Source of the DNA: Clytia hemisphaerica | Lineage: Eukaryota > Cnidaria > Hydrozoa > Leptothecata > Clytiidae | Direction: 5' to 3' | NCBI GenBank assembly: GCA_902728285.1 | Contig: CACVBU010001154.1 | Span: 877,164 to 941,163 of the forward strand | DNA length: 64,000 nucleotides | In this document: positions 1 to 64,000 of the stretch, one piece after another | Layout of the letters: each line of letters opens with the position of its first letter | Numbering within the stretch: the stretch's first letter is position 1 | Translations under genes and position numbers: made by a program | The notes under the pieces: model-generated | Databases searched by the model: none | Told to the model about the DNA's origin: nothing | What the model saw: the letters and a program-made list of their open reading frames with translations, nothing else

Positions 1-338
1 AAACATTAAAAAATACTTTGCCATAAAGAGAACGAAATTTGACTTTACTACCAATTCAATCCAATATAAGAGTAGGTCAAACATCGTACGGGTAGGCGAG
101 GCAAAAATTCTAAATCGGCCGCTGGTTTAGCCTTGACTACTGGACTTGTTAATTTATTGCGCGCACAGGCTCCGACAAAGCCAAAATCTTTTCGGCCAGT
201 TGCTTTTTAAAGGCCCACTTGCGCTGCGCGGCTGGGCCAAAAATGCTTGTTAAAAATCCGTCAAAATTCCTTCCATTAAGTTTTAAGTTTCTACTGTGTT
301 TCTTTCGGCCCATTTTTTTGTGAATTAGGCTTCAACAT

Positions 339-640
339 ACATGTTTTTTTTTATAATCATACAAGAATCCGAAAACATGCTCAGAAATGCTTAGGTCGAA
401 AGCTTAAGGCTAAAAAATGCTTGAGGGGATGCTTAATCTAAAGCATAAATTTAGCGAAATACTGAAAATCCGTAAAATTCCAGCCAAAATCAAAAATCAT
501 TATTTGTAGGCTCACGTAATGCTTACCGTGTGCTTAATTTTTCCCATATCTGAGCCTAGATATGCTTACAAAGTACAATGCTTATAAAAGAAAATATTTT
601 TTTTTTTTTAAATATCTTAAGCAAAAAGCATAGCACCGTG
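339..640. mobile_element. Possible MITE with ACATGTTTTTTT terminus
   Basis: The left end ACATGTTTTTTTTTATAATCA resembles the terminus of the element at 55102-55932, and the interior is rich in repeated ATGCTTA motifs like that element's TTATAAGCATA motifs. The right end is not clear. Assignment is by terminus similarity only. Confidence 0.35.
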
Positions 641-644
641 TACT

Positions 645-1790
645 TTAATGGGATAACTTTCCAGAATAAATTTCCGGATTTGGGTGCATCCGCGAACATC
701 CGCGAATTAAATCCCATGAAATTTGGAAGGCCTCTCCGCGAAATATTTCTATCAAAACTCAAATGCAAATAAATACTTTTTGAATGGGTACTTCATCAAA
801 GAGCAAATAGTGTATTCAACAACCAAATGCATGATTGAGTATAAAGATACAAAATCGTGAAAATATTGCCACCTAATAGTGCCATCCGCGAAATTTTATC
901 CCAGATGTGAAGCCTGCCCTAAAATGTGACCCGAAAAGCTGCCACAAGATGTGACCCACTTGCCCCAAGATGTGACCCCAGAAAAAATCACTGGGAAATT
1001 ATAGGTTTTGGTAAATGTACTGGTGAATCTTCTAGTGGAGTTGGTGGTTCTGGTGGATTTGATGGTTTAGATGAATCTGCCACGCCCTTTTTGTCAATAA
1101 ATTTTGTCCACAATTAATCATTGACATGTCAGGTCATTGGATCAGGTGTTTAGAAATTGATTCAAACTCAACGAGGTGACTGAGAACCTACCAAAAAAGT
1201 ATGCAATATGGGCTGGCAATTTGAATCCTAAAAAGGGGAATTTCCCTGAATCTGAATCCGAATCCTTGAATCCCAATCCTGCAATCCAGCGAATCTACCC
1301 ATCTTGGGAAAACAAAAACTATTAATATATTCATCAAATTGAATTGAAATATTGCAACTGTGCCCAGAACCTAAATTGGCAACATTAATGAAGTCATCGC
1401 TACCTATTGACGTCGTCATTCCTTAAAAATATGCCGAAAAAGGTAATTGAAACAGATTATTCTTCTACCACGCGCATGCCCCAGCGGTAAGTTGATATAA
1501 ATGCAAAAATTACAACTGTCAATATATTAGCCGATGATATCTTACCGCCGATGTCTCCGGGTGTTGCGGGGTTGTAATGTTGATCCGCCGGTTATTGACT
1601 AATTCTTACTTGGAAACACTGTGGTTGGACGGTTTTGATGGGTTTTAAAACTGGTAAAAGCATAGTCATTATAAAAGCACTGGTCTGGAAGGCTTTTGTC
1701 TCTTTTTATTGTTCGCTTCGCTCGATTGAGCTTACATACCAAAATCGAATTATTTTGCAAACTTTTTGATCATGTGATTAGAAAATAGAC
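645..1790. other. AT-rich non-coding stretch
   Basis: Only short open frames without recognisable protein features occur here. No splice-flanked coding block, RNA gene or clear terminal repeat was found. The last 50 bases (about 1740-1780) form an imperfect inverted repeat with about 2090-2130, around the next element. Confidence 0.5.
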
Positions 1791-2070
1791 TACTCTCGGG
1801 TACCTAATAGCCGTCCCCCCCACCCCGCTAATTAATTTTTCGAAAATTTTCCACCCAGGACATTCTTATTCCAACCCCCCCGCTTATTAATTTTTGGCAA
1901 AATGTTTTTGAAAGTTCCCTCTTTTGTCCTAATTCTGCTGTATTAGCCTCCTTTTCAGAAATTTTCCACCCAGGACATTTTTATTCCAACCCCCTGGCTT
2001 ATTAGGTTTTGAGATTTTTTCCAACCCCCCGCTTATTCCAATCCCCCCGGCTATTAGGTACCCGAGAGTA
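1791..2070. mobile_element. MITE, family A, copy 1
   Basis: Terminal inverted repeats of about 23 bp: TACTCTCGGGTACCTAATAG at the left, its complement at 2048-2070. The interior repeats a poly-C / CTTATTCCAACC module several times. Related copies lie at 16704-16982 and 20791-20991. No transposase is present, so this is a non-autonomous DNA element. It sits inside a weaker hairpin (about 1740-2130), which suggests insertion into an older palindromic element. Confidence 0.8.
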
Positions 2071-2663
2071 ATCCCAAAAGGAGATTTTGGTAACGTGATC
2101 AAAAAGTATGCAAATCGCAACTTGTTTTTTGTTTGTAAGGCGAGACCAATTTGATTGGTTGTTCTAGGGGCCCGACCGACCCTGAAATTCCAAAAATCGA
2201 AATAAAAATAAAATTGATTTTGGTAGTACATTTTTATTTTCATAGCTTTACTGACTGCCATTTTTTCCAAATTTTGGTAGTTTTTCCATGGTTTTGAGAA
2301 TTTTATGTTCAATTTTTCATATTATCCGTGAATTCGACTTTTTGTGTCTTTTTAGTTTCTATTTCGTTTTTTTGTCAATGTGTAGTAGTTTTTGCTGCCT
2401 TTTTAGGAAATTTTATGGGTGAAATTCTACTTTTATTTTTATTTTTCGCTGACCGACCGACCGACCCCCTTTTTTGGGTAGCTTGGCCCGTAAAACAACA
2501 AATTAATTTGTGGCCCCGCCTAACAAAAGAAAATTGAACAAGAAGCTAAAACAATACCATTGCTAGACCGGGGTTTTTTATGTATAATGACGATGGCAAA
2601 AGCAAGAACTAAAATAAACTAAACTTGGCGGTGAGTTTTTGAATTGAACATACACGTCAGAAG

Positions 2664-2838
2664 ATACCTTATCGGCGTTTTTGATTTTTCTAAAATAGCG
2701 ATGCGTTGTGGCATTGTTTCGAGTGTATTACAATAGAACTCCCTCGAGGAATTCCTAAGAGAACTCTATTGTAATACACTCGAAACAATCCCACAATGCA
2801 TCGCTTTTTGAAAAAAATCAAAAACTCCGATAAGGTCT
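2664..2838. mobile_element. Foldback (hairpin) element
   Basis: Two arms of about 80 bp (ATACCTTATCGG... and ...CCGATAAGGTCTAT) are nearly perfect reverse complements, with only a short loop near 2742-2757. This is typical of a hairpin MITE. Confidence 0.75.
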
Positions 2839-3429
2839 ATTGCGGCAATGTAGAGGTAGACTAAGAGAACCATCTAGTGAACAAAAAATATTACTACAAA
2901 AAAATCCGAATTTCTCCTTATAAGCCACTGTCAGCAAATTTGTAATTCATTAAATTTGCCTGCGAAAGGTTAGCTTCGGGCAGTTAAGCTTTTGAGAGTC
3001 AAGTCAAACGCAATTCACAGAATAATTTCCTATCAAGTGAAATTAAAGGTTTTCCGTAGTAATAATTTTTGTTCCCAAGCAGGTCCTCTTTCAAATGAAA
3101 CAAAAATTTTTCGATTTCGACGAGTTTTTAATTGCCGATGACGTCATCAATGACGTCATTTTTTGAGCTATTTTCCTTTATAGCTTCTCAAATATTAATT
3201 TTCAGGTATATGTTGTTATATTTTTTGGAATCCTTGGATAAATATCTTTTATTTGAGCCATATTTGAGCTTCTAATTTTCACTTTCATTTTCAAGCCCCA
3301 GCAAAAGTGATGACGTCACATGGGACTAGCAAAATGGTCAAAATTTTTCTCACCACTCGTTTTTGTGATCTTATAGACCTAATTGATCATCTAGAAAAGT
3401 TAGTTTGCTTTTAACAAGTCTGTGCACAC

Positions 3430-4235
3430 GAAGAACATTGTAGCTCTCACTATTGACTTTTTCCTTATTTCTTTGTTTTTTCACACAAAAACATTATTGA
3501 TAACAATGCCCACCATTAGCATTAAGCATGATTCAATTGTCAATAAAACTGATTTTTGCAACCGGAACTTTCTATTTTCTATTTTCCCTACTCCCCTTCC
3601 CTCTTCCCCCATCAACAATCAATGTAGTGGGGTCGTTTAGCATAATTTACTCATTTTCAGACAACATCATGTATACCATTCGAAAGCTCTCAAAAAACTA
3701 TACAGAAGACTTTTAAACGAGTATGGCCGATTTCATTACCTAACTCGAGATATTTCATGCGCAAGTTCCACTTTTCGCCACATTTTGGTCTAAAATTGAC
3801 CAAAAATTGCATCTTCTGCGTGAATTATCTCGAGTTAGGTAATGAAATCGGCTATACCCGTCTAAAAGTCTTCTATATAGTTTTTTTGAGAGCTTTCGAA
3901 TGGTATACATGATGTTGTCTCAAAAAGAGTTTGAAATTTTCAAAAAATTTTGACCTTAGGGTTTTGCCTGGGGAAAAAAGAAATTGCCCAAAAAAGGGAT
4001 GTTCCACCAGTGGGATTTTAGGGGATTTTTTCCTGAGGCATAAGCATCCTATAGAGAAGGTCTGGAGAAAGTTTCAGCTATATATTATTTTTTTCCTACA
4101 AACAGCCTGTACTTTTGTAACACGACCACACTAATGATAAAATTCAATGTGTTATGCATTTTTGCAAAACGCTATATCATCTGACTGATTGTTTTCATTT
4201 TTCTCCTTATTGCCATTCAGCATGTTGCTTGTTTC
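3430..4235. repeat. Dispersed repeat family X, copy 1 (interrupted)
   Basis: Shares with 17390-18300 and 20165-20790 the block TTCACACAAAAACATTATTGATAACAATG..., CAATTGTCAATAAAACTGA and a 3' end TCCATTCAGCATGTTGCTTG. It is interrupted by the hairpin at 3659-3920. Open frames across it recur in the other copies only because the DNA is repeated, so no protein is inferred. Confidence 0.6.
3659..3920. mobile_element. Hairpin MITE nested in repeat X
   Basis: Inverted arms: AGACAACATCATGTATACCA at the left, its complement ending near 3920. The arms stay paired through CTAACTCGAGATA to a short centre. It separates two parts of repeat family X, so it is the younger insertion. Confidence 0.75.
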
Positions 4236-4596
4236 AAATTTTATATCTAATTTTTCTACAACTAAATACCTGAGAAATTGGATTCAAAACCTGATATAAC
4301 AACACGCTTGTACTTTGATAATTGAGACAAAGAAGCAGTGTAAAAGTTTTTACGGAAATCTTTTTCTTTTTTTTTGCTGCGAATAAGGTCCTCTAAAATG
4401 AAATACACGCCTTTTTTTATAAGAATAGTCTACTTTGGATAAGGGTGAAATATTCTTAACGTATTCTTACTTTTTGAGACTTGACTTTTTTACAAACATG
4501 AGAAATGATCAATTTGAGAGTTTTGGACTTTTGAGTGAACATCTGGGTTAAAATTACATTTCTTCCTCAAAGCTTCAATTTATCTCTAAGCAGTTT

Positions 4597-5277
4597 TAGT
4601 AGGGGGAATTTTGTTCGATTTTTTGGAATCGCTTGACTGTTTTGTTAGAAGCGCTTGTTATACATTTTTGGAAAGCTAAGGGGTAGGGGAATCGAAATTA
4701 ATATGTTTCCAATTTTTTTTCGGACACTTTGGTGTGATTTTCGGACAAATATGACGGTCTCAGGCAAAAATCATAGGGTTAAAAATTAATGAAAATTTTA
4801 GCTCGAGGAAACAGAGACCTGTTGTATATTTTTGGAAAGCTCTCAAAAAATTAGGATTAGAGATATATTGCAAGTATAGGTGATTTCTGTACCTAACTCG
4901 AGATATTAACCCTTGAAAACCGTGTTTTTCAGCCAGAAAAAGCTATTTTGTCCAGTTTTTGCGCTTTTTGAAGCTCAATATCTCGAGTTAGGTACTGAAA
5001 TCACCTATACTTGCAATATATCTCTAATCCTAATTTTTTGAGAGCTTTCCAAAAATATACAACAGGTCTCTGTTTCCTCGAGCTAAAATTTTCATTAATT
5101 TTTAACCCTATGATTTTTGCCTGATACCGTCATATTTGTCCGAAAATCACACCAAAGTGTCCGAAAAAACATTGGAAACATAGTAATTCCGATTCCCCTA
5201 CCCCTTAGCTTTCCAAAAATGTATAACAAGTGCTTTTAACAAAACAGTCGAGCGATTTTACAAAATGCCCTCTACTA
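4597..5277. mobile_element. Large hairpin element, 680 bp, nested
   Basis: Two arms of about 300 bp are close reverse complements, from TAGTAGGGGGAATTTTG to CAAAATGCCCTCTACTA, around a centre near 4940. It interrupts the sequence between CTTCAATTTATCTCTAA and TTTCTGTTAACCAAATAC, which are adjacent in the related element at 36.15-36.20 kb. That empty site shows it is an insertion. Confidence 0.85.
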
Positions 5278-5324
5278 TTTTTTCTGTTAACCAAATACAA
5301 AATGACTGTATTCTTGGGTGCAAG

Positions 5325-5637
5325 TCACTTGTCCGACACTTTCTAGTCCGACAGTGAAATAGTCCGAATCTATAAAATAAATCCACAATTTGGAATTCTT
5401 TTTTTCAGATGTCACTTTTGTCCGAAAACCAAAGATATTAGAGTGTCGAATGTTGAATAAGGGTTTTTTTATAAGCAAGTCCTATTTTCGGGCTTTCTTG
5501 GAGGTTGCTTAGCGTTCTAGTTCAACTTCTGAAAAATATGCTTTGAGCACCACCTATATTTATGCTTATTGAGTCAAGGCACCATATCCGACGTCGGACA
5601 TTTTTACTTTCGGACTAGAAAGTGTCGGACTACTGAC
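5325..5637. mobile_element. MITE with GTCCGACACTTTCTAGTCC ends, copy 1
   Basis: Terminal inverted repeats GTCCGACACTTTCTAGTCC (from about 5331) and its complement ending near 5630, with internal GTCCGA motifs. A second copy of the same family is at 59489-59985. No coding capacity is seen. Confidence 0.85.
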
Positions 5638-5834
5638 GACCTCCCGTATTCTTATCAAATTCTGTGAAATTCATCCTAAAGGGTCTTCTTACGATTTGGC
5701 CAATTTTCTCCCTGATATTCTTATAGAACAGCGTGTACCCTGTTTACAAAAGTCTGCGTAGCTTTGTTTTGTTTCCTGATCATGGTGCCCTTAAACGTTA
5801 GAGAAAGAGACTGATTTTTGCTGAAAAGGTGACC

Positions 5835-6205
5835 TTACAATCATGGTGAAACCATGCACCAACCAGGTCGAAATATTGTTTACACGAAAAATATATACAG
5901 AATGACCATTGACCATTAAAATGTTATTTAAATTATTTAAATCATGGTGAAAATATATTGAGAATTTAACTTATTTCCTCGTTTTCGAAATTTGGAGCTC
6001 AAGCGAGAAAGTCACCTTTGGTCTAACTAATTGATAATTGACCATTTTTGAACTTTTGGATCCTTAGATAAAATAAGTCTTAAGTCTAGCGGTAAAACTC
6101 TACCCTTCCATTCCTACCTAATTTAGAGCGCTTCTAAATCGTTTGTGGTTATAATATTTCGTAGGAATTTCCCTTTTTTCCCATATATTACGACCATGAT
6201 TGTAC
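5835..6205. mobile_element. MITE with TACAATCA...TGATTGTA ends, copy 1
   Basis: Starts TTACAATCATGGTGAAA and ends TATTACGACCATGATTGTA. The interior (AACTTTTGGATCC, AAACTCTACCCTTCCA, TTTCCCTTTTTTC) is colinear with 53341-53684. Part of the left end seems duplicated near 5940. Confidence 0.7.
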
Positions 6206-6334
6206 TGTAGATAGACTAGACTTTTTTGAAAATTTTTCTTAGATTTTTGAAAAATTCCCTACCCTTAGATAGAGAAGCTTTTTTACATTTTTTTCACTCC
6301 TCTAAGTCAAAAAAATTGCCTAAAAGTCGTGAAT

Positions 6335-6600
6335 CTTCCGACCCTTCTTCGACCCTTAGAGAGATTAGTTTTTCTGATTTTTGCGACCTTAGAGAGACTG
6401 ATTTTTTTTCTGATTTTTGCGACCCTTAGAGAGATTGATTTACATTTTTCTGATTTTTGCGACCCTTAGAGAGACTGATTTACATTTTTCTGATTTTTGC
6501 GACCCTTAGAGAGACTGATTTACATTTTTCTGATTTTTGCGACCCTTAGAGAGACTGATTTACATTTTTCTGATTTTTGCGACCCTTAGAGAAGAGAGAC
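6335..6600 (+). repeat. 40-bp tandem repeat
   Basis: Four exact or near-exact units start at 6421, 6461, 6501 and 6541 (GACCCTTAGAGAGACTGATT followed by TACATTTTTCTGATTTTTGC), with degenerate units from about 6335. The array abuts a CCGTCGGCACATACCCCGG end and a C run ending in an N at 6670. A related GACCCTTA/CAGTGCAT interior with a GGTATGTGCGGG end occurs at 61532-61860, so the array is probably the interior of such an element. Confidence 0.85.
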
Positions 6601-6670
6601 TTTGAAAGGTGAAAAAACCGACCCTTACCGTCGGCACATACCCCGGCACCCAATTTGCCTCCCCCCCCCN

Positions 6671-7879
6671 ATTCTATCATGCGTCAATCTGACATGAAAG
6701 CAAGATTAAAATCATCTTGTGATGTTTTCTTAAACGAGCCGATCTATCAATTTGTACGTATTTTCCGTCCGACATTAAGTGTCGTAACAACTATACATCT
6801 TATCTTTTCCTTAGAAAGACAAAATCGTTGAAGCACAAGGCAAGAAGATAGTCATGAGTCAATCGTTCTCATTTGAAGATAGAGTAAAGAGTATAAAGAG
6901 AATTTTTTTAAAGACAATCCGAAGATACGTTTCAGCAAGATGAGATACGAGCACTGCAAAAATTTTGTCTCGCAAATGAACTGAATACAGACTTGAGCAG
7001 TATTTCAGCTGTTATTTTCTTAGTATGATTGAACCCCCGGTGGGCGCTGGGTATGACGCGTGCCTTAAGGGCTGGGTCACCCTCCCAAAGTCTCTCTAAG
7101 GTTTACCAAGATCACGGCTTTGGGGGATCTCTTTTTTGTGACACTGTAATGTCTTCTTTCGAGAGTAGAAAATGTTGCAAGAGCTTGTCAATCAATTAAT
7201 TTCGCAATTTTCAAGGAGGAAAGAAAAGAAACCTAATTAAGTTTACCTGATTTAGTTAAGTTCAAAGAGGAGAGTTTTTTGGCCTTTGATTTTAATGGTC
7301 GAGCAACTTCGAATTATAAAATTAGTTTTGTGTGATATTTTATCTAGCTGTTTCCTTTTACCCCTCTGATTAATAAATATGTATTTTAAAAACGTTCTCT
7401 TTAATTAAGCCCTCTTTATTCCAGTTTATATTTGGGCTGAAACTTTGAAGAAACTAGTGTAAGTCGGGTGTAAGTTAAGTTAACTATATACATATAAAAA
7501 AAACTGAAAAAAGAAAGTTTTAAAAAATTTGCAAGCGATACATACATCTCTTGATTGACTCCCTCCCTCATGTATGCTTTTTGAAGAACCCTTTTTGTTA
7601 CGTATGGAAGTAATTAATTAGGAGATTCCAACCCGTTCTTACTTCTACCGACATAGCTTTCCGCGATATTTTTTTCCCCAACCAAAACTTGCATTTCATT
7701 CCATTTTTAACCTCCCACGACCTTTTTGCACTCTTATATAATTTCATCAAAATGGGGTGAAATGAGTGGTTCTCCCTCTGGGTAAAATTTAAATCCAGCA
7801 TTAATACTAACTGTTATTTATTTGCAAACTTTCTGTTTTATAAGCTTTTTTGATTGTTTTAAGACAACCAAATACTACT
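6671..7879. other. Non-coding, one weak coding-like stretch
   Basis: A 50-residue frame at 6679-6831 and overlapping frames to about 7030 look slightly protein-like but switch frame repeatedly and resemble no family I recognise. The remainder is AT-rich without a supported feature. Confidence 0.3.
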
Positions 7880-8172
7880 TTAGGCATACAGACTCGCAGA
7901 CTTTCACGAGTAGAAACTTTCGCGATTTTCACGAATTCTATTTTAGCCCTTTTCGCCGAGGTAAATGGCTTTGAAAATTCTTGACAAAATAAAAAAATCT
8001 GTAAAACGTCTAACTTAAAATAAAATGTAAGATTTATGGCACTTTTTAGCCTGTTAAAGTCTCAAAAGTCAAAAGACATAAGTTTCAATCCAGTTCTAGA
8101 ATTATACGCTCGCGAAAGTAAATGTTGTAAATTTCGTGATTCTTCGATCTCGCGAAACTTTGCACGCCTCAA
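7880..8172. mobile_element. MITE with TTAGGC...GCCTAA-type ends, copy 1
   Basis: Left end TTAGGCATACAGACTCGCAG, right end CGCGAAACTTTGCACGCCTC. Dense TTCGCGA motifs inside. The better preserved copy is at 28043-28458. Confidence 0.65.
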
Positions 8173-9592
8173 CAAGTATGGAAATCAGAGAAAGATAGTG
8201 AAGCACGTTTCTAAGAGCGTGGGAAATTTATATCACGTAATAAACATTGGAATGTCTTCTTTTTCTTTTAAATGTTGCAAAAAAGGAGAAAAAAATGTTG
8301 CAAAAAGGGAGAAAAAAATGTTGCTCAGTGGCGGCTTATTTGATCTTCATAAATGACACTGCATTATCTTCTTTTTCTTTGCAAAGAGCAGAACTGGGGG
8401 TGAGCGCAATGAAATACGCTAGAAAGTGAATTTCGATAAATGATGAGCTTGACATGGGCAAATGTATCAAATTCAAATAAAAAATGATAATCAAGCATCA
8501 TCTGATTATGATCATTTCTCCCCAACATGTTGCTAAATAGAGAAACCTTCGATTTGTAACATTTCAATCTCCTCTCCAAGAGAAAAGGAGTGAGCCTATA
8601 AAAGTCATTTTCCACTAAATAAAGACAAAGTACTGAGACATGTAAAAAAGGGAAACATTTCTTTCTTTAAAACTTTATTTATAAGTAGATACCAGTATTG
8701 GACTCGCCCGTGGTGATGACGATCTTTAATATGTTCGAAACGGGAGTTATTAAAGTCAGCGCTTATTTATGAAAATCAAATTTAAGAAATCTTCGGGCCT
8801 TTTTATCGATTATCTTTCCAAGATTCGAACTCGTATGTCGTATACTCCATTTTGTTTTTGAGATACTGCCCATAATGGTTAAGCTTAAATACTGCTGTGG
8901 TGAAGTGTCTATCTTGATTTGAAAATTGTCACTCGATTTGTCTTTTGAAAAAATTTTGTCACTAACCATGTCAAACGAAAACGAAGTAAATTAACCCACA
9001 TTTAAGATTATTTTGAACAATATCTTTGAGCTGCCGTAACTAATTAACGATTTAGACCTTTACAAATGTAAAAAACAAATTCAATTGCCTATTCTATAGT
9101 ATAGTATAGTAAGTATAGATTAATAAAATATCGAAATATGCGTAGTGGGAACTGATAATTTCTACCATCTTTCAGTACTTACTTTAAAATCTATACTTTC
9201 GATAGACCTAACAAGTTCTTTTTGATACCAAAAATCTGTACTTGTAATGACTGCCTCGAATTTAGAAAGTTCTTTTATTTATTTCATAAATCTTCACTGA
9301 AAAAGAAAGCAAATGCATATTATAAAAAGCCTCTTCTGATCAGGATGGTATCGGGAGAGGTATACTCGCTTCCCTTTTTACACCTTCCAACCAAGGGCCA
9401 GATCTAAAGTTAAGAGTGGTTAAATTTAAAGACTTATGGATTGAACTGAGATTGAACTATACAAGTAAACTTTAGTAAGTAATAATGTTGGAAAGCATCC
9501 ACCGAGAGGGCCCTTTTTCAATTATCTACAGTTGTTGCTCACTAATTCGACGTTCTACTTTTCTATACGCTCCATTACTTGAGGAAAATCCA
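8173..9592. other. No gene seen
   Basis: Contains a short tandem of AATGTTGCAAAAAGGGAGAAA around 8268-8325 and a TATAG microsatellite near 9095-9115. No coding exon or RNA gene could be supported. Confidence 0.4.
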
Positions 9593-9740
9593 ACACACCC
9601 CTGTGTCACTAGACCCGGTGGGAAAATATCCTAGAATTTCAGCCCCACTGGGAGAATGACTTTGATTTCATCCCACTCGAAATTTAATGTTTAAAAATTG
9701 CACTCCAAAACCATCCCCATGGACTTTTTACCTTGGAACA
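9593..9740. mobile_element. Partial MITE with ACACCCCTGTGTCAC end
   Basis: The end ACACCCCTGTGTCACTAGAC followed by CCGGTGG and a GCACTCCAAAACCATCCC block match the family whose full copy is at 62104-62379. The second end was not found. Confidence 0.5.
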
Positions 9741-10149
9741 ACAGCATTCGGGCGCTTTTTTCAAGAGTCAGCTGGAAAAAATTGAATTCTAATTTCACGG
9801 TGGAGACAATATGGTGTGTGTAATTCTCCTTGTGCATGCTTTAATAAATAGCTCTAAAATGAATTTGGTCTTCGTTTGAAATTTGAAATACATTTGTGCT
9901 TAAAGTCAGTAATATAATAAGATTATAAATTGAAATGGCACAGTATTTGATGTCTCACGTCTTGGTTTGGCTAAGTCGTTACTTTGTATGGCATTTTTGC
10001 ATAAAGTTTCCACATGATAATTATTTTCATTACTGGATTTTAAATTCAATGACATTTTCGAATTTACTTCGTAAACATAACGAACACTTTAATAACATAG
10101 TCTACCTATTTCTGATATTCTTCACGAACAAATTTTATTTTATTTGCGT
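9741..10149. other. No gene seen
   Basis: AT-rich. One 79-codon frame at 9935-10174 runs into the palindrome array and shows no recognisable domain. Confidence 0.4.
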
Positions 10150-10546
10150 GACCCTATTCGAAAAGCGTTCGTGAAAAATGCACACATTCGTCATAACGCT
10201 TAGACATTCGTTTTAAGAGGCAAAGCGTTCGTCATGAACGCTTAAACTTTCGTTTAAAAGAAAAGCGTTCGTCACGAACGCTTAAACTTTCGTTTAAAAG
10301 CAAAGCGTTCGTCGTGAACGCTTAGGCATTCGTCGTGAACGCTTAGGTATTCGTCATAAATCATAAAGCATTCGTGACAAACGCCTCCCTGTTAAAGCGT
10401 TCGTCACGAATGAGTCGAAATCTAGAAAGCGTTTGTGACGAACGCTTTAAAAGAAAGTCGTTCGAAAAGCGTTCGTGACGAACGGATAGACCGTTCGTGA
10501 CGAATGACTGACCGTTCGTGTGTCCACGACGAATGCTTTTCGTTCC
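10150..10546. repeat. Array of CGTTCGTCACGAACG palindromes
   Basis: About a dozen imperfect units of the palindrome CGTTCGTCACGAACG (flanked by AAG and CTT) occur, many separated by TTAAACTTTCGTTTAAAAG, which is also near-palindromic. The best three units start about 10222, 10262 and 10303, a 40-41 bp period. Every unit can form a hairpin, and the array ends beside the 156-bp repeat element. Function unknown. Confidence 0.8.
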
Positions 10547-10623
10547 AGTAGTGAGAAATGGTGCCCTTCATTAGTGAGATCTAACCACTTATTTTAATAG
10601 TCGAACGTGCGCAACGCACTGGG

Positions 10624-11298
10624 CTCAACTTCAGTGGCTTCAAATTATTCATAGGCCCAATTGTAGACCGCCAGATGTTTACCCAATGAACAAGTGTGCC
10701 AAATTTCAACCAAATCCGACCATTTTGGAGGCCTGTAGGCTGCCCCAAAATTTTAGCCTCGTTTTGGCGAAAAACTCGTCCCCAGGCCCCAAAAATCTAA
10801 ATTTTTGAAAAATGAAAAAAGCACCCCCAGATATTCACCCAAGGAACAAGTGTGCCAAATTTCAGCCAAATCGAACAATTTTTGAAGTCTCCAGGCTGCC
10901 CCAAAGTTTTAGCCTCGTTTTGGCGAAAAACTTGTCCCCAGGCCCCAAAAATCAAAATTTTCAAAAAATGAAAAAAGCACCCCCAGATATTCACCCAAGG
11001 AACAAGTGTGCAAAATCTCAGCCAAATCGAACAATTTTTGAAGTCTCCAGGCTGCCCCAAAGTTTTAGCCTTGTTTTGGCGAAAAACTCGTGCACAGGCC
11101 CCAAAAATCAAAATTTCCAAAAAATTAAAAAAACACCCCCAGATATTCACCCAAGGAACAAGTGTGCAAAATTTCAGCCAAATCGAATAATTTTTGAAGT
11201 GTCCAGGCTGCCCCAAAGTTTTGGGACATACACACAGACAGACAGACAGACAGACAGACACACACACATTCTCAGATTCTAACTCAACTGAAGTTGAG
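10624..11298. mobile_element. Element carrying a 156-bp tandem repeat
   Basis: Four tandem units of exactly 156 bp start at 10675, 10831, 10987 and 11143 (ATATTCACCCAAGGAACAAG). They are bounded by short inverted ends CTCAACTTCAG and CTGAAGTTGAG, with an ACAGACAGACAG tract at the right. Because 156 is a multiple of three, both strands keep 156-codon open frames. The 16-bp sequence ATGGTGCCCTTCATTA occurs at 10558-10573 and again at 11309-11324, which looks like a target duplication around a larger unit including part of the palindrome array's flank. Confidence 0.8.
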
Positions 11299-11789
11299 AA
11301 TTGAGAATATGGTGCCCTTCATTAACCACTTACTCGACCTAACTTTAACTAGGACTACAATCAGAAAACATTCCCAGTTCAAATCTAATGATAAAGATAA
11401 TTTACAAGGCCTAAGATATGAACAAAACACAACTGTTGTACCAGGTACTGCATCTTTTGTTTGGTTTTATTCATAAAAAGTTTTATTTGTATCATTTGAT
11501 TATAGGATCCAGTTTATTTTCAATGATTTCTTTTTATTGAATTTTATTTAGTTGGATATCATTATGTATCTAATATAATGTTGATGGCATTGATATCAAA
11601 CCAATCGTTGTACTTTGTTATTGTCAAAGTCTAAAAATAAAAATCTGAGGGGGGATTCCTCTTTTTTTTTCATTTTAAGGGGGGACATTCTAACAAGGGG
11701 TACCGGTAATTTTTGTTCGATTTAAGGGGGGAGTTTTCTTTCAGGGCAAAATTGCATTTTAAGGGGGGACTGAAAAAGTAGGCAGAAAC
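11299..11789. other. Non-coding, TTTAAGGGGGGA motifs
   Basis: Several copies of (T)TTAAGGGGGGA occur between about 11645 and 11775. Otherwise AT-rich with no gene. Confidence 0.4.
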
Positions 11790-12046
11790 CATGCCCCAAA
11801 GTTTTAGCCTTGTTTTGGCGAAAAACTCGTGCACAGGCCCCAAAAATCAAAATTTCCAAAAAATTAAAAAAACACCCCCAGATATTCACCCAAGCAACAA
11901 GTGTGCAAAATTTCAGCCAAATCGAATAATTTTTGAAGTGTCCAGGCTGCCCCAAAGTTTTGGGACATACACACAGACAGACAGACAGACAGACAGACAC
12001 ACACACATTCTCAGATTCTAACTCAACTAAAGTTGAGAATTGAGAA
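11790..12046. mobile_element. Truncated second copy of the 156-bp element
   Basis: Nearly identical to the right end of the preceding element, including GGCGAAAAACTCGTGCACAG, one 156-bp unit, the ACAGACAG tract and the end AAAGTTGAGAATTGAGAAT. It is truncated on its left. An N at 12048 follows its end. Confidence 0.8.
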
Positions 12047-12394
12047 TNTTTTTTGCATATATCTCATAAGGTAAGTGTTAATGATTTTTTTCTTTTTCAT
12101 CAGATACAGCTTGGTAATGGTACACTTTCTCAAAATTTCATGTTTTAACTGTCTATCATTAGTCTGCAACATAAATTTTGTGTCAATTTTTCCTCGTTTT
12201 GGCAATTTTTAGCAAAAAAAGTGCTTAGTTTTATGGTAGCACTTTCTTTCCAGGAAGGTATTTGACCTGGAATTTTGATTTTCCATATAGGCAATTTATT
12301 CATGTGTTTTTTCTACAAAAAAGTGTTTTGAAAACTTTTTCCATCTTGCTCTAGCAGTGATTTTCTGGTTACGTCCATTTTGACACCGAAATGT

Positions 12395-13636
12395 GTCCCG
12401 TCCGAAATCATTGCACATTGCCCCTATTTAAGAGTGTTTATTGAAGGTTTTTTAGTTTGAGAGTAAGCTCAATCTGTTAGTGTTTGAAAACCTGTCAAAA
12501 AGTATGATTTTACCATTAGGTTACCATTCTATAGGTCCCAGTGCATTGGTGATTGGAAGTGACACCAAAAAATGTCCCGTCCGAAATCACAATAAGATTG
12601 ACAATATTTCTGAAATTCTGCAGGGTAGAAAGATTTGAATGGCTGAATATTGTAATCTAGGATAGAGCATATTTTAATTGAGTAAATCTAAGATTCAAAG
12701 CTCTTCAGATTTGATTCCAGGGGGTCTAGAAAAAATGTCCCGTCCGAAATCATTTGTCCTGTCCGAAATCATAACTTTTCAAATATGTTTCAATTTGTAA
12801 TAAAATGAATGTTTAACATTCAGGAAGTTATTAGCAAGATCTAGTGGTAAGAAAAATGTTCAAACAGGCCAATTGAAGTAAGTTTTATAATTATACCTTT
12901 ATTTTAACCTTGAAAATAGGAATTGATTTTGGACGGGACAATTTTCCTGTAAAAATAGGTATTGTATTAAAACCACTACTGGAACAAAAAGAGTGGAAGA
13001 TTCTCAAGTATTTTCTATTTGGAATAGTAGTTTTTACTTGTATACTTACTGATAATATGTAGAAAGAAAAAGTTTAGCAAAACTGGAAATAAAACAGATT
13101 TTTATGAAAATGATTTCGGACGGGACAGGAAAAATTTAGTGCAAATCACCCTGAAAAAGATGAAAAGGTGATACAGATTTTTAAGATCTATTCTAATTTG
13201 AGGAAGGCCTTTATTACGAACCAATTTCAGGCTGTTCTACAGCTTCCTTACTTCCTCAATACATTTTTCTGATGTATTCTAGCCTTTAGTTTTGCAAATT
13301 TTGTCCGTCCGAAATCATTTTCGATATCTACATGCCAATCAAAAGAATGCAACAAAAAAAGGATTTCACCTAAGTTTAGTGATACTTAAATATCACCTGT
13401 TACAACCCTTATAATATGTGATATCTCTCCAGTGCAAGTTAGTTTTGATTTTTTTTTACCACAAATTTACCATTTTCATACACTCTAACAGCTCCATGAG
13501 CCCCTATATCTTTATTATTAGGCCTTAAAAGGTGGTGTCAAGGTACATTTCCATGAAATATAGGCTATAGACTGTCATAGAAAAGTAGAGTTATGCTTAA
13601 ATAATGAACTTTATTTTTCATGATTTCGGACGGGAC
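12395..13636. repeat. Eight interspersed GTCCCGTCCGAAATCA motifs
   Basis: Plus-orientation copies at 12395, 12574, 12737, 12756 and 13303; minus-orientation copies at 12924, 13110 and 13620. They are 16-17 bp, nearly identical, and spaced 20 to 300 bp apart in otherwise unrelated DNA. The flank GACACCRAAAAATG is shared by the first two, and AAAAATTTAGTGCAAATCACCC-like flanks by the minus copies. This resembles the subterminal motif clusters bound by some transposases, but could be a protein-binding array. Confidence 0.7.
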
Positions 13637-14002
13637 ACGGTACAGATTTAGCGCAAATTGCCCTTATATTTTATTGTTCGCTTCTTTTTAAAGATTCGCC
13701 GGGTTGGAAAAGTATGAATTTCTTTGTACATATTTTACCTACCCCAAATATTTAGGAGGCTGAGTTTTAAACGAATCGTCAAGTTGAAACAAACGATAAA
13801 TGTATCAAGGTCTGTTTTATTTACCCCCTGGTGACTTAACAAAAGAGACTTAACTCGATGTTACAATCCAATTATTGAAAGTTTGTCTCGGCCTTTTTAT
13901 AATGAGCGAGACATATGTTCTCTGATTACGCAATTTTCATATTGACATTTTCGAGGCATTTTGATGTAACTGTCGATTGTATTCGATTACGTTCGCTTGA
14001 TT

Positions 14003-14392
14003 CAATACACCGTTTAACAGTGTCGACTGCGCATGTGTAAGAACAATTTTCCATTGTTTTGATTTTGGCAATCATGGGAAACTTCACTCTCCCCCGTAAA
14101 AAATGGTAGGTAAACATCCAGTTCTCATAAGAAAACCCAGCAGAGAAATGGTAGGTAAAGAACTCCTTTTAATCATAACTTCTTTTCCTCTAGATGAATT
14201 TTGGTGAAATTTTCAGGAGAGATGTACATAAGATTGTCATTAATATCATGTTCAAATATCTAAAACATTCTCTTTAAAGAAAAGAAAAAAATGGCAATGT
14301 TTACATTTCTCTAACCTTCCACAGTACTAAATTGAGCATTTTTACCTACTGCCTCTACGGTGGAGATGGCGAGACTGTTAAACGGTGTATTG
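14003..14392. mobile_element. MITE with perfect 18-bp TIRs
   Basis: CAATACACCGTTTAACAG at 14003-14020 is the exact reverse complement of 14375-14392. Inside, ATGGTAGGTAAA occurs twice near 14103 and 14147. There is no coding capacity. Confidence 0.8.
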
Positions 14393-14459
14393 TGTATTAG
14401 TTTTTATTCGCTTTGGTATGGTACTTATCTTAAGCACTCGGCCGCCCACGCCTAAAAGC

Positions 14460-14750
14460 TCTAACAGAGTGATCCAATTTGATTTAATCGCAATCAAACT
14501 CAGCGAACATAATCGTAATCGAACATTAATCCAATGTAATTGACAATCAATCGAACCAGTCGAACATAGTCAACTATCAATCGAACATTACTCAAACGCA
14601 ATCGAACACAATCGAATATTACCCAGGAATCGGCCGTTCGATTAAGATTCGATTACATTCGACAATCGAATCGCAATTATTCGATCGCGTTCGATTACGT
14701 TCGATTGGTTGATTGCGATTTTTGTTCAAAGTTGTTCGATTGACACCGTC
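14460..14750. repeat. ATCGAACA / GTTCGATT repeat block
   Basis: Many copies of ATCGAACA on one half and GTTCGATT on the other give an inverted arrangement, ending GATTGACACCGTCTGG. A weaker relative (TTACTTCGATAATCGA...ACCATCTGG) lies at about 18660-18772. Confidence 0.55.
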
Positions 14751-16703
14751 TGGCTATCCTCAGTGGCAACAAAGACTAGTGTATATGTATAAGAATTACG
14801 AAGCGATCCAGGCAAGTCACTCGCATGCATCAATTCAGTGTGAATCGATTCAGGAAATTACATAGCTATGTAATCATTTGGAATCTCTCTACTCGCTAAG
14901 CCTTATATACCTAAGATGTTTTTATATTTGTTATTAGTAAATAAATCTTGTTTTTATATGCAATTTTTAATTTTAAGTTTATTTGTTATTTAGTTTATAC
15001 ATATATTTTTTATCACTATTTATTTACCTTATATTTATATTCTTTTCTAGATAATATTTGTGAGAATAGGTTTTGTAATTAACCTCATGTAAATTATCGA
15101 ATAAAAATAGAAATAGAAACATAGAATCGCAGCGTTGCAAAATTCTGAAACTTAAGCCTTGTCAAATTCCACAACATTATCAAATTTTGAAGCTAGCTAA
15201 ATTTGACACAATGATTCAATGCTTGCCTTTCCCAAGAACGGGCACCACACCACAGGACAGGGTGCTGCTGTGCTGCCTGCAGGATGATAAATGGAGTCTC
15301 AAAATCAATAATATAGTTTACTCCAGGCTTTTTCTATTTTCTATTTCTATTCAATAATTCAGAGGGTACATATGTACAATTTCCTGAATGTAAAATAAAA
15401 TGGTAATAAAATAAAATCTATCTAAATATAATAAAATCTAGAATTTAAAAAAAAGGCAACCACTTTGGAATAAGAGGTAATTGAATATTGCAGAAAAAAG
15501 AACTTAAGATTACTGAGGAATTTAATTGGTTACCAAAAAGAGCTACATGGCTGTATTGACATTGAAAACAAACTAAAAGGCTAAAAATGTGAACGATAAA
15601 AATATGTGAAGGATAAAAACAATTCTGAGTAAAAACATTTTATTAACTAATATATAAAACATAAGATAAATTGAAATAAATTAGATTGCAAGGTTGAATC
15701 GAGGAGAAAAACTACAGAAGAAGTTATGACCTCACGCATCACTGAAAGAATTTTGAAAACTTGATAAGACAAGACAAGATTACTGGTTGAATCTCAGTCC
15801 CAGATTTCAAAAATTGCACTTTGGGAACATGCTAGATATATTGCTTTTGAGTAGATTGTGTAGTTTATAGACCAGTTTGTAAAATAAAATATTATACCGC
15901 TAGATAAATAGCTCTATCGCCAGGCCCAATTGATAGTTTGGCTGGTTTGTGTCCTCCGACCAACTTTAATAATTGAGAAAAAGTGACAATGTCCCAGTGT
16001 AATCCATACTTAAACAGTATAAAAAACTTGTATATCTAGCAGATTACTGGATTACGAGTACGGGTAGCAGATTTTACTTTTGTTTAGAGTGGTTTCATTT
16101 TCGATTTCAAGCCAACATCTTAGCAATGGGGTATATACAGGGATTTTTGCAAAAAACTAAGCATAGAAAATTTTCCAAATCCCCCATTTCGATTAATGCA
16201 ATTAAAAATGTATGTTTCACTTTTTTGCACCCATTCTTCAAAATGAAAATATTTAAGATTTTTAAAGTTCTTCTTCTATTCAATGACTTTTTACGGGGCT
16301 TAACTCTCGCATCAAATTCCCGCTTTCTTCAGTAAATTGAAGATGAGAAAAAACCTAAGCTACAGATCATGGATTGAAACAAATGTATGAAGGGTGGGAT
16401 TTTACAGCCGTCCGTCGTGCAAGAGTCACTGACTGAAAGGCCACAGGTGCCGAAAAGAAGGGCCGTGTGAAATGCAGTAATTTCATTGGTGGAAATTTGC
16501 TAAACAACTGCGAAAGGTGCCGGGAAGCAATCAGTAGAAGAAACCACTTTCGTTTTTGTTGCAGATTTCGATATAAACCTCTCTCACAGGGATAACTTGT
16601 TCTTGTGTGTTGTGTCAACTTGTCAGTATTTTATTGTTCTAAAGGGAAAGGTAAAAGAGGTAAGACTAGTCTAGTTTCTAATCCTGATAGAGGAGTTTAA
16701 GAT
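14751..16703. other. No gene seen
   Basis: AT-rich sequence without a splice-flanked coding block. A minus-strand frame at 16367-16618 has no recognisable domain. Confidence 0.4.
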
Positions 16704-16982
16704 TACTCTCAGGTACCTAATAGCTGGGGGGGTTGGAATAAGCAGTGGGGTTTGCAAAAATCTCAAAATTTAATAAGCGGGGGGGGGGGGTTGGAATAAA
16801 AATGTCCTGGGTGGAAAATGTTTGAAAAGGAGGCTAATACAGCAGAATTAAGACAAAAAAGGGAACTTTCCAAAACATTTTCCCAAAAATTAATAAGCAG
16901 GGGGTTGGAATAAGAATGTTCTGGATGGAAAATTTTCGAAAAATTAATTAGCGGGGGGGCGGCTATTAGGTACCCGAGAGTA
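16704..16982. mobile_element. MITE, family A, copy 2
   Basis: Ends TACTCTCAGGTACCTAATAG and CTATTAGGTACCCGAGAGTA. Nearly the same length as copy 1 (279 versus 280 bp) but with the interior in the opposite orientation. Confidence 0.85.
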
Positions 16983-17389
16983 GACTGTTAAAAACAAATA
17001 TTTAAGCACCCAAAAGCAGAGATTCAAGGCTGTATTCCTTAAGCCAGAGACATATGCCAACTGTCACTCAAAATTACCCTGATTTTACAACTTTCGGAAA
17101 AATTTTCCCCAGTTTTTTAAGAAAAATTGGGCTAAGATTTCGGATTCCAAGTTTTAGTATTCCGTAGAATTTAGAGCTTTTAATTCAATTTAAACATCAG
17201 AATCAGAAAGAGCAATGAATTTTGACATGGATTTGTGTATAAAACACAAAATTTGGTCATCTAGTTCCGTTATTAAAGGATTTTTAGGTTTACCTGGAAA
17301 GGCTTATAATGACGTCATCACAAAACTTTCAATCTCCACTTTTGATAGGAAGATTTTCAAGGCATGTTTTATACCTCAATTTTCATCAA

Positions 17390-18300
17390 ATAATTCAATT
17401 CCAGCCAAAAATGCCGGAAATATGCCGGAAAAACTGTTTTTTCGGCATTTTCTCAAGATTTCATCGTTAGTTTTTTCTGATTTTTTGCTCAAAGATGTGT
17501 ATTAACAATGCCCAAAACATGGCCCAGTCTGATTCTTGAGAAAAAAATTTTTCCGGCCAAAAATGACGGAAATCGCCGTTTTTCTGGATTTTCATTGGAC
17601 TTTTTCCATATAATTGGTTGTTTTTTCATTCAAAAACATTATTAATAGCAATGCCCACCATCAAGCATGTTTCAATTTTCAATAAAATTGATTTTTGAAG
17701 CCGGAACTTTCTAAAAATCCCCGGAACAGCCGATTTTCGCCAGAAAAACGGTATTGCTTGAATTTCTTGAGTTGTACTTTATATTTTTTCATGAAATTTT
17801 GCACACTGATGCAATATGACAATACCTAAAATGTTACAGAGCCCGATTTTCGGAAAAAATTTTTCCGGCCAAAAATGCCGGAAATGTGTTGGAAAAATCG
17901 GTTTTTTGACATTTTCTCGAGTTTTCATTTTTAGTTTTTTCTGATTTTTTGCAGAAAGATGCGTATTCGCAATGCTCAAAACATGGCCGAGTTCGATTCT
18001 TGAGAACATTTTTTTTCGGAAATCGCCGTTTTGCAGATTTTCATTGGATTTTCTCCTTATATTTCTGTTTTTCACACAAAAACATTGTTGATAACAATGC
18101 TCACCATCAAACATGATTCAATTGTCAATAAAATTGATTTTTGCAACCAGAACTTGCTATTTATTTTTTCCCTACAACCCTTCCCTCTCCCCCCATCAAC
18201 AATCAATGATGAATTTATTGGGTTTTTTTTTTCATTTCTCTTTTCGCATTGCTATCTAACTTTCATCATCAGGTAGGTCCATTCAGCATGTTGCTTGTTA
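17390..18300. repeat. Dispersed repeat family X, copy 2
   Basis: Repeating GCCGGAAATATGCCGGAAAA and TTAGTTTTTTCTGATTTTTTGC modules, followed by the ACAATGCCCACCATCAA block and the 3' end TCCATTCAGCATGTTGCTTG. Internal modules repeat about every 300-450 bp, so the family is itself partly tandem. Frames on both strands are by-products. Confidence 0.65.
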
Positions 18301-19238
18301 AATGTTAATGACTGAAACGAAATTACAAAAATACTGATGCATCATGCAATTATACTTCCGTTCAATTTGATAGGTCGATTTTTAACGTGTTTGAGCACTT
18401 TCAGAAAGTAACGTTTTTATTCAATTGAGCATAACTTTCGATGTAATGAACCGATTTTAATAGATAACCCATCAAAATTTAAGTTTATCTTTTTTCTTTC
18501 CAATGGAATAGGAATGGTTCTTTTAAAATCTTTAGATTTTGAGAAAATTAGTTTTAAAGGGTGAAACTTTTTTGTGGCGCACCCGGTATATGATAATAAT
18601 TGGTTATCAAAGTTATCAAAAGGGTTGTTAAGAAAGTGATCAAATACTCACAATTTTTTTGAAATTTTGATACTCGAAATTCAATTGTTAATCGATAAGT
18701 GGTCTTTCAATTACTTCGATCATTATCGATTACTTCGATAATCGAATTTATTGATTAGTACCATCTGGTAGATATAAAGTTTAGAATGTTGAGCAGAACC
18801 ATAAACACAGTGCATTTCACAAAAATACAAACACTAAAAACTACCCAAAAGCCTGAAAAAAATATAATGTAATCTGGAGTCCCCAGGTGCAGTAGCTTTA
18901 AACATGTTTCCATATTCTATAACCCTGAACCGACCTTCCAGTTCCAGTCCAAGCAAACTAACAAACATAAATAAACACAGAAACTTGCACACAATTGCAA
19001 AGAGACAATCCTCTCCTCATATAAAGTCAACACCATAAAAAGGATAAACAATCAGACAAAACAAACAGTTTCAAAGAGACAAGTAACAAGACAAAGGACA
19101 AATCCAGAACCCAGTTCCAAACTCAAAGTCCGAAGTGCCGTGCAGACTGCCGCACAGGAAAGAACGAAAAAGAAAATGAATGAGAAAACCATTCAAGCTA
19201 AAAAACCATTCAAAGATTTTCCGGTTGATGTAAAACAC

Positions 19239-19265
19239 AGGTCACAGGTCACAGGTCACAGGTCA
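19239..19265 (+). promoter_or_regulatory. Four AGGTCA half-sites spaced by one base
   Basis: AGGTCA at 19239, 19246, 19253 and 19260, each separated by a single C. This is a DR1 arrangement, the type bound by RXR, HNF4 or COUP-TF nuclear receptors. It could equally be a short 7-bp microsatellite (CAGGTCA) with no regulatory role. Confidence 0.3.
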
Positions 19266-19895
19266 TACAAATTACAGACCGGAAAACTGTAACGCACTCG
19301 TAACATACAACTCATAACATAAGTTCCTGAAAATATTATATGTAATGGAAATATAACATCAAAATATGTTATTTAGAAGACTTAAAACGACAAATTATCA
19401 ACCCCAAATATTGACAACAAAATGACACTTAAATTATGTAAATAATGACGTTATCTCAAAGTATGAGGTTTTGTCCACCAATTAACCTCAAAATATTTTT
19501 CATGCATAATAGGATGCTGACGCTGCAAGTGGATATTATATTGACAGGTTTTGAAAACATTAAATACTCCAAGAGAGCTGTTTTAGAGATATGGAAATAG
19601 TGACGTCATTTTATCAAAAATACAAAGCAGTGGATAAAAATATTGAAACATTCATAAAATATAATCCCATTGATGCTATTTTTATCAATTCTTGTTATCA
19701 TACCCAAGGTGATGCATGAGATAAAATGAGATATGACATACTGATTGTGAAATAGCTATTTTCCTGTTAGGGGGCCGTTTAAAGCAAAAGGTGAGATTAA
19801 TATTTTTTAATACGTATTATTCTTTGTATATAACATACGTAACATGCATATAACATTGAAAAGATAATTTTTATTACATGTGTGATATAGGTGTA

Positions 19896-19899
<4 letters not shown>

Positions 19900-19933
<34 letters not shown>
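19900..19933 (+). repeat. (TAA)n microsatellite
   Basis: About eleven TAA units in a row. It explains the poly-Ile stretch of a minus-strand frame here. Confidence 0.95.
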
Positions 19934-19938
<5 letters not shown>

Positions 19939-20164
19939 GTTTTAAGTGGCTGGCTCCGAAAAATTCTAGAGCTTTTAGACAGCTCAAGAATTGTTTCCAC
20001 GAAGGGCCACTACGAACAGAACAAGATCTTTAATACAAGTATTAAAGGTCCGTGTTATACACGGCATAAAACGCGAAATCACATGGTAAGCACGTGGGTA
20101 GATTTTTAGCTTTAAAATAGTTCTAGATCAATAAAATACCTTTGGAATTATATTTTTGACATTA

Positions 20165-20790
20165 ACAACTGTTTTTCAAACATTTTCAAATATCGCTGGA
20201 ACAACCTATTTTCGCCGGGAAGACAGTATTTCTTGAATTTCTCGAGCTGTTACACACTGATGCAAAATGACAATACCTAAAATGTGACAGAGCCCGATTT
20301 TCGAAAAACATTTTTTTTCCGGCTGAAAATGCCGAAAATATGCCGGAAAAACCTTTTTTTTTTGACATTTTCTCGAATTTTCACCCTTAGTTTTTTCTGA
20401 TTTTTTGCAGAAAGATGCGTATTCGTAATACTCAAAACATGACCGAGTTTGATTTTTTAAGAAAAATTCTTTTCCGACTGAAAATGTCGGAAATATGCCG
20501 GTAATCACTGTTTTTGCAGATTTTTATTTGACTTTTTCCTTATTTCTATGTTTTTCACACTAAAACATTATTGATAACAATGTCCACCATTAAACATGAT
20601 TCAATTGTCAATAAAACTGATTTTTGCAACCGGAACTTTCTATTTCTATTTGCTCTCCCCCATCAAGAATCAATGCTAAAATTTAATGTGTTATGCATTA
20701 TCGCAAAATGCTATATCGTCTAACTGATTGTTTTCATTTTTCTCCTTATTGCTATCTAGCTTTCATCATCAGGTAGGTCCATTCAGCATT
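20165..20790. repeat. Dispersed repeat family X, copy 3
   Basis: Same modules as copies 1 and 2 (AATATGCCGGAAAAACC, TGATTTTTTGCAGAAAGATGCG, ATAACAATGTCCACCATTAA, GTTATGCATTATCGCAAAA). Its 3' end is cut after TCCATTCAGCAT by a family A MITE. Confidence 0.65.
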
Positions 20791-20991
20791 TCCACTCAAA
20801 ATTTAATAAGCGGGTGGTTGGAATAAAAAAGTCCTGGTTGGAAAATGTTCGAAAAGGAGGCTAATACAGCAGAATTAGGGCAAAAATTTTTTCAAAAAAT
20901 CAATAAGCAAGTGGGTTGGAATAAGAATGTCCTTAGTGGACAATTCTCGAAAACTAATTAGCTTCCCCCGCCTATTAGGTACCCGAGAGTA
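20791..20991. mobile_element. MITE, family A, copy 3 (5' truncated)
   Basis: Retains the TTGGAATAA / GTCCTGG module and the right end CTATTAGGTACCCGAGAGTA but lacks the left terminus. It joins directly to repeat X. Confidence 0.75.
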
Positions 20992-21195
20992 ATCAAGTTT
21001 TAGAAAAACAATAACAAATTTAATGTGGTTGCGAATTGCCCCTTTAAGTGCCCTGTCAATATTTTCGTTAAATAGTGTTGATTTTAGTTTAGAATTTCTA
21101 TTTCTACACTGAGTGAAATATCATGATTCTTTTTTGGATATGCCAACCAAAGTTTCTAGTAAGAAAGTTTTTAATTACAAAATTCATTTTTTCAG

Positions 21196-23191
21196 ACATT
21201 AGCTCCAGCAGCAGCCAGTGATGATGGGTTCCCACCGGCTGCAATTGCGGTGATTGCTGTTGGTGGTTACATGGTTATATTTACGCTTGGACTAATCATC
21301 AGGAAATGTATTATTGTAAGATACAATCTATTGTGGGCTATTGGCTTCATTTAGTGTCTATCTGAAACTTTTTTAGAGACCTATCACCCCCTTTTACAGC
21401 TCAGTAGAGTTTATAGATTTTTTGACATAATGTTTGATAATGGTAGACTCAAGTAATTTTTATTTGCATAATGAAGATTAAGTCAAATTCTCTGTTCTCA
21501 ATTTCCATACAGGCAATTTTAAGCTGGCAATGTTAGCAGACAAAGCTACATTTTGTCTTCATATACAAAAGTTTTAAAACACATCGAAATTTAAAGACTG
21601 GAGGGAGTATAAAATATGTTATTTTAAGTATATAAAGTATATATTGGCTGAACTTTCACATGACTCGGTTTGAAATTTTCGTCCAGGGTGAAAAGATTTG
21701 TTATAACGTTATTTTGTAGAGCAAACATGGGAGCTGTTGTCCAGATTGGGTAACAGAGCAATGCAAATGTCAGTGTTCTTCAAACGATGCAGAAGAAGGA
21801 TGCATATCACGTTGTGCTACAGCGTCTAACTGTTTCAAATATCCTAGCAAACAACAATTCTTGGACTCGTGTTGTCCAACAAAACAAGTATTTTATCATA
21901 TTTTGTAATTTTTTTGGTTTGGTTCAACTTTTTAAAAATTTGTATTGAGAACACGTAAGCAATACCTGATTATTCTTGTGCGACAGAGTGCTACGTGTAA
22001 ATTAATTAGAAAAGAGAAAGATTCCATCCTTTTCAAATACCCAAACAATAATTTTAGGAAATAAATTTACTCTCTCTTTTATACAACTTTGAAGCTAGCT
22101 AGGTTATAAACTTGGAGACAACTAGCTTGATAAAAGTTATTACTGCTTTGACGAAAATCAATAGTATAATACATTAAAGAAATACTGAACTAATTTTTGC
22201 GGTTGGCACCTACTTTTTGCCAGAATTCTTTCATATAGGGGTTTTTGAGGTTTTTTAGTAAAAGTTACATTTCGCGGAACTTATTTTCGCAGTAGGCACC
22301 CAAAAACAAAAAAATTAGTTCCCTGACATAATTGAATAGTATAAATCTTTTGCTCATTTTTAGTGGTGTGATGACACTTTTTGTTGCTGTATGTCTGAGC
22401 AACCGAGTGGCCAGTGTTGTAAATGGGACGATTGTTGCAGTGATGTAAGTTTCTCTCCTTTAAAACCAAAAGCGCTATATATCAAAATTGATTTAAATTG
22501 ATCAAAAAAGTCCCAACCCTTTTAACATAACCTTTTACTGAATATTTTTAGTCATCTTTTTCTACACTATTCTAAAAATATAGTATAGTTGATTTCAACC
22601 TGACCATATTACATACTATTTTAGATGAATTGTGGAAGCTGTTTTGATTGCCCTGACTGTAAAGACTGTTGCGATGACTGCAAATGTGAATGCTGTTCTC
22701 AACCTGAGACGATTGATTGTTGCTGTATAGAGGTAAAGTTAGCGGGCAACCGTGGCCCTGGTGGTCCACCCCAGCAAGGTGGTTATCCTATGCATGGTTA
22801 TGGTGGTCAAATGTCTGGATATGGGGGTCCAATGCCTGGGGGATATGGCCAGATGCCAGGAGCAGGATATCCTGGAGGAGCCTATAGTGGTGGGGGTTAT
22901 AACCAAGGTATGCCTATACAGCATCAGCCATCTATGATGCAGCACGCTCCAGGCATGTTTCAACCGGGACCTTCAGGTCCAGGCTCTCTTGCTTTTAGTC
23001 AACAAGGTGGCATGGGTGGTGGTGGATATTCTGCCTCTCAGATGATGCAACCTGGTGCCTTTTCACAGAATATGAGCAGACAGGGTTCTATGATGAATTC
23101 CAGTATGAATAATATGGGTATGGGAAGGTCTACCGCTAGTATGTTTCAAGGTGCCGGAGGAAGCAATCCTCAAAATTCCACTAATGCCTAA
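21196..23191 (+). CDS. Cys-rich single-pass membrane protein, Gly/Met-rich tail
   Basis: Four exons, all joined in phase 0: 21196-21315, 21720-21887, 22364-22444 and 22625-23191 (stop). Every junction has AG at the acceptor and GT at the donor (GTAAGA, GTATTT, GTAAGT). The 311 codons give a short N-terminus (APAAASDDGFPP), one hydrophobic helix (AIAVIAVGGYMVIFTLGLII), then about 120 residues dense in Cys (CC, CCC, CxC), then a tail rich in Gly, Pro, Met and Gln. The 5' exon is uncertain. The best candidate is an ATG at 20083-20085 directly followed by a GTAAGC donor, which would place the start codon at a splice junction. The Cys-rich part could be a metal-binding, disulfide-bonded or palmitoylated domain. 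I do not recognise the family. Exon 4 contains an internal donor (see 23776-24123). Confidence 0.8.
22187..22325. mobile_element. Hairpin MITE in intron of the Cys-rich gene
   Basis: Inverted ends GAACTAATTTTTGCGGTTGG and its rough complement, ending AAAAAAATTAGTTCCC, lie in the intron before 22364. They resemble the inner termini of the TACCTTAAGGGAACTA family at 37032 and 56292, without the outer TACCTTAA. Confidence 0.6.
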
Positions 23192-23775
23192 ATTGTGAAG
23201 TTGAAAATGATCACCTATTATGAAATTTTTATTGAGTTGCATTTGGAATAAGATTTTTTATACAATTTTTAATTGACTTTTAAAGTTGTCATGGACAATT
23301 TATTTATTACTCATCATAATTTTTTAATTGAATCCACACCTATTTTTTTATTTTTTCACCCTAACCTATATTTTCCCCCTATCTTCAGCATACCAATAAG
23401 AAGTTAGCTACTCTGTAGCCCCAAACGCCGAAACAACCAATTTTTGTTTTTAACTAGTATAACAGATTGCTTGAACTTGACTTTGAGACCATGTTCAGAC
23501 CATGTTTTGTATCGATCCGAAACGAACCAGTTCCGAAACACTGTGTTAACGTCAAAATTCGAAACGTCAAAAAAGAAGCCGGTACAAAGTGAAACAGATC
23601 GAAACGGATTCGTTCCATTTTTTCATCGTTTCAGTTTCGTTGTTCCAAAATCAGTATGAACACTTCCTATCCGTAACAAATATCATATCGAAGCAATTCG
23701 ATATTGAAACGCCTAAATATGTTCTTAATTGTCTTTTCTACGCTCTATCATCTTATTCATGTTTTTTTGTTCTAG

Positions 23776-24123
23776 TGCTCATGGAGAGGGACGTTAGAGA
23801 GAACCTTATCGAATATCAGGAATCTACAACCATTAGGAAGCGGAAGTATCGATAGTTTTGATTTCACTTGGAGAGACAGACTAAGGAGATCCACACTGCA
23901 TTGGGGTAGAAAGTTAAGAGGACAGACACGTGAAGAACCAAATGAGTTTGTGAGGGAGAAAGCAATAAGGCATACAGTTCCTACAGGAAGAACAGGCAGA
24001 GAGAAAGAGAGGAAAGTTCTGGAGCCAAAGAAAAGATATTTAGATAATGAGACTATATTGAAGGAAGCAATGTTTTCTGGTGGTTTTGAAGATATTGAAA
24101 GTTGTTATTCTTCAGATGAGTGA
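23776..24123 (+). CDS. Terminal exon, possible alternative 3' end of the Cys-rich gene
   Basis: An open frame of 115 codons (TGC at 23776 to TGA at 24121) follows a good acceptor (TTTTTTTGTTCTAG). It has no start codon of its own before the coding-looking part. The product begins CSWRGTLERTLSNIRN, is rich in Arg/Glu/Lys, and ends CYSSDE. The frame has phase 0, and exon 4 of the upstream gene contains a GTAAAG donor at 22733 exactly on a codon boundary (after CCCIE). Splicing 22732 to 23776 would therefore replace the Gly/Met-rich tail with this charged tail. Alternatively it is the last exon of a gene whose other exons I could not find. I do not recognise the family. Confidence 0.55.
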   Translation, partial: CSWRGTLERTLSNIRNLQPLGSGSIDSFDFTWRDRLRRSTLHWGRKLRGQTREEPNEFVREKAIRHTVPTGRTGREKERKVLEPKKRYLDNETILKEAMFSGGFEDIESCYSSDE

Positions 24124-24979
24124 ACTTCTAGAACACTTTATGTATGAGAATAACCAAGCTGGCACTCCTGTTTACTTGAATGCTCGTGTAAACTGGCGCT
24201 GACATTTTTTGACGTAAAATGGACGTTATACAGACCTTTTGTGTCAAAAATACCTGAATGTAATAATTATACCGAGCATGTAAAAGAAACCATAGTTATA
24301 GCCTTAATGATAGATGGAAAAAGTCGATCTACCTGAAAGTAATATCATTTGAGCTTACTCTGTTCACTCACAGACTTATGTTTTGAAATAGGGCATTTTG
24401 AAATATAATTTTTCCTTTGAAATTAAGTGTTTTTTATTCTGACAATTATGTAAAATGGACCAATGAGACCTGTTTTGACTTCCTAAGAGCAATCTTTCTA
24501 ATCATATTCTAATCTTCTATGCTTCATCTTTTTTAATTATTTTAAACTGATAATTAGAGGTATTTAATTGTTTCCGGAAGTAATTAGAAAATTGGGGACA
24601 GAAGGATGATCTTCTTTACCATAATTTTAATCATTCTACCTATTATATTTATGTACGATAAAATTGTCAACTTTTTGAGCTGATAATCATTATTTGGGTA
24701 TTTCCTTGTCAAGCCAAGTCAAAGCACCATTCACCAGTGCTTTTAAAATAGAAATTAATTTTTAATTTCCTTTAGAGCTGATTGTAAATATTATATTATT
24801 GTATAGGAGATTTTCAGTTGTAAATTTTTGCTTTCTTCATTTTGTAAATATATTATAGTTTGAAAATCCTTTATTGAAACTTTCTAGAGTAAAAAGAACA
24901 AAGATCAGTTTGTTTTCACTGCTTTCTTTTGGAACAGATACAACTTCATCACTAAAAATCTCATATTTGGGTTGACTGA
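24124..24979. other. AT-rich intergenic DNA
   Basis: No gene or clear repeat seen. Likely 3' flank of the preceding gene. Confidence 0.4.
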
Positions 24980-25448
24980 CAGTCTGTGCCAATAACTCGA
25001 TCGGGAAGATTCACCGAAATGGGAAGAGCCTTCCCGAACGGGAAGAACATTCCCGAACGGGAAATCAACTTGACTCCCAAACGGGTAAGAGTTAAAAAAA
25101 CGGACTTCCAGATCGGGAAGAAGCGGGAAAATAAGGAAAACTCGATCGGGTTGGAACTTCCCGTTTGGGAAGTTTACACACTTTTTTCACAATTCAACAA
25201 GATTTCTACGGTCAAGTCTACTTTTCTTTCGGTGAAAAACCTTAAAATTTGATGCTTTTTCACCTCCAGAAAGTTTCAACTTTCGCCGGTCATCGTACAG
25301 CTTCGCCGAACATTCAGTCAATTTTCAACTTCCCAAAGAGGAAGAATCTTCCCAAACGGGCAGAAAAAAATAGAGTAAGTTCTTCCCGTTCGGGAAGGTT
25401 CTTCTCATATCGGAAGAATCTTCCCCATCGAGTTAGTGGCACAGACTG
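24980..25448. mobile_element. MITE upstream of KDSR
   Basis: Ends CAGTCTGTGCCAATAACTCG and CGAGTTAGTGGCACAGACTG are inverted repeats flanked by ACTGA on both sides, a likely 5-bp target duplication. The interior repeats CTTCCCGAACGGGAAG palindromes many times. It ends about 155 bp before the KDSR start codon. Confidence 0.8.
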
Positions 25449-25603
25449 ACTGATGAAGGCTTCTCATGTTCATAATTAATTTTTTTTAGCAAAAATTCTG
25501 AATCACTGAATATTTAACAAATTTATTTTTTTATAGAGAATTTTAACGAATAAAAACAAGAAAACTGAACAAAACAAAAGAAGATTCAGAAAAAAAATAA
25601 AAA

Positions 25604-26674
25604 ATGGCGCAAACACAGCTAACATTTGCTCGTGTCATCATGCATATTGTGGCATTCATATTTCTAGCTGGTTACATGTTGTACCAGAAAGTGCCTTTGG
25701 TGCAAGGGATGTTTATGTTTGCTGTTTGTGTCTTTTACTGGTTGATTTATCTTTCTTATGTTATTGTGAATAATATGAAACCTAAGACACCAAAATTTAA
25801 ATTGGCTGGAAAACGTGTTGTTATTACTGGTGGATCCAGTGGTATCGGGTTTGAATTGGCTAAGTTGTGTGTAGAGGCTGAATGCTCTAAGGTGGTCATC
25901 ATCGCCAGAAACGAAGGAAGATTGAAAGCAAAAGTTGCTGAGCTGAAAGAAATGGTTTCTACTGATGACCAAGTGATCTCTTGTTTATCTCTGGATTTGT
26001 CTTCTGATGGAGCTGAAATTGCCAACCGCATGAAACGGCTTGGAGGTGTTGATTTATTGGTAAATTGTGCTGGATATTCAGTCCCTGGTGAATTTGAGAA
26101 TCTGGATACCAATGTTTTTGAGGATATGATTAAAGCTAATTATTTGAGTGCTGTACACACAACACATGCTATTGTTCCATCTATGATTGAAAAAAAGCAA
26201 GGACAGATCGTGTTTTTGTCTTCTGTTGGCGGACAATTAGGCATCTATGGGTTCACTGGATATTCTGGTTCTAAATATGCTATCCGAGGTTTTGCTGAGG
26301 TCCTGTATCACGAGTTACGTCCTTACGATATCGGTGTCAGCCTTGCTTTTCCACCAGATACCAAAACACCAGGATTTGACAAAGAAATGGAGCAAAAACC
26401 AAAATTGTGTCAAGCCATATCCGAGCAAGCTGGTCTCTGGGAAGTCGAAGATGTTGCCAAGATTATAAAAGATGGAATTGTGAAACGTAAATTCATGATT
26501 GGATTTGGATCTGATGGTTATTTCATGAATGCATTATCGGCAGGGGCTTCACCAGCTAATTCAGTACTGGAGTTTTGGGTTCATAGTTTTTTGGGACCTA
26601 TTTTACGTGTTTACATGTTGTTCTTACAAAACATGTGGACTAATATGATTGATAATGAACTAAAAACAAATTGA
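25604..26674 (+). CDS. KDSR: 3-ketodihydrosphingosine reductase, single exon
   Basis: A 356-residue short-chain dehydrogenase/reductase. It reduces 3-ketodihydrosphingosine to dihydrosphingosine with NADPH in de novo sphingolipid synthesis; in animals and yeast the enzyme is anchored in the ER membrane with its active site in the cytosol. Seen here: hydrophobic segments at about residues 8-26 and 33-55, the Rossmann motif TGGSSGIG (75-82), NCAG (154-157), catalytic Ser around 206-207, and YSGSK giving Tyr220 and Lys224. The family signature AFPPDTKTPGF (248-258) and LGSDGY-like GFGSDGY separate it from other SDRs. The first ATG, preceded by AAAAA, is used; the N-terminus is about 24 residues longer than in human KDSR. 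The frame is complete and has no intron, unlike its neighbours. An upstream intron in the 5' UTR is possible (TTTTTTATAG near 25537). Confidence 0.95.
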   Translation: MAQTQLTFARVIMHIVAFIFLAGYMLYQKVPLVQGMFMFAVCVFYWLIYLSYVIVNNMKPKTPKFKLAGKRVVITGGSSGIGFELAKLCVEAECSKVVIIARNEGRLKAKVAELKEMVSTDDQVISCLSLDLSSDGAEIANRMKRLGGVDLLVNCAGYSVPGEFENLDTNVFEDMIKANYLSAVHTTHAIVPSMIEKKQGQIVFLSSVGGQLGIYGFTGYSGSKYAIRGFAEVLYHELRPYDIGVSLAFPPDTKTPGFDKEMEQKPKLCQAISEQAGLWEVEDVAKIIKDGIVKRKFMIGFGSDGYFMNALSAGASPANSVLEFWVHSFLGPILRVYMLFLQNMWTNMIDNELKTN

Positions 26675-26789
26675 AAGTGTTATTAGTATGAATAGGTAGG
26701 AATTTAAATATGAATGTTTTGTTTTGATAGTTTTGGTTAGTCTGAATCACAGACCTCTACAAAATTGAATTGCAGGTAATATATCGCTG

Positions 26790-27013
26790 CCATCAAGGCA
26801 AAAGGTCCAATCTCAAAATTAGTGTCGGAGAAAACTGAGAATTTTTATGTTTGATAACCTTAAATCTTGAGATTGGACCTTTTTTCATAGTGAGGGGGAT
26901 CCCATCTACATGAAAAAGTGTCAATCTCAAAATTTAAAGTTAGCAAAACAGAAAAATTCTTAGTTTCCTCCGACACTAATTTTGAGATTGGACCTTTTTC
27001 CTTGATTGATGAC
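26790..27013. mobile_element. Hairpin element downstream of KDSR
   Basis: The block AAAGGTCCAATCTCAAAATT plus AGTGTCGGAG is present at the left and as its reverse complement at about 26970-27000. Another inverted copy of the AATCTCAA core sits in the middle. Ends TGCCATCAAGG / CCTTGATTGATGACA. Confidence 0.75.
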
Positions 27014-28042
27014 AGTGATATAAGGAGCACGAATCCGTTAGTGGATACCAGCAGTTTTGGTCGGCTATTAAAACTTTTTTTTAATTTTTCTAGGTTAAAT
27101 CTCGATAGTCATTCAATGTCAACAAGCTAGGAACCCTGTATGAGTAATAGGCTATATTATGACAAAAAAGGGTGTGTGCGAATGTCGACGTACCTTGCTT
27201 CTCAGTGCTTCTACCAACTATGGTACCTTTTGTTAGGAATATTTGATGTTAGACAAGGGGAATCTTTTTTCCGTCTATTCCTTCGAAAAAAGTATAAGGT
27301 TTGATGGCTAACTGTGACCACAAAATGTGAATTTTTACAAACTCTTATGATTTGTTATATAAGCAAAATCCATTTTTGATTATCTTTTATTTTCTTTATA
27401 ATATTTTGTTAAAGGTGCATTATACTGATGTTATACTTCTTCATCGTTTTTTCGATATCGATTCTAAAACATTATAAACATATTATGATAATATAATGTT
27501 TATTATGATTGATGATTTTAATTATAGTCCAGCACTTTAAATTAAACACTCGATTAAATATTGAATTCGATATTATTTATGAAAATGGCCCATTTACTTC
27601 AAAGATTAGACTAGAGTCTACTTCTGGCTGAACTTTGCTTTTTGATAATTTTTTTGACGCTGAGTCATCCACTACTGAGGCTTATCTACTACTACAAGAT
27701 CAGATCATCTTTTATTTTATTTTGTGGTGCCTTTTTCTTTTTTTCTTTTCTCATTTTAAACAACACAACTTTATCATAAATTTATGGCAGTTACGGCCAC
27801 TTTTTTTCATTTTTGCCCATCTTACACCTCTCTTGAATGACTGATATTCTTGATCTCTAAAAGATATACAAAAATCTGAATTTGAAAATCATATTTGAAA
27901 TCGGCTAGTGTATTTCAGAAAAGTAGATTTTTGATCAATCAAAATTTTATTATTGTCAATTTATTTTCAGTTGGTAACAACAAGACCTGGTATCCTAGAT
28001 AGTTACAGCCGTGGCCGTTTACTACTAAAATCCAATTTCACT
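27014..28042. other. AT-rich intergenic DNA
   Basis: No supported gene. A possible exon after TTATTTTCAG at 27970 is cut off by the MITE at 28043 and is not convincing. Confidence 0.4.
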
Positions 28043-28458
28043 TTAGGCGTACAAACTTTCGCGAGGTCGAAAAATCGCGAAATTTGCGACATTTACTTTC
28101 GCGAATTTGAGGAAAAAATGTTTTTCGCGAGTATAAACATTCGCGAATCGTTGGATAAAAATGAGAATTTTCGAATAAAAGTTGCCTTAAAAGTGAAAAA
28201 AAATATTCCTTACATCTGCTAAAGACGGTTGCACTTCGACTTTAAAAAGGTATTAAAAGATAATAATATGCCGAAAATTAGATATTTATTACGATTTCGA
28301 AGTTTTATAGATTTCCATTTTTTTTGAGAATTTTTCGCGAGCATAAACTTTCGCGAATTGCCCTGTTAAGAATTTTCAAAGACATTTACTTTCGCGAAAA
28401 AAGGCCAAAATTCGCGAAAATCGCGAAAGTTTCTGCTCGTGAAAGTTTGTACGCCTAA
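28043..28458. mobile_element. MITE with TTAGGCGTACAAACTTTC ends, copy 2
   Basis: TTAGGCGTACAAACTTTCGC at the left and its exact complement GCGAAAGTTTGTACGCCTAA at the right. The interior is full of TTCGCGAA motifs. Related to 7880-8172. Confidence 0.85.
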
Positions 28459-28620
28459 GATATTAGATTTATTGAAAATATTTTAAATCATTAATTCTAT
28501 TACCTTTCCAACGAGAAGATTTTTTAATTACTTCCTGAGTTTTCTTTAAGCATTATTCATCAAGAAAAAGCGAGCTGCTACATATTTAATTTTTGTTTGA
28601 GAGATGCAAGATGCCACTTT

Positions 28621-28879
28621 ATTGGGTTTTTCCAGAAAAAAACCGTCTGTGACTGGAAATGCTGTAACCCCCTGGAATTCCAGGCAATTTCAGGTTTAAA
28701 CCCCTCTTGAATTCTGAATTTTAGTTGGATTTAAAAAGCTACCTCCATGGAATTCCAGTTATTTTTTACAGATTTTTGTACCTCTCTATGGAATTCCGCC
28801 ACATATCAAACCTTGTCCCCCCCTGAAAATGGACCTCCTCAACAGGGGGTATACGGTTTTTTTTCTGGAAAAGCCCATT
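28621..28879. mobile_element. MITE just upstream of the SRRD gene
   Basis: Ends ATTGGGTTTTTCCAGAAAAA and its complement TTTTTTCTGGAAAAGCCCAT. Repeated GGAATTCCA modules inside. It ends about 115 bp before the SRRD start codon, so it may contribute promoter or 5' UTR sequence. Confidence 0.8.
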
Positions 28880-28992
28880 CCAAGAGGAGGTTTATGCCAG
28901 GATATAGAAATTCTGTTAAATCACCTTGTTCTTCTTTCTTTTCCATTTATATTTCATAGGGAAAATAATATGAAACTGAAAAAATAATTGAA

Positions 28993-31900
28993 ATGGAAGA
29001 ATTTCAAGTTGTAACGAGGAAAAATAAAAAAAATTGGAAGAAATCAAAGAATTTGAAGAAAAACGAGATTCCACTTTTAGATGGCGATACCTCTCCAGTT
29101 ATCGATGTCGACAAATGCATTGGACGAATCGAAGACATAAAGTATCTTTCTATTCATGATATGCACCATTGCAATGTCTTCTATTATTACATCACGAACC
29201 CAACAGCTGATTGGCTGCAAGTGACGTAAAATCTGTCAATACGTCACTTGCAGTCAAACAGCTGCTGGGTGTGATGTCGAAGACATTGCAGTGATGTATA
29301 CCATGATTAACTTTTCACGCTTTGTACGGTTATTAAGTTCCAGAAAAAGGATATAACATTTTTCAATGATTTATACCTTGTATATTGTGCACAACGGTTT
29401 ATACTAGGACAAATATCGGAACCCCCATCTACCCCGGACGTACAAAATTACTCCCGGATAGTGCAGACTATTCTTTGCATTTCTGAAAGAGGCTTCTTCC
29501 GATAAATTTCAACTAACACTGATTTTAGAACCAGTAGATTTGTATTGACGAGGTTCTAGCTCTTCTCATTTTTAAATACACAATGTGTGTATCAAGCCCG
29601 CCATCTTAAGACCGCCTCCCCCATGAAAATTGTTAAAGTATTGATCATCAAAATCCCGCGGAAAATAACAAAAATGGTAGACTTGTTATGTTTTCCTTTC
29701 TTTCAAAGTATCAAGTCTAAGAAAAGATGCCTTGTTTGAGAGAAGCAAGGGATGCTCTCTTAATGGCTCATTTTTGAAAATGCTATTAAATGACGAAGAA
29801 TTTTTACTTCTTTATGATATCAACAAATCAAAAAACCCAGATTTTCCCTATTGAAACTATGAGACATTTGACTTGGATGATCTGAAAGAGGATGCATTGC
29901 CAACTTTAGGTTAAAAAAAGATGATATTTATGATACGCCTGCAATCCATTCTTACCCTGCTCATTTTTCAGTTAAAATTGAATTATAAAGATCTTTTCCT
30001 TTACTACTCAATCATTAGGCTGTTTCATTAAAACCATACAGGGGGGGGGGTAGACGAACCTTTTCAAGTAAAAAAAAAATCATTGAAAATGTGTTGATAT
30101 CTTGATACCCCCGTGGAAAATGGGAAATTCTGCAAAAAATACCTTTTGAAACACTTTTTTCTCTTGGCCATAAAGACATTCACAAGGAACACGACCGTAA
30201 AGTGCATCCATCTGCAAATGGACAACACCTCAGCACTGGCCTACATAGCAAAGATGGGGGACACTCAGCTCAAGATAATAGTGAGGTTAAGTATACCGGG
30301 ATCACGACGACGGACGAAAAATGTAATAGGCTAGTGGAAATACGAAATTTGATTGGTTGAAATTCACTAGCCTGTTAAATTTTCGTTCGTCGTCGTGATT
30401 TTACCAATTTACTTAACCTCACTAATGTTGTCACTGAGTCAGGAGCTGTGGAAATACCTTCTTAGGCCGGACGAACTAAAATTAGTCTTTTATACCCTGG
30501 AAAATTTGAAAAATGAAAAATATCCCCTGGAAATTTTTCTCGGATTACCCTCTGGAAATGTTCTTCCAGCCCCGCCCCCACCCTGTATGGATATAAAATG
30601 GAATGGCCCATTCTACATTTAAGGGTCAGAGTTGCTGTAGACTGTGCTATAGTCTAAGACAAATCATTATCTAAGAAACAAACACAAAACCGAAGGAAAT
30701 TCGCAAACGGTTTTTTTGCCGAAAAGAGTTTACAGTCGGTAGAGTTTGCCAATCTTTCGCGGACGATAACATCGTCCATAGTTGTTGTTGATAAACTGTT
30801 CATTCCTTTTTTACTTCATTAGATCTTCAATGGAAACATGTGATTTTTGGCGCACAATAAAAGGTATGATTATTTTTTATTAATTTATGAGATTCTTTAT
30901 GGTCCCAAAGATTGACAATGAAGCTTGACTTTAATGAAGGGTGGGAAAGGGAATGTGTAGGGGAGGCATGAAATCAATATAAAATAGAAATAGAAAGCCC
31001 TTGAAAATGAAAGTTCTTTATGCTTTTCTTCTTACCTAGTAATAGAACTAATGTTAGCGGGAACTAATTTTTTTTTTAAACAATATTAATGACTTATTGC
31101 CCGTGACATTTTGCAGAGGAAATCATCGAAGAGGCGTTATTCAAAAGTCTGGATGTGAAAGAAATTGTCCTGTATGGTATAGGTTCCATTGCGAATAGCA
31201 AGATTGCTCAACACCAATTATCCCTTGTCTTGCTGATCACCCAATACTTAAAGGTTTGAAATTCTTGCTTTTTCAGAAAGGAAAGTCAAAACTTTCGTGA
31301 ATAGACCATTTCATAAATTACGTTACCAACATCACTTGCCTCGATTTGAAATTATTGCCATGGTGATTTACTCCCAGCGGATTTTTAAAACTACTTTCTA
31401 TTCATAAAAAACATTGAATAAAATCATTCTATTTGTTCTCTATTTACAAAGGGAAGGGGTGACAAATATTGGAAATTGTTATTTACGTACTAAACAGACG
31501 CCCCTTAGGCCACTGATCATCCGGATTTTTACCCTTCAGATGAAAGATCAAACTTTTTCAAAAATTAAACTGCTTAAATTAGTTCAAATGTTAATTTCAA
31601 GCTTAACGGCAAAGTTTAGTTTTTGTATCTAATTGCTATCTATCTCTATTTTAGATCAAAGTGATGTATTACGATCCTGTATTGAATGATCAGGAACATC
31701 TTGTTTTGAATGGATTCAATTTTGTTCGTATTCTTTATAACGAGGTTTGATACACGTCTTTTTTTTTTTTTTAAGAAACACACTTTTAAGAAACATGAGG
31801 CTCAGAATGCCTAAAAACTAAGAAACATGCTGAGGCTGAGAATGAGAAAATAACATTTTTTGATTCGGTTTTTTATAAGAACCTTCCAATCAAGGCTAAT

Positions 31901-34900
31901 TATGTCAAAAAGTTTAGAAACATGTAAGAAACATTTAAGGTTCAAAAGGCCGATTTCTTAAGAAACATCGAGGCTGCTAATTAAAACTAGTTTCTTAAAA
32001 AAAAAGACGTATTCTTTTGCGAAAGTCTTCAATTACTGAGGATAATAGCGAGTTTATGTATTTCCACTTTTGAGGACGGTAAAGTGACTGAAGCGATTTG
32101 GAATAACCCGCAGTTTTGACCTGCTAAATCGAGGACGGTAAAAGTACTGATTTACCGTCGTCCTCAGCTGGTCAGGATCTAGTCAAGTTAGAACCTTACC
32201 GTCTCCGTCGCAGAAAAACACACATACTTAAACTCTGTAATGTTAAGATTGTGAAAGGCAATGAGCTTTTCCATTTAATAATATCCATACAAGGGGGTGG
32301 ACGAACCTTTTCAAGCCAAAAGTAATCGGTGTCAAGACAAATATACCGGGTTATCCAGAAAAAAACATGTCGAAACTTGTAACGTAGATATCTCGAGAAG
32401 TAATTGTCAAAAATCACTCAAATTTTCTCGGTACTACCGAGTTTATGTATGTAGGTTTTTCTGTGAAGGAGACGGTGAGGTTCTTATTTGGCTAGATCCT
32501 GACCAGCTGAAGACGACGGTAAATCAGAACTTTTAGTACCGTCCTCGATTTTGCAGGGCAGAACTGCGGGTTATTCCAAATCGCTCCAGTCACTTTACCG
32601 TCTTCAAAAGCGCAAATACACAAAGTCGCTACTACCAGTCGACCAACAGTACTCTTGTGGCTTTATTTACATTATACATAACCTTACTACAGTAGTTTCC
32701 CCGTAAGAACAGCGAAAGGGGCCAACTTTGAGTTGTAAAGGTTCGTTTTAAGCAGACTTTACTGTATTTTTAGGAATGCAAGCGCTCGGTATCAATTCCA
32801 ACACTATTCGTCATGTTTCATTGTGGAAAAGCTATGTATAATAACCTACTGTGGGCGAACTGGAAGCAACTATCGAATCTCGTGGTCATTGGGAACGCAT
32901 TCTCAAGCTATGTTGACAGGTAATATTTAACTATTTGTTTTACTAAAAGTGGTTGATTTTTTTCGATCAAACGGTATTTCTAAACTGCAAAATTTAATCA
33001 CATTTAAGATGTATAAAATTTAAGTCATTGTTGATTGCTGCAGAATCAAATACTAATTGGAAGAGCAGTGTCTTTTACAACCGTGCAAATAACGGCCAGT
33101 GACTAGTCTAGCTTCAAGCTAGACGACTAATTCAGACATAGTAAAAAGAAAACAAAAAATAAAGGAGAGAACAATTTTAGTCATCTAAAAACAATTGTGC
33201 ACTAACTCCAAACAAAAGAAAAGTGTCAATATTGCAATTATAATTTTTCCCGCTCAAAAAAATATTTTGAAGTAGAAAATGTGTGTGGATTTGTGTGTTA
33301 AAAACTTTTCATTTGAGTTGATTATGTTTTGAGAGTTTGATGTTGCTTGATAAATTATTTTCTCGCTATGCAAGTTTTTGCATAGCTAGCCGGGTATTCT
33401 ATAAGGCCGAACACCGGATTCTTCCAGTCGTTTATACAAACCAAATCCCGTTACAATATTCGTACTATCGTATAGCGCCTATTAGTACTAGTAATCGTAT
33501 GGCTTGGAGTGCAATTAACGATTAATCACGAGTAACAAAGGAGAATATAGTAATTTGCACGACAAAACATACGATTCCGAGGTAATCGTCAGTAAATACA
33601 TTCGAAAACCTCCTTTTTTTCTTTTGTTTAAAAAGAAAACATTGCAGTGTAATTTCTTTGTTTTCAATTAAAAGAAGCTATTGTAACTTAAAATTTCTTT
33701 GTTCTTTTTCATATTGAAGAAAAAAAATGTCTTTGTTTTTTTATTATATAGTAAAAAATGTCTCTGACACAGGACTTGGGAGAGAAAAGAATAAGGGAAC
33801 AAAAGTGTCCCCCCGCCGAAGAGTGCAAAAAGTGGTAATAGTGCAATTAACGATTAATCGCACTCCTCTAGACCAATCAGATTCGAGTAATTTTGCACGG
33901 CTGACGATTATACTACTATTACACATATTATAAACGAATCCAGTCTAGCCAGTGATCGATGAATACCGGTCATTTCGTAGTTTTTACCGGTAATTTCGTC
34001 CGTTTTCACATTGTCCGTTTAAGATTTGAAGGCTATAGGCGTATATGTTTTTTTCGTATTTTTTGATCATGTTAATTACATTTCTTTAGTTCCCTCATAC
34101 TTACTTAATTATAATTATAAGAACTGCTTTAAACAAGTTTGTGCTTTCATATTTACAACTTTGGTTCATGCTGCTTTCGTCTATAAGCCGAAACACGGAC
34201 TTGAATCTGAAGTTGATCAAATTGCCGCGCGGGTACGCATCGAAACAATGGTTCTTCGGTTCTAAATGTTTATTTTGCTGTTAAATGGAAAAAAATTAGT
34301 TTGAACGGTGACAGAAAGGATCTTCACCATTCCTTGACTTTTAGCAGATAGTATCTAGTATCAAATGAGATCAATGAGAGGTTTTTGCAAGTCGCGCGGG
34401 TAGGAGGAGTGCTCTTTTAGTGAACTAAACTTACCTTGCAAAACCAAGTGGATATTCGATGATAAAGAGGTACGGATGTAATCAAGAAAACCAATCAAAA
34501 CTGGCCAAGTACCAACAAGCCATCTTTATAGATTTTTTTTGTTTTGTTTTGATTTCGACAGACGAAAAATGTTCGAACGTTCGACGAATATCGTTCGATT
34601 TTTTAATGCACTTTTTACATTAGAAGAACAAAAGGAAAGAAAGAGTGTTGCGCGTGGTGGTGGGTGTTGTGCCGCCGTGGTTTGTGTGGTGTGTTAGGGG
34701 GGTATTATAAGGCTTATGATCCTGTCACTTTTGGGGTTTTATCAGGAGTGTCTCTTATTTTGCTAGCAACTTGCGAATTGAGGTGGAGTCTGGATCGCTT
34801 CGCAATCCTTATACAATACGGCTAGTTTTCAGCACTAACAATTAAGTAATTTCAAACTTGATTTTGCTTTTCTGTTATTATAGGATTCCCTCCTCTCAAC

Positions 34901-36437
34901 TGAAGCAAACTGCTCCTTATATCGAGAAGGTATGTTCTTTTATTACTCGATGACACTTTATTTTGATTATTAGTACAGTGGAGTCTTTTACGCGAACCTC
35001 TATAACTCGAACAGGCTTTATTGCTCCCTCAGTTAATGATGCCTTGTACTCCATATCTCGAAATTTTCTTGACTTGAACAAATGCGTGTTCCCCTTTCGA
35101 GTTCGAGTTATGGACACTCAACTGTATCACCAAGTTTTTATGAATAGGCATCAGAACTGGAGAGGGTACAGTTCCGGGGGTACGAGCTGACGGGGGTGTC
35201 GCCCGGCTTTCGATCCTGGGATCCTTAGCAGGACTAAAAAGGAGGGAAAAAAGAAAATTTTGACTTATTTGACCAAATTTTGATCTTTTTTGGGGCAAAA
35301 TATTGAAATTTTCCTATTTCTTCGACCCTCAGTTGAACTAAAGTTTGATTTTTTGATTTTTCCAACCCTTACATAGCCTATACTAGACGTCATCAGCGTT
35401 TTTTCTACGTCAAAGTGGAAATCATTAAGAAACGGAATGAAATATCCCAGTTTTTGGTGAGGTACCCGCGAACTCTTACAGGGACTAACAGGTTTACAAA
35501 AAGGTACCCTTAAGGGCGGCACATACCTGTACCCTTCACTTGTCGATGTGCCTACCCCGGGGTACATTTGCAGGGTACTGACACCCATATTCGGGTGGCG
35601 GTGTCTCTTTTATTTCAAAAGTATAAGTTAGTATCATGTACTATGTTAGAGGGCGGGGTTGAAATATTTCTCTTTTTTAGCTAAAAAAGTTAGTAACTGG
35701 TTACTCTTAAGGTTCCAAATAAGCCCCCCCCTGCTTGTTAACTTTTCGACAATTTTTCAACCCCCCCCGGACCTTATTAGGGCCCCCCTGTTTATTTAAG
35801 AATTTCTCCAGCTTTCAAAGAGAAGGTAAGAGAAATTCTCCAACCCTTCCGTTAATTCGAACCCCCCTCCCCGTTTATTTGGAACCTAAAAGTAGTACCA
35901 AAGTCTTTGGTAGTACTAGAAAGGGCGGATAGTATAAAAAGTTTTTATACTTTCCGGCTTAAAAGTTTGCAGAATTTTTACACTGTGCCACTGTGTTACT
36001 TGTATTTTGCTTAAGATGAAAAATGATTAAGATGGTTTTTGTTCGGGGGGGGCACTCCATTTCTAAACGACGGTATACACCCTAAGAATACCCTCTAGGG
36101 TGAATTTCACACATTTGATAAGAAGGGCGGGGACAGTCATTTTGTATTTGGTTAACAGAAAAAAACTACTCATCCCTTTGTTAGAGATAAATTGAAGCTT
36201 TGAGGAAGAAATGTTTTAACCCAAATGTTCACTCAAAAGTCCAAAACTCTCAATTTGATCATTTCTCATGTTTGTAAAAAAGTCAAGTCATAAAGTAAGA
36301 ATACGTTAAGAATATTTCACCCTCAATTTTGGCACTTAAGAATACTTGACCCTCATCCAAAGTACACTATTGTTATATAAAAAAGCGTGTATGTTTCTCA
36401 GCTTACTATTTTTAAAATAATGTTGAATTCAATCCCC

Positions 36438-36481
<44 letters not shown>

Positions 36482-37520
36482 AGGGTAGATGTCTGAATTT
36501 AAAGTTTTAACACATGCTGTCAAAAGAAATTACCAAATTTCAGTAAAAAATTGTTTTTAACTTGTTTGCAATCCAGCAAGCGTTATCATTTAATATTGGT
36601 TCAAAGCAAGTTCAAAACTTTACAATATCAAAATCATAAACTGGATACAAAGCTAAGGTAAATTATAACGTAAGCTATTGCTCAAGAAAAATATACAAAA
36701 AGTGCCTAAGAGACTGTTCATCTAACGTTTCCAGACCATCTAAAAAGAACGACAAATTTCTAAAGAACGACAAAACTCATATTTCGCCGTCCACAACTCC
36801 GACCGAAAGTTACTGTTATAAGTTATAAGTCTCTATTTAGGTAAGCTGGAAACATTACATGAACTAGCTCCTAAAGAAGCAATGCCTATAGAAGCATTGA
36901 TAAAATATCAGAATTTGAAAAATACACAGTGATGCATAATATAATATAATAATAATAATCAACCGGCTTGTTTGAGTATTGCTGTTGTTTTATTGTCGAT
37001 ACTATCTTGTCTATTTGACGCTACAAGAAGATACCTTAAGGGAACTAATTTTTGCTAGGCTGCATGCATCCCCAAATTAGTTTTGATATATATATCAGAG
37101 GGGATGTGTGCAGCCTAAATTTTTGCGGGAACTAAATTTTGCGGTTTTTGCGGATTTATGCCCAAACCGCAAAATTAAGTTCCCGCAAAATTTTTCAAAT
37201 GCGAAAAACAAAGGTCGAATAATTCATAGTACGGCTCTAATTTTCTTTCAAGTGAGAAATCTGCAAAATTAAGTTCCTGCAAATATTTAATATTAAATCT
37301 TGAACTGCGAACCGCAAAAATTAGTTACCGCAAACATTAGTTACCGCAAAAAATAGTTCCCTTAAGGTAGTCTATGAATATATGTTGTGAATAAAAATTA
37401 AATCAGAATCGTATTATGAAAAAAATACAGTAGCCTTAGCTTAATTTAAATACATTGTATGTGTGATTGAAGAGTTTAAGATATCAGTTTTGATAATCAA
37501 TAAGTAAATAAATAAATGAA

Positions 37521-37563
<43 letters not shown>

Positions 37564-40500
37564 GTGTTGCATAATAAGTAAATATAAATTAGTCAATAGA
37601 CACAAGGCAAAAAAAAGTGATGCATGACTAGGGTGGTGCGTAAAAAAAATTAAAATTGGGATCGTCTACGTGAAAGCCTAGTCTACGCGCATCCCCGAAG
37701 TCGATTTCGATATACGGGATGTGTATCATGTATAAAATTCCTTCGTCTTTGTGTTTTTTTTAGGAGTACGTTATACTGAACAGAACTGACTGAGTGGACG
37801 TTAAGCTTTCTGTCTGTCGTTAAGCTTTCTGTCTGTCGTTAAGCTTTCTGTCTGTCGTTACACGTTTTCTTTATAAGAACTAACCATATAAGAACACAAA
37901 GCTTCGATGGCCAAAATGCTGAGAACAAGCTAAGATCAATATAAGGCTTTGCAGTCTCTAAAACACCCAATTTCTTAGGAAAATGTACAAAAATGCCATA
38001 AAGATAGTGAAAATAAGAACATGTTAAAAACATTTTTAGGCTTAAAACTCAAAAAAGTTAAGAACATCCGAAGGGCTTCAAAAATTTTGGATGTTCTTAT
38101 AAAAAAACATGTACTCGAAGAAATTATAGTAAACCATATCTGTCTTATCAAATTAGTGTAGTGGCAATGAAAACACTATTAATTAAAACAGGGTACTCTA
38201 AATTTGGGGTAATACACGATACACATCATCTATATAAAAAAATATCAGATGGCAGGGTACAGCATAGTGAAAACTGTGAACATTAAAGTAGTTACTCTTA
38301 GGTTCCAAATAAACGTGGGGGGTTCGAGAACTTTTGAAATTTTAATAAACGTGGGTGGGGCCTTATTGGAAATTGTATTTCTGAAAACCCAACAATAAGG
38401 TAAATACAGGCTAAAATCAGGTTTTTGGAGCAAAATAAGGGGACTTATTTTTGCCAACTGAAAATATTCTTAAAAGTTAATAAGGTCCGAGGGGTTTGGA
38501 AAATTTTCGAAAAATTAACAAACGGGGCGTTTATTTGGAACCTAAGAGTAAATTTAAATCAGATTTATGCTTCATCAAAATGATTGCTGACATGCTTTTC
38601 AGCACAAATCAAACCATGTAACCCTTCTAATCCTGTATGACTAACATTCAATTTAGTACTAACATCCATTTGAGTAACTAATAACTTTTCGAGCCGGAAA
38701 CCAACGCTCTTTCTTTCATCTGTGGAAGAATCCTTTCCAAGACAACTAAAACACGAGGAAGAAGCCTCAGACTTCAATGGCTTTGGATTAATACTCGCCT
38801 TTATATCTTCAAACTTGAAAGTAAGTTCTTCATCAAATTCTTTATAATTAGGATCATCGCATTTATCTTCAACCATTTTAAAGAAAACCATCATCGTCCA
38901 TGAATAGGTTTTACCAGATACATATTCCAACGGTTCATCGGATCGCCAACCTTTTTTAATTTCACCATTCTGCTCTTGATCGTATTCAAACTTCCCACAT
39001 ATCCCTCCTTCAGTATTCAGGACAAAAATGAGAACACTTTTGAGTTTGTATATAGACCGTTGTTTTACAAATTCTTTTGAAATATTGAAAACAACTTCAC
39101 ACTCCGGCCTGAAAAACAAAAAAGAGTTAGACTTTAGATTTAACCTGTATATCCCGCTTGTAACAAGACGCCAAAGCAACAGCCATACCATCATTTCTCT
39201 AATTTAATGCGACCGATGAAATAATTTTTTTGGAGGTACCGCACTAATAATAGGAGGGAATAAATTACTTTGAACCTTTCACTTTCCTATCGGACTTTGT
39301 TGCTATCTTTTCGTCAACATGATACATACATGTTGCCCCCCCCCCCCCAACAGACTTTCAATTCACGCAATCACGCAATTTTTTCCCCAAATTCACGCAA
39401 TTTTTGTTCACGCAAAGCTTTCCAATTCGCGCAATTTCTTTTTAATTTTCACGCATTCACGCAAGTCAAAAAGCCCATTCACACATTCACGCAAACCGCT
39501 TGGGGCCATACATATAAAAAAACATGATGTATAGTGGATTCGAGTCATACTTACATCTTTGAATACAAACTAATACTTGTCCAAAATTTACTGGTGCTTC
39601 GTACTGGTTCAATCTTTTCTTTAAATGATTTCGATGATCGATCCAGTATCTCTATAGTATATGATGTTTTAAGAATTTTTAGATTGTTAAATTATTAAAA
39701 ATGTGTTCACCACAATGAAAAAACATTCAAAGAAAAAACTATTTCTGACAGTTTTGTGCTTTGTAGTAACATTTGGTTTTTCCTATTTTAATGCTTTTTT
39801 CGAAGAATTTCAATATCAAAAAAATCATTAAAATAAATAAATAAATTCTTGAAAGTAGAAAAGTTAACCACTTAACCACTTGGTGTTAAATAATGAAAAT
39901 ATTATAGAAAAATGGATACAACAATTTCAAAACAAGTGGAAAGAAGAAAAAAAAAATCGTCACTTATGAGTTAAAGACGTCACCATAAAATCTTGAATCA
40001 ATGATCATTCTTTTTGCATTTATCCTAAACTCGCAGTCTATTTCATTTGAAAGTTCCTTTATAGGCATCAGTAATTTTTACAATTGTTTTTTTATGTCAT
40101 CCATAATTGTAAACTCCATACATTCTTTTTATATAAGAACAAACTATATATTATAAGAACATAAGGCTTCGATGGCTAAGATATTAAGAACAAGTTCAGA
40201 ATACATTCAAAGGCTTTGCAGACTTTAAAAACCCAATTTCTTAGAAAAATGGACCAAAATACTCCCAAATTGGTGAAAATAAGAACAAGAAGAACATTTT
40301 TAGGTTTGAAACTCAAAAAGTTAAGAATTTCCCAAGGCTTCATAAATTTTGGATGTTCTTATAAAAAAGAAACGTGTAGTACATATACAGCTTATCCTAT
40401 CTGTAAACTATTATGAGATAATTAAACAGGCCTTTAATTAGACTATATAGCTTGATTATTTTATGTTTAATCCCAGTTTTCCCCTCATACACTCTTTTTA

Positions 40501-43500
40501 TTTTATAAGATCAATTTTATGTAAGGAGAATTTAAGAATACCCTTGGAACTTTAGAGGGTCAAAGTTTTGAAAATTGGGTTGAAATTTCTCCCGATAAAT
40601 AAGAACACGATAAAAACATTTTGAAGGTCAAAAGTGCCAAGAAAATAAAAACAGCCGAGCCTCATCAAAAGTGTACTGGTTCTTATAAAAAAGAGTGTGT
40701 TGTTCTTTTGCGTCAACCTTTAGTCTCTTTTCATTAGAGATTCGATTCTAAATTGTCATTAATGGGTATTATTTGTTAATCACAGCCAGAAACATTTCGC
40801 ATGAAGTGCTAAACTTCGTCAATTCTTGATATGCGTAAGTCATTTTTCTAGCGGAAACACCCTAAAATATCCAGGATTTGACCCTCTCTGTTACTAAAAA
40901 TAGAAACACAGAGGTCAAAATCCGGCTTTTTTTCGAGTGCTTCCGTTAAAAAATATGACGTCCTCTTGACTTACGCATATCAAGAATTCAATTAACTGAA
41001 TGTAAAAGGTACACGCTTTTTTTTAAGAATGGTTGTTTTTTCATTTCATCATGGTTCAGTATTCTTAACTTTTTGGGGAAAATCATCCTTGAATATTCTT
41101 ACAGTATTCTTAGGCTAGGATCCTAATTCAGACTAGGTTTAACTTTTAATGCATACGTCTCAAGCATAAAATGACATTTTTGTGAAAGTAGTGGGTGGTG
41201 ATTGGCAATTTATAATTGAAAATACTCTTTTTGGCCAATTTCATCATGAATATTCTTATGAAGTATATTCTTATAAAAAAGTGTGTAACGGCCTTGTTTT
41301 GTTTGTGTAAGGTATTTCTGTCAGATTGAAGCGAAGTTTGGGTATTAAATATACAAAACTCACAAATAATTAATGTTTGTATTTCAGAATCTCCATCATG
41401 GAATTTGGCATCTGAATGTAATTTTTAAATCATCTTTAAATGTAAATTTCCAGTTATCCCCGCAGTAACACTCTAATACCATTTAATTCTTCAATTTAGG
41501 TTAGATTTCGACCCTAACTTAATATGTACCTTAAGTATATTTTAGAATATGATTTTCCCCTAAAAGTTAAGAATATTCATGATGGAATGTAAAAGACTAT
41601 TCTTATAAAAAAGAAAACTTGTGAAGAATTTTTAACGAAAATTGTTTATTCGTTTTACAAAAAAAGCGGAGATTCCGCGGAGATTATACTATAAAAAGAT
41701 AGTATATATTTTAATTTTCAGCTATAATTTTACATTTTCCTTTTACCATCATTTTTTGGACCTACCTCGGAGCAGGGATATGTTATAGCGGAGCTGGATA
41801 ACGCACATTTGAAAAAGCCTTGTTCTATCTCTTTCCCTGACATTAAAATTTGATATGAAATTAAACTTTATTAATTACAAATTCGTGAAATTTGGATTTC
41901 TTTTTAGCCAATGATTGCTGCATTTATTGTTCACGATTAAAAACTTTTAATTATCAAGAGGGTCTGTAAAACATTGGTGAATGACAATTTAAAAAAATGA
42001 AAAACATTGTTTTCATTAGTAAAGTTATAAGAAATATCTGCTGTAAGATTATAAATAGCTCTTTTTCATTTGAAATACCGCGCTACACCGCGGGGTGCCT
42101 CACTTTCTAAATGATATTTGTCTGATTATGGAAAAAATTTCAAGTCAATTGAAACAATATTTGTCAAAATATTTACATCTGAAATTTTTAAAGAGAAATC
42201 ATGAAAGCTTCTCAAATCCATAACACACGCTGATAAAAATAGATTTCATTTACAAGGAAGCTTTTGGGGTATCTTCTACAAATATTATTTTGATGAAAAG
42301 CGGGAACTTCATAGCAAAATATGTGCAAACGTACTGCATGAATACTTTGTCTGCTTCATTTTTGCTCCGGCCTAGGAGCCTTTAATTCTCTCTTCCGACA
42401 ACGGTCAAGACATTTTTTGTTTGTTTATCTAATCCGATGATCTATTCCGATTTAACAAAAACGGATCACTGATTCCAATAATGTGATTTGATTGGCCGAA
42501 AGTATTTAGAAAAAGATGGCTGCCGAAAGTGGACTAGCTGAATGTGTAGCAAATAGTGGCAAATCTCAGTGAAAAATTGATCATTTTCATCAATATTCAT
42601 GGTGTTTTGGACATAATTTATAAGAAGTTTGATGCATACTGGCTCTCTAACAATGTGGAAAGACTTTGGAGAAATTTTGGCCATGAATCCTCAGCTGATC
42701 GAGTGTTTATAATGCATATAACTATGGCTAACTTCTCTTAGACGCACAAAACCAAAAAACTTTTTTTCAAGATTGATAGAAACTTTTTGAGAGCAAACTA
42801 TTAATATATTTGAATTCAGTATTTCTACTTGTGTGTGAATTTGAGTGAGTTTGGTGCATTTCTCATGATTTTGTGCTGTAAAAATGATCATATTTTGGAC
42901 TTCGTCATTTTTCATGATGATATAATTGGCGGTCGTCCCTTTTGGATTTTCAAACTTGACAATGAAACATTCAAACACACAGCCATTGAAATTCAAAAGA
43001 GAATACTAAATTACAATTACAGTGTAAATTTGAAAACGATCTGAGTAGTTTTTTTGGTGTCTGTATGACTGAAAATGATCCTGTTTTGGACTTTGTTATT
43101 GTTGTAATTTCATCGCGGCTGGCGACCGTTCCTTTATATTTTTCAAGCCCGACACAGATTCTTTCCAAACATACCACTGTAAGAATTCAATAAAGGATAC
43201 TAAAACACAGTGTAAATTGTGTAAATTTTAACAAGATTGGAGAAATTTTCACAGTCAGACAGTGTTATGGCTGAAAATGATCATTTTTGGACTTTGTTAT
43301 ACTTTCATTGCAGCTGGTGACCGTTCCTTTAGATTTTTCAAGCCCGACACTTCCAAACATACTACTGTAGGAATTCAATAAAGGATACTAAAACACAGTT
43401 CCTGTGTAAATTTGAACAAGATCGGAGAAATTTTCACAGTATTGTGGCTGAAAATGATCATTTTTTGGACTTTGTCGTAATTTCAAAGGCTTGGGCGACC

Positions 43501-46500
43501 GTTCCTTTTGAAGATTTTTTAAACCGGACACAGGTTTTTTCCAAACATACTACTATTACATACACACTATCGTACCATTTTATTTTATTTATCCTAGTCT
43601 CCTCCAAGCAAGTATTATCCCGACAGAATAATGCTTAGCTAAAAGCCGTGGCCTCTAATTTAGGCTATTTTTCTCCCGGTCCGGACAATCAAATCAACGC
43701 GCATCATGGCTTGGCTGTTGGCTAGTTTAAAAAAATATAAAAACTTGGAAATATTTGATTTCTAAACGTTTATCTCCTTTAGATCCAGTTTTGTACTTTT
43801 TAGTCGGGGATGAGTGGGGAGGGGGGTTGGGTTGGCACTTTAGGCAAGAAATTGCATGTGTAATCACTTAGAAGAGCTAAACGTCCAGCTGATTTATTTA
43901 TTCTTTAAGATTATTTCCCATACTCGCTCTAAAATAAAATTATTACTTTGCTTTCTGATTATTAGTTTGTGGGCAACATTCTAACACAACTCAACAAACT
44001 CATCCACTCATTTTTCACATCTTTTAATCTCTTAAGCCGGAGCTTCCAGCGCAGCTGGTTTATTCTTATAAAAACAGAACACTCAAGGGGACAGAGATGG
44101 ATTTCTAGTATGAACAGTTTACAATAGAAAAGACAAAGAAGCAATCCGCTAAGGAATTCTCGTCCTTCATCCAGCTCCGCTATAACATATCCCTGCTCGG
44201 AGGTCCTTTAATTTAACCTTTGTTCGTCCGTCCGTCCGTCTGCTCGTTCGTTCGTCTGTTTCCAGCTTTTCTCGGGATTGGCTCATTAGTTTTTTCTGAT
44301 TTTTTGTACAGTGATGCAAAATGGGGATTCCCAAAAAGTGACGGAGCCCGATTTTCGAAAGAAGTTTTTTTTTTGGGCAAATTTGGGCCAAAAACTGCCT
44401 AAAAATAGGGTTTTTTGGACTTAATTTTTTCTGATTTTTTGCATGAAGATAAAGGGCAACGTTCTCTATTTGGGGAAATTCCCTTTTGTCATTTTTAGGG
44501 AAAATGAGCATTTCTCGCGATTGCCTTACACCAGAGGAATGTAATGAGATGGAAAAACAGCTTTTCTGATTACTCAAAGTTCAATTGAAAATTCTATTGT
44601 AAAAACGTTGATTAGGTCATTATATGAAAGTCCAGAAAAGACGGCTCGCCATGCAAATCGGACAGTTTCTACATGATTTGACGATAAAAATGAAAATTTG
44701 TTTTTCCTTTTTTGCCGATTACTAGTTCAATTTTTAAGAATAAGGAGCAATATTTTTACCAATGTATAACAAAAGAAATTCTTAACGCAATGATATTAAA
44801 TTGGTTCTTGTAAAACTGTCAGAAGTCGAGTGAAATCAAGATGAAGTTATAATTTTCTCGAGCTCTAGCTCTCCATATAATGGTGCGGTTATATCAGTAG
44901 AATCGCTAGGAAATTCTGAGCAAGAAGATATAGGTACCTTTTCGTATAGGAGAGGTGTACACAAAATATAAGCCCTAAAAGTTTGCGCATAATCAGGCTT
45001 GAAACAAAAGAATTCGGTCACAACACGCTAATTATGCAGATTTACTATTTACTATTACCTATTTACTCGACATAAACTCCCAAGGGCAAGAGACCTGGTA
45101 TATGACGAGCCGTTTTTCCATTGTTTTCAGGAAGCTGTTTTCCATCTCTTTGCATTCTGCTTACTGTGTAAATTGTAATTCTCAAAATGTATGATTTTAT
45201 CTTTAAAGAGCTAGACCGGTTTTGGGCGGTTGGGAAAAATGGGTCTCCGTTAGCCGCCCACGGATCTCAAATTCGGAATCAGCGTGAAAAATTAATTTAA
45301 AAAAGATGGTTAAACTCCATCAGTCCAACGTAGGGTCGCAAAACACCAAAATCGAAAATTCAGTCCCTCGAAGGGTACATTTTTGGAGAGTTTTGGAAAA
45401 AAATAGAAGATTTTGGGAAAGTTTGCGAGTTTTAGTTCCACCATTCAGGGTTACTTTTTTCGAAAAAACGAGTCCCACTTAGGGTCCATTTTTCGAACTT
45501 CAGCGGCACACCCCTGTCAGTCGGCAAGGGTTTTGAAGTGAAGATGGGTCTTGTATTTTCAAAGGAAAATGTTATGGAATGTTTATGTATCTGTCTGTTG
45601 ATCTGTGCGTATGTCACAAATACTTTGGGAATCCTGGAGGCTTTAAAATTTGGCACATTAGGGTAAATAAATATGGGTTTAATTTGTCAACAATTTAGAT
45701 TTAAGATTATATTTCAATTTGTCTTCTGAAGAGCTTTAGGTCAAAATGAGGCTAAATATTCGGGCAGCCTAGAGCCTAAAGATATATGATCGGCTGAAAT
45801 TGGGCACATCTGTTTAGTTTTTCAAAGACAATTTTGCCTTCTACTTCAAATTAGAAACTGGATCTTGTATTTTTAAAAGCAAAAGTTAAGTACCTTATTG
45901 GCGTTATTTTTAAATGGGCCAAGACTTTGCAATTTTAAACTAAAAGCAGCGTTAATTTTTTATCATTACTTCTTAATTTAAAGGATTTTAGGTATGATTC
46001 GAAGACGAAAATTATCCATTTTATTTTTTATTTATTTATTTAACATTTATTCGACTTCAATTTTTACAAAATTGTTCTTCCGTCTAAACTAAGAATTATA
46101 AAAATGAAAATGCAAAAGATATAAATTATTAAATTATTAAATATAGTAAAATTTTTATATTGATTTAAAATGTAATTAAAGAATGCTAAAGACACAGGAC
46201 TGGCAAGAGATTGAATTAAGGATGAGATATAGGTATAGAGCTAGGCCTGCTGGAAGTCAAGAAAACATGGACGGTAAACAAAAGGCTGTAAGATTAATAA
46301 GTCAGTAAAGAAAAAAAAATATTTATACCGTAAAATACATAAATAATTAAAGTAACAAAAATATTTATAATGCTAATTATAATCACAGGGATAAAACCCT
46401 GGCTAATGCTTTATCAAAATAATATTTTTTAGCTTCTTTATTAAATTCTTCTAGAGTCTTTAAAGATTTTATGTTTTCTGGCAGATCATCATACCAACGA

Positions 46501-49500
46501 GCTTGACATTGAAATGTACCATCATTAACAACTTTGATCAATGGTTCTTTGAGTGTACAGCGAAGCTTCTTACTAGGGTTAGAGAATTCGACATTTAGAT
46601 AACTGGGATGATTTTTATCTCGACGTGACTTGTGAACAATTTTAGCGGTGTTAAGTTCGATGTACTCTTTGACTGGTAGCCACTTTAGTTGAATTACGTC
46701 ATTTAAAGTAGCGAATCGAGAAAGCGTACCCAGCTGCAATGTTTTGGATCTTTTGAAGACGTTCTACTTGGTACTTTGGAATTTGCGCATAGACAACATT
46801 GCTGTAGTTAAGCTTGGATAATATCATCGTTTCAGCCAGAGTCTTGCGAACATGAAATGGAGTAAAGCGACTGAATTTTCGTAGTGCTCGTAATGTTCCT
46901 TGAGAGGATTTGATGATTTCGTTGATATGTGTTGACCATGTTAAGTTATGATCAAGATAGACACCAAGCAATTTAACGTAGGTTTTGTGCTCGATTGATC
47001 GGCCAGAGCAGCGGAATAGTTGGCTTTGATTTTTTGGAAAATTCCTCAAGCGTTGAGAATGAAAAATGATGAGTTGTAGTTTGTCACTATTAAATAGTAG
47101 GTTACTGTCTTTTGACCACGACTGAAGGTTCTCAACATCCTTCTCCATATCCTTGATGGTTTCCTGCAAGTCCTTGAGTTTACAGTGACGGTAAAGGGTG
47201 GTATCGTCAGCGTATTGAATACTGGATGATGTTACTTGATCTGAAAGCTCGACGACATAAAGGTTGAATAACACAGGGCCTAATATACTACCCTTGGGAA
47301 ACTCCAAAATACATAGGTTTTAATGAAGAGGTTTTATCCTCAACCTGTACATACTGTCTCCTCTCCAATAAATAGCTCGATAGGATTTGTAGAGAATCAG
47401 AAGAAAAATTCATATCTCGAAGTTTCAACAAGAGATTAAGATGGTCTATTGTGTCAAAGGCTTTGGAGTAATCAATTAGAATGGAAAGAGTTACTTCACT
47501 TTTGCTCATTGCTTTCTTGATGTCATCTCGAAGCTTGATCAGTAAGGTACTTGTAGAATGTCCTTTACGAAACCCGGACTGCGTTTGACGATAGAGAGAT
47601 TTATCTTCAATAAATTTACAGAGCTGATGCAAGATAACTCGTTCAAAGACTTTCGAGAGCACAGGGAGTACCGATATTGGGCGATAGTCTTTGATTTTGA
47701 TAGGTAGGTCGATTTCGGAATAGGGCATACCGCGAGCAATTTTCCATTCCATTGTCGAGGGAAGATTTTCTTGTCAATGCAGTTATTGATGATATTGACA
47801 AGTGGCGATGTGATGAATTCCGATATCGGTTTTACAAAACGAATAGAGATATTATCAGAGCCGCAAGAACAGTCATTTTTCAGGCTCTTTAAGATCTGAC
47901 ATACTTCATCATAAGTAAACATGATGAATTTTAAACGCGTTTTTCGTCATCTATCGTTTCGATATTATCTGGTAATGTTGATTCTTCGTTAGGTTTGCCG
48001 GTGAGTTCAGATGCTAATTTGCAATAGTAATCATTCATCTCGGATGGATGGTGCTTAATTCGGGATTTTTGATTATCCAAAACTCGATGTATTGTACTCC
48101 AAACGGCTTTTGGATCCCTCGAAGATAGGGATTTTCTGAAAAGTTATTTTGATTTCTTTCAGTCTCTTTTTGTACTTTTTTGAGGTTTTCTTTGTAGGTG
48201 GTTTTTGTCTTGTGGGTTCAACTTAGCCTGTTGACGAGAAAGTTCAAGTTGAGCTCGACAGTTTTTGATAGCTGGGTCCCTCATCCATGGCGCGATGGGG
48301 CGGGTCAGCTTCACACGTTTCAGCGGAGCATGATTTTCGATGCATTCGAGGATTAGATAGTTGAGGATATCGATTTGGTCTTCTGGATTGTCGAAAGCAT
48401 AAATGGTGTTAAAGGGTGCTTGTGCTACATCATTGACATATGAGTTCATATTGAGATTTTTGTCATCACGAAGAAACTTGTAGCGAGGTTGGAATCGTTC
48501 CTTTTTAATATTCAGCAAGATGTAGGGGGTATTATGGTCACTTATCTCGTCGGTGGGCATGACATTGCTGTGGGTGACTTTGTTAGGAATATTGGTTATA
48601 ATATGATCTATTAAAGTTTTATCAAGTCGTGTTGGTTTTGAGATATGCTGATAGAGGTTGTATGAGGTAAGTATTTCTTTGTAACGAGTTGTCGATTCTT
48701 TTTCTTGACCGATAAGATCAATGTTCATATCACCGGTCAGAATGATAACGCCATTCCATTTCGTGCAAATTTCAGCAATGGCGGTTTCAAATAAGTCTAA
48801 CCAATGAAGCTTTTCTTTTTCCTTGAAGTTCGGTTGGTAAACGGTGACAACGAGATAAGGTGTGTTTTTGTTTCGGCCTCGGAATTCGGCAGCCAGAATT
48901 TCAAGGGATGAGTTTTTCGTTAAGTCCTTGCGCGGTTGAAAATGATGATAGTATTTTGCGTAAAGACCAACTCCACCACCTCGTGTTTTCGGTGCTTGAA
49001 AATGGGTACATAACCAGCAATTTCAACATATTTCGCTTGCTCCTTGTTGTCCTGAAGCCAAGTTTCGTTGAGGGTAATAATGTCGAATTGTAGGTCCGTC
49101 AACATAGAAGAAAATTCAGTGAACGTTGAAAGAAGTGATTGAGTGTTTAAGTGTGCGATGGAGGTTAGATTTCGATTATCGTTTAATAAATTTAAATGAG
49201 GATTTTCGATTATCAGTTCATCGATCGGAAGACTGTCATTCAGATCTCGTAGACTAAAAAATGGAAAGACGGACATGATACATCCCTGACATGTCCATTC
49301 CACGACGTTTCGAGATGTCATACGGTTTTGTTCATATTTTGAGAGTTTCGAACATGATGCATGGGTTAGACACAGACATTTGGTACAATGTAGGCGCTTG
49401 CGATTTGTTCCAACTCCTTTATCACACTCTGTGCATTTTGGTGCTGGTCCCGGATTGAGCTCGATATCACCAGATAATACAAGATTAAAAGTTGCATCAG

Positions 49501-50430
49501 AGTTCGAGTAATAACTGACAGGCGATTTCATTCTCTTGATTTTCGATGGGATGTGTTTACAAAAGGTTTCATTCTTTGTAACAGCAGCGTAATCAATTAT
49601 CGAAGTGTGGACGAATGCATTAAGTGTAATTAAAGTCATTAAAACAATTAAGCGATTCATCTCGAAAAATAAAAAATGTTCAACTTTTTTCCGATCTGAT
49701 GTATAAGAAAAAAGTGTTTGTTGTGTGAGAAAAAAAATGGCCCAACTTCGATTTGAGTGTCAAATTTAAACAGTTCTATTTATCTTTATCAGGATTCCCA
49801 TAAGTTGATCTCGATTTTTAGGTTGAAATATGTTTGAACAAACATGTACTATTAGTCCCTCAGTACTTGCTCAAAACTATCACTCTTTGAAATTTCTTCT
49901 GGGCAGATATAAAAGCGATCCAGCAGTAAAACAAACTCTCAAATCAAGAAAACAACAAATCCAGATAATCTTCAAATTAGTATTATGTATATTTTATATA
50001 TTATGTATATTTTTTACTCCATATTTAAAACTTCAGTCAATTATTTGATATTTTTAAAAATAACTGATTTTCGATGGAATTTTCAACAGTTTACTACTGA
50101 AAAATGACATTTTAATGTCATTATTTAGTCATTATTTACTAAATTGAAGCATAAATAGCCATTTTTTCCAATAAGGTAACATGCTAGTTTATTTATACAT
50201 GCTAGGAAATGTTTTTTTCTTCTCGTCAGGTCATCCCATTCACAAAAGAGACATCCATAACAAACAGCTACCATTTTAATGACGTATTCAATGACACAGC
50301 AATCCATGTTTTTCCTGATGATCTCCTCCGCAAAGCTGATTCTTCATTCTGGGAGAATGTCAAAGAACCAGAATCGAATCATGAGGATGTTGAAATTATT
50401 TCAAAAAAGGAGGAGGGTTTTACGGAATAA
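28993..50430 (+). CDS. SRRD: SRR1-like protein (SRRD), seven exons
   Basis: Exons: 28993-29141, 30823-30863, 31117-31253, 31655-31744, 32774-32919, 34884-34929, 50230-50430. They sum to 810 nt, i.e. 269 residues plus stop, and all junction phases agree (2, 1, 0, 0, 2, 0) with AG and GT at each boundary. The N-terminus is basic (EFQVVTRKNKKNWKK), as in animal SRRD proteins. The SRR1 domain follows: LYGIGS, QHQLSLVLL, YYDPVLNDQE, TLFVMFHCG with MYNNLLWANW, VVIGNAF, and near the C-terminus FNDVFNDTAIHVFP with a following FWE. The SRR1 family is known from Arabidopsis circadian and red-light signalling and is conserved in fungi and animals; its biochemical activity is poorly defined. The last intron is about 15.3 kb and carries an antisense gene and a LINE. 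An extra small exon in that intron cannot be excluded, but the protein reads through without a gap. Confidence 0.88.
29153..29306. mobile_element. Hairpin MITE 12 bp after SRRD exon 1
   Basis: Arms TCATGATATGCACCATTGCA and its near complement, ending ATGTATACCATGA, are paired almost to the centre (AAATCTGTCAATACGTCAC). The same family is at 52105-52705. The insertion leaves the donor GTATCT at 29142 intact. Confidence 0.85.
30027..30605. mobile_element. MITE with CCATACAGGGGGGG ends
   Basis: Left end ...ACCATACAGGGGGGGGGG, right end CCCCCACCCTGTATGGATAT, in SRRD intron 1. It is interrupted by a hairpin at 30288-30424. A fragment of its left end (CATACAAGGGGGTGGACGAA) also occurs at about 32270-32320. 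Confidence 0.65.
30288..30424. mobile_element. Hairpin MITE nested in the preceding element
   Basis: AGTGAGGTTAAGTATACCGG and ACGACGACGGACGAAAA at the left are mirrored by TTTTCGTTCGTCGTCGTGAT and TTACTTAACCTCACT at the right. About 137 bp. Confidence 0.8.
31752..32011. mobile_element. MITE, ACACGTCTTTTTT...AAGAAAC subfamily
   Basis: Starts ACACGTC plus a T run and AAGAAAC, ends GTTTCTTAAAAAAAAAGACGT. AAGAAACATG repeats inside. It begins 8 bp after the exon 4 donor of SRRD. The termini resemble the ACACG...TTATAAGAA group. Confidence 0.75.
32047..32630. mobile_element. Foldback element, about 580 bp
   Basis: Arms of roughly 190 bp: AGCGAGTTTATGTA, GAGGACGGTAAAG and GACGACGGTAAATCAG motifs are mirrored at both sides. 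The loop carries a fragment of the CCATACAGGGGG family plus a TATACCGGGTTATCC segment. In SRRD intron 4, ending about 140 bp before exon 5. Confidence 0.8.
32920..34883. other. SRRD intron 5, no further gene
   Basis: AT-rich. GTGCAATTAACGATTAATC occurs twice (about 33510 and 33841). A G+T-rich patch lies at 34640-34710. No coding block supported. Confidence 0.4.
34974..35126. mobile_element. Mariner-like MITE, TA-flanked
   Basis: Left end TACAGTGGAGTCTTTTACGC with CTCTATAACTCGAAC, right end GAGTTATGGACACTCAACTGTA. The CAGT ends and flanking TA fit the Tc1/mariner superfamily. It starts 44 bp after SRRD exon 6. Confidence 0.65.
35150..35600. repeat. Probable degenerate element with GGTACC / GGCACATACC ends
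   Basis: The segment GGCGGCACATACCTGTACCC and the ACCCTCAGTTGAAC interior resemble parts of 6335-6665 and 61532-61860. The boundaries are not resolved. Confidence 0.3.
35701..35894. mobile_element. MITE with TTACTCTTAAGGTTCC ends, copy 1
   Basis: TTACTCTTAAGGTTCCAAAT at the left and ATTTGGAACCTAAAAGTA at the right, with C-rich AACCCCCC modules between. The layout resembles family A, with different termini. Confidence 0.75.
36060..36390. mobile_element. Uninterrupted relative of the 4405-5736 MITE
   Basis: In reverse orientation it matches the outer parts of 4405-5736 (GTGAATTTCACACATTTGAT, TGTATTTGGTTAACAGAAAA, AGATAAATTGAAGC, TAAGAATACGTTAAGAATAT, ending AAAAAAGCGTGT). Neither the 680-bp hairpin nor the GTCCGACAC element is present, so it preserves the empty sites. 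Confidence 0.75.
36439..36481 (+). repeat. Poly-C tract of about 43 bases
   Basis: A continuous C run after AATCCCCA. A tract this long is prone to length error in sequencing and assembly. Confidence 0.95.
37032..37369. mobile_element. MITE with TACCTTAAGGGAACTA ends, copy 1
   Basis: TACCTTAAGGGAACTAATTT at the left, AATAGTTCCCTTAAGGTA at the right. Repeats of CGCAAAATTAAGTTCCC inside. Same termini at 56292-56577, and related ends at 52220-52677. Confidence 0.85.
37501..37563 (+). repeat. (AAAT)n microsatellite
   Basis: About fifteen TAAA units with one or two substitutions. Confidence 0.95.
37801..37859 (+). repeat. 19-bp tandem repeat, three units
   Basis: TTAAGCTTTCTGTCTGTCG starts at 37801, 37820 and 37839. 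It abuts the MITE that begins at 37860. Confidence 0.95.
37860..38112. mobile_element. MITE, ACACG...TTATAAGAAC group, copy 1
   Basis: Starts ACACGTTTTCTTTATAAGAA, ends GTTCTTATAAAAAAACATGT. The interior (AGCTTCGATGGCC, CAAAAATTTTGGATGTTC) is colinear with 40120-40377. Confidence 0.85.
38291..38552. mobile_element. MITE with TTACTCTTAGGTTCC ends, copy 2
   Basis: TTACTCTTAGGTTCCAAATA at the left, TATTTGGAACCTAAGAGTAA at the right; same family as 35701-35894. It ends 13 bp before the stop codon of the antisense gene. Confidence 0.85.
38565..40068 (-). CDS. Antisense three-exon gene of unknown function
   Basis: On the minus strand: exon 1 40068-39984 (ATG start), exon 2 39651-39555, exon 3 39108-38565 (stop). 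Junction phases agree (1 then 2), and the total of 726 nt encodes 241 residues. The donor of exon 2 is GTAAGT and the acceptor of exon 3 is TTTTTCAG; the donor of exon 1 (GTGACG) and the acceptor of exon 2 (ACTATAG) are weaker. The product is soluble-looking with no signal peptide: KLKSVLIFVLNTEG, KKGWRSDEPLEYVSGKTYSW, an acidic stretch (EDKCDDPNYKEFDEE), a SSSCFSCLG motif that could be lipid-modified, and GLEGLHGLICAEKHV near the C-terminus. I do not recognise the family. It lies inside the last SRRD intron, opposite in strand. Exon 3 is the firmest part; the first two exons rest on phase compatibility and coding look. Confidence 0.6.
39337..39508. mobile_element. C-run / ACGCAA repeat ending CGCTTGGGGCC, copy 1
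   Basis: A run of about 14 C is followed by many TTCACGCAA motifs and ends AAACCGCTTGGGGCCATAC. The relative at 50909-51132 has a C run, ATCACG motifs and the same AACCGCTTGGGGCC end. It lies in intron 2 of the antisense gene. Confidence 0.65.
40120..40377. mobile_element. MITE, ACACG...TTATAAGAAC group, copy 2
   Basis: Starts ACATTCTTTTTATATAAGAA, ends GTTCTTATAAAAAAGAAACG; colinear with 37860-38112. It starts about 50 bp upstream of the start codon of the antisense gene. Confidence 0.8.
40489..40698. mobile_element. MITE, ACACTCTTTTTATT...TTATAAGA group, copy 3
   Basis: Starts ACACTCTTTTTATTTTATAA, ends GGTTCTTATAAAAAAGAGTG. Its interior differs from copies 1 and 2. Confidence 0.75.
41011..41286. 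mobile_element. MITE, ACACGCTTTTTTTTAAGAAT group, copy 4
   Basis: Starts ACACGCTTTTTTTTAAGAAT, ends TATTCTTATAAAAAAGTGTG. AATATTCTTA repeats inside. A further end-like fragment (ATTCTTATAAAAAAGAAAAC) lies at about 41600-41625. Confidence 0.75.
41759..44206. mobile_element. 2.4-kb TIR element with internal tandem repeat
   Basis: A terminal inverted repeat of about 38 bp: GGACCTACCTCGGAGCAGGG then ATATGTTATAGCGGAGCTGG at the left, and the complement (CCAGCTCCGCTATAACATAT then CCCTGCTCGGAGGTCC) at the right. No transposase frame is visible; about 1 kb of the interior is a degenerate tandem repeat. Non-autonomous DNA transposon inside the SRRD intron. Confidence 0.85.
42850..43560. repeat. Degenerate tandem repeat, about 180-200 bp unit
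   Basis: GAAAATGATC-TTTTGGACTTTGT recurs at about 42882, 43072, 43274 and 43451, each followed by GGCGACCGTTCCTTT and ACATACTACTGT-like blocks. Unit spacing is about 190, 202 and 177 bp. A weaker unit may start near 42570. Confidence 0.8.
44245..44480. repeat. Partial repeat of family X
   Basis: TTAGTTTTTTCTGATTTTTTG..., GTGATGCAAAATGGGGATTC and GCCCGATTTTCGAAA match modules of 17390-18300 and 20165-20790. It starts directly after a TCCGTCCGTCCG/TTCGTTCG tract. The 136-codon minus frame across it is a by-product. Confidence 0.55.
44481..45579. other. SRRD intron 6, no feature supported
   Basis: AT-rich DNA with short frames only. A GGGTCC/GGGTTACT-type block at 45320-45500 may be repeat-derived. 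Confidence 0.35.
45580..45900 (-). repeat. Divergent copies of the 156-bp repeat
   Basis: On the minus strand the order TGTGCC...AAATTT, AAAGCCTCCAGGATTCCCAA, GTGACATACGCACAGATCAA follows the 156-bp family (TGTGCCAAATTTCAGCC, CTCCAGGCTGCCCCAAAG, GGGACATACACACAGAC). A second diverged unit with CTAGGCTGCCC lies near 45755-45815. Confidence 0.55.
46383..46739 (-). pseudogene. LINE ORF, C-terminal tail after RT
   Basis: A 118-codon block, ending in the stop at 46383, that continues the RT reading after a frame change. It has the typical LINE tail segment WLPVKEYIELNTAKIVHK and ARWYDDLPENIKSLKTLEEF, as in many CR1/L2 elements. Confidence 0.75.
46699..47922 (-). pseudogene. LINE reverse transcriptase domain
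   Basis: The RT blocks appear in order across three frames: YRPISVLPVLSKVFE, SGFRKGHST, IDYSKAFDTIDH, SQGSILGPVLFN, YADDTTLY (catalytic aspartates intact) and LLGVYLDHNLTWSTHI. Frame changes near 47750-47540 and 47300 break it. It copies element RNA by target-primed reverse transcription in intact relatives. Confidence 0.88.
48159..48990 (-). pseudogene. LINE APE-type endonuclease domain
   Basis: The first part lies at the end of the 48920-49660 frame (HLNTQSL, LNETWL). After a frame change near 48985 it continues with RGGGVGLYAK, then LTGDMNID, TLIDHI and ISDHN, the usual metal-binding and catalytic blocks of AP-endonuclease-like LINE enzymes. Confidence 0.82.
48920..49660 (-). pseudogene. 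LINE N-terminus: signal-like segment, 2A-like motif, PHD finger
   Basis: Starts at the ATG at 49660. Residues 1-20 are hydrophobic and signal-peptide-like. Residues 61-72 read VLSGDIELNPGP, a 2A-like ribosome-skipping motif (DxExNPGP core at 49445-49468). Residues 76-127 form a C4HC3 PHD-type zinc finger: Cys76, 79, 92, 95, His100, Cys103, 124, 127, with Trp122 in the usual position. The start of the endonuclease follows. If the 2A works, translation would release a 71-residue N-terminal peptide. 2A-like motifs at this position are known in non-LTR elements of other invertebrates. Confidence 0.85.
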
Positions 50431-50572
50431 AATGGAGGAGTGCTTCCTCGCAGGGGTTGTTCTTTATTTCAAAGTATATGAAGGTATCAGGCTGAAAATA
50501 TCGTATTAAGAAAGGAGGAGGGCTTCACTGAATGATGAGGAGTAGAGAACCACTCACTTCTCCGGAGATGTC

Positions 50573-50666
50573 CCAGCTGGCACACAACGTTGTTTTAAGG
50601 TTCATCTAACGTTATATGGACGTTGTGAACGTTAGATAAACGTTAAAAGAACGTTGTGTGCCAGCC
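50573..50666. mobile_element. 100-bp AACGTT hairpin MITE, copy 1
   Basis: CCAGCTGGCACACAACGTTG at the left, AACGTTGTGTGCCAGC at the right, and GAACGTTAGATAAACGTT within. It lies 140 bp after the SRRD stop. Sister copy at 51521-51620. Confidence 0.85.
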
Positions 50667-50908
50667 TTTTGTTTGTTTCAAGCACATCAAAGAAGGGAAT
50701 GAGTTCGAATATGCATCGTATTCGTATGACATTTTATAGGAGTGTATTTCTCCAATGAGTTCGGCGATGAACTGGTAACCCAAATATTGTACTAGACGTA
50801 CTTAGATCTAAATGGAAACACTTTCCAAGGAAGGACGACTTAATAGACAAATATTTAAATCTTGAATTTTATGATAGCTGCCCAAAGGAATAGAACAATT
50901 CCCTCAAG

Positions 50909-51132
50909 AGCCCCCCCCCCCCCCCAGTGGTAAACTCTGATCACGATATCACGCAAATCAGCAAAAAAATGGACAATCACGCATCACTTTGAAAAAAGTC
51001 TAAATCACGTATCACGGCTCTAAAATCTTTCAAATCACGATCACATTTTGACCTCTCATCATCTTCCAAATCACGTAATCAAGCTGCAATGAAATTCCCT
51101 ATCACGTCATCATGAAAACCGCTTGGGGCCTC
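50909..51132. mobile_element. C-run / ATCACG repeat ending CGCTTGGGGCC, copy 2
   Basis: C run, then many AATCACG motifs, then GAAAACCGCTTGGGGCC. Relative of 39337-39508. Confidence 0.65.
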
Positions 51133-52104
51133 CTCTAAAGGGAGTATTATAAAGGCAGAATTGTTTCGCATAATTTTCCTTGACCGTAAAGGTCTGAAAA
51201 ATGGAAGCACAAATGGAGAATGCCTACAATTAGTTGAAGTCATTGTAAATTACTTCATTATTTTAATTAACCTAAAAATTCACGAGAGTTTTTTGTCGTG
51301 GAAACTTTGCTGTTTTTGTCCTTAAAATCATTGTTTTTTGAAGAATTCGGGAATTTAATCCGGGATATAATCAAGGCTTTTTAGAAAGTAACAATAAAAA
51401 ACGTTCAGACTGGAGTGGCGAGGGGCTTATTTTTAGTTCGAATTACAAAAAGATTAAATTATAGTCCACACCACACCTTGGTGTTGAAAAAGGTTTGACA
51501 CTGTTTTTGAGTTCCAACATACCCAGCTGGCACACAACGTTGTTTCAACGTTGATCTAACGTTATATGGACGTTGTGAACGTTAGATAAATGTTGAAAAA
51601 ACGTTGTGTGCCAGCTGGGTATCTATATTTTGAGATTCAGGATGGTTTCTGGGCTAACTAGGTGGCAACCTTGCAGGGTAGGGGGTAGAAGGGGGGTAGG
51701 TAGAAGAAATTTCAATGGAACCTGACTCCTGGGGTAGGTCACCAATATTGTTAATTTCTTCAAAACTACTAATGATATAGTAATGAAATTTCGTACAGAG
51801 GTTACAAAGGTATCAGATATTATTTCTACAAATTTTTAGGCCGTTTATAATAAAATGTGTATTTTACAGACCATTCAATATTTTATTATATTAAAAAAAA
51901 CAATTATTTTTCCTCGGGTATCGCTTATTTTTGTCCTATGTATTTCTTAAACCATTAGTATTAGTCTTCAGATATTTCATATAACAGTAAAATATGACTC
52001 ACTGAAAGCATTTTTACAAGCTTTCAGGACGGCTACAAAAACTATTGTCTATTTTACGGACCAGAATCTGGAAAAAATTCCCCAAATTATATTTTTTATT
52101 TAAT
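51133..52104. other. Intergenic, no gene seen
   Basis: Contains the MITE at 51521-51620. The rest is AT-rich with short frames only. Confidence 0.4.
51521..51620. mobile_element. 100-bp AACGTT hairpin MITE, copy 2
   Basis: ACCCAGCTGGCACACAACGT at the left and ACGTTGTGTGCCAGCTGGGT at the right are exact complements. The centre is TCTAACGTTATATGGACGTT. Better preserved than copy 1. Confidence 0.9.
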
Positions 52105-52705
52105 TCATGATATGCAACATTGCAATTTCCTCTGACATTACATCACGGACCCAACAACTGATTGCTTATAAGCGACGTAAAATCAGTCAATACGTCGCTT
52201 CAACCGGCTTTTGGGTCCGTACCGTAAAGGAATAAATTAATGCGAGAATTAATTATTGCGGAATAAATTAATGCGAGCAACCCCCCAAAAAATATATGTT
52301 TTGCGGAATAAATTAATGCGAATAGGCCAATTTTAAGGGATTTTGCGGAATTAATTAATGCGAAATAGCCTTTAAAATCATTTTTTTCCTTTTAAAGAAA
52401 CAGAGCGAACTAAAAAATTTCCAACGAAATACAAACAAAACGTGTAAAAATGTTTTATTCATCTTCATTCTCGTCATTGAGAAACTCAAAGATGTTTCTG
52501 ACTTCTTCCCCATCATACTCCCAATCATCCTCTGAATCAGCAATATTTTAGAAAAAAATGCGGAATTTATTAATGTGAATGGCGGAAATTTTTTAAGGGC
52601 CAAATTCGCATTAATTAATTCCGCATTAATTTATTCCACATTAATTAATTCTCGCATTAATTTATACCCTTAAGGTAGAAGACATTGCAATGGTGCATAT
52701 CATGA
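52105..52705. mobile_element. Second copy of the TCATGATATGC hairpin MITE, interrupted
   Basis: TCATGATATGCAACATTGCA at the left and TGCAATGGTGCATATCATGA at the right match 29153-29306. The right arm is split by the element at 52220-52677. Confidence 0.85.
52220..52677. mobile_element. MITE with TACCGTAA...TTAAGGTA ends, nested
   Basis: TACCGTAAAGGAATAAATTA at the left and TAATTTATACCCTTAAGGTA at the right. AATAAATTAATGCG repeats inside. The termini resemble the TACCTTAAGGGAACTA family. It is inserted in the hairpin MITE 52105-52705. Confidence 0.85.
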
Positions 52706-53340
52706 ATAAAGTGGCAATTTGAAAAAAGTTGGCAGTATTTTTCAAATAATAGCTATACCAGCCCAATGAAAGAGATGGCATCTTGTTTGCTGAGGACGGA
52801 GAGTCTAGCTTATTGTGTATTTTACAGACCAGAATACTCAAACCTAAAACTTGACAGCGAATAACATAAAAATGAATTTAGAATTTACGTAAGTACTGTA
52901 ATGTAAAAATTAAGGAATGTTTGACGTTATTGTTCAATTCATTGAAAAACTTTTTTCAACACAATTATTGCTGTCTTTGTCACTTTCTTCGTCGTCAGAT
53001 TCTACATCACTTTCTGCTTCTCCATACTCCTCGTCATTCTTCACTTTCACCACTGTCGCTCTTTCTCCGTCACTAGCAGGCTGTGTCTTCAATCCATTCT
53101 ATCTCACCATCAAAGTTCCAACCATGTCCTGCTGAATAAAGGCCAACGTAGGCAACGTAATTTGCCCCTTTTGAGCTTTAAGAGATAGAGTTGACCTGCT
53201 GTCCCTTATAATTTTGATTTACCTGTTTCGCCCGACCTAGAAAATGCTATGTGTTGTTTACTGATTACGTCTATATCTAAAAATTACCATCCGCTGTTTA
53301 CTGAAGATGATGTCCTCAATCAAGAAAATACGATCTGCTG

Positions 53341-53684
53341 TACAATCAAGGTCATAATATATTGAGAATTTTGGCTATTTTAACGTTTTTCAAGATTTAA
53401 AGTTCTGGCGAGAAAGTCGATTTTTGGCTATCTTTTTAATTTAATCGAATATTTCAATTTGGGAGGGGTTGGCAGACTTCCAGGCTATATTCTGAGTCTT
53501 ATTGGACTATTTTTGAACTTTTGGATCCTGAGATCCTAATGTCCTAAGTCTTAAGTCTCATGTTAAAACTCAGAGTTAAAACTCTACCCTTCCAACCTAC
53601 TTTAGAGCACTTACAAATCGATTGTGGTTCAAAGACTTCCCGGTGGATTTCCCTTTTTTCTCAAATATTATGACCTTGATTGTA
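53341..53684. mobile_element. MITE with TACAATCA...TGATTGTA ends, copy 2
   Basis: TACAATCAAGGTCATAATAT at the left and ATATTATGACCTTGATTGTA at the right. The interior is colinear with 5835-6205 (CTTTTGGATCCT, AAACTCTACCCTTCCA). Confidence 0.85.
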
Positions 53685-54079
53685 CCTAGATGAACTCTTC
53701 TCATGTAAACGAACAACAGATACTTTGAAAAAAACTAGCCATCCTTGAAATGGTTGATGAATGGATCGCAAAAAAAATCTGAATACAATCCACGACGGGA
53801 GGTACGAGCGCATTGATATTGTAGCCGACACAGATCTTTCAGCGTCATATCTGGGTAACATACAAAGCGTAGGGCGCGTGCAAGATCATCAGACAGAATT
53901 ATGATGAAGTTAGTAAAAAGAAAATTCCTGAGAGACTATCTGCATTGATTGGTTTTTATGCGTTGTCAGGGAATGACTATGTCTTCTTGTTCTTCAGAAA
54001 AAGTGAGGTACGTTTTTAGGAAGTCCTTACACATTTACACGGACGGGTTGTTTACCCGAGCCAATCTGATTTTCTCTCT

Positions 54080-54565
54080 CTAAATATCCTGATCTGTCTT
54101 CAAGGTCTCAAGTTCTTTGTTTGTTTGACAGCAAGCGTCTTCAATCAGTTGTTGGTAGTGGGTTTTGTGTGGTCTACCGATATTTGATAGTCCTGAAGAG
54201 TGAATCCAAATGAATTATGGTGGTCGATGGAAATCCATACAACATAGTCCAAACAGAGTACCATGAATGTAATGTAATGACCCCAGCAGATATGTTCAGT
54301 AGATCGGTATCAACATCGGGAGATCTCACAGTAGTATTTAGACCGTGGTAAAGTGTGATAGTGGCGGTGACGATGGCTCTGTAGGCTTTAAGGATGTTGG
54401 CCATCTTTCCGCATTGTCTGTGTCGAAGGTTTTAGAAAAGTCGACAAATAAGAGCACAGCTTCAAGATTTATATCTCTGATACCTTCGAGGACTCTTCTA
54501 ACTGTAAGAAATTGAGCGGTCGCAGATCGGTTTTTGCGGAAACCGTTTTGGTTTTTACGTAGCAC
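54080..54565 (-). pseudogene. LINE reverse transcriptase fragment, second lineage
   Basis: Minus-strand pieces read NQNGFRKNRSATAQFLTVRR, then AVLLFVDFSKTFDT (RT block with the catalytic Asp), then ILKAYRAIVTATITLY and VRSPDVDTDLLNISAGV, and after a frame change GRPHKTHYQQLIEDA. This is a different LINE lineage from 46.0-49.7 kb. Internal gaps and frame changes show it is dead. Confidence 0.7.
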
Positions 54566-55101
54566 CTACTCGATTTTTGGCTGAATACGGATTAGATAGT
54601 TTTTTATTAGGCCTAGCTGATGAAACCAAAGATTTGTTGGAAAACTAAATATGCAAGATATATGGATCTATCAAGAAAACCGTCAACGAGGATCGCTTTC
54701 AACTATTTGAAAGCAAACGCAGAAGAAAGGGATAACACTGTTGCCTACGTTGGCCTTCATTCAGCAGGACATGGTTGGGACTTTGATAGTGAGATAGAAT
54801 GGATCGGAGACACATACTGCTAGTGAGAGAGAAAGAGCGACAGTGGTGAAAGTGAAGAATGACGAGGAGTATGGAGGAGCAGAAAGTGATGTAGAATCTG
54901 ACGACGAAGAAAGTGACAAAGACAACAATAATTGTGTTGAAAAAAGTTTTTCAATGAATTGAACATAACGTCAAACATTCCTTAATTTTTACATTACAGT
55001 ACTGAATTTATTTTTATGTTATTCACTGTCAAGTTTTAGGTTTGAGTATACTGGTCTGTAAAATACACAATAAGCTCTTCGTCCTCAGCAAAAAGTGTAA
55101 T

Positions 55102-55932
55102 ACATGTTTTTTTTATAAGCAGAACGCTTATAAGCATATGAAGGCTCAGATTTGCAGAATTCCTAAACATAACATAAGCATATGTGTCAGCCTGAAATAT
55201 ATTTCCAGTTGTCATTTTTTATTACATTTCACTGCTCCCAAAATCTGAACCCCATCTGAAAAAAATTTCTGAAATTTCACAAAAGCAAAAGCATGATTCC
55301 CAGAAGCAGCCGGCGAAGGGATTTTTTAGAAATATGTGTTCTTATCTTCTAGGAGACAAAATGTTATGACCTTTCAATTTTTTATCCAAATGATGTGTTC
55401 TGATTTCTAGGAAACCTTTAGCGCACTATTTGTCTCCCTAAACTTATCACTATTTATGGTTTGATGTGTTCTAAAATCTAGGAAAAACTGTTCGCCAAGA
55501 CAAACTTGTAAGATATTTGTTTTTCTCCACAAAAGATGTGTTCTGAAAATTTCTAGGGTTACTAGGCAACAAGATTACATCAATTTTTGCTTGATTATAC
55601 CCCTGTCTCCTTAAAAGATGTGTTCTGAAGCTTTCTAGGGTTACCTAGACAACAAGAACACGTTAGATGACATTGATTATACCCCTGTCTCGTCAACACA
55701 TCATCATTTCTAGACATTTCTAGTTGATTAATTTTCGAAGATCTGATCAGAACAGATCAAAATTTCTAGCTGAAAAATGCTCTCAGAACACATCGGAAAA
55801 AAAGGTCGCCTCGCCGGCTGCTTTCGGATTCCTAAGCATATAATAAACATAAACTATGTCTGAATGCTTAATGAACTTAGGCATACACGAGCCTGACCAA
55901 GGGGCATACACTTGCTTATAAAAAAAACATGT
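55102..55932. mobile_element. MITE, ACATGTTTTTTTTATAAGCA group, with nested element
   Basis: Starts ACATGTTTTTTTTATAAGCA, ends TGCTTATAAAAAAAACATGT (perfect). The host interior (CATAAGCATAT, CTAAGCATATAATAAAC) is interrupted by 55302-55824. Confidence 0.88.
55302..55824. mobile_element. Nested MITE with AGAAGCAGCCGGCGA ends
   Basis: AGAAGCAGCCGGCGAAGGGA at the left, TCGCCTCGCCGGCTGCTTTC at the right. The interior repeats GATGTGTTCT-AA-TTTCTAGG modules, two of them an about 80-bp direct duplication ending ATTATACCCCTGTCTC. Confidence 0.8.
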
Positions 55933-55942
55933 AGTTATCGGG

Positions 55943-56031
55943 CAGTACTACATGAGAAATATTTCACTTGTTCCCAGATCTTCCGTACAATATACGGGAA
56001 ATCCGGAACAAGTGAAATATTTCTCGTACTG
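55943..56031. repeat. Short hairpin of about 90 bp
   Basis: GAGAAATATTTCACTTGTTC is mirrored by GAACAAGTGAAATATTTCTC around a CCGTACAATATACGG core. It directly follows the preceding MITE. Confidence 0.8.
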
Positions 56032-56291
56032 TAAAGTGCAAGTACCGAATCATTTGCCGAACACAAGGTTAAAAAAAAATTAATGAAGCGCTTGTTCCTA
56101 ATTAGGCATTAATCTTGATAAACTCCTCGGTGATCAACAAAAAATGACAATTCAAAGATGATATTTACGGTTAAAAGCGACGTTTCAATCCCTCTATCAG
56201 GCTTGCGTTATGCTTAGTATTCTATTGTTCTTAAACAATAAAGCCATTCTTTAGGTAGGAAAACTGAATCTGCGTATGTTTATAAACGTAA

Positions 56292-56577
56292 TACCTTAAT
56301 AAGGGAACTAATTTTGACGAGTGGCAAAGATCCTGAAAATTTTTGTTTTGACAAAAACTTATTTTGGCGATTGATGAATTTTTTTTAATTTTGGTGGGAT
56401 CTAATTTTGGCTTATTTGAAGCTTTTTTGTGATCTCAGGGAGTTATTTAGGCAAAATACCAAAAAATTTAATTTTGGCGAGTGAGCAAAATATTTAATTT
56501 TGGCGGGAACTAATTTTAGCGAATTTTGTCCAAATTCGCCAAAATTAGTTCCAGCCAAAATAAGTTCCCTTAAGGTA
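56292..56577. mobile_element. MITE with TACCTTAA...TTAAGGTA ends, copy 2
   Basis: TACCTTAATAAGGGAACTAA at the left and TAAGTTCCCTTAAGGTA at the right, with TAATTTTGGCGA modules inside. It ends 150 bp before the coiled-coil exon. Confidence 0.85.
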
Positions 56578-58147
56578 CTTAAAAGTGGAGTTTCTTCAAT
56601 TCGAGCGATCCTCTTTAAAAGTACCGATTATAGACCGTTGATTGTACGTTTTTTAAACCTTGACTTTTTCCCCAATGATAGAATAACCTAATTTTAAACC
56701 ATTTGCATTTTTGATTTTTTTTTTTAGAATTCAAAAAGCTAGTTGATACGGAGTATGAGGAATTGATAACTCAAACATCTGTATTAAACCTATCTATAGC
56801 TGCTGGTCATTCAAAGAAAGATTCATCTCAAAACTGCACACGTGCTACTCCTGAAGCAGATATTGAAAAGTTTTCTGAGGAGGTTTCTGAATTAAAAGAA
56901 AAACTTTCCGAATCCACTGCCCTGGTTCAAGAAATGACTCACAAAAATCAAGAGGTTGAAGGTGATCTTGCACAAGCCGTGGAAGCTCTCGAATCATCAA
57001 ATACAACTATCCGACACATGATACAGGGTAGGGAGAAGATCGAAGCTAAACTCCGCGCGAACGAAGAAAAGATCGAAGAACAAATTGAGCTTATTCAAGA
57101 GCACGAGAAATGATCTCCCTCGGTTGAGATTCAAGAAAAAATCGCTTTGCTTCATGAACAATTGACGGCAACAGATGGAGAGTTAGTTCATCTGATGGAG
57201 TGTGAGTGTGGAAGAAAAAGAATATGATCTAGCGCATGCGTATAGTGAACAAAAAATGATGGAAAATGAAAATGTTATTCTCACACAACTCATTGATGAG
57301 CTGAGAGAAGAACAAGATAAAAAGTGTTCAGAGTGGGAAAAGGAAATGGCCGACCTCCTATCCAAGCAACGATCACTGGAACAAGAAAATCAATCTTTAC
57401 TTTGTAAGCTGACCGATTATGAGGTTGCAAATAAAGACCAGACAGTTAAAATCGATCAACTGACTTCGTATGTTGAGGAACTAGAATGCCAGAAGGCTAA
57501 AGACAAGGAACAAATCGCACTCATGTCGGCTGAATGAGATGAATTCAAGCAACAATTGGTTGTCCTTCAACGAACACACGAAAAATGTATCATTGAGAAA
57601 CAAGAGCTGAAAGCTTCGTGTGAAAAATCTGTAGAGGATATGCTTCTTAAGATGCAAAAATATTTAAATGAAGAAAAAGAAACATCGTACGAGTTTCAAG
57701 CTAACCTTGAAGAACAACTCAAGGAATTGCGGCGTAAACATAAAGCTGAGCTTTCAAAGTATGATGAAGAGAGGTTGAATCTTCAAAACACTATTGAAGA
57801 TCTCGAGAAAGAAATCGACATCGCAATGACACTACCAAATAAAAAGAAAAAGCTATAGCTGAAGCTAATCTTCAACTCTCAAAAAGGGCAGAGCTTGAGA
57901 ACACAGTAGAGGAACTCAGACATGGTCTAAGCTCCACTCAAAAATCATTAGATGTTGCTAACAGCCGGAAAGATTCTCTCCGAAAAGAAGTCAGTGAGCC
58001 AAATAAGTTGTTGAACACTGAAATAGGGAAGACTAGTGACTTCCGGCGTCAAAGAGACCTTGCCGAGAAAAAATTTAACAATCGTCAAGAACAACTCGCC
58101 AGAGCTGAAGAAGATGTTGCCAGTATTAAAATACAACTCGTTGGTTT

Positions 58148-58629
58148 TTTGTTTTTTTTTTTTGTTTTTTTTTTATCAGGAGGAAGGAACCCAAACTAAG
58201 CTAACAATAAATTAATAAATCAATTGATAAATGCATGGGAAAAAAAAAACTTACTACAGAGGATAAATACTAACAAAAAATAAAAAACAAAAACAAAAAG
58301 AGCTTGGAGAGTAGTTAGAGTAAACTAGACTAAAATAACGGTCCCCAAAAACGGCTTGTATCACAGATAAATTTTATTGTTATACTCAATATATCGTGAT
58401 TTTGGACAATGCTAAAATCGGGGTCGCCATAAAGAAGTATTCTACACAATGTTTTGGGATTGAATGGAAACAAGGTTATGTCAAGTTGAAGAAGGCTGTC
58501 AAACATCACAAGTCTGTCATTAGAGTAATCAGAGCAATGCATCAAAAAATGCTGTGTTGTTTCTACTGAATTTTGTCGACAGTTGCAGAAGGGGTCAACT
58601 GTGTCTGCAAAATTATGCCTGAACTTATG
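58148..58629 (-). mobile_element. 5'-truncated LINE insertion in a coiled-coil exon
   Basis: The minus strand encodes a LINE C-terminal segment (58330-58650 frame: NEHKFRHNFADTV, CNCRQNSVETTQHFLMHC, a CxC...H...C knuckle; ends WGPLF), followed by a 3' UTR and an A-rich tail at 58148-58180. The 11-bp target duplication CTCGTTGGTTT is at 58137-58147 and 58630-58640. Removing the insert rejoins the host frame (...IQLVGLKKQLTL...). It differs from the element at 46-50 kb. Confidence 0.88.
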
Positions 58630-59165
58630 CTCGTTGGTTTGAAGAAGCAATTAACCTTAAAAGATAGTGACCGCAAAAGAGAGATAGAGCGATTGATGGT
58701 TCGGATCAACGATCTGCAAATAGATAACGATCATGCTCAAGAGTGTATCAATGAAGATCAGAAGTTACAGTCCGTTGTTGTCAAGATTACCTCGGAGAAT
58801 GAAACGTTATCTCTTCAGATTTTAAACAAAAACGAATCAGAAAAGAATTTCATTGATGAGATAAAATGTTTAACGAAAAAAGTCCAAATGTTAGGGAGTG
58901 GTCAGAAAGTATCTACTAGGGGGGAGTGGAGGATATTTTGAAAAATACCAAAAAACTTTCGCACCCCCTCCCCTAGCCTGGAAAAAAATTTCGAACCCCC
59001 CCTCATAAGTCCCAATATTTTTTCGCACCCCCCCCTCCTACTAGAAAAATTTTTACGTATTAAAAGAATTTATACAGATGCGGTACAAAGAGTATTATTT
59101 GTTTGTATGACAGTTTTTTATGTCAAAATTAGGTAAGGGAAATAGTTTAGCCCTGTAAAGTTGAG

Positions 59166-59330
59166 TATAGTCCTTTAGGAGATCTACCATTTTGATTGAC
59201 GTTTACACCACGGTATTTTTTCCGTCGATTTCCATGGTTACGACGGAATTTCTCTGAATTAAACAAAAGAAAAAAATCCGTGGTGTAAACGTCAATCAAA
59301 ATGCTAGTGTGATCTCCTAAAGGAATAGTC
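59166..59330. mobile_element. Hairpin MITE nested in the TTA element
   Basis: ATAGTCCTTTAGGAGATC and TTTTGATTGACGTTTACACC at the left are mirrored by GGTGTAAACGTCAATCAAAA and GATCTCCTAAAGGAATAGTC at the right. Confidence 0.85.
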
Positions 59331-59488
59331 CAGGGTTAAAATAAGAATCAACGAGTTATTTTCTCTGAGTTTCCCTAAGTTTTGGGAGAAAATTACGGCT
59401 TATTTTCCTTGATACACAATCTCCCTACATTACAGAGGCATCTCAATTACTCAAAATATCCACCATGGTTGACCCCGAAGGGGAGGTC

Positions 59489-59985
59489 GTCAGTAGTCCG
59501 ACACTTTCTAGTCCGACGGTAAAAATGTCCGACGTTGGATTTGACGAAAGTGTCAGTATTCCGACAACAATTTTGTCCGACAACGAGTAAAAAAAAAACA
59601 TATAAAAATCGAAATATGAATCGTGGAAGAGGAAACACATCTTTTCCGATTTTGAGGTTAGGCCCCTAAACCCGACTTTTCTTAAATTTTGTAAAGCTTG
59701 TTACGATTAGGCTTTCAAGAGTCAAGAGATTGGATTTAGCTGTTTTTACGACCCTATTCTTTAGTGGTTTACAACCCTGATTGGTCCTTTATTTCTACTT
59801 ATGTCAAAATGTCGCCAAAATAAACTTTTATTAATATTATCTCAGAGAAAAACCCTCATTCGACACTCTAAAATCTTGCGTTTTCGGACAAAAGTGACGT
59901 CGGAAAAAAAGGCTTCCAAATTTTAAATTTATTTTATAGATTCGGACTATTTTACTGTCGGACTAGAAAGTGTCGGACTAGTGAC
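59489..59985. mobile_element. MITE with GTCCGACACTTTCTAGTCC ends, copy 2
   Basis: Same family as 5325-5637, with the same inner order (TTTTACTGTCGGACTAG, TAGATTCGGACTATTTTACT, TTTTCGGACAAAAGTGACGT). Nested in 58894-60684. Confidence 0.88.
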
Positions 59986-61531
59986 ATGCACCCCCCCCCC
60001 CCCCCGAAGGGAGAAAATTTTGAAGATCAGGTACTCGAGACCCTAAAATACAAGCTATTCTGTTGTTAAAAGGAGTCTGAAAAATAAAATTCTCTGAGTT
60101 TGAAATTTCCCTATAAATCTATATTTTCCAGGTTTTCCAGGGTCTGTCAAAGCTCTGTGTATGTAATTTATAAGATATTAGTAGACTATGGAGGCACAAC
60201 CATGGTTTGCGCCGACGGGAGAAAATTTCGATGTTTTTCACCACCAATTTAGCTAAAAGACACTTTGTTTTGACACCTTGTTTTGAAATTTCTTTCTAAA
60301 AAGTACTTTTTCAAACCACTCTAATGAGCTGTGAAAGCTACTAATCTACTTCCCTTAATTAGCTCAATGCTACAAACCCAAAGGGCAAGGCGATGATGCA
60401 CAAATAATGTTAGTATAACATGTACATATATCCAATAAAAGAAATTCCGAGTTGTCGGCCGTCAGGCGGAAAAATTTTTGAAATCTTGAAACGTAAAACT
60501 ATGAAATTAGACTTCCTACATTTTCTCTTGAGTTGCCCAAAAGATTTGGAACCCCCCCCTAAACCCTCAAAAAAAATTTGAAACCCCCCCCCCCTAAAAC
60601 CCTTGAAAAAATTTTGGAACCCCCCCCCCCCCCCCCTAGAATCCTCCACCCCCCCCCCCTAGTAGATACTTTCTGACCACTCCCTTAGAGGCTGTATTGG
60701 TGGACAACGTGAAATTTGCTTCAGAAAACGAAGCGTTATGCGCAGAAATCTCAAATATGAAAGAGCTGGAGGAGAGCCATGTGTAGGAAATTCGATCTCT
60801 CACGAATAAAATCAATGATTCGGAAGAATGTCTGCAATCTGCACCCTCTAAAGTAAAGCTTCTTCACTTAGAGGAAGAACTCATTAACGCCCTGAAACTA
60901 CAAAAAGAAGCTTTCCTTCAAGCCGATACGATCACAAAGCAATACAATACTTCTAAGGATAAATTAGCCAATATCCAATATCTCAAGGAAAAATATATGC
61001 ACGCAGAAAAGACAGTGAAAGACACAGAGTTGTTGCTCAAGAAAACGCAAAAACAACTGGAAGTGAAAAATACAAAGCTACACAACAAGACCGGGAAATT
61101 TCACAATTTCTCGATCAACGCTCTGACTTGAAAAGCAAGATTAACAAGGTGGTTAAAAACAGTGAAAAGCACAAAATGGCGAAAGAGTTGGCGGAACAGA
61201 AATTAAAGGAGGAGAAGATAAGAACAACAGAATCGGAAGAAATCGTAAATGACCTTCGAAACGCAGAACACTGTGATCATAAAGCTAACAAAGCTCTACT
61301 TTTAGAAGAGCAACGCAAAAGGTCAGACCTCGGGAAGATTGTTGATCAAATGAAATCAAGAGATGATCAAACTCAAAAAGAGCTTGCGAGTGAGAAACAA
61401 AAGACATCCAAACTTGAACAAATGGTTATTCAAATGAAAGACGAAATGGAAGCTGTCAGGAAGACAAACCAAGCGTCAAAAGCTGATGGAATCTCTCACA
61501 GAACAGATGAGGCCGTCGAGCAACCAACACC

Positions 61532-61860
61532 CGAGGGGGCACTGGGTTTGCGGACTGACGGTATGTGCGGGCCAAAAATTGGCTTTTAAAATTGCACCGT
61601 TATAGCGCAGCAAACATCTGTGAAAATCATACCCTTAGAGTGCATTTTCCCCAAAATTTTTGATCCCTTTCGTGCAAAAAATGGTCAAAATTCTAGCATT
61701 TTTGGTCAAAATATCTAGATTTTTCAAGAATTTTCTGAAATTTCTACCCTTACAGTGCATCTCTAGTTTTTCCGACCCTTACAGTGCATTTTAAACATAT
61801 TGGAAAAGGTACCCTTAGGACCCGTTCATACCCGTCGGTCCTTTTGCCCAGCTGCCCCCC
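61532..61860. mobile_element. MITE in the coiled-coil pseudogene, CCAACACC duplication
   Basis: Ends CGAGGGGGCACTGGG and GCCCAGCTGCCCCCC, with CTTACAGTGCAT repeats inside. Flanked by CCAACACC at 61524-61531 and 61861-61868. Without it the host frame reads ...EQPTPTPLSS... An 8-bp duplication fits the hAT superfamily. Confidence 0.75.
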
Positions 61861-62103
61861 CCAACACCAACACCACTTTCTTCAGCTGAAGGTAATGCAT
61901 CTGGTAAACAACCTCTCGTTGTCAATGATGATCTTGTGGACAGAGTGTCATATTGCTCGTCAGAAGAAGGAGAAATCACACCAACAGCCTCACAGACCTC
62001 TTTAAGTGGTGAAACATCGGAGCAAGATAATCATGAAGAAATTCCACAAGAGGATGAAAGGTAAGATTTCCTAACCCCATCTTTCTTGTACAATTACACC
62101 ATA

Positions 62104-62379
62104 ACACCCCTGTCTCAGTCCCCCGGTAGAACCTTTTCCCTCAGTGGGGATGAAAATTTCTATCAAAATGCCAAGGGGGATAGAAAATCTATTGTTTCCA
62201 GCTCGAAAATTCCATTTGGGATGGTTTTGGAGTGCAACTTTTTACATTCAGTTTTCAATGGGGATAAAATCACAGAGTAATTTCGTAGTGGGGTTGAATT
62301 TATAGGACGATTTTTTGGTCTATTTTTCCACCGGGGTGGGGGCGCTGGGGGGTCCACCGGGTCTGTGACACAGGGGTGT
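62104..62379. mobile_element. MITE with ACACCCCTGT ends in an intron
   Basis: ACACCCCTGTCTCAGTCCCC at the left, GGGTCTGTGACACAGGGGTG at the right, with CCGGT/ACCGG just inside. It lies within the intron 62061-62509. A partial copy is at 9593-9740. Confidence 0.8.
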
Positions 62380-63473
62380 ACCATACCTGATGCTCGATTT
62401 TCTGTGGATAGCTGGAGAGACTTATACCGAAAGGAAGTGGGTGGTATACCTTCATGGTGTTATCCGTCTGAGTCCAATATTTAAAAGTGATTTTTGATTT
62501 TCATTTCAGTGATAATGATGAACAACACGAACCCCACGAAGTATCGCAAAGCAGTGATTTCTATTTGTCAGATGATGATGCTATCGGTACGGCTCTGAAC
62601 AGGTAGGTCATTTTTATATTTTTTTAACAATATTTTTCAAGATAATGGTATTTAAAGAAGTCATCATGTGAAAAATTCATTTTACGACCGCTTTACGGTT
62701 ACGAATGTGCTTTACTAAAATTCAACGAATGAAAATTTTTAAGCAAGCAATCTTCTTTCATTTTTTTATTCAGAAAAGAGACGGTTGTATTCCACACATC
62801 ACCATCGATTCCATCCAGCAACGACGGTGTTAAAGATGATGAAAATGATGTTGAAATTCGTAAACGCCAATCGGGCGAAAAAATTATTAATGGAAAAGAA
62901 CAGTCCTTTGACGAGGAATTCAGTGACTTCAGAATCAGTGAATCAGTAAAAATCACTCCTAAGAAGCAACCATTAGATAATGCAATCATTCAAAACCCCA
63001 TATCATTGCCTGACTTAGTCTTGAACAACTCAGTTAACCCCAGTGATTCCGATGTTTCACTGAAGGCTGATTCTTCATCATCGGAAAGCCTCCCATCAAG
63101 TGGATCAAGCTCTTCAAGAAACAAGAACAAAAATAAGAAGGGTAAGAAAATTACCAATAAACACATGCCAATCTACTTCTCAAACAATATGTCACCAGGG
63201 GCATCACAGAAAGGGGATGAACATTCCGATCATAAAATGTTCGACGATAAATCTAACAACAAACGGACACCTAAATCGGATGGTATCCGAAAATTAATAT
63301 CCTCCAAACCCTGCGACAAAACACAACCAATAGCCAACCAAGGAGACAACGTTAAGAGATTAACAGCTGTATTCTCCAAAGAAGTTATCGCACCAGTCGC
63401 AACGAATAAAAGCTTTCCACAGCCATCCAGAATCTCAAGTATCAAAGAAAAATTTGAAAACCTTAGCTGTTGA

Positions 63474-64000
63474 GATTAATCTAAACAAACTATTTTTTAT
63501 AATTATATTTAAGACAATTTTTTTTCGCAGATTTTTCCCATAAAATATTTTTGTCTCTCATACTGGTATTTGTATTTTAATTTTTCATAAATATATTTTA
63601 ATCCGTATAAAATTTTTTGATTTCCAAAATACCGAATGATTTTGCCAAAATTTCCAAAATTCCGTAAAAAAATACTTGCAATTCCGATGACCAATTCTTA
63701 GGGTATTTTTCCTTGTTTTGACTAATTTTTCATCAAATTTGATTTTTCATGCATGAATTCGGAAAAAAAGGGATAAAAACTTTATAATACCGAAATTTAG
63801 AAGCAAAAATTCATGGATTTCCGATACCGAAACAATTTCAGAATTCCGAAATACCGAAGAAATTTTGCCTGATTCCCGCAATTCCGAAAAACGGTACCAA
63901 CTTGGTCTCACTGTCAAATACAATCTTGAATGTAAGTGGGAGAAGAAAATCTGAAATCTTCTACCGTAGAGACTGATTGAGAAAGAAGAAATTTTATGAA
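63474..64000. other. 3' flank with ATTCCGAAAT repeats
   Basis: From about 63595 to 63895, ATTCCGAAA / ATACCGAA motifs recur on both strands, probably another repeat. No gene is seen. Confidence 0.4.

Follow-up and report, generated by a model that had tools for sequence, protein, structure and literature searches.

Why does a LINE of the hydrozoan Clytia hemisphaerica begin with a hydrophobic leader, a 2A-like motif and a PHD finger, all ahead of its endonuclease? An earlier note on this locus proposed that the 2A would split the product during translation and free a secreted or membrane-directed leader from the enzyme. We examined the locus in a stretch of 64,000 nucleotides (the window, from contig CACVBU010001154.1; positions are those of the window), and we searched the host genome (417 Mb, 951 contigs) for relatives. 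The better-preserved relatives encode the leader, the StopGo/2A, the PHD finger, the APE endonuclease and the reverse transcriptase (RT) in one frame. Our preferred reading, with a probability of roughly two in three, is that skipping would free an ER-directed leader of ~71 amino acids from a cytosolic or nuclear PHD-APE-RT enzyme. The parts of the copy in the window are:

46021..49977, minus strand: LINE copy, ~3.95 kb, from the limits of homology and a reading of the tail; the 3' boundary is approximate
49661..49977, minus strand: 5' UTR, 317 nt, from the 5' end of the element to the Met
49469..49660, minus strand: leader, 64 amino acids, translated from the Met at 49660
49445..49468, minus strand: StopGo/2A core DIELNPGP, residues 65-72 of the translation, with the skip expected at Gly71/Pro72
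49280..49435, minus strand: C4HC3 PHD finger, from its ligands, a family profile and an AlphaFold model
48983..49150, minus strand: start of the APE endonuclease, in the leader's frame (PF03372, residues 171-214, a weak match, E 0.081)
48159..49022, minus strand: remainder of the APE endonuclease, in another frame (PF14529, E 5e-4, under its cut-off)
47288..47773, minus strand: first part of the RT (PF00078, RVT_1, E 5.9e-16)
46699..47319, minus strand: second part of the RT, in another frame (PF00078, E 2.6e-9)
46383..46763, minus strand: post-RT region, with no match in Pfam

Translation of 49660..48920 (minus strand) gives P0001, which has 246 amino acids from the Met at 49660 and no stop except the terminal one. 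This bears out the three-part N-terminus described earlier: a hydrophobic leader, SGDIELNPGP and a C4HC3 PHD finger precede the APE endonuclease. The hydrophobic stretch is residues 4-15 (LIVLMTLITLNA), and the leader has one N-glycosylation sequon, at residue 30. The Met has a purine at -3 and two ATGs upstream. Close relatives of P0001 align only up to residue 225/226. The reading frame is disrupted near 48983 and once more further on, with the rest of APE and RT lying in other frames, so the window copy is dead, a state that is absent from the earlier note. APE and RT downstream place the element among the APE-type non-LTR retrotransposons, and by architecture alone it resembles CR1/L2; the window copy's own APE matches are under cut-off, and the relative L031 matches Exo_endo_phos with E 5.7e-13.

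The 5' end of the copy is placed at 49977, where the homology of L010 (on contig C43) and of L015 and L025 to the window ends. L015 and L025 are both on C167, so this end is common to two other places in the genome; in L011, L017 and L020, the homology ends short of 49977. The left end is an A-rich tail of the AAAT type, read around 46021, and L026 matches the window at 78% over 46021-46157.

Elsewhere in the window, two similar short palindrome-like copies (GCTGGCACACAACGTT ... AACGTTGTGTGCC) lie at 50573-50662 and 51526-51616 and look MITE-like by eye. Near-identical translated stretches on opposite strands, at 52946-53188 (plus) and 54699-54950 (minus), may belong to a longer inverted repeat. 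The assembly also holds a 14.5 kb mitochondrial contig; by eye, its first 10 kb encode nad2, nad5, nad6, nad1, nad4, cob and cox1 on one strand (table 4).

The finger was said to be a complete PHD, and all eight ligands are present (C76, C79, C92, C95, H100, C103, C124 and C127 of P0001). In a single-sequence Pfam search of the window ORF, PHD had an E value of 0.029 and FYVE a better one of 0.0035, both under cut-off. The FYVE assignment is overruled by the family profile and the structure model, both of which point to PHD. The family profile, built from 12 rows, matches PHD fingers whose structures have been solved, with Pygopus first (E 1.8e-6). The AlphaFold model of the region has a mean pLDDT of 78.5 (block means of 89-92 over residues 11-60), and its best Foldseek match is the Pygopus PHD (E 4.4e-3, probability 1.00), in a search with no match at E 0.001 or better. 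Given the C4HC3 ligands and the predicted fold, we identify the finger as a PHD. LINEs with an apparently single ORF are described in L2 subgroup 4 and CR1 subgroup 6; like the element in the window, they have an N-terminal PHD before APE-RT, and their PHD profiles also match the PHDs of Pygopus and MLL (Metcalfe and Casane 2014, PMC4120745).

The 2A-like motif is a canonical core, D(V/I)ExNPGP, in frame in the window ORF. By eye, the residues that precede its D, FNLVLSG, fit the L-rich upstream class ending in (A/S/C)G of a 2026 StopGo survey (PMC12846837, section 10). We searched the genome for the DNA form of the core, allowing V, I or M at the second position (p13), and for the reversed pattern as a control. 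With D first, there are 361 places versus 0 reversed; with any first residue (p12), there are 436 versus 2; and with W-S-N first codons, there are 40 versus 0. Gly at p12 does not explain the cores that the exact pattern misses, as it occurs at a single place in the genome (1 versus 0).

Could the 2A be inactive, leaving the ORF product as one membrane-anchored protein? We consider this very improbable, since cores so far outnumber the reversed controls (361 versus 0 and 436 versus 2) and since one lineage, discussed below, lacks the leader and the 2A jointly. What speaks for an inactive 2A is the S or T at p12 in some lineages, as alanine at this position abolishes F2A activity; but T at p12 was functional at 88.5% in its natural viral context (both from PMC12846837). 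The portion of that survey that we consulted names no variant with serine at p12. The PHD-LINE lineages with S or T instead of D (SVEVNPGP, SVELNPGP or TVEINPGP) are L086/L089, L087, L090 and L091. A hydrophobic leader was read in L086, L087 and L091, and a complete PHD in L089, L090 and L091; there are frames of 1117-1128 amino acids at C654, C585 and C419.

P0001 has at least 125 matches in the host genome at E <= 1e-5, with 150 of 462 candidates scored. The 2A is spanned by 89 of the 125: at least 62 have the canonical core, 13 have S, T or C first, and 14 have neither by exact pattern. Among the 73 that span the 2A without an internal stop, the corresponding numbers are 49, 12 and 12. These classes come from comparing the matches with sets of 76, 21 and 40 core positions and with further positions (6 D-first, 7 from a further set of 76, these being near P0001 matches, and two calculated from loci). 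The 62 is a lower bound because, for Leu and several more p15 codons, the positions extend to contig C250. The 14 with neither include L018, where NTGP takes the place of NPGP in a frame of 431 amino acids, and C94:1227642, which has the core with another residue at p12.

By the earlier note's own account, its proposal would be contradicted by intact relatives from which the core or leader is missing. Stop-to-stop frames of at least 1000 amino acids accompany 23 of the 125 matches; 12 of these are near a canonical core, 4 are near an S/T core, and 7 are near neither. One of the 12, on C43, has a stop after the PHD, so its long frame does not hold the leader. Among the 7, the homology on C450 starts within the core, the N-terminus is interrupted on C748 and C523, and the others are on C445, C827, C325 and C610. 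The objection holds in part: the C445 lineage has neither leader nor 2A.

Two further arrangements occur among the relatives. At C827:446525-447314, the APE part is on the minus strand and the leader-2A adjoins it on the plus strand, which is consistent with a 5' inversion. At C929:5306-16214, three copies of the F5 family described below (L030-L032) lie in the same direction ~5.17 kb apart (5306, 10478 and 15645), like a head-to-tail array.

On C445, an open frame of 1074 amino acids starts just before the PHD, without leader or 2A. After a stop, it reads KAATCLKSLYK-MAPRCPIC, and the PHD follows the Met. NPG is absent from all six frames of 1051 bases (L088) that extend 864 bases upstream of the frame. 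Over the 114 amino acids compared, C445 has 99% identity to the copy on C41 and 98% to that on C508. The PHD after this Met resembles the window PHD after the skip Pro (PAPKC), in keeping with a cut at the 2A. Also, because leader and 2A are both missing in this one case, the sequences suggest that they may be gained or lost as a whole unit. Three other frames of 1134, 1119 and 1118 amino acids (C66:93449, C137:272572 and C207:565060), known only as long frames that match the PHD query, have no (V/I/M)ExNPGP nearby among the core positions up to contig C229.

To compare the leaders, we grouped the relatives into families: F1, the window's own (L009-L011, L015), F2 (L012/L016), F3 (L018), F4 (L021/L024), F5 (L031/L027), F6 (L035/L038), F7 (L085/L063), F8 (L084/L078), F9 (L086) and F10 (L087). 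The earlier note had asked whether these parts are under purifying selection, and between two pairs of sister families the dN/dS of leader and PHD is 0.09-0.34 (saturated pairs were left out). For F1 versus F2, dN/dS is 0.24 for the leader (bootstrap 0.12-0.46) and 0.17 for the PHD (0.07-0.36). For F5 versus F6, it is 0.34 for the leader (0.15-0.83), 0.09 for the PHD and 0.04 for the downstream remainder. The PHD of F7/F7b has a dN/dS of 0.73, and L063 is broken there.

In the two sister pairs, leader dS is low (0.42 and 0.31, versus 0.93 and 1.51 for the PHD), and conservation of the 5' UTR adjoining the Met is close to that of the leader. This indicates that constraint on the DNA or exchange of 5' ends accounts for part of the leader's conservation. 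It also raises the question of whether the hydrophobicity is incidental: the 5' end might be conserved as DNA or RNA (an internal promoter or a 5' UTR element), with the leader only supplying the upstream residues of the 2A. We think this quite unlikely. Leader dN/dS is below 1, and hydrophobic N-termini recur in leaders whose first bases can no longer be aligned. For instance, F1 and F4 have 33% of their first 60 coding bases in common, which is about the level of unrelated sequences, and both leaders are hydrophobic. Also, the stretch and the skip are ~50 residues apart, whereas the 2A is said to be influenced by 30 amino acids (PMC2978324). In 19 of 21 rows, the leader's best 12-residue hydrophobic window is unmatched later in the same open frame (the later part had 10 to 650 windows, with the fewest in F9 and F10), and both of the remaining rows lack an in-frame Met. 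Hydrophobic residues are more clustered than in shuffled leaders, with p < 0.05, in 15 of the 21 rows, which are not independent of each other; the window family itself is marginal (p 0.05-0.09), which fits incidental hydrophobicity.

Returning to the proposal of a leader that would work as a signal and then be released, the lengths of the leaders count in its favor. Counted from the first in-frame Met, the chain to the skip Gly is 71, 71, 69, 67, 65, 65, 73, 84 and 84 residues in nine families, and L091, with a leader of 75 amino acids, has 82. The chain inside the ribosome plus the translocon is 65-70 amino acids (De Felipe et al., PMC2978324). The rule is not strict: F8 is an exception, with leaders of 266-281 amino acids in L084 and L078 (~270-290 to the skip Gly), and an earlier in-frame Met in L034, a member of F4, would give 82.

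We propose that the ribosome begins translation at the leader's Met and that, by the time it reaches Gly71, the hydrophobic N-terminus would already be outside the exit tunnel and able to engage SRP or the translocon. StopGo would then release a 71-residue leader peptide, directed to the ER or membrane if its signal works, and the same ribosome would continue from Pro72 to make a cytosolic PHD-APE-RT protein that could enter the nucleus. The PHD would perhaps read chromatin at the target. The mechanism is favored by the anatomy and the fact that it recurs, together with dN/dS values under 1, a lineage from which leader and 2A are jointly missing, and leaders of similar length in nine families. 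These features are what the sequences show; that skipping occurs, that the leader is a functional signal and what the freed leader would do are our inference. Against the mechanism are the report that 2A can be inhibited when an N-terminal signal directs translocation of the protein (PMC2978324), the lineage without leader and 2A, the leader length of F8 and the NTGP of F3.

If translocation does inhibit 2A, skipping might be incomplete, leaving some PHD-APE-RT fused to the leader and bound to the ER. Such dual targeting is reported for the N-terminal 2A signal sequences of sea-urchin NLRs, where a combined signal/2A of 26 amino acids stands on an immune receptor (Roulston et al. 2016, PMC4981915). 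Like those leaders, the LINE's N-terminus is signal-like and has a 2A that may cut it off; in the LINE, which is a transposon with a PHD to follow, the signal-like stretch is separate and lies ~50 amino acids before the core (residues 4-15 versus 65-72). The non-canonical first residue in 13 of the 89 matches that span the 2A would fit incomplete skipping, but at least 62 of the 89 have the canonical core, and a nuclease and RT would have no evident use in the ER lumen. We therefore view dual targeting as unlikely.

The core also occurs in other transposons. (We assigned classes by matching a regular expression to 75 frames from 75 loci, with L015/L025 and L017/L020 as overlapping pairs; 25 of the 75 are "other," a group that includes many broken members of the classes named.) L064 is a LINE without a PHD, with the core before APE-RT (Exo_endo_phos, 6.2e-10; RVT_1, 1.1e-30). 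In L065, the core precedes a herpes-tegument-like domain, DUF6570 and a Helitron domain (PF04843, 7.9e-10; PF14214, 2.9e-28), and the domains after the core of L042 are similar. In L044, a USP-type ubiquitin hydrolase (PF00443, 4.3e-28) and DUF6570 follow the core; L059 is placed with it by similarity. Tegument-like deubiquitinases are known in Helitrons and Helentrons (PMC9741609); that paper's main text contains neither "2A peptide" nor "NPGP," and nothing on target for Helitrons with a 2A was found in the open literature that we searched.

The leaders of the PHD-less LINEs and the Helitron-type elements have YRxxIGxF in common. We observed S[LI]xxYRxx[IV]GxF, a hydrophobic stretch and the core in the Helitron-type L065, L042 and L043 and in the PHD-less LINEs L004, L008, L064 and L067. 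Among hand-chosen leaders (4 by 6), 20 of 24 pairs score above shuffles at p < 0.05 and 4 do not; the best pair scores 66, versus a shuffle mean of 25.4. Kinship of the window-type leaders to this YR type was rejected: 39 of 40 pairs have p > 0.05, and one has 0.01. A tentative and broader idea, which we rate as possible but doubtful, is that leader plus StopGo forms a detachable front cassette in several transposon classes. In PHD-LINEs, its length would be tuned to the path through ribosome and translocon; PHD-less LINEs and Helitron/Helentron-like elements would have an analogous YR cassette; and some LINE lineages use S as the first residue of the core. Translation would dock at the ER and then be released, giving a cytosolic enzyme made at the membrane and a free membrane peptide.

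2A sequences are reportedly present in APE LINEs (the elements of Odon 2013), which would resemble the window LINE in having a D(V/I)ExNPGP core in an APE LINE. Leader, 2A and PHD are each known elsewhere, and their conserved combination is unusual. In the open literature that we searched, we found no paper on the combination, and nothing on target for PHD with 2A and retrotransposons; Odon 2013, which is outside that literature, may describe it. Neither "2A peptide" nor "signal peptide" occurs in the main text of PMC4120745.

Should the leader engage the ER, with StopGo then freeing the enzyme, translation of these LINEs would be coupled to the membrane in a programmed way, which would bear on the site of production and assembly of such elements. 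This one genome's natural variants (D, S or T at p12, unrelated leaders of similar length, and a lineage without both leader and 2A) offer a ready comparative test of the rules of StopGo, and of the coupling between signal and StopGo in an animal. And if PHD-less LINEs and Helitron-like elements do have a leader in common, this would mean that a module of translational control has been exchanged between classes of transposons.
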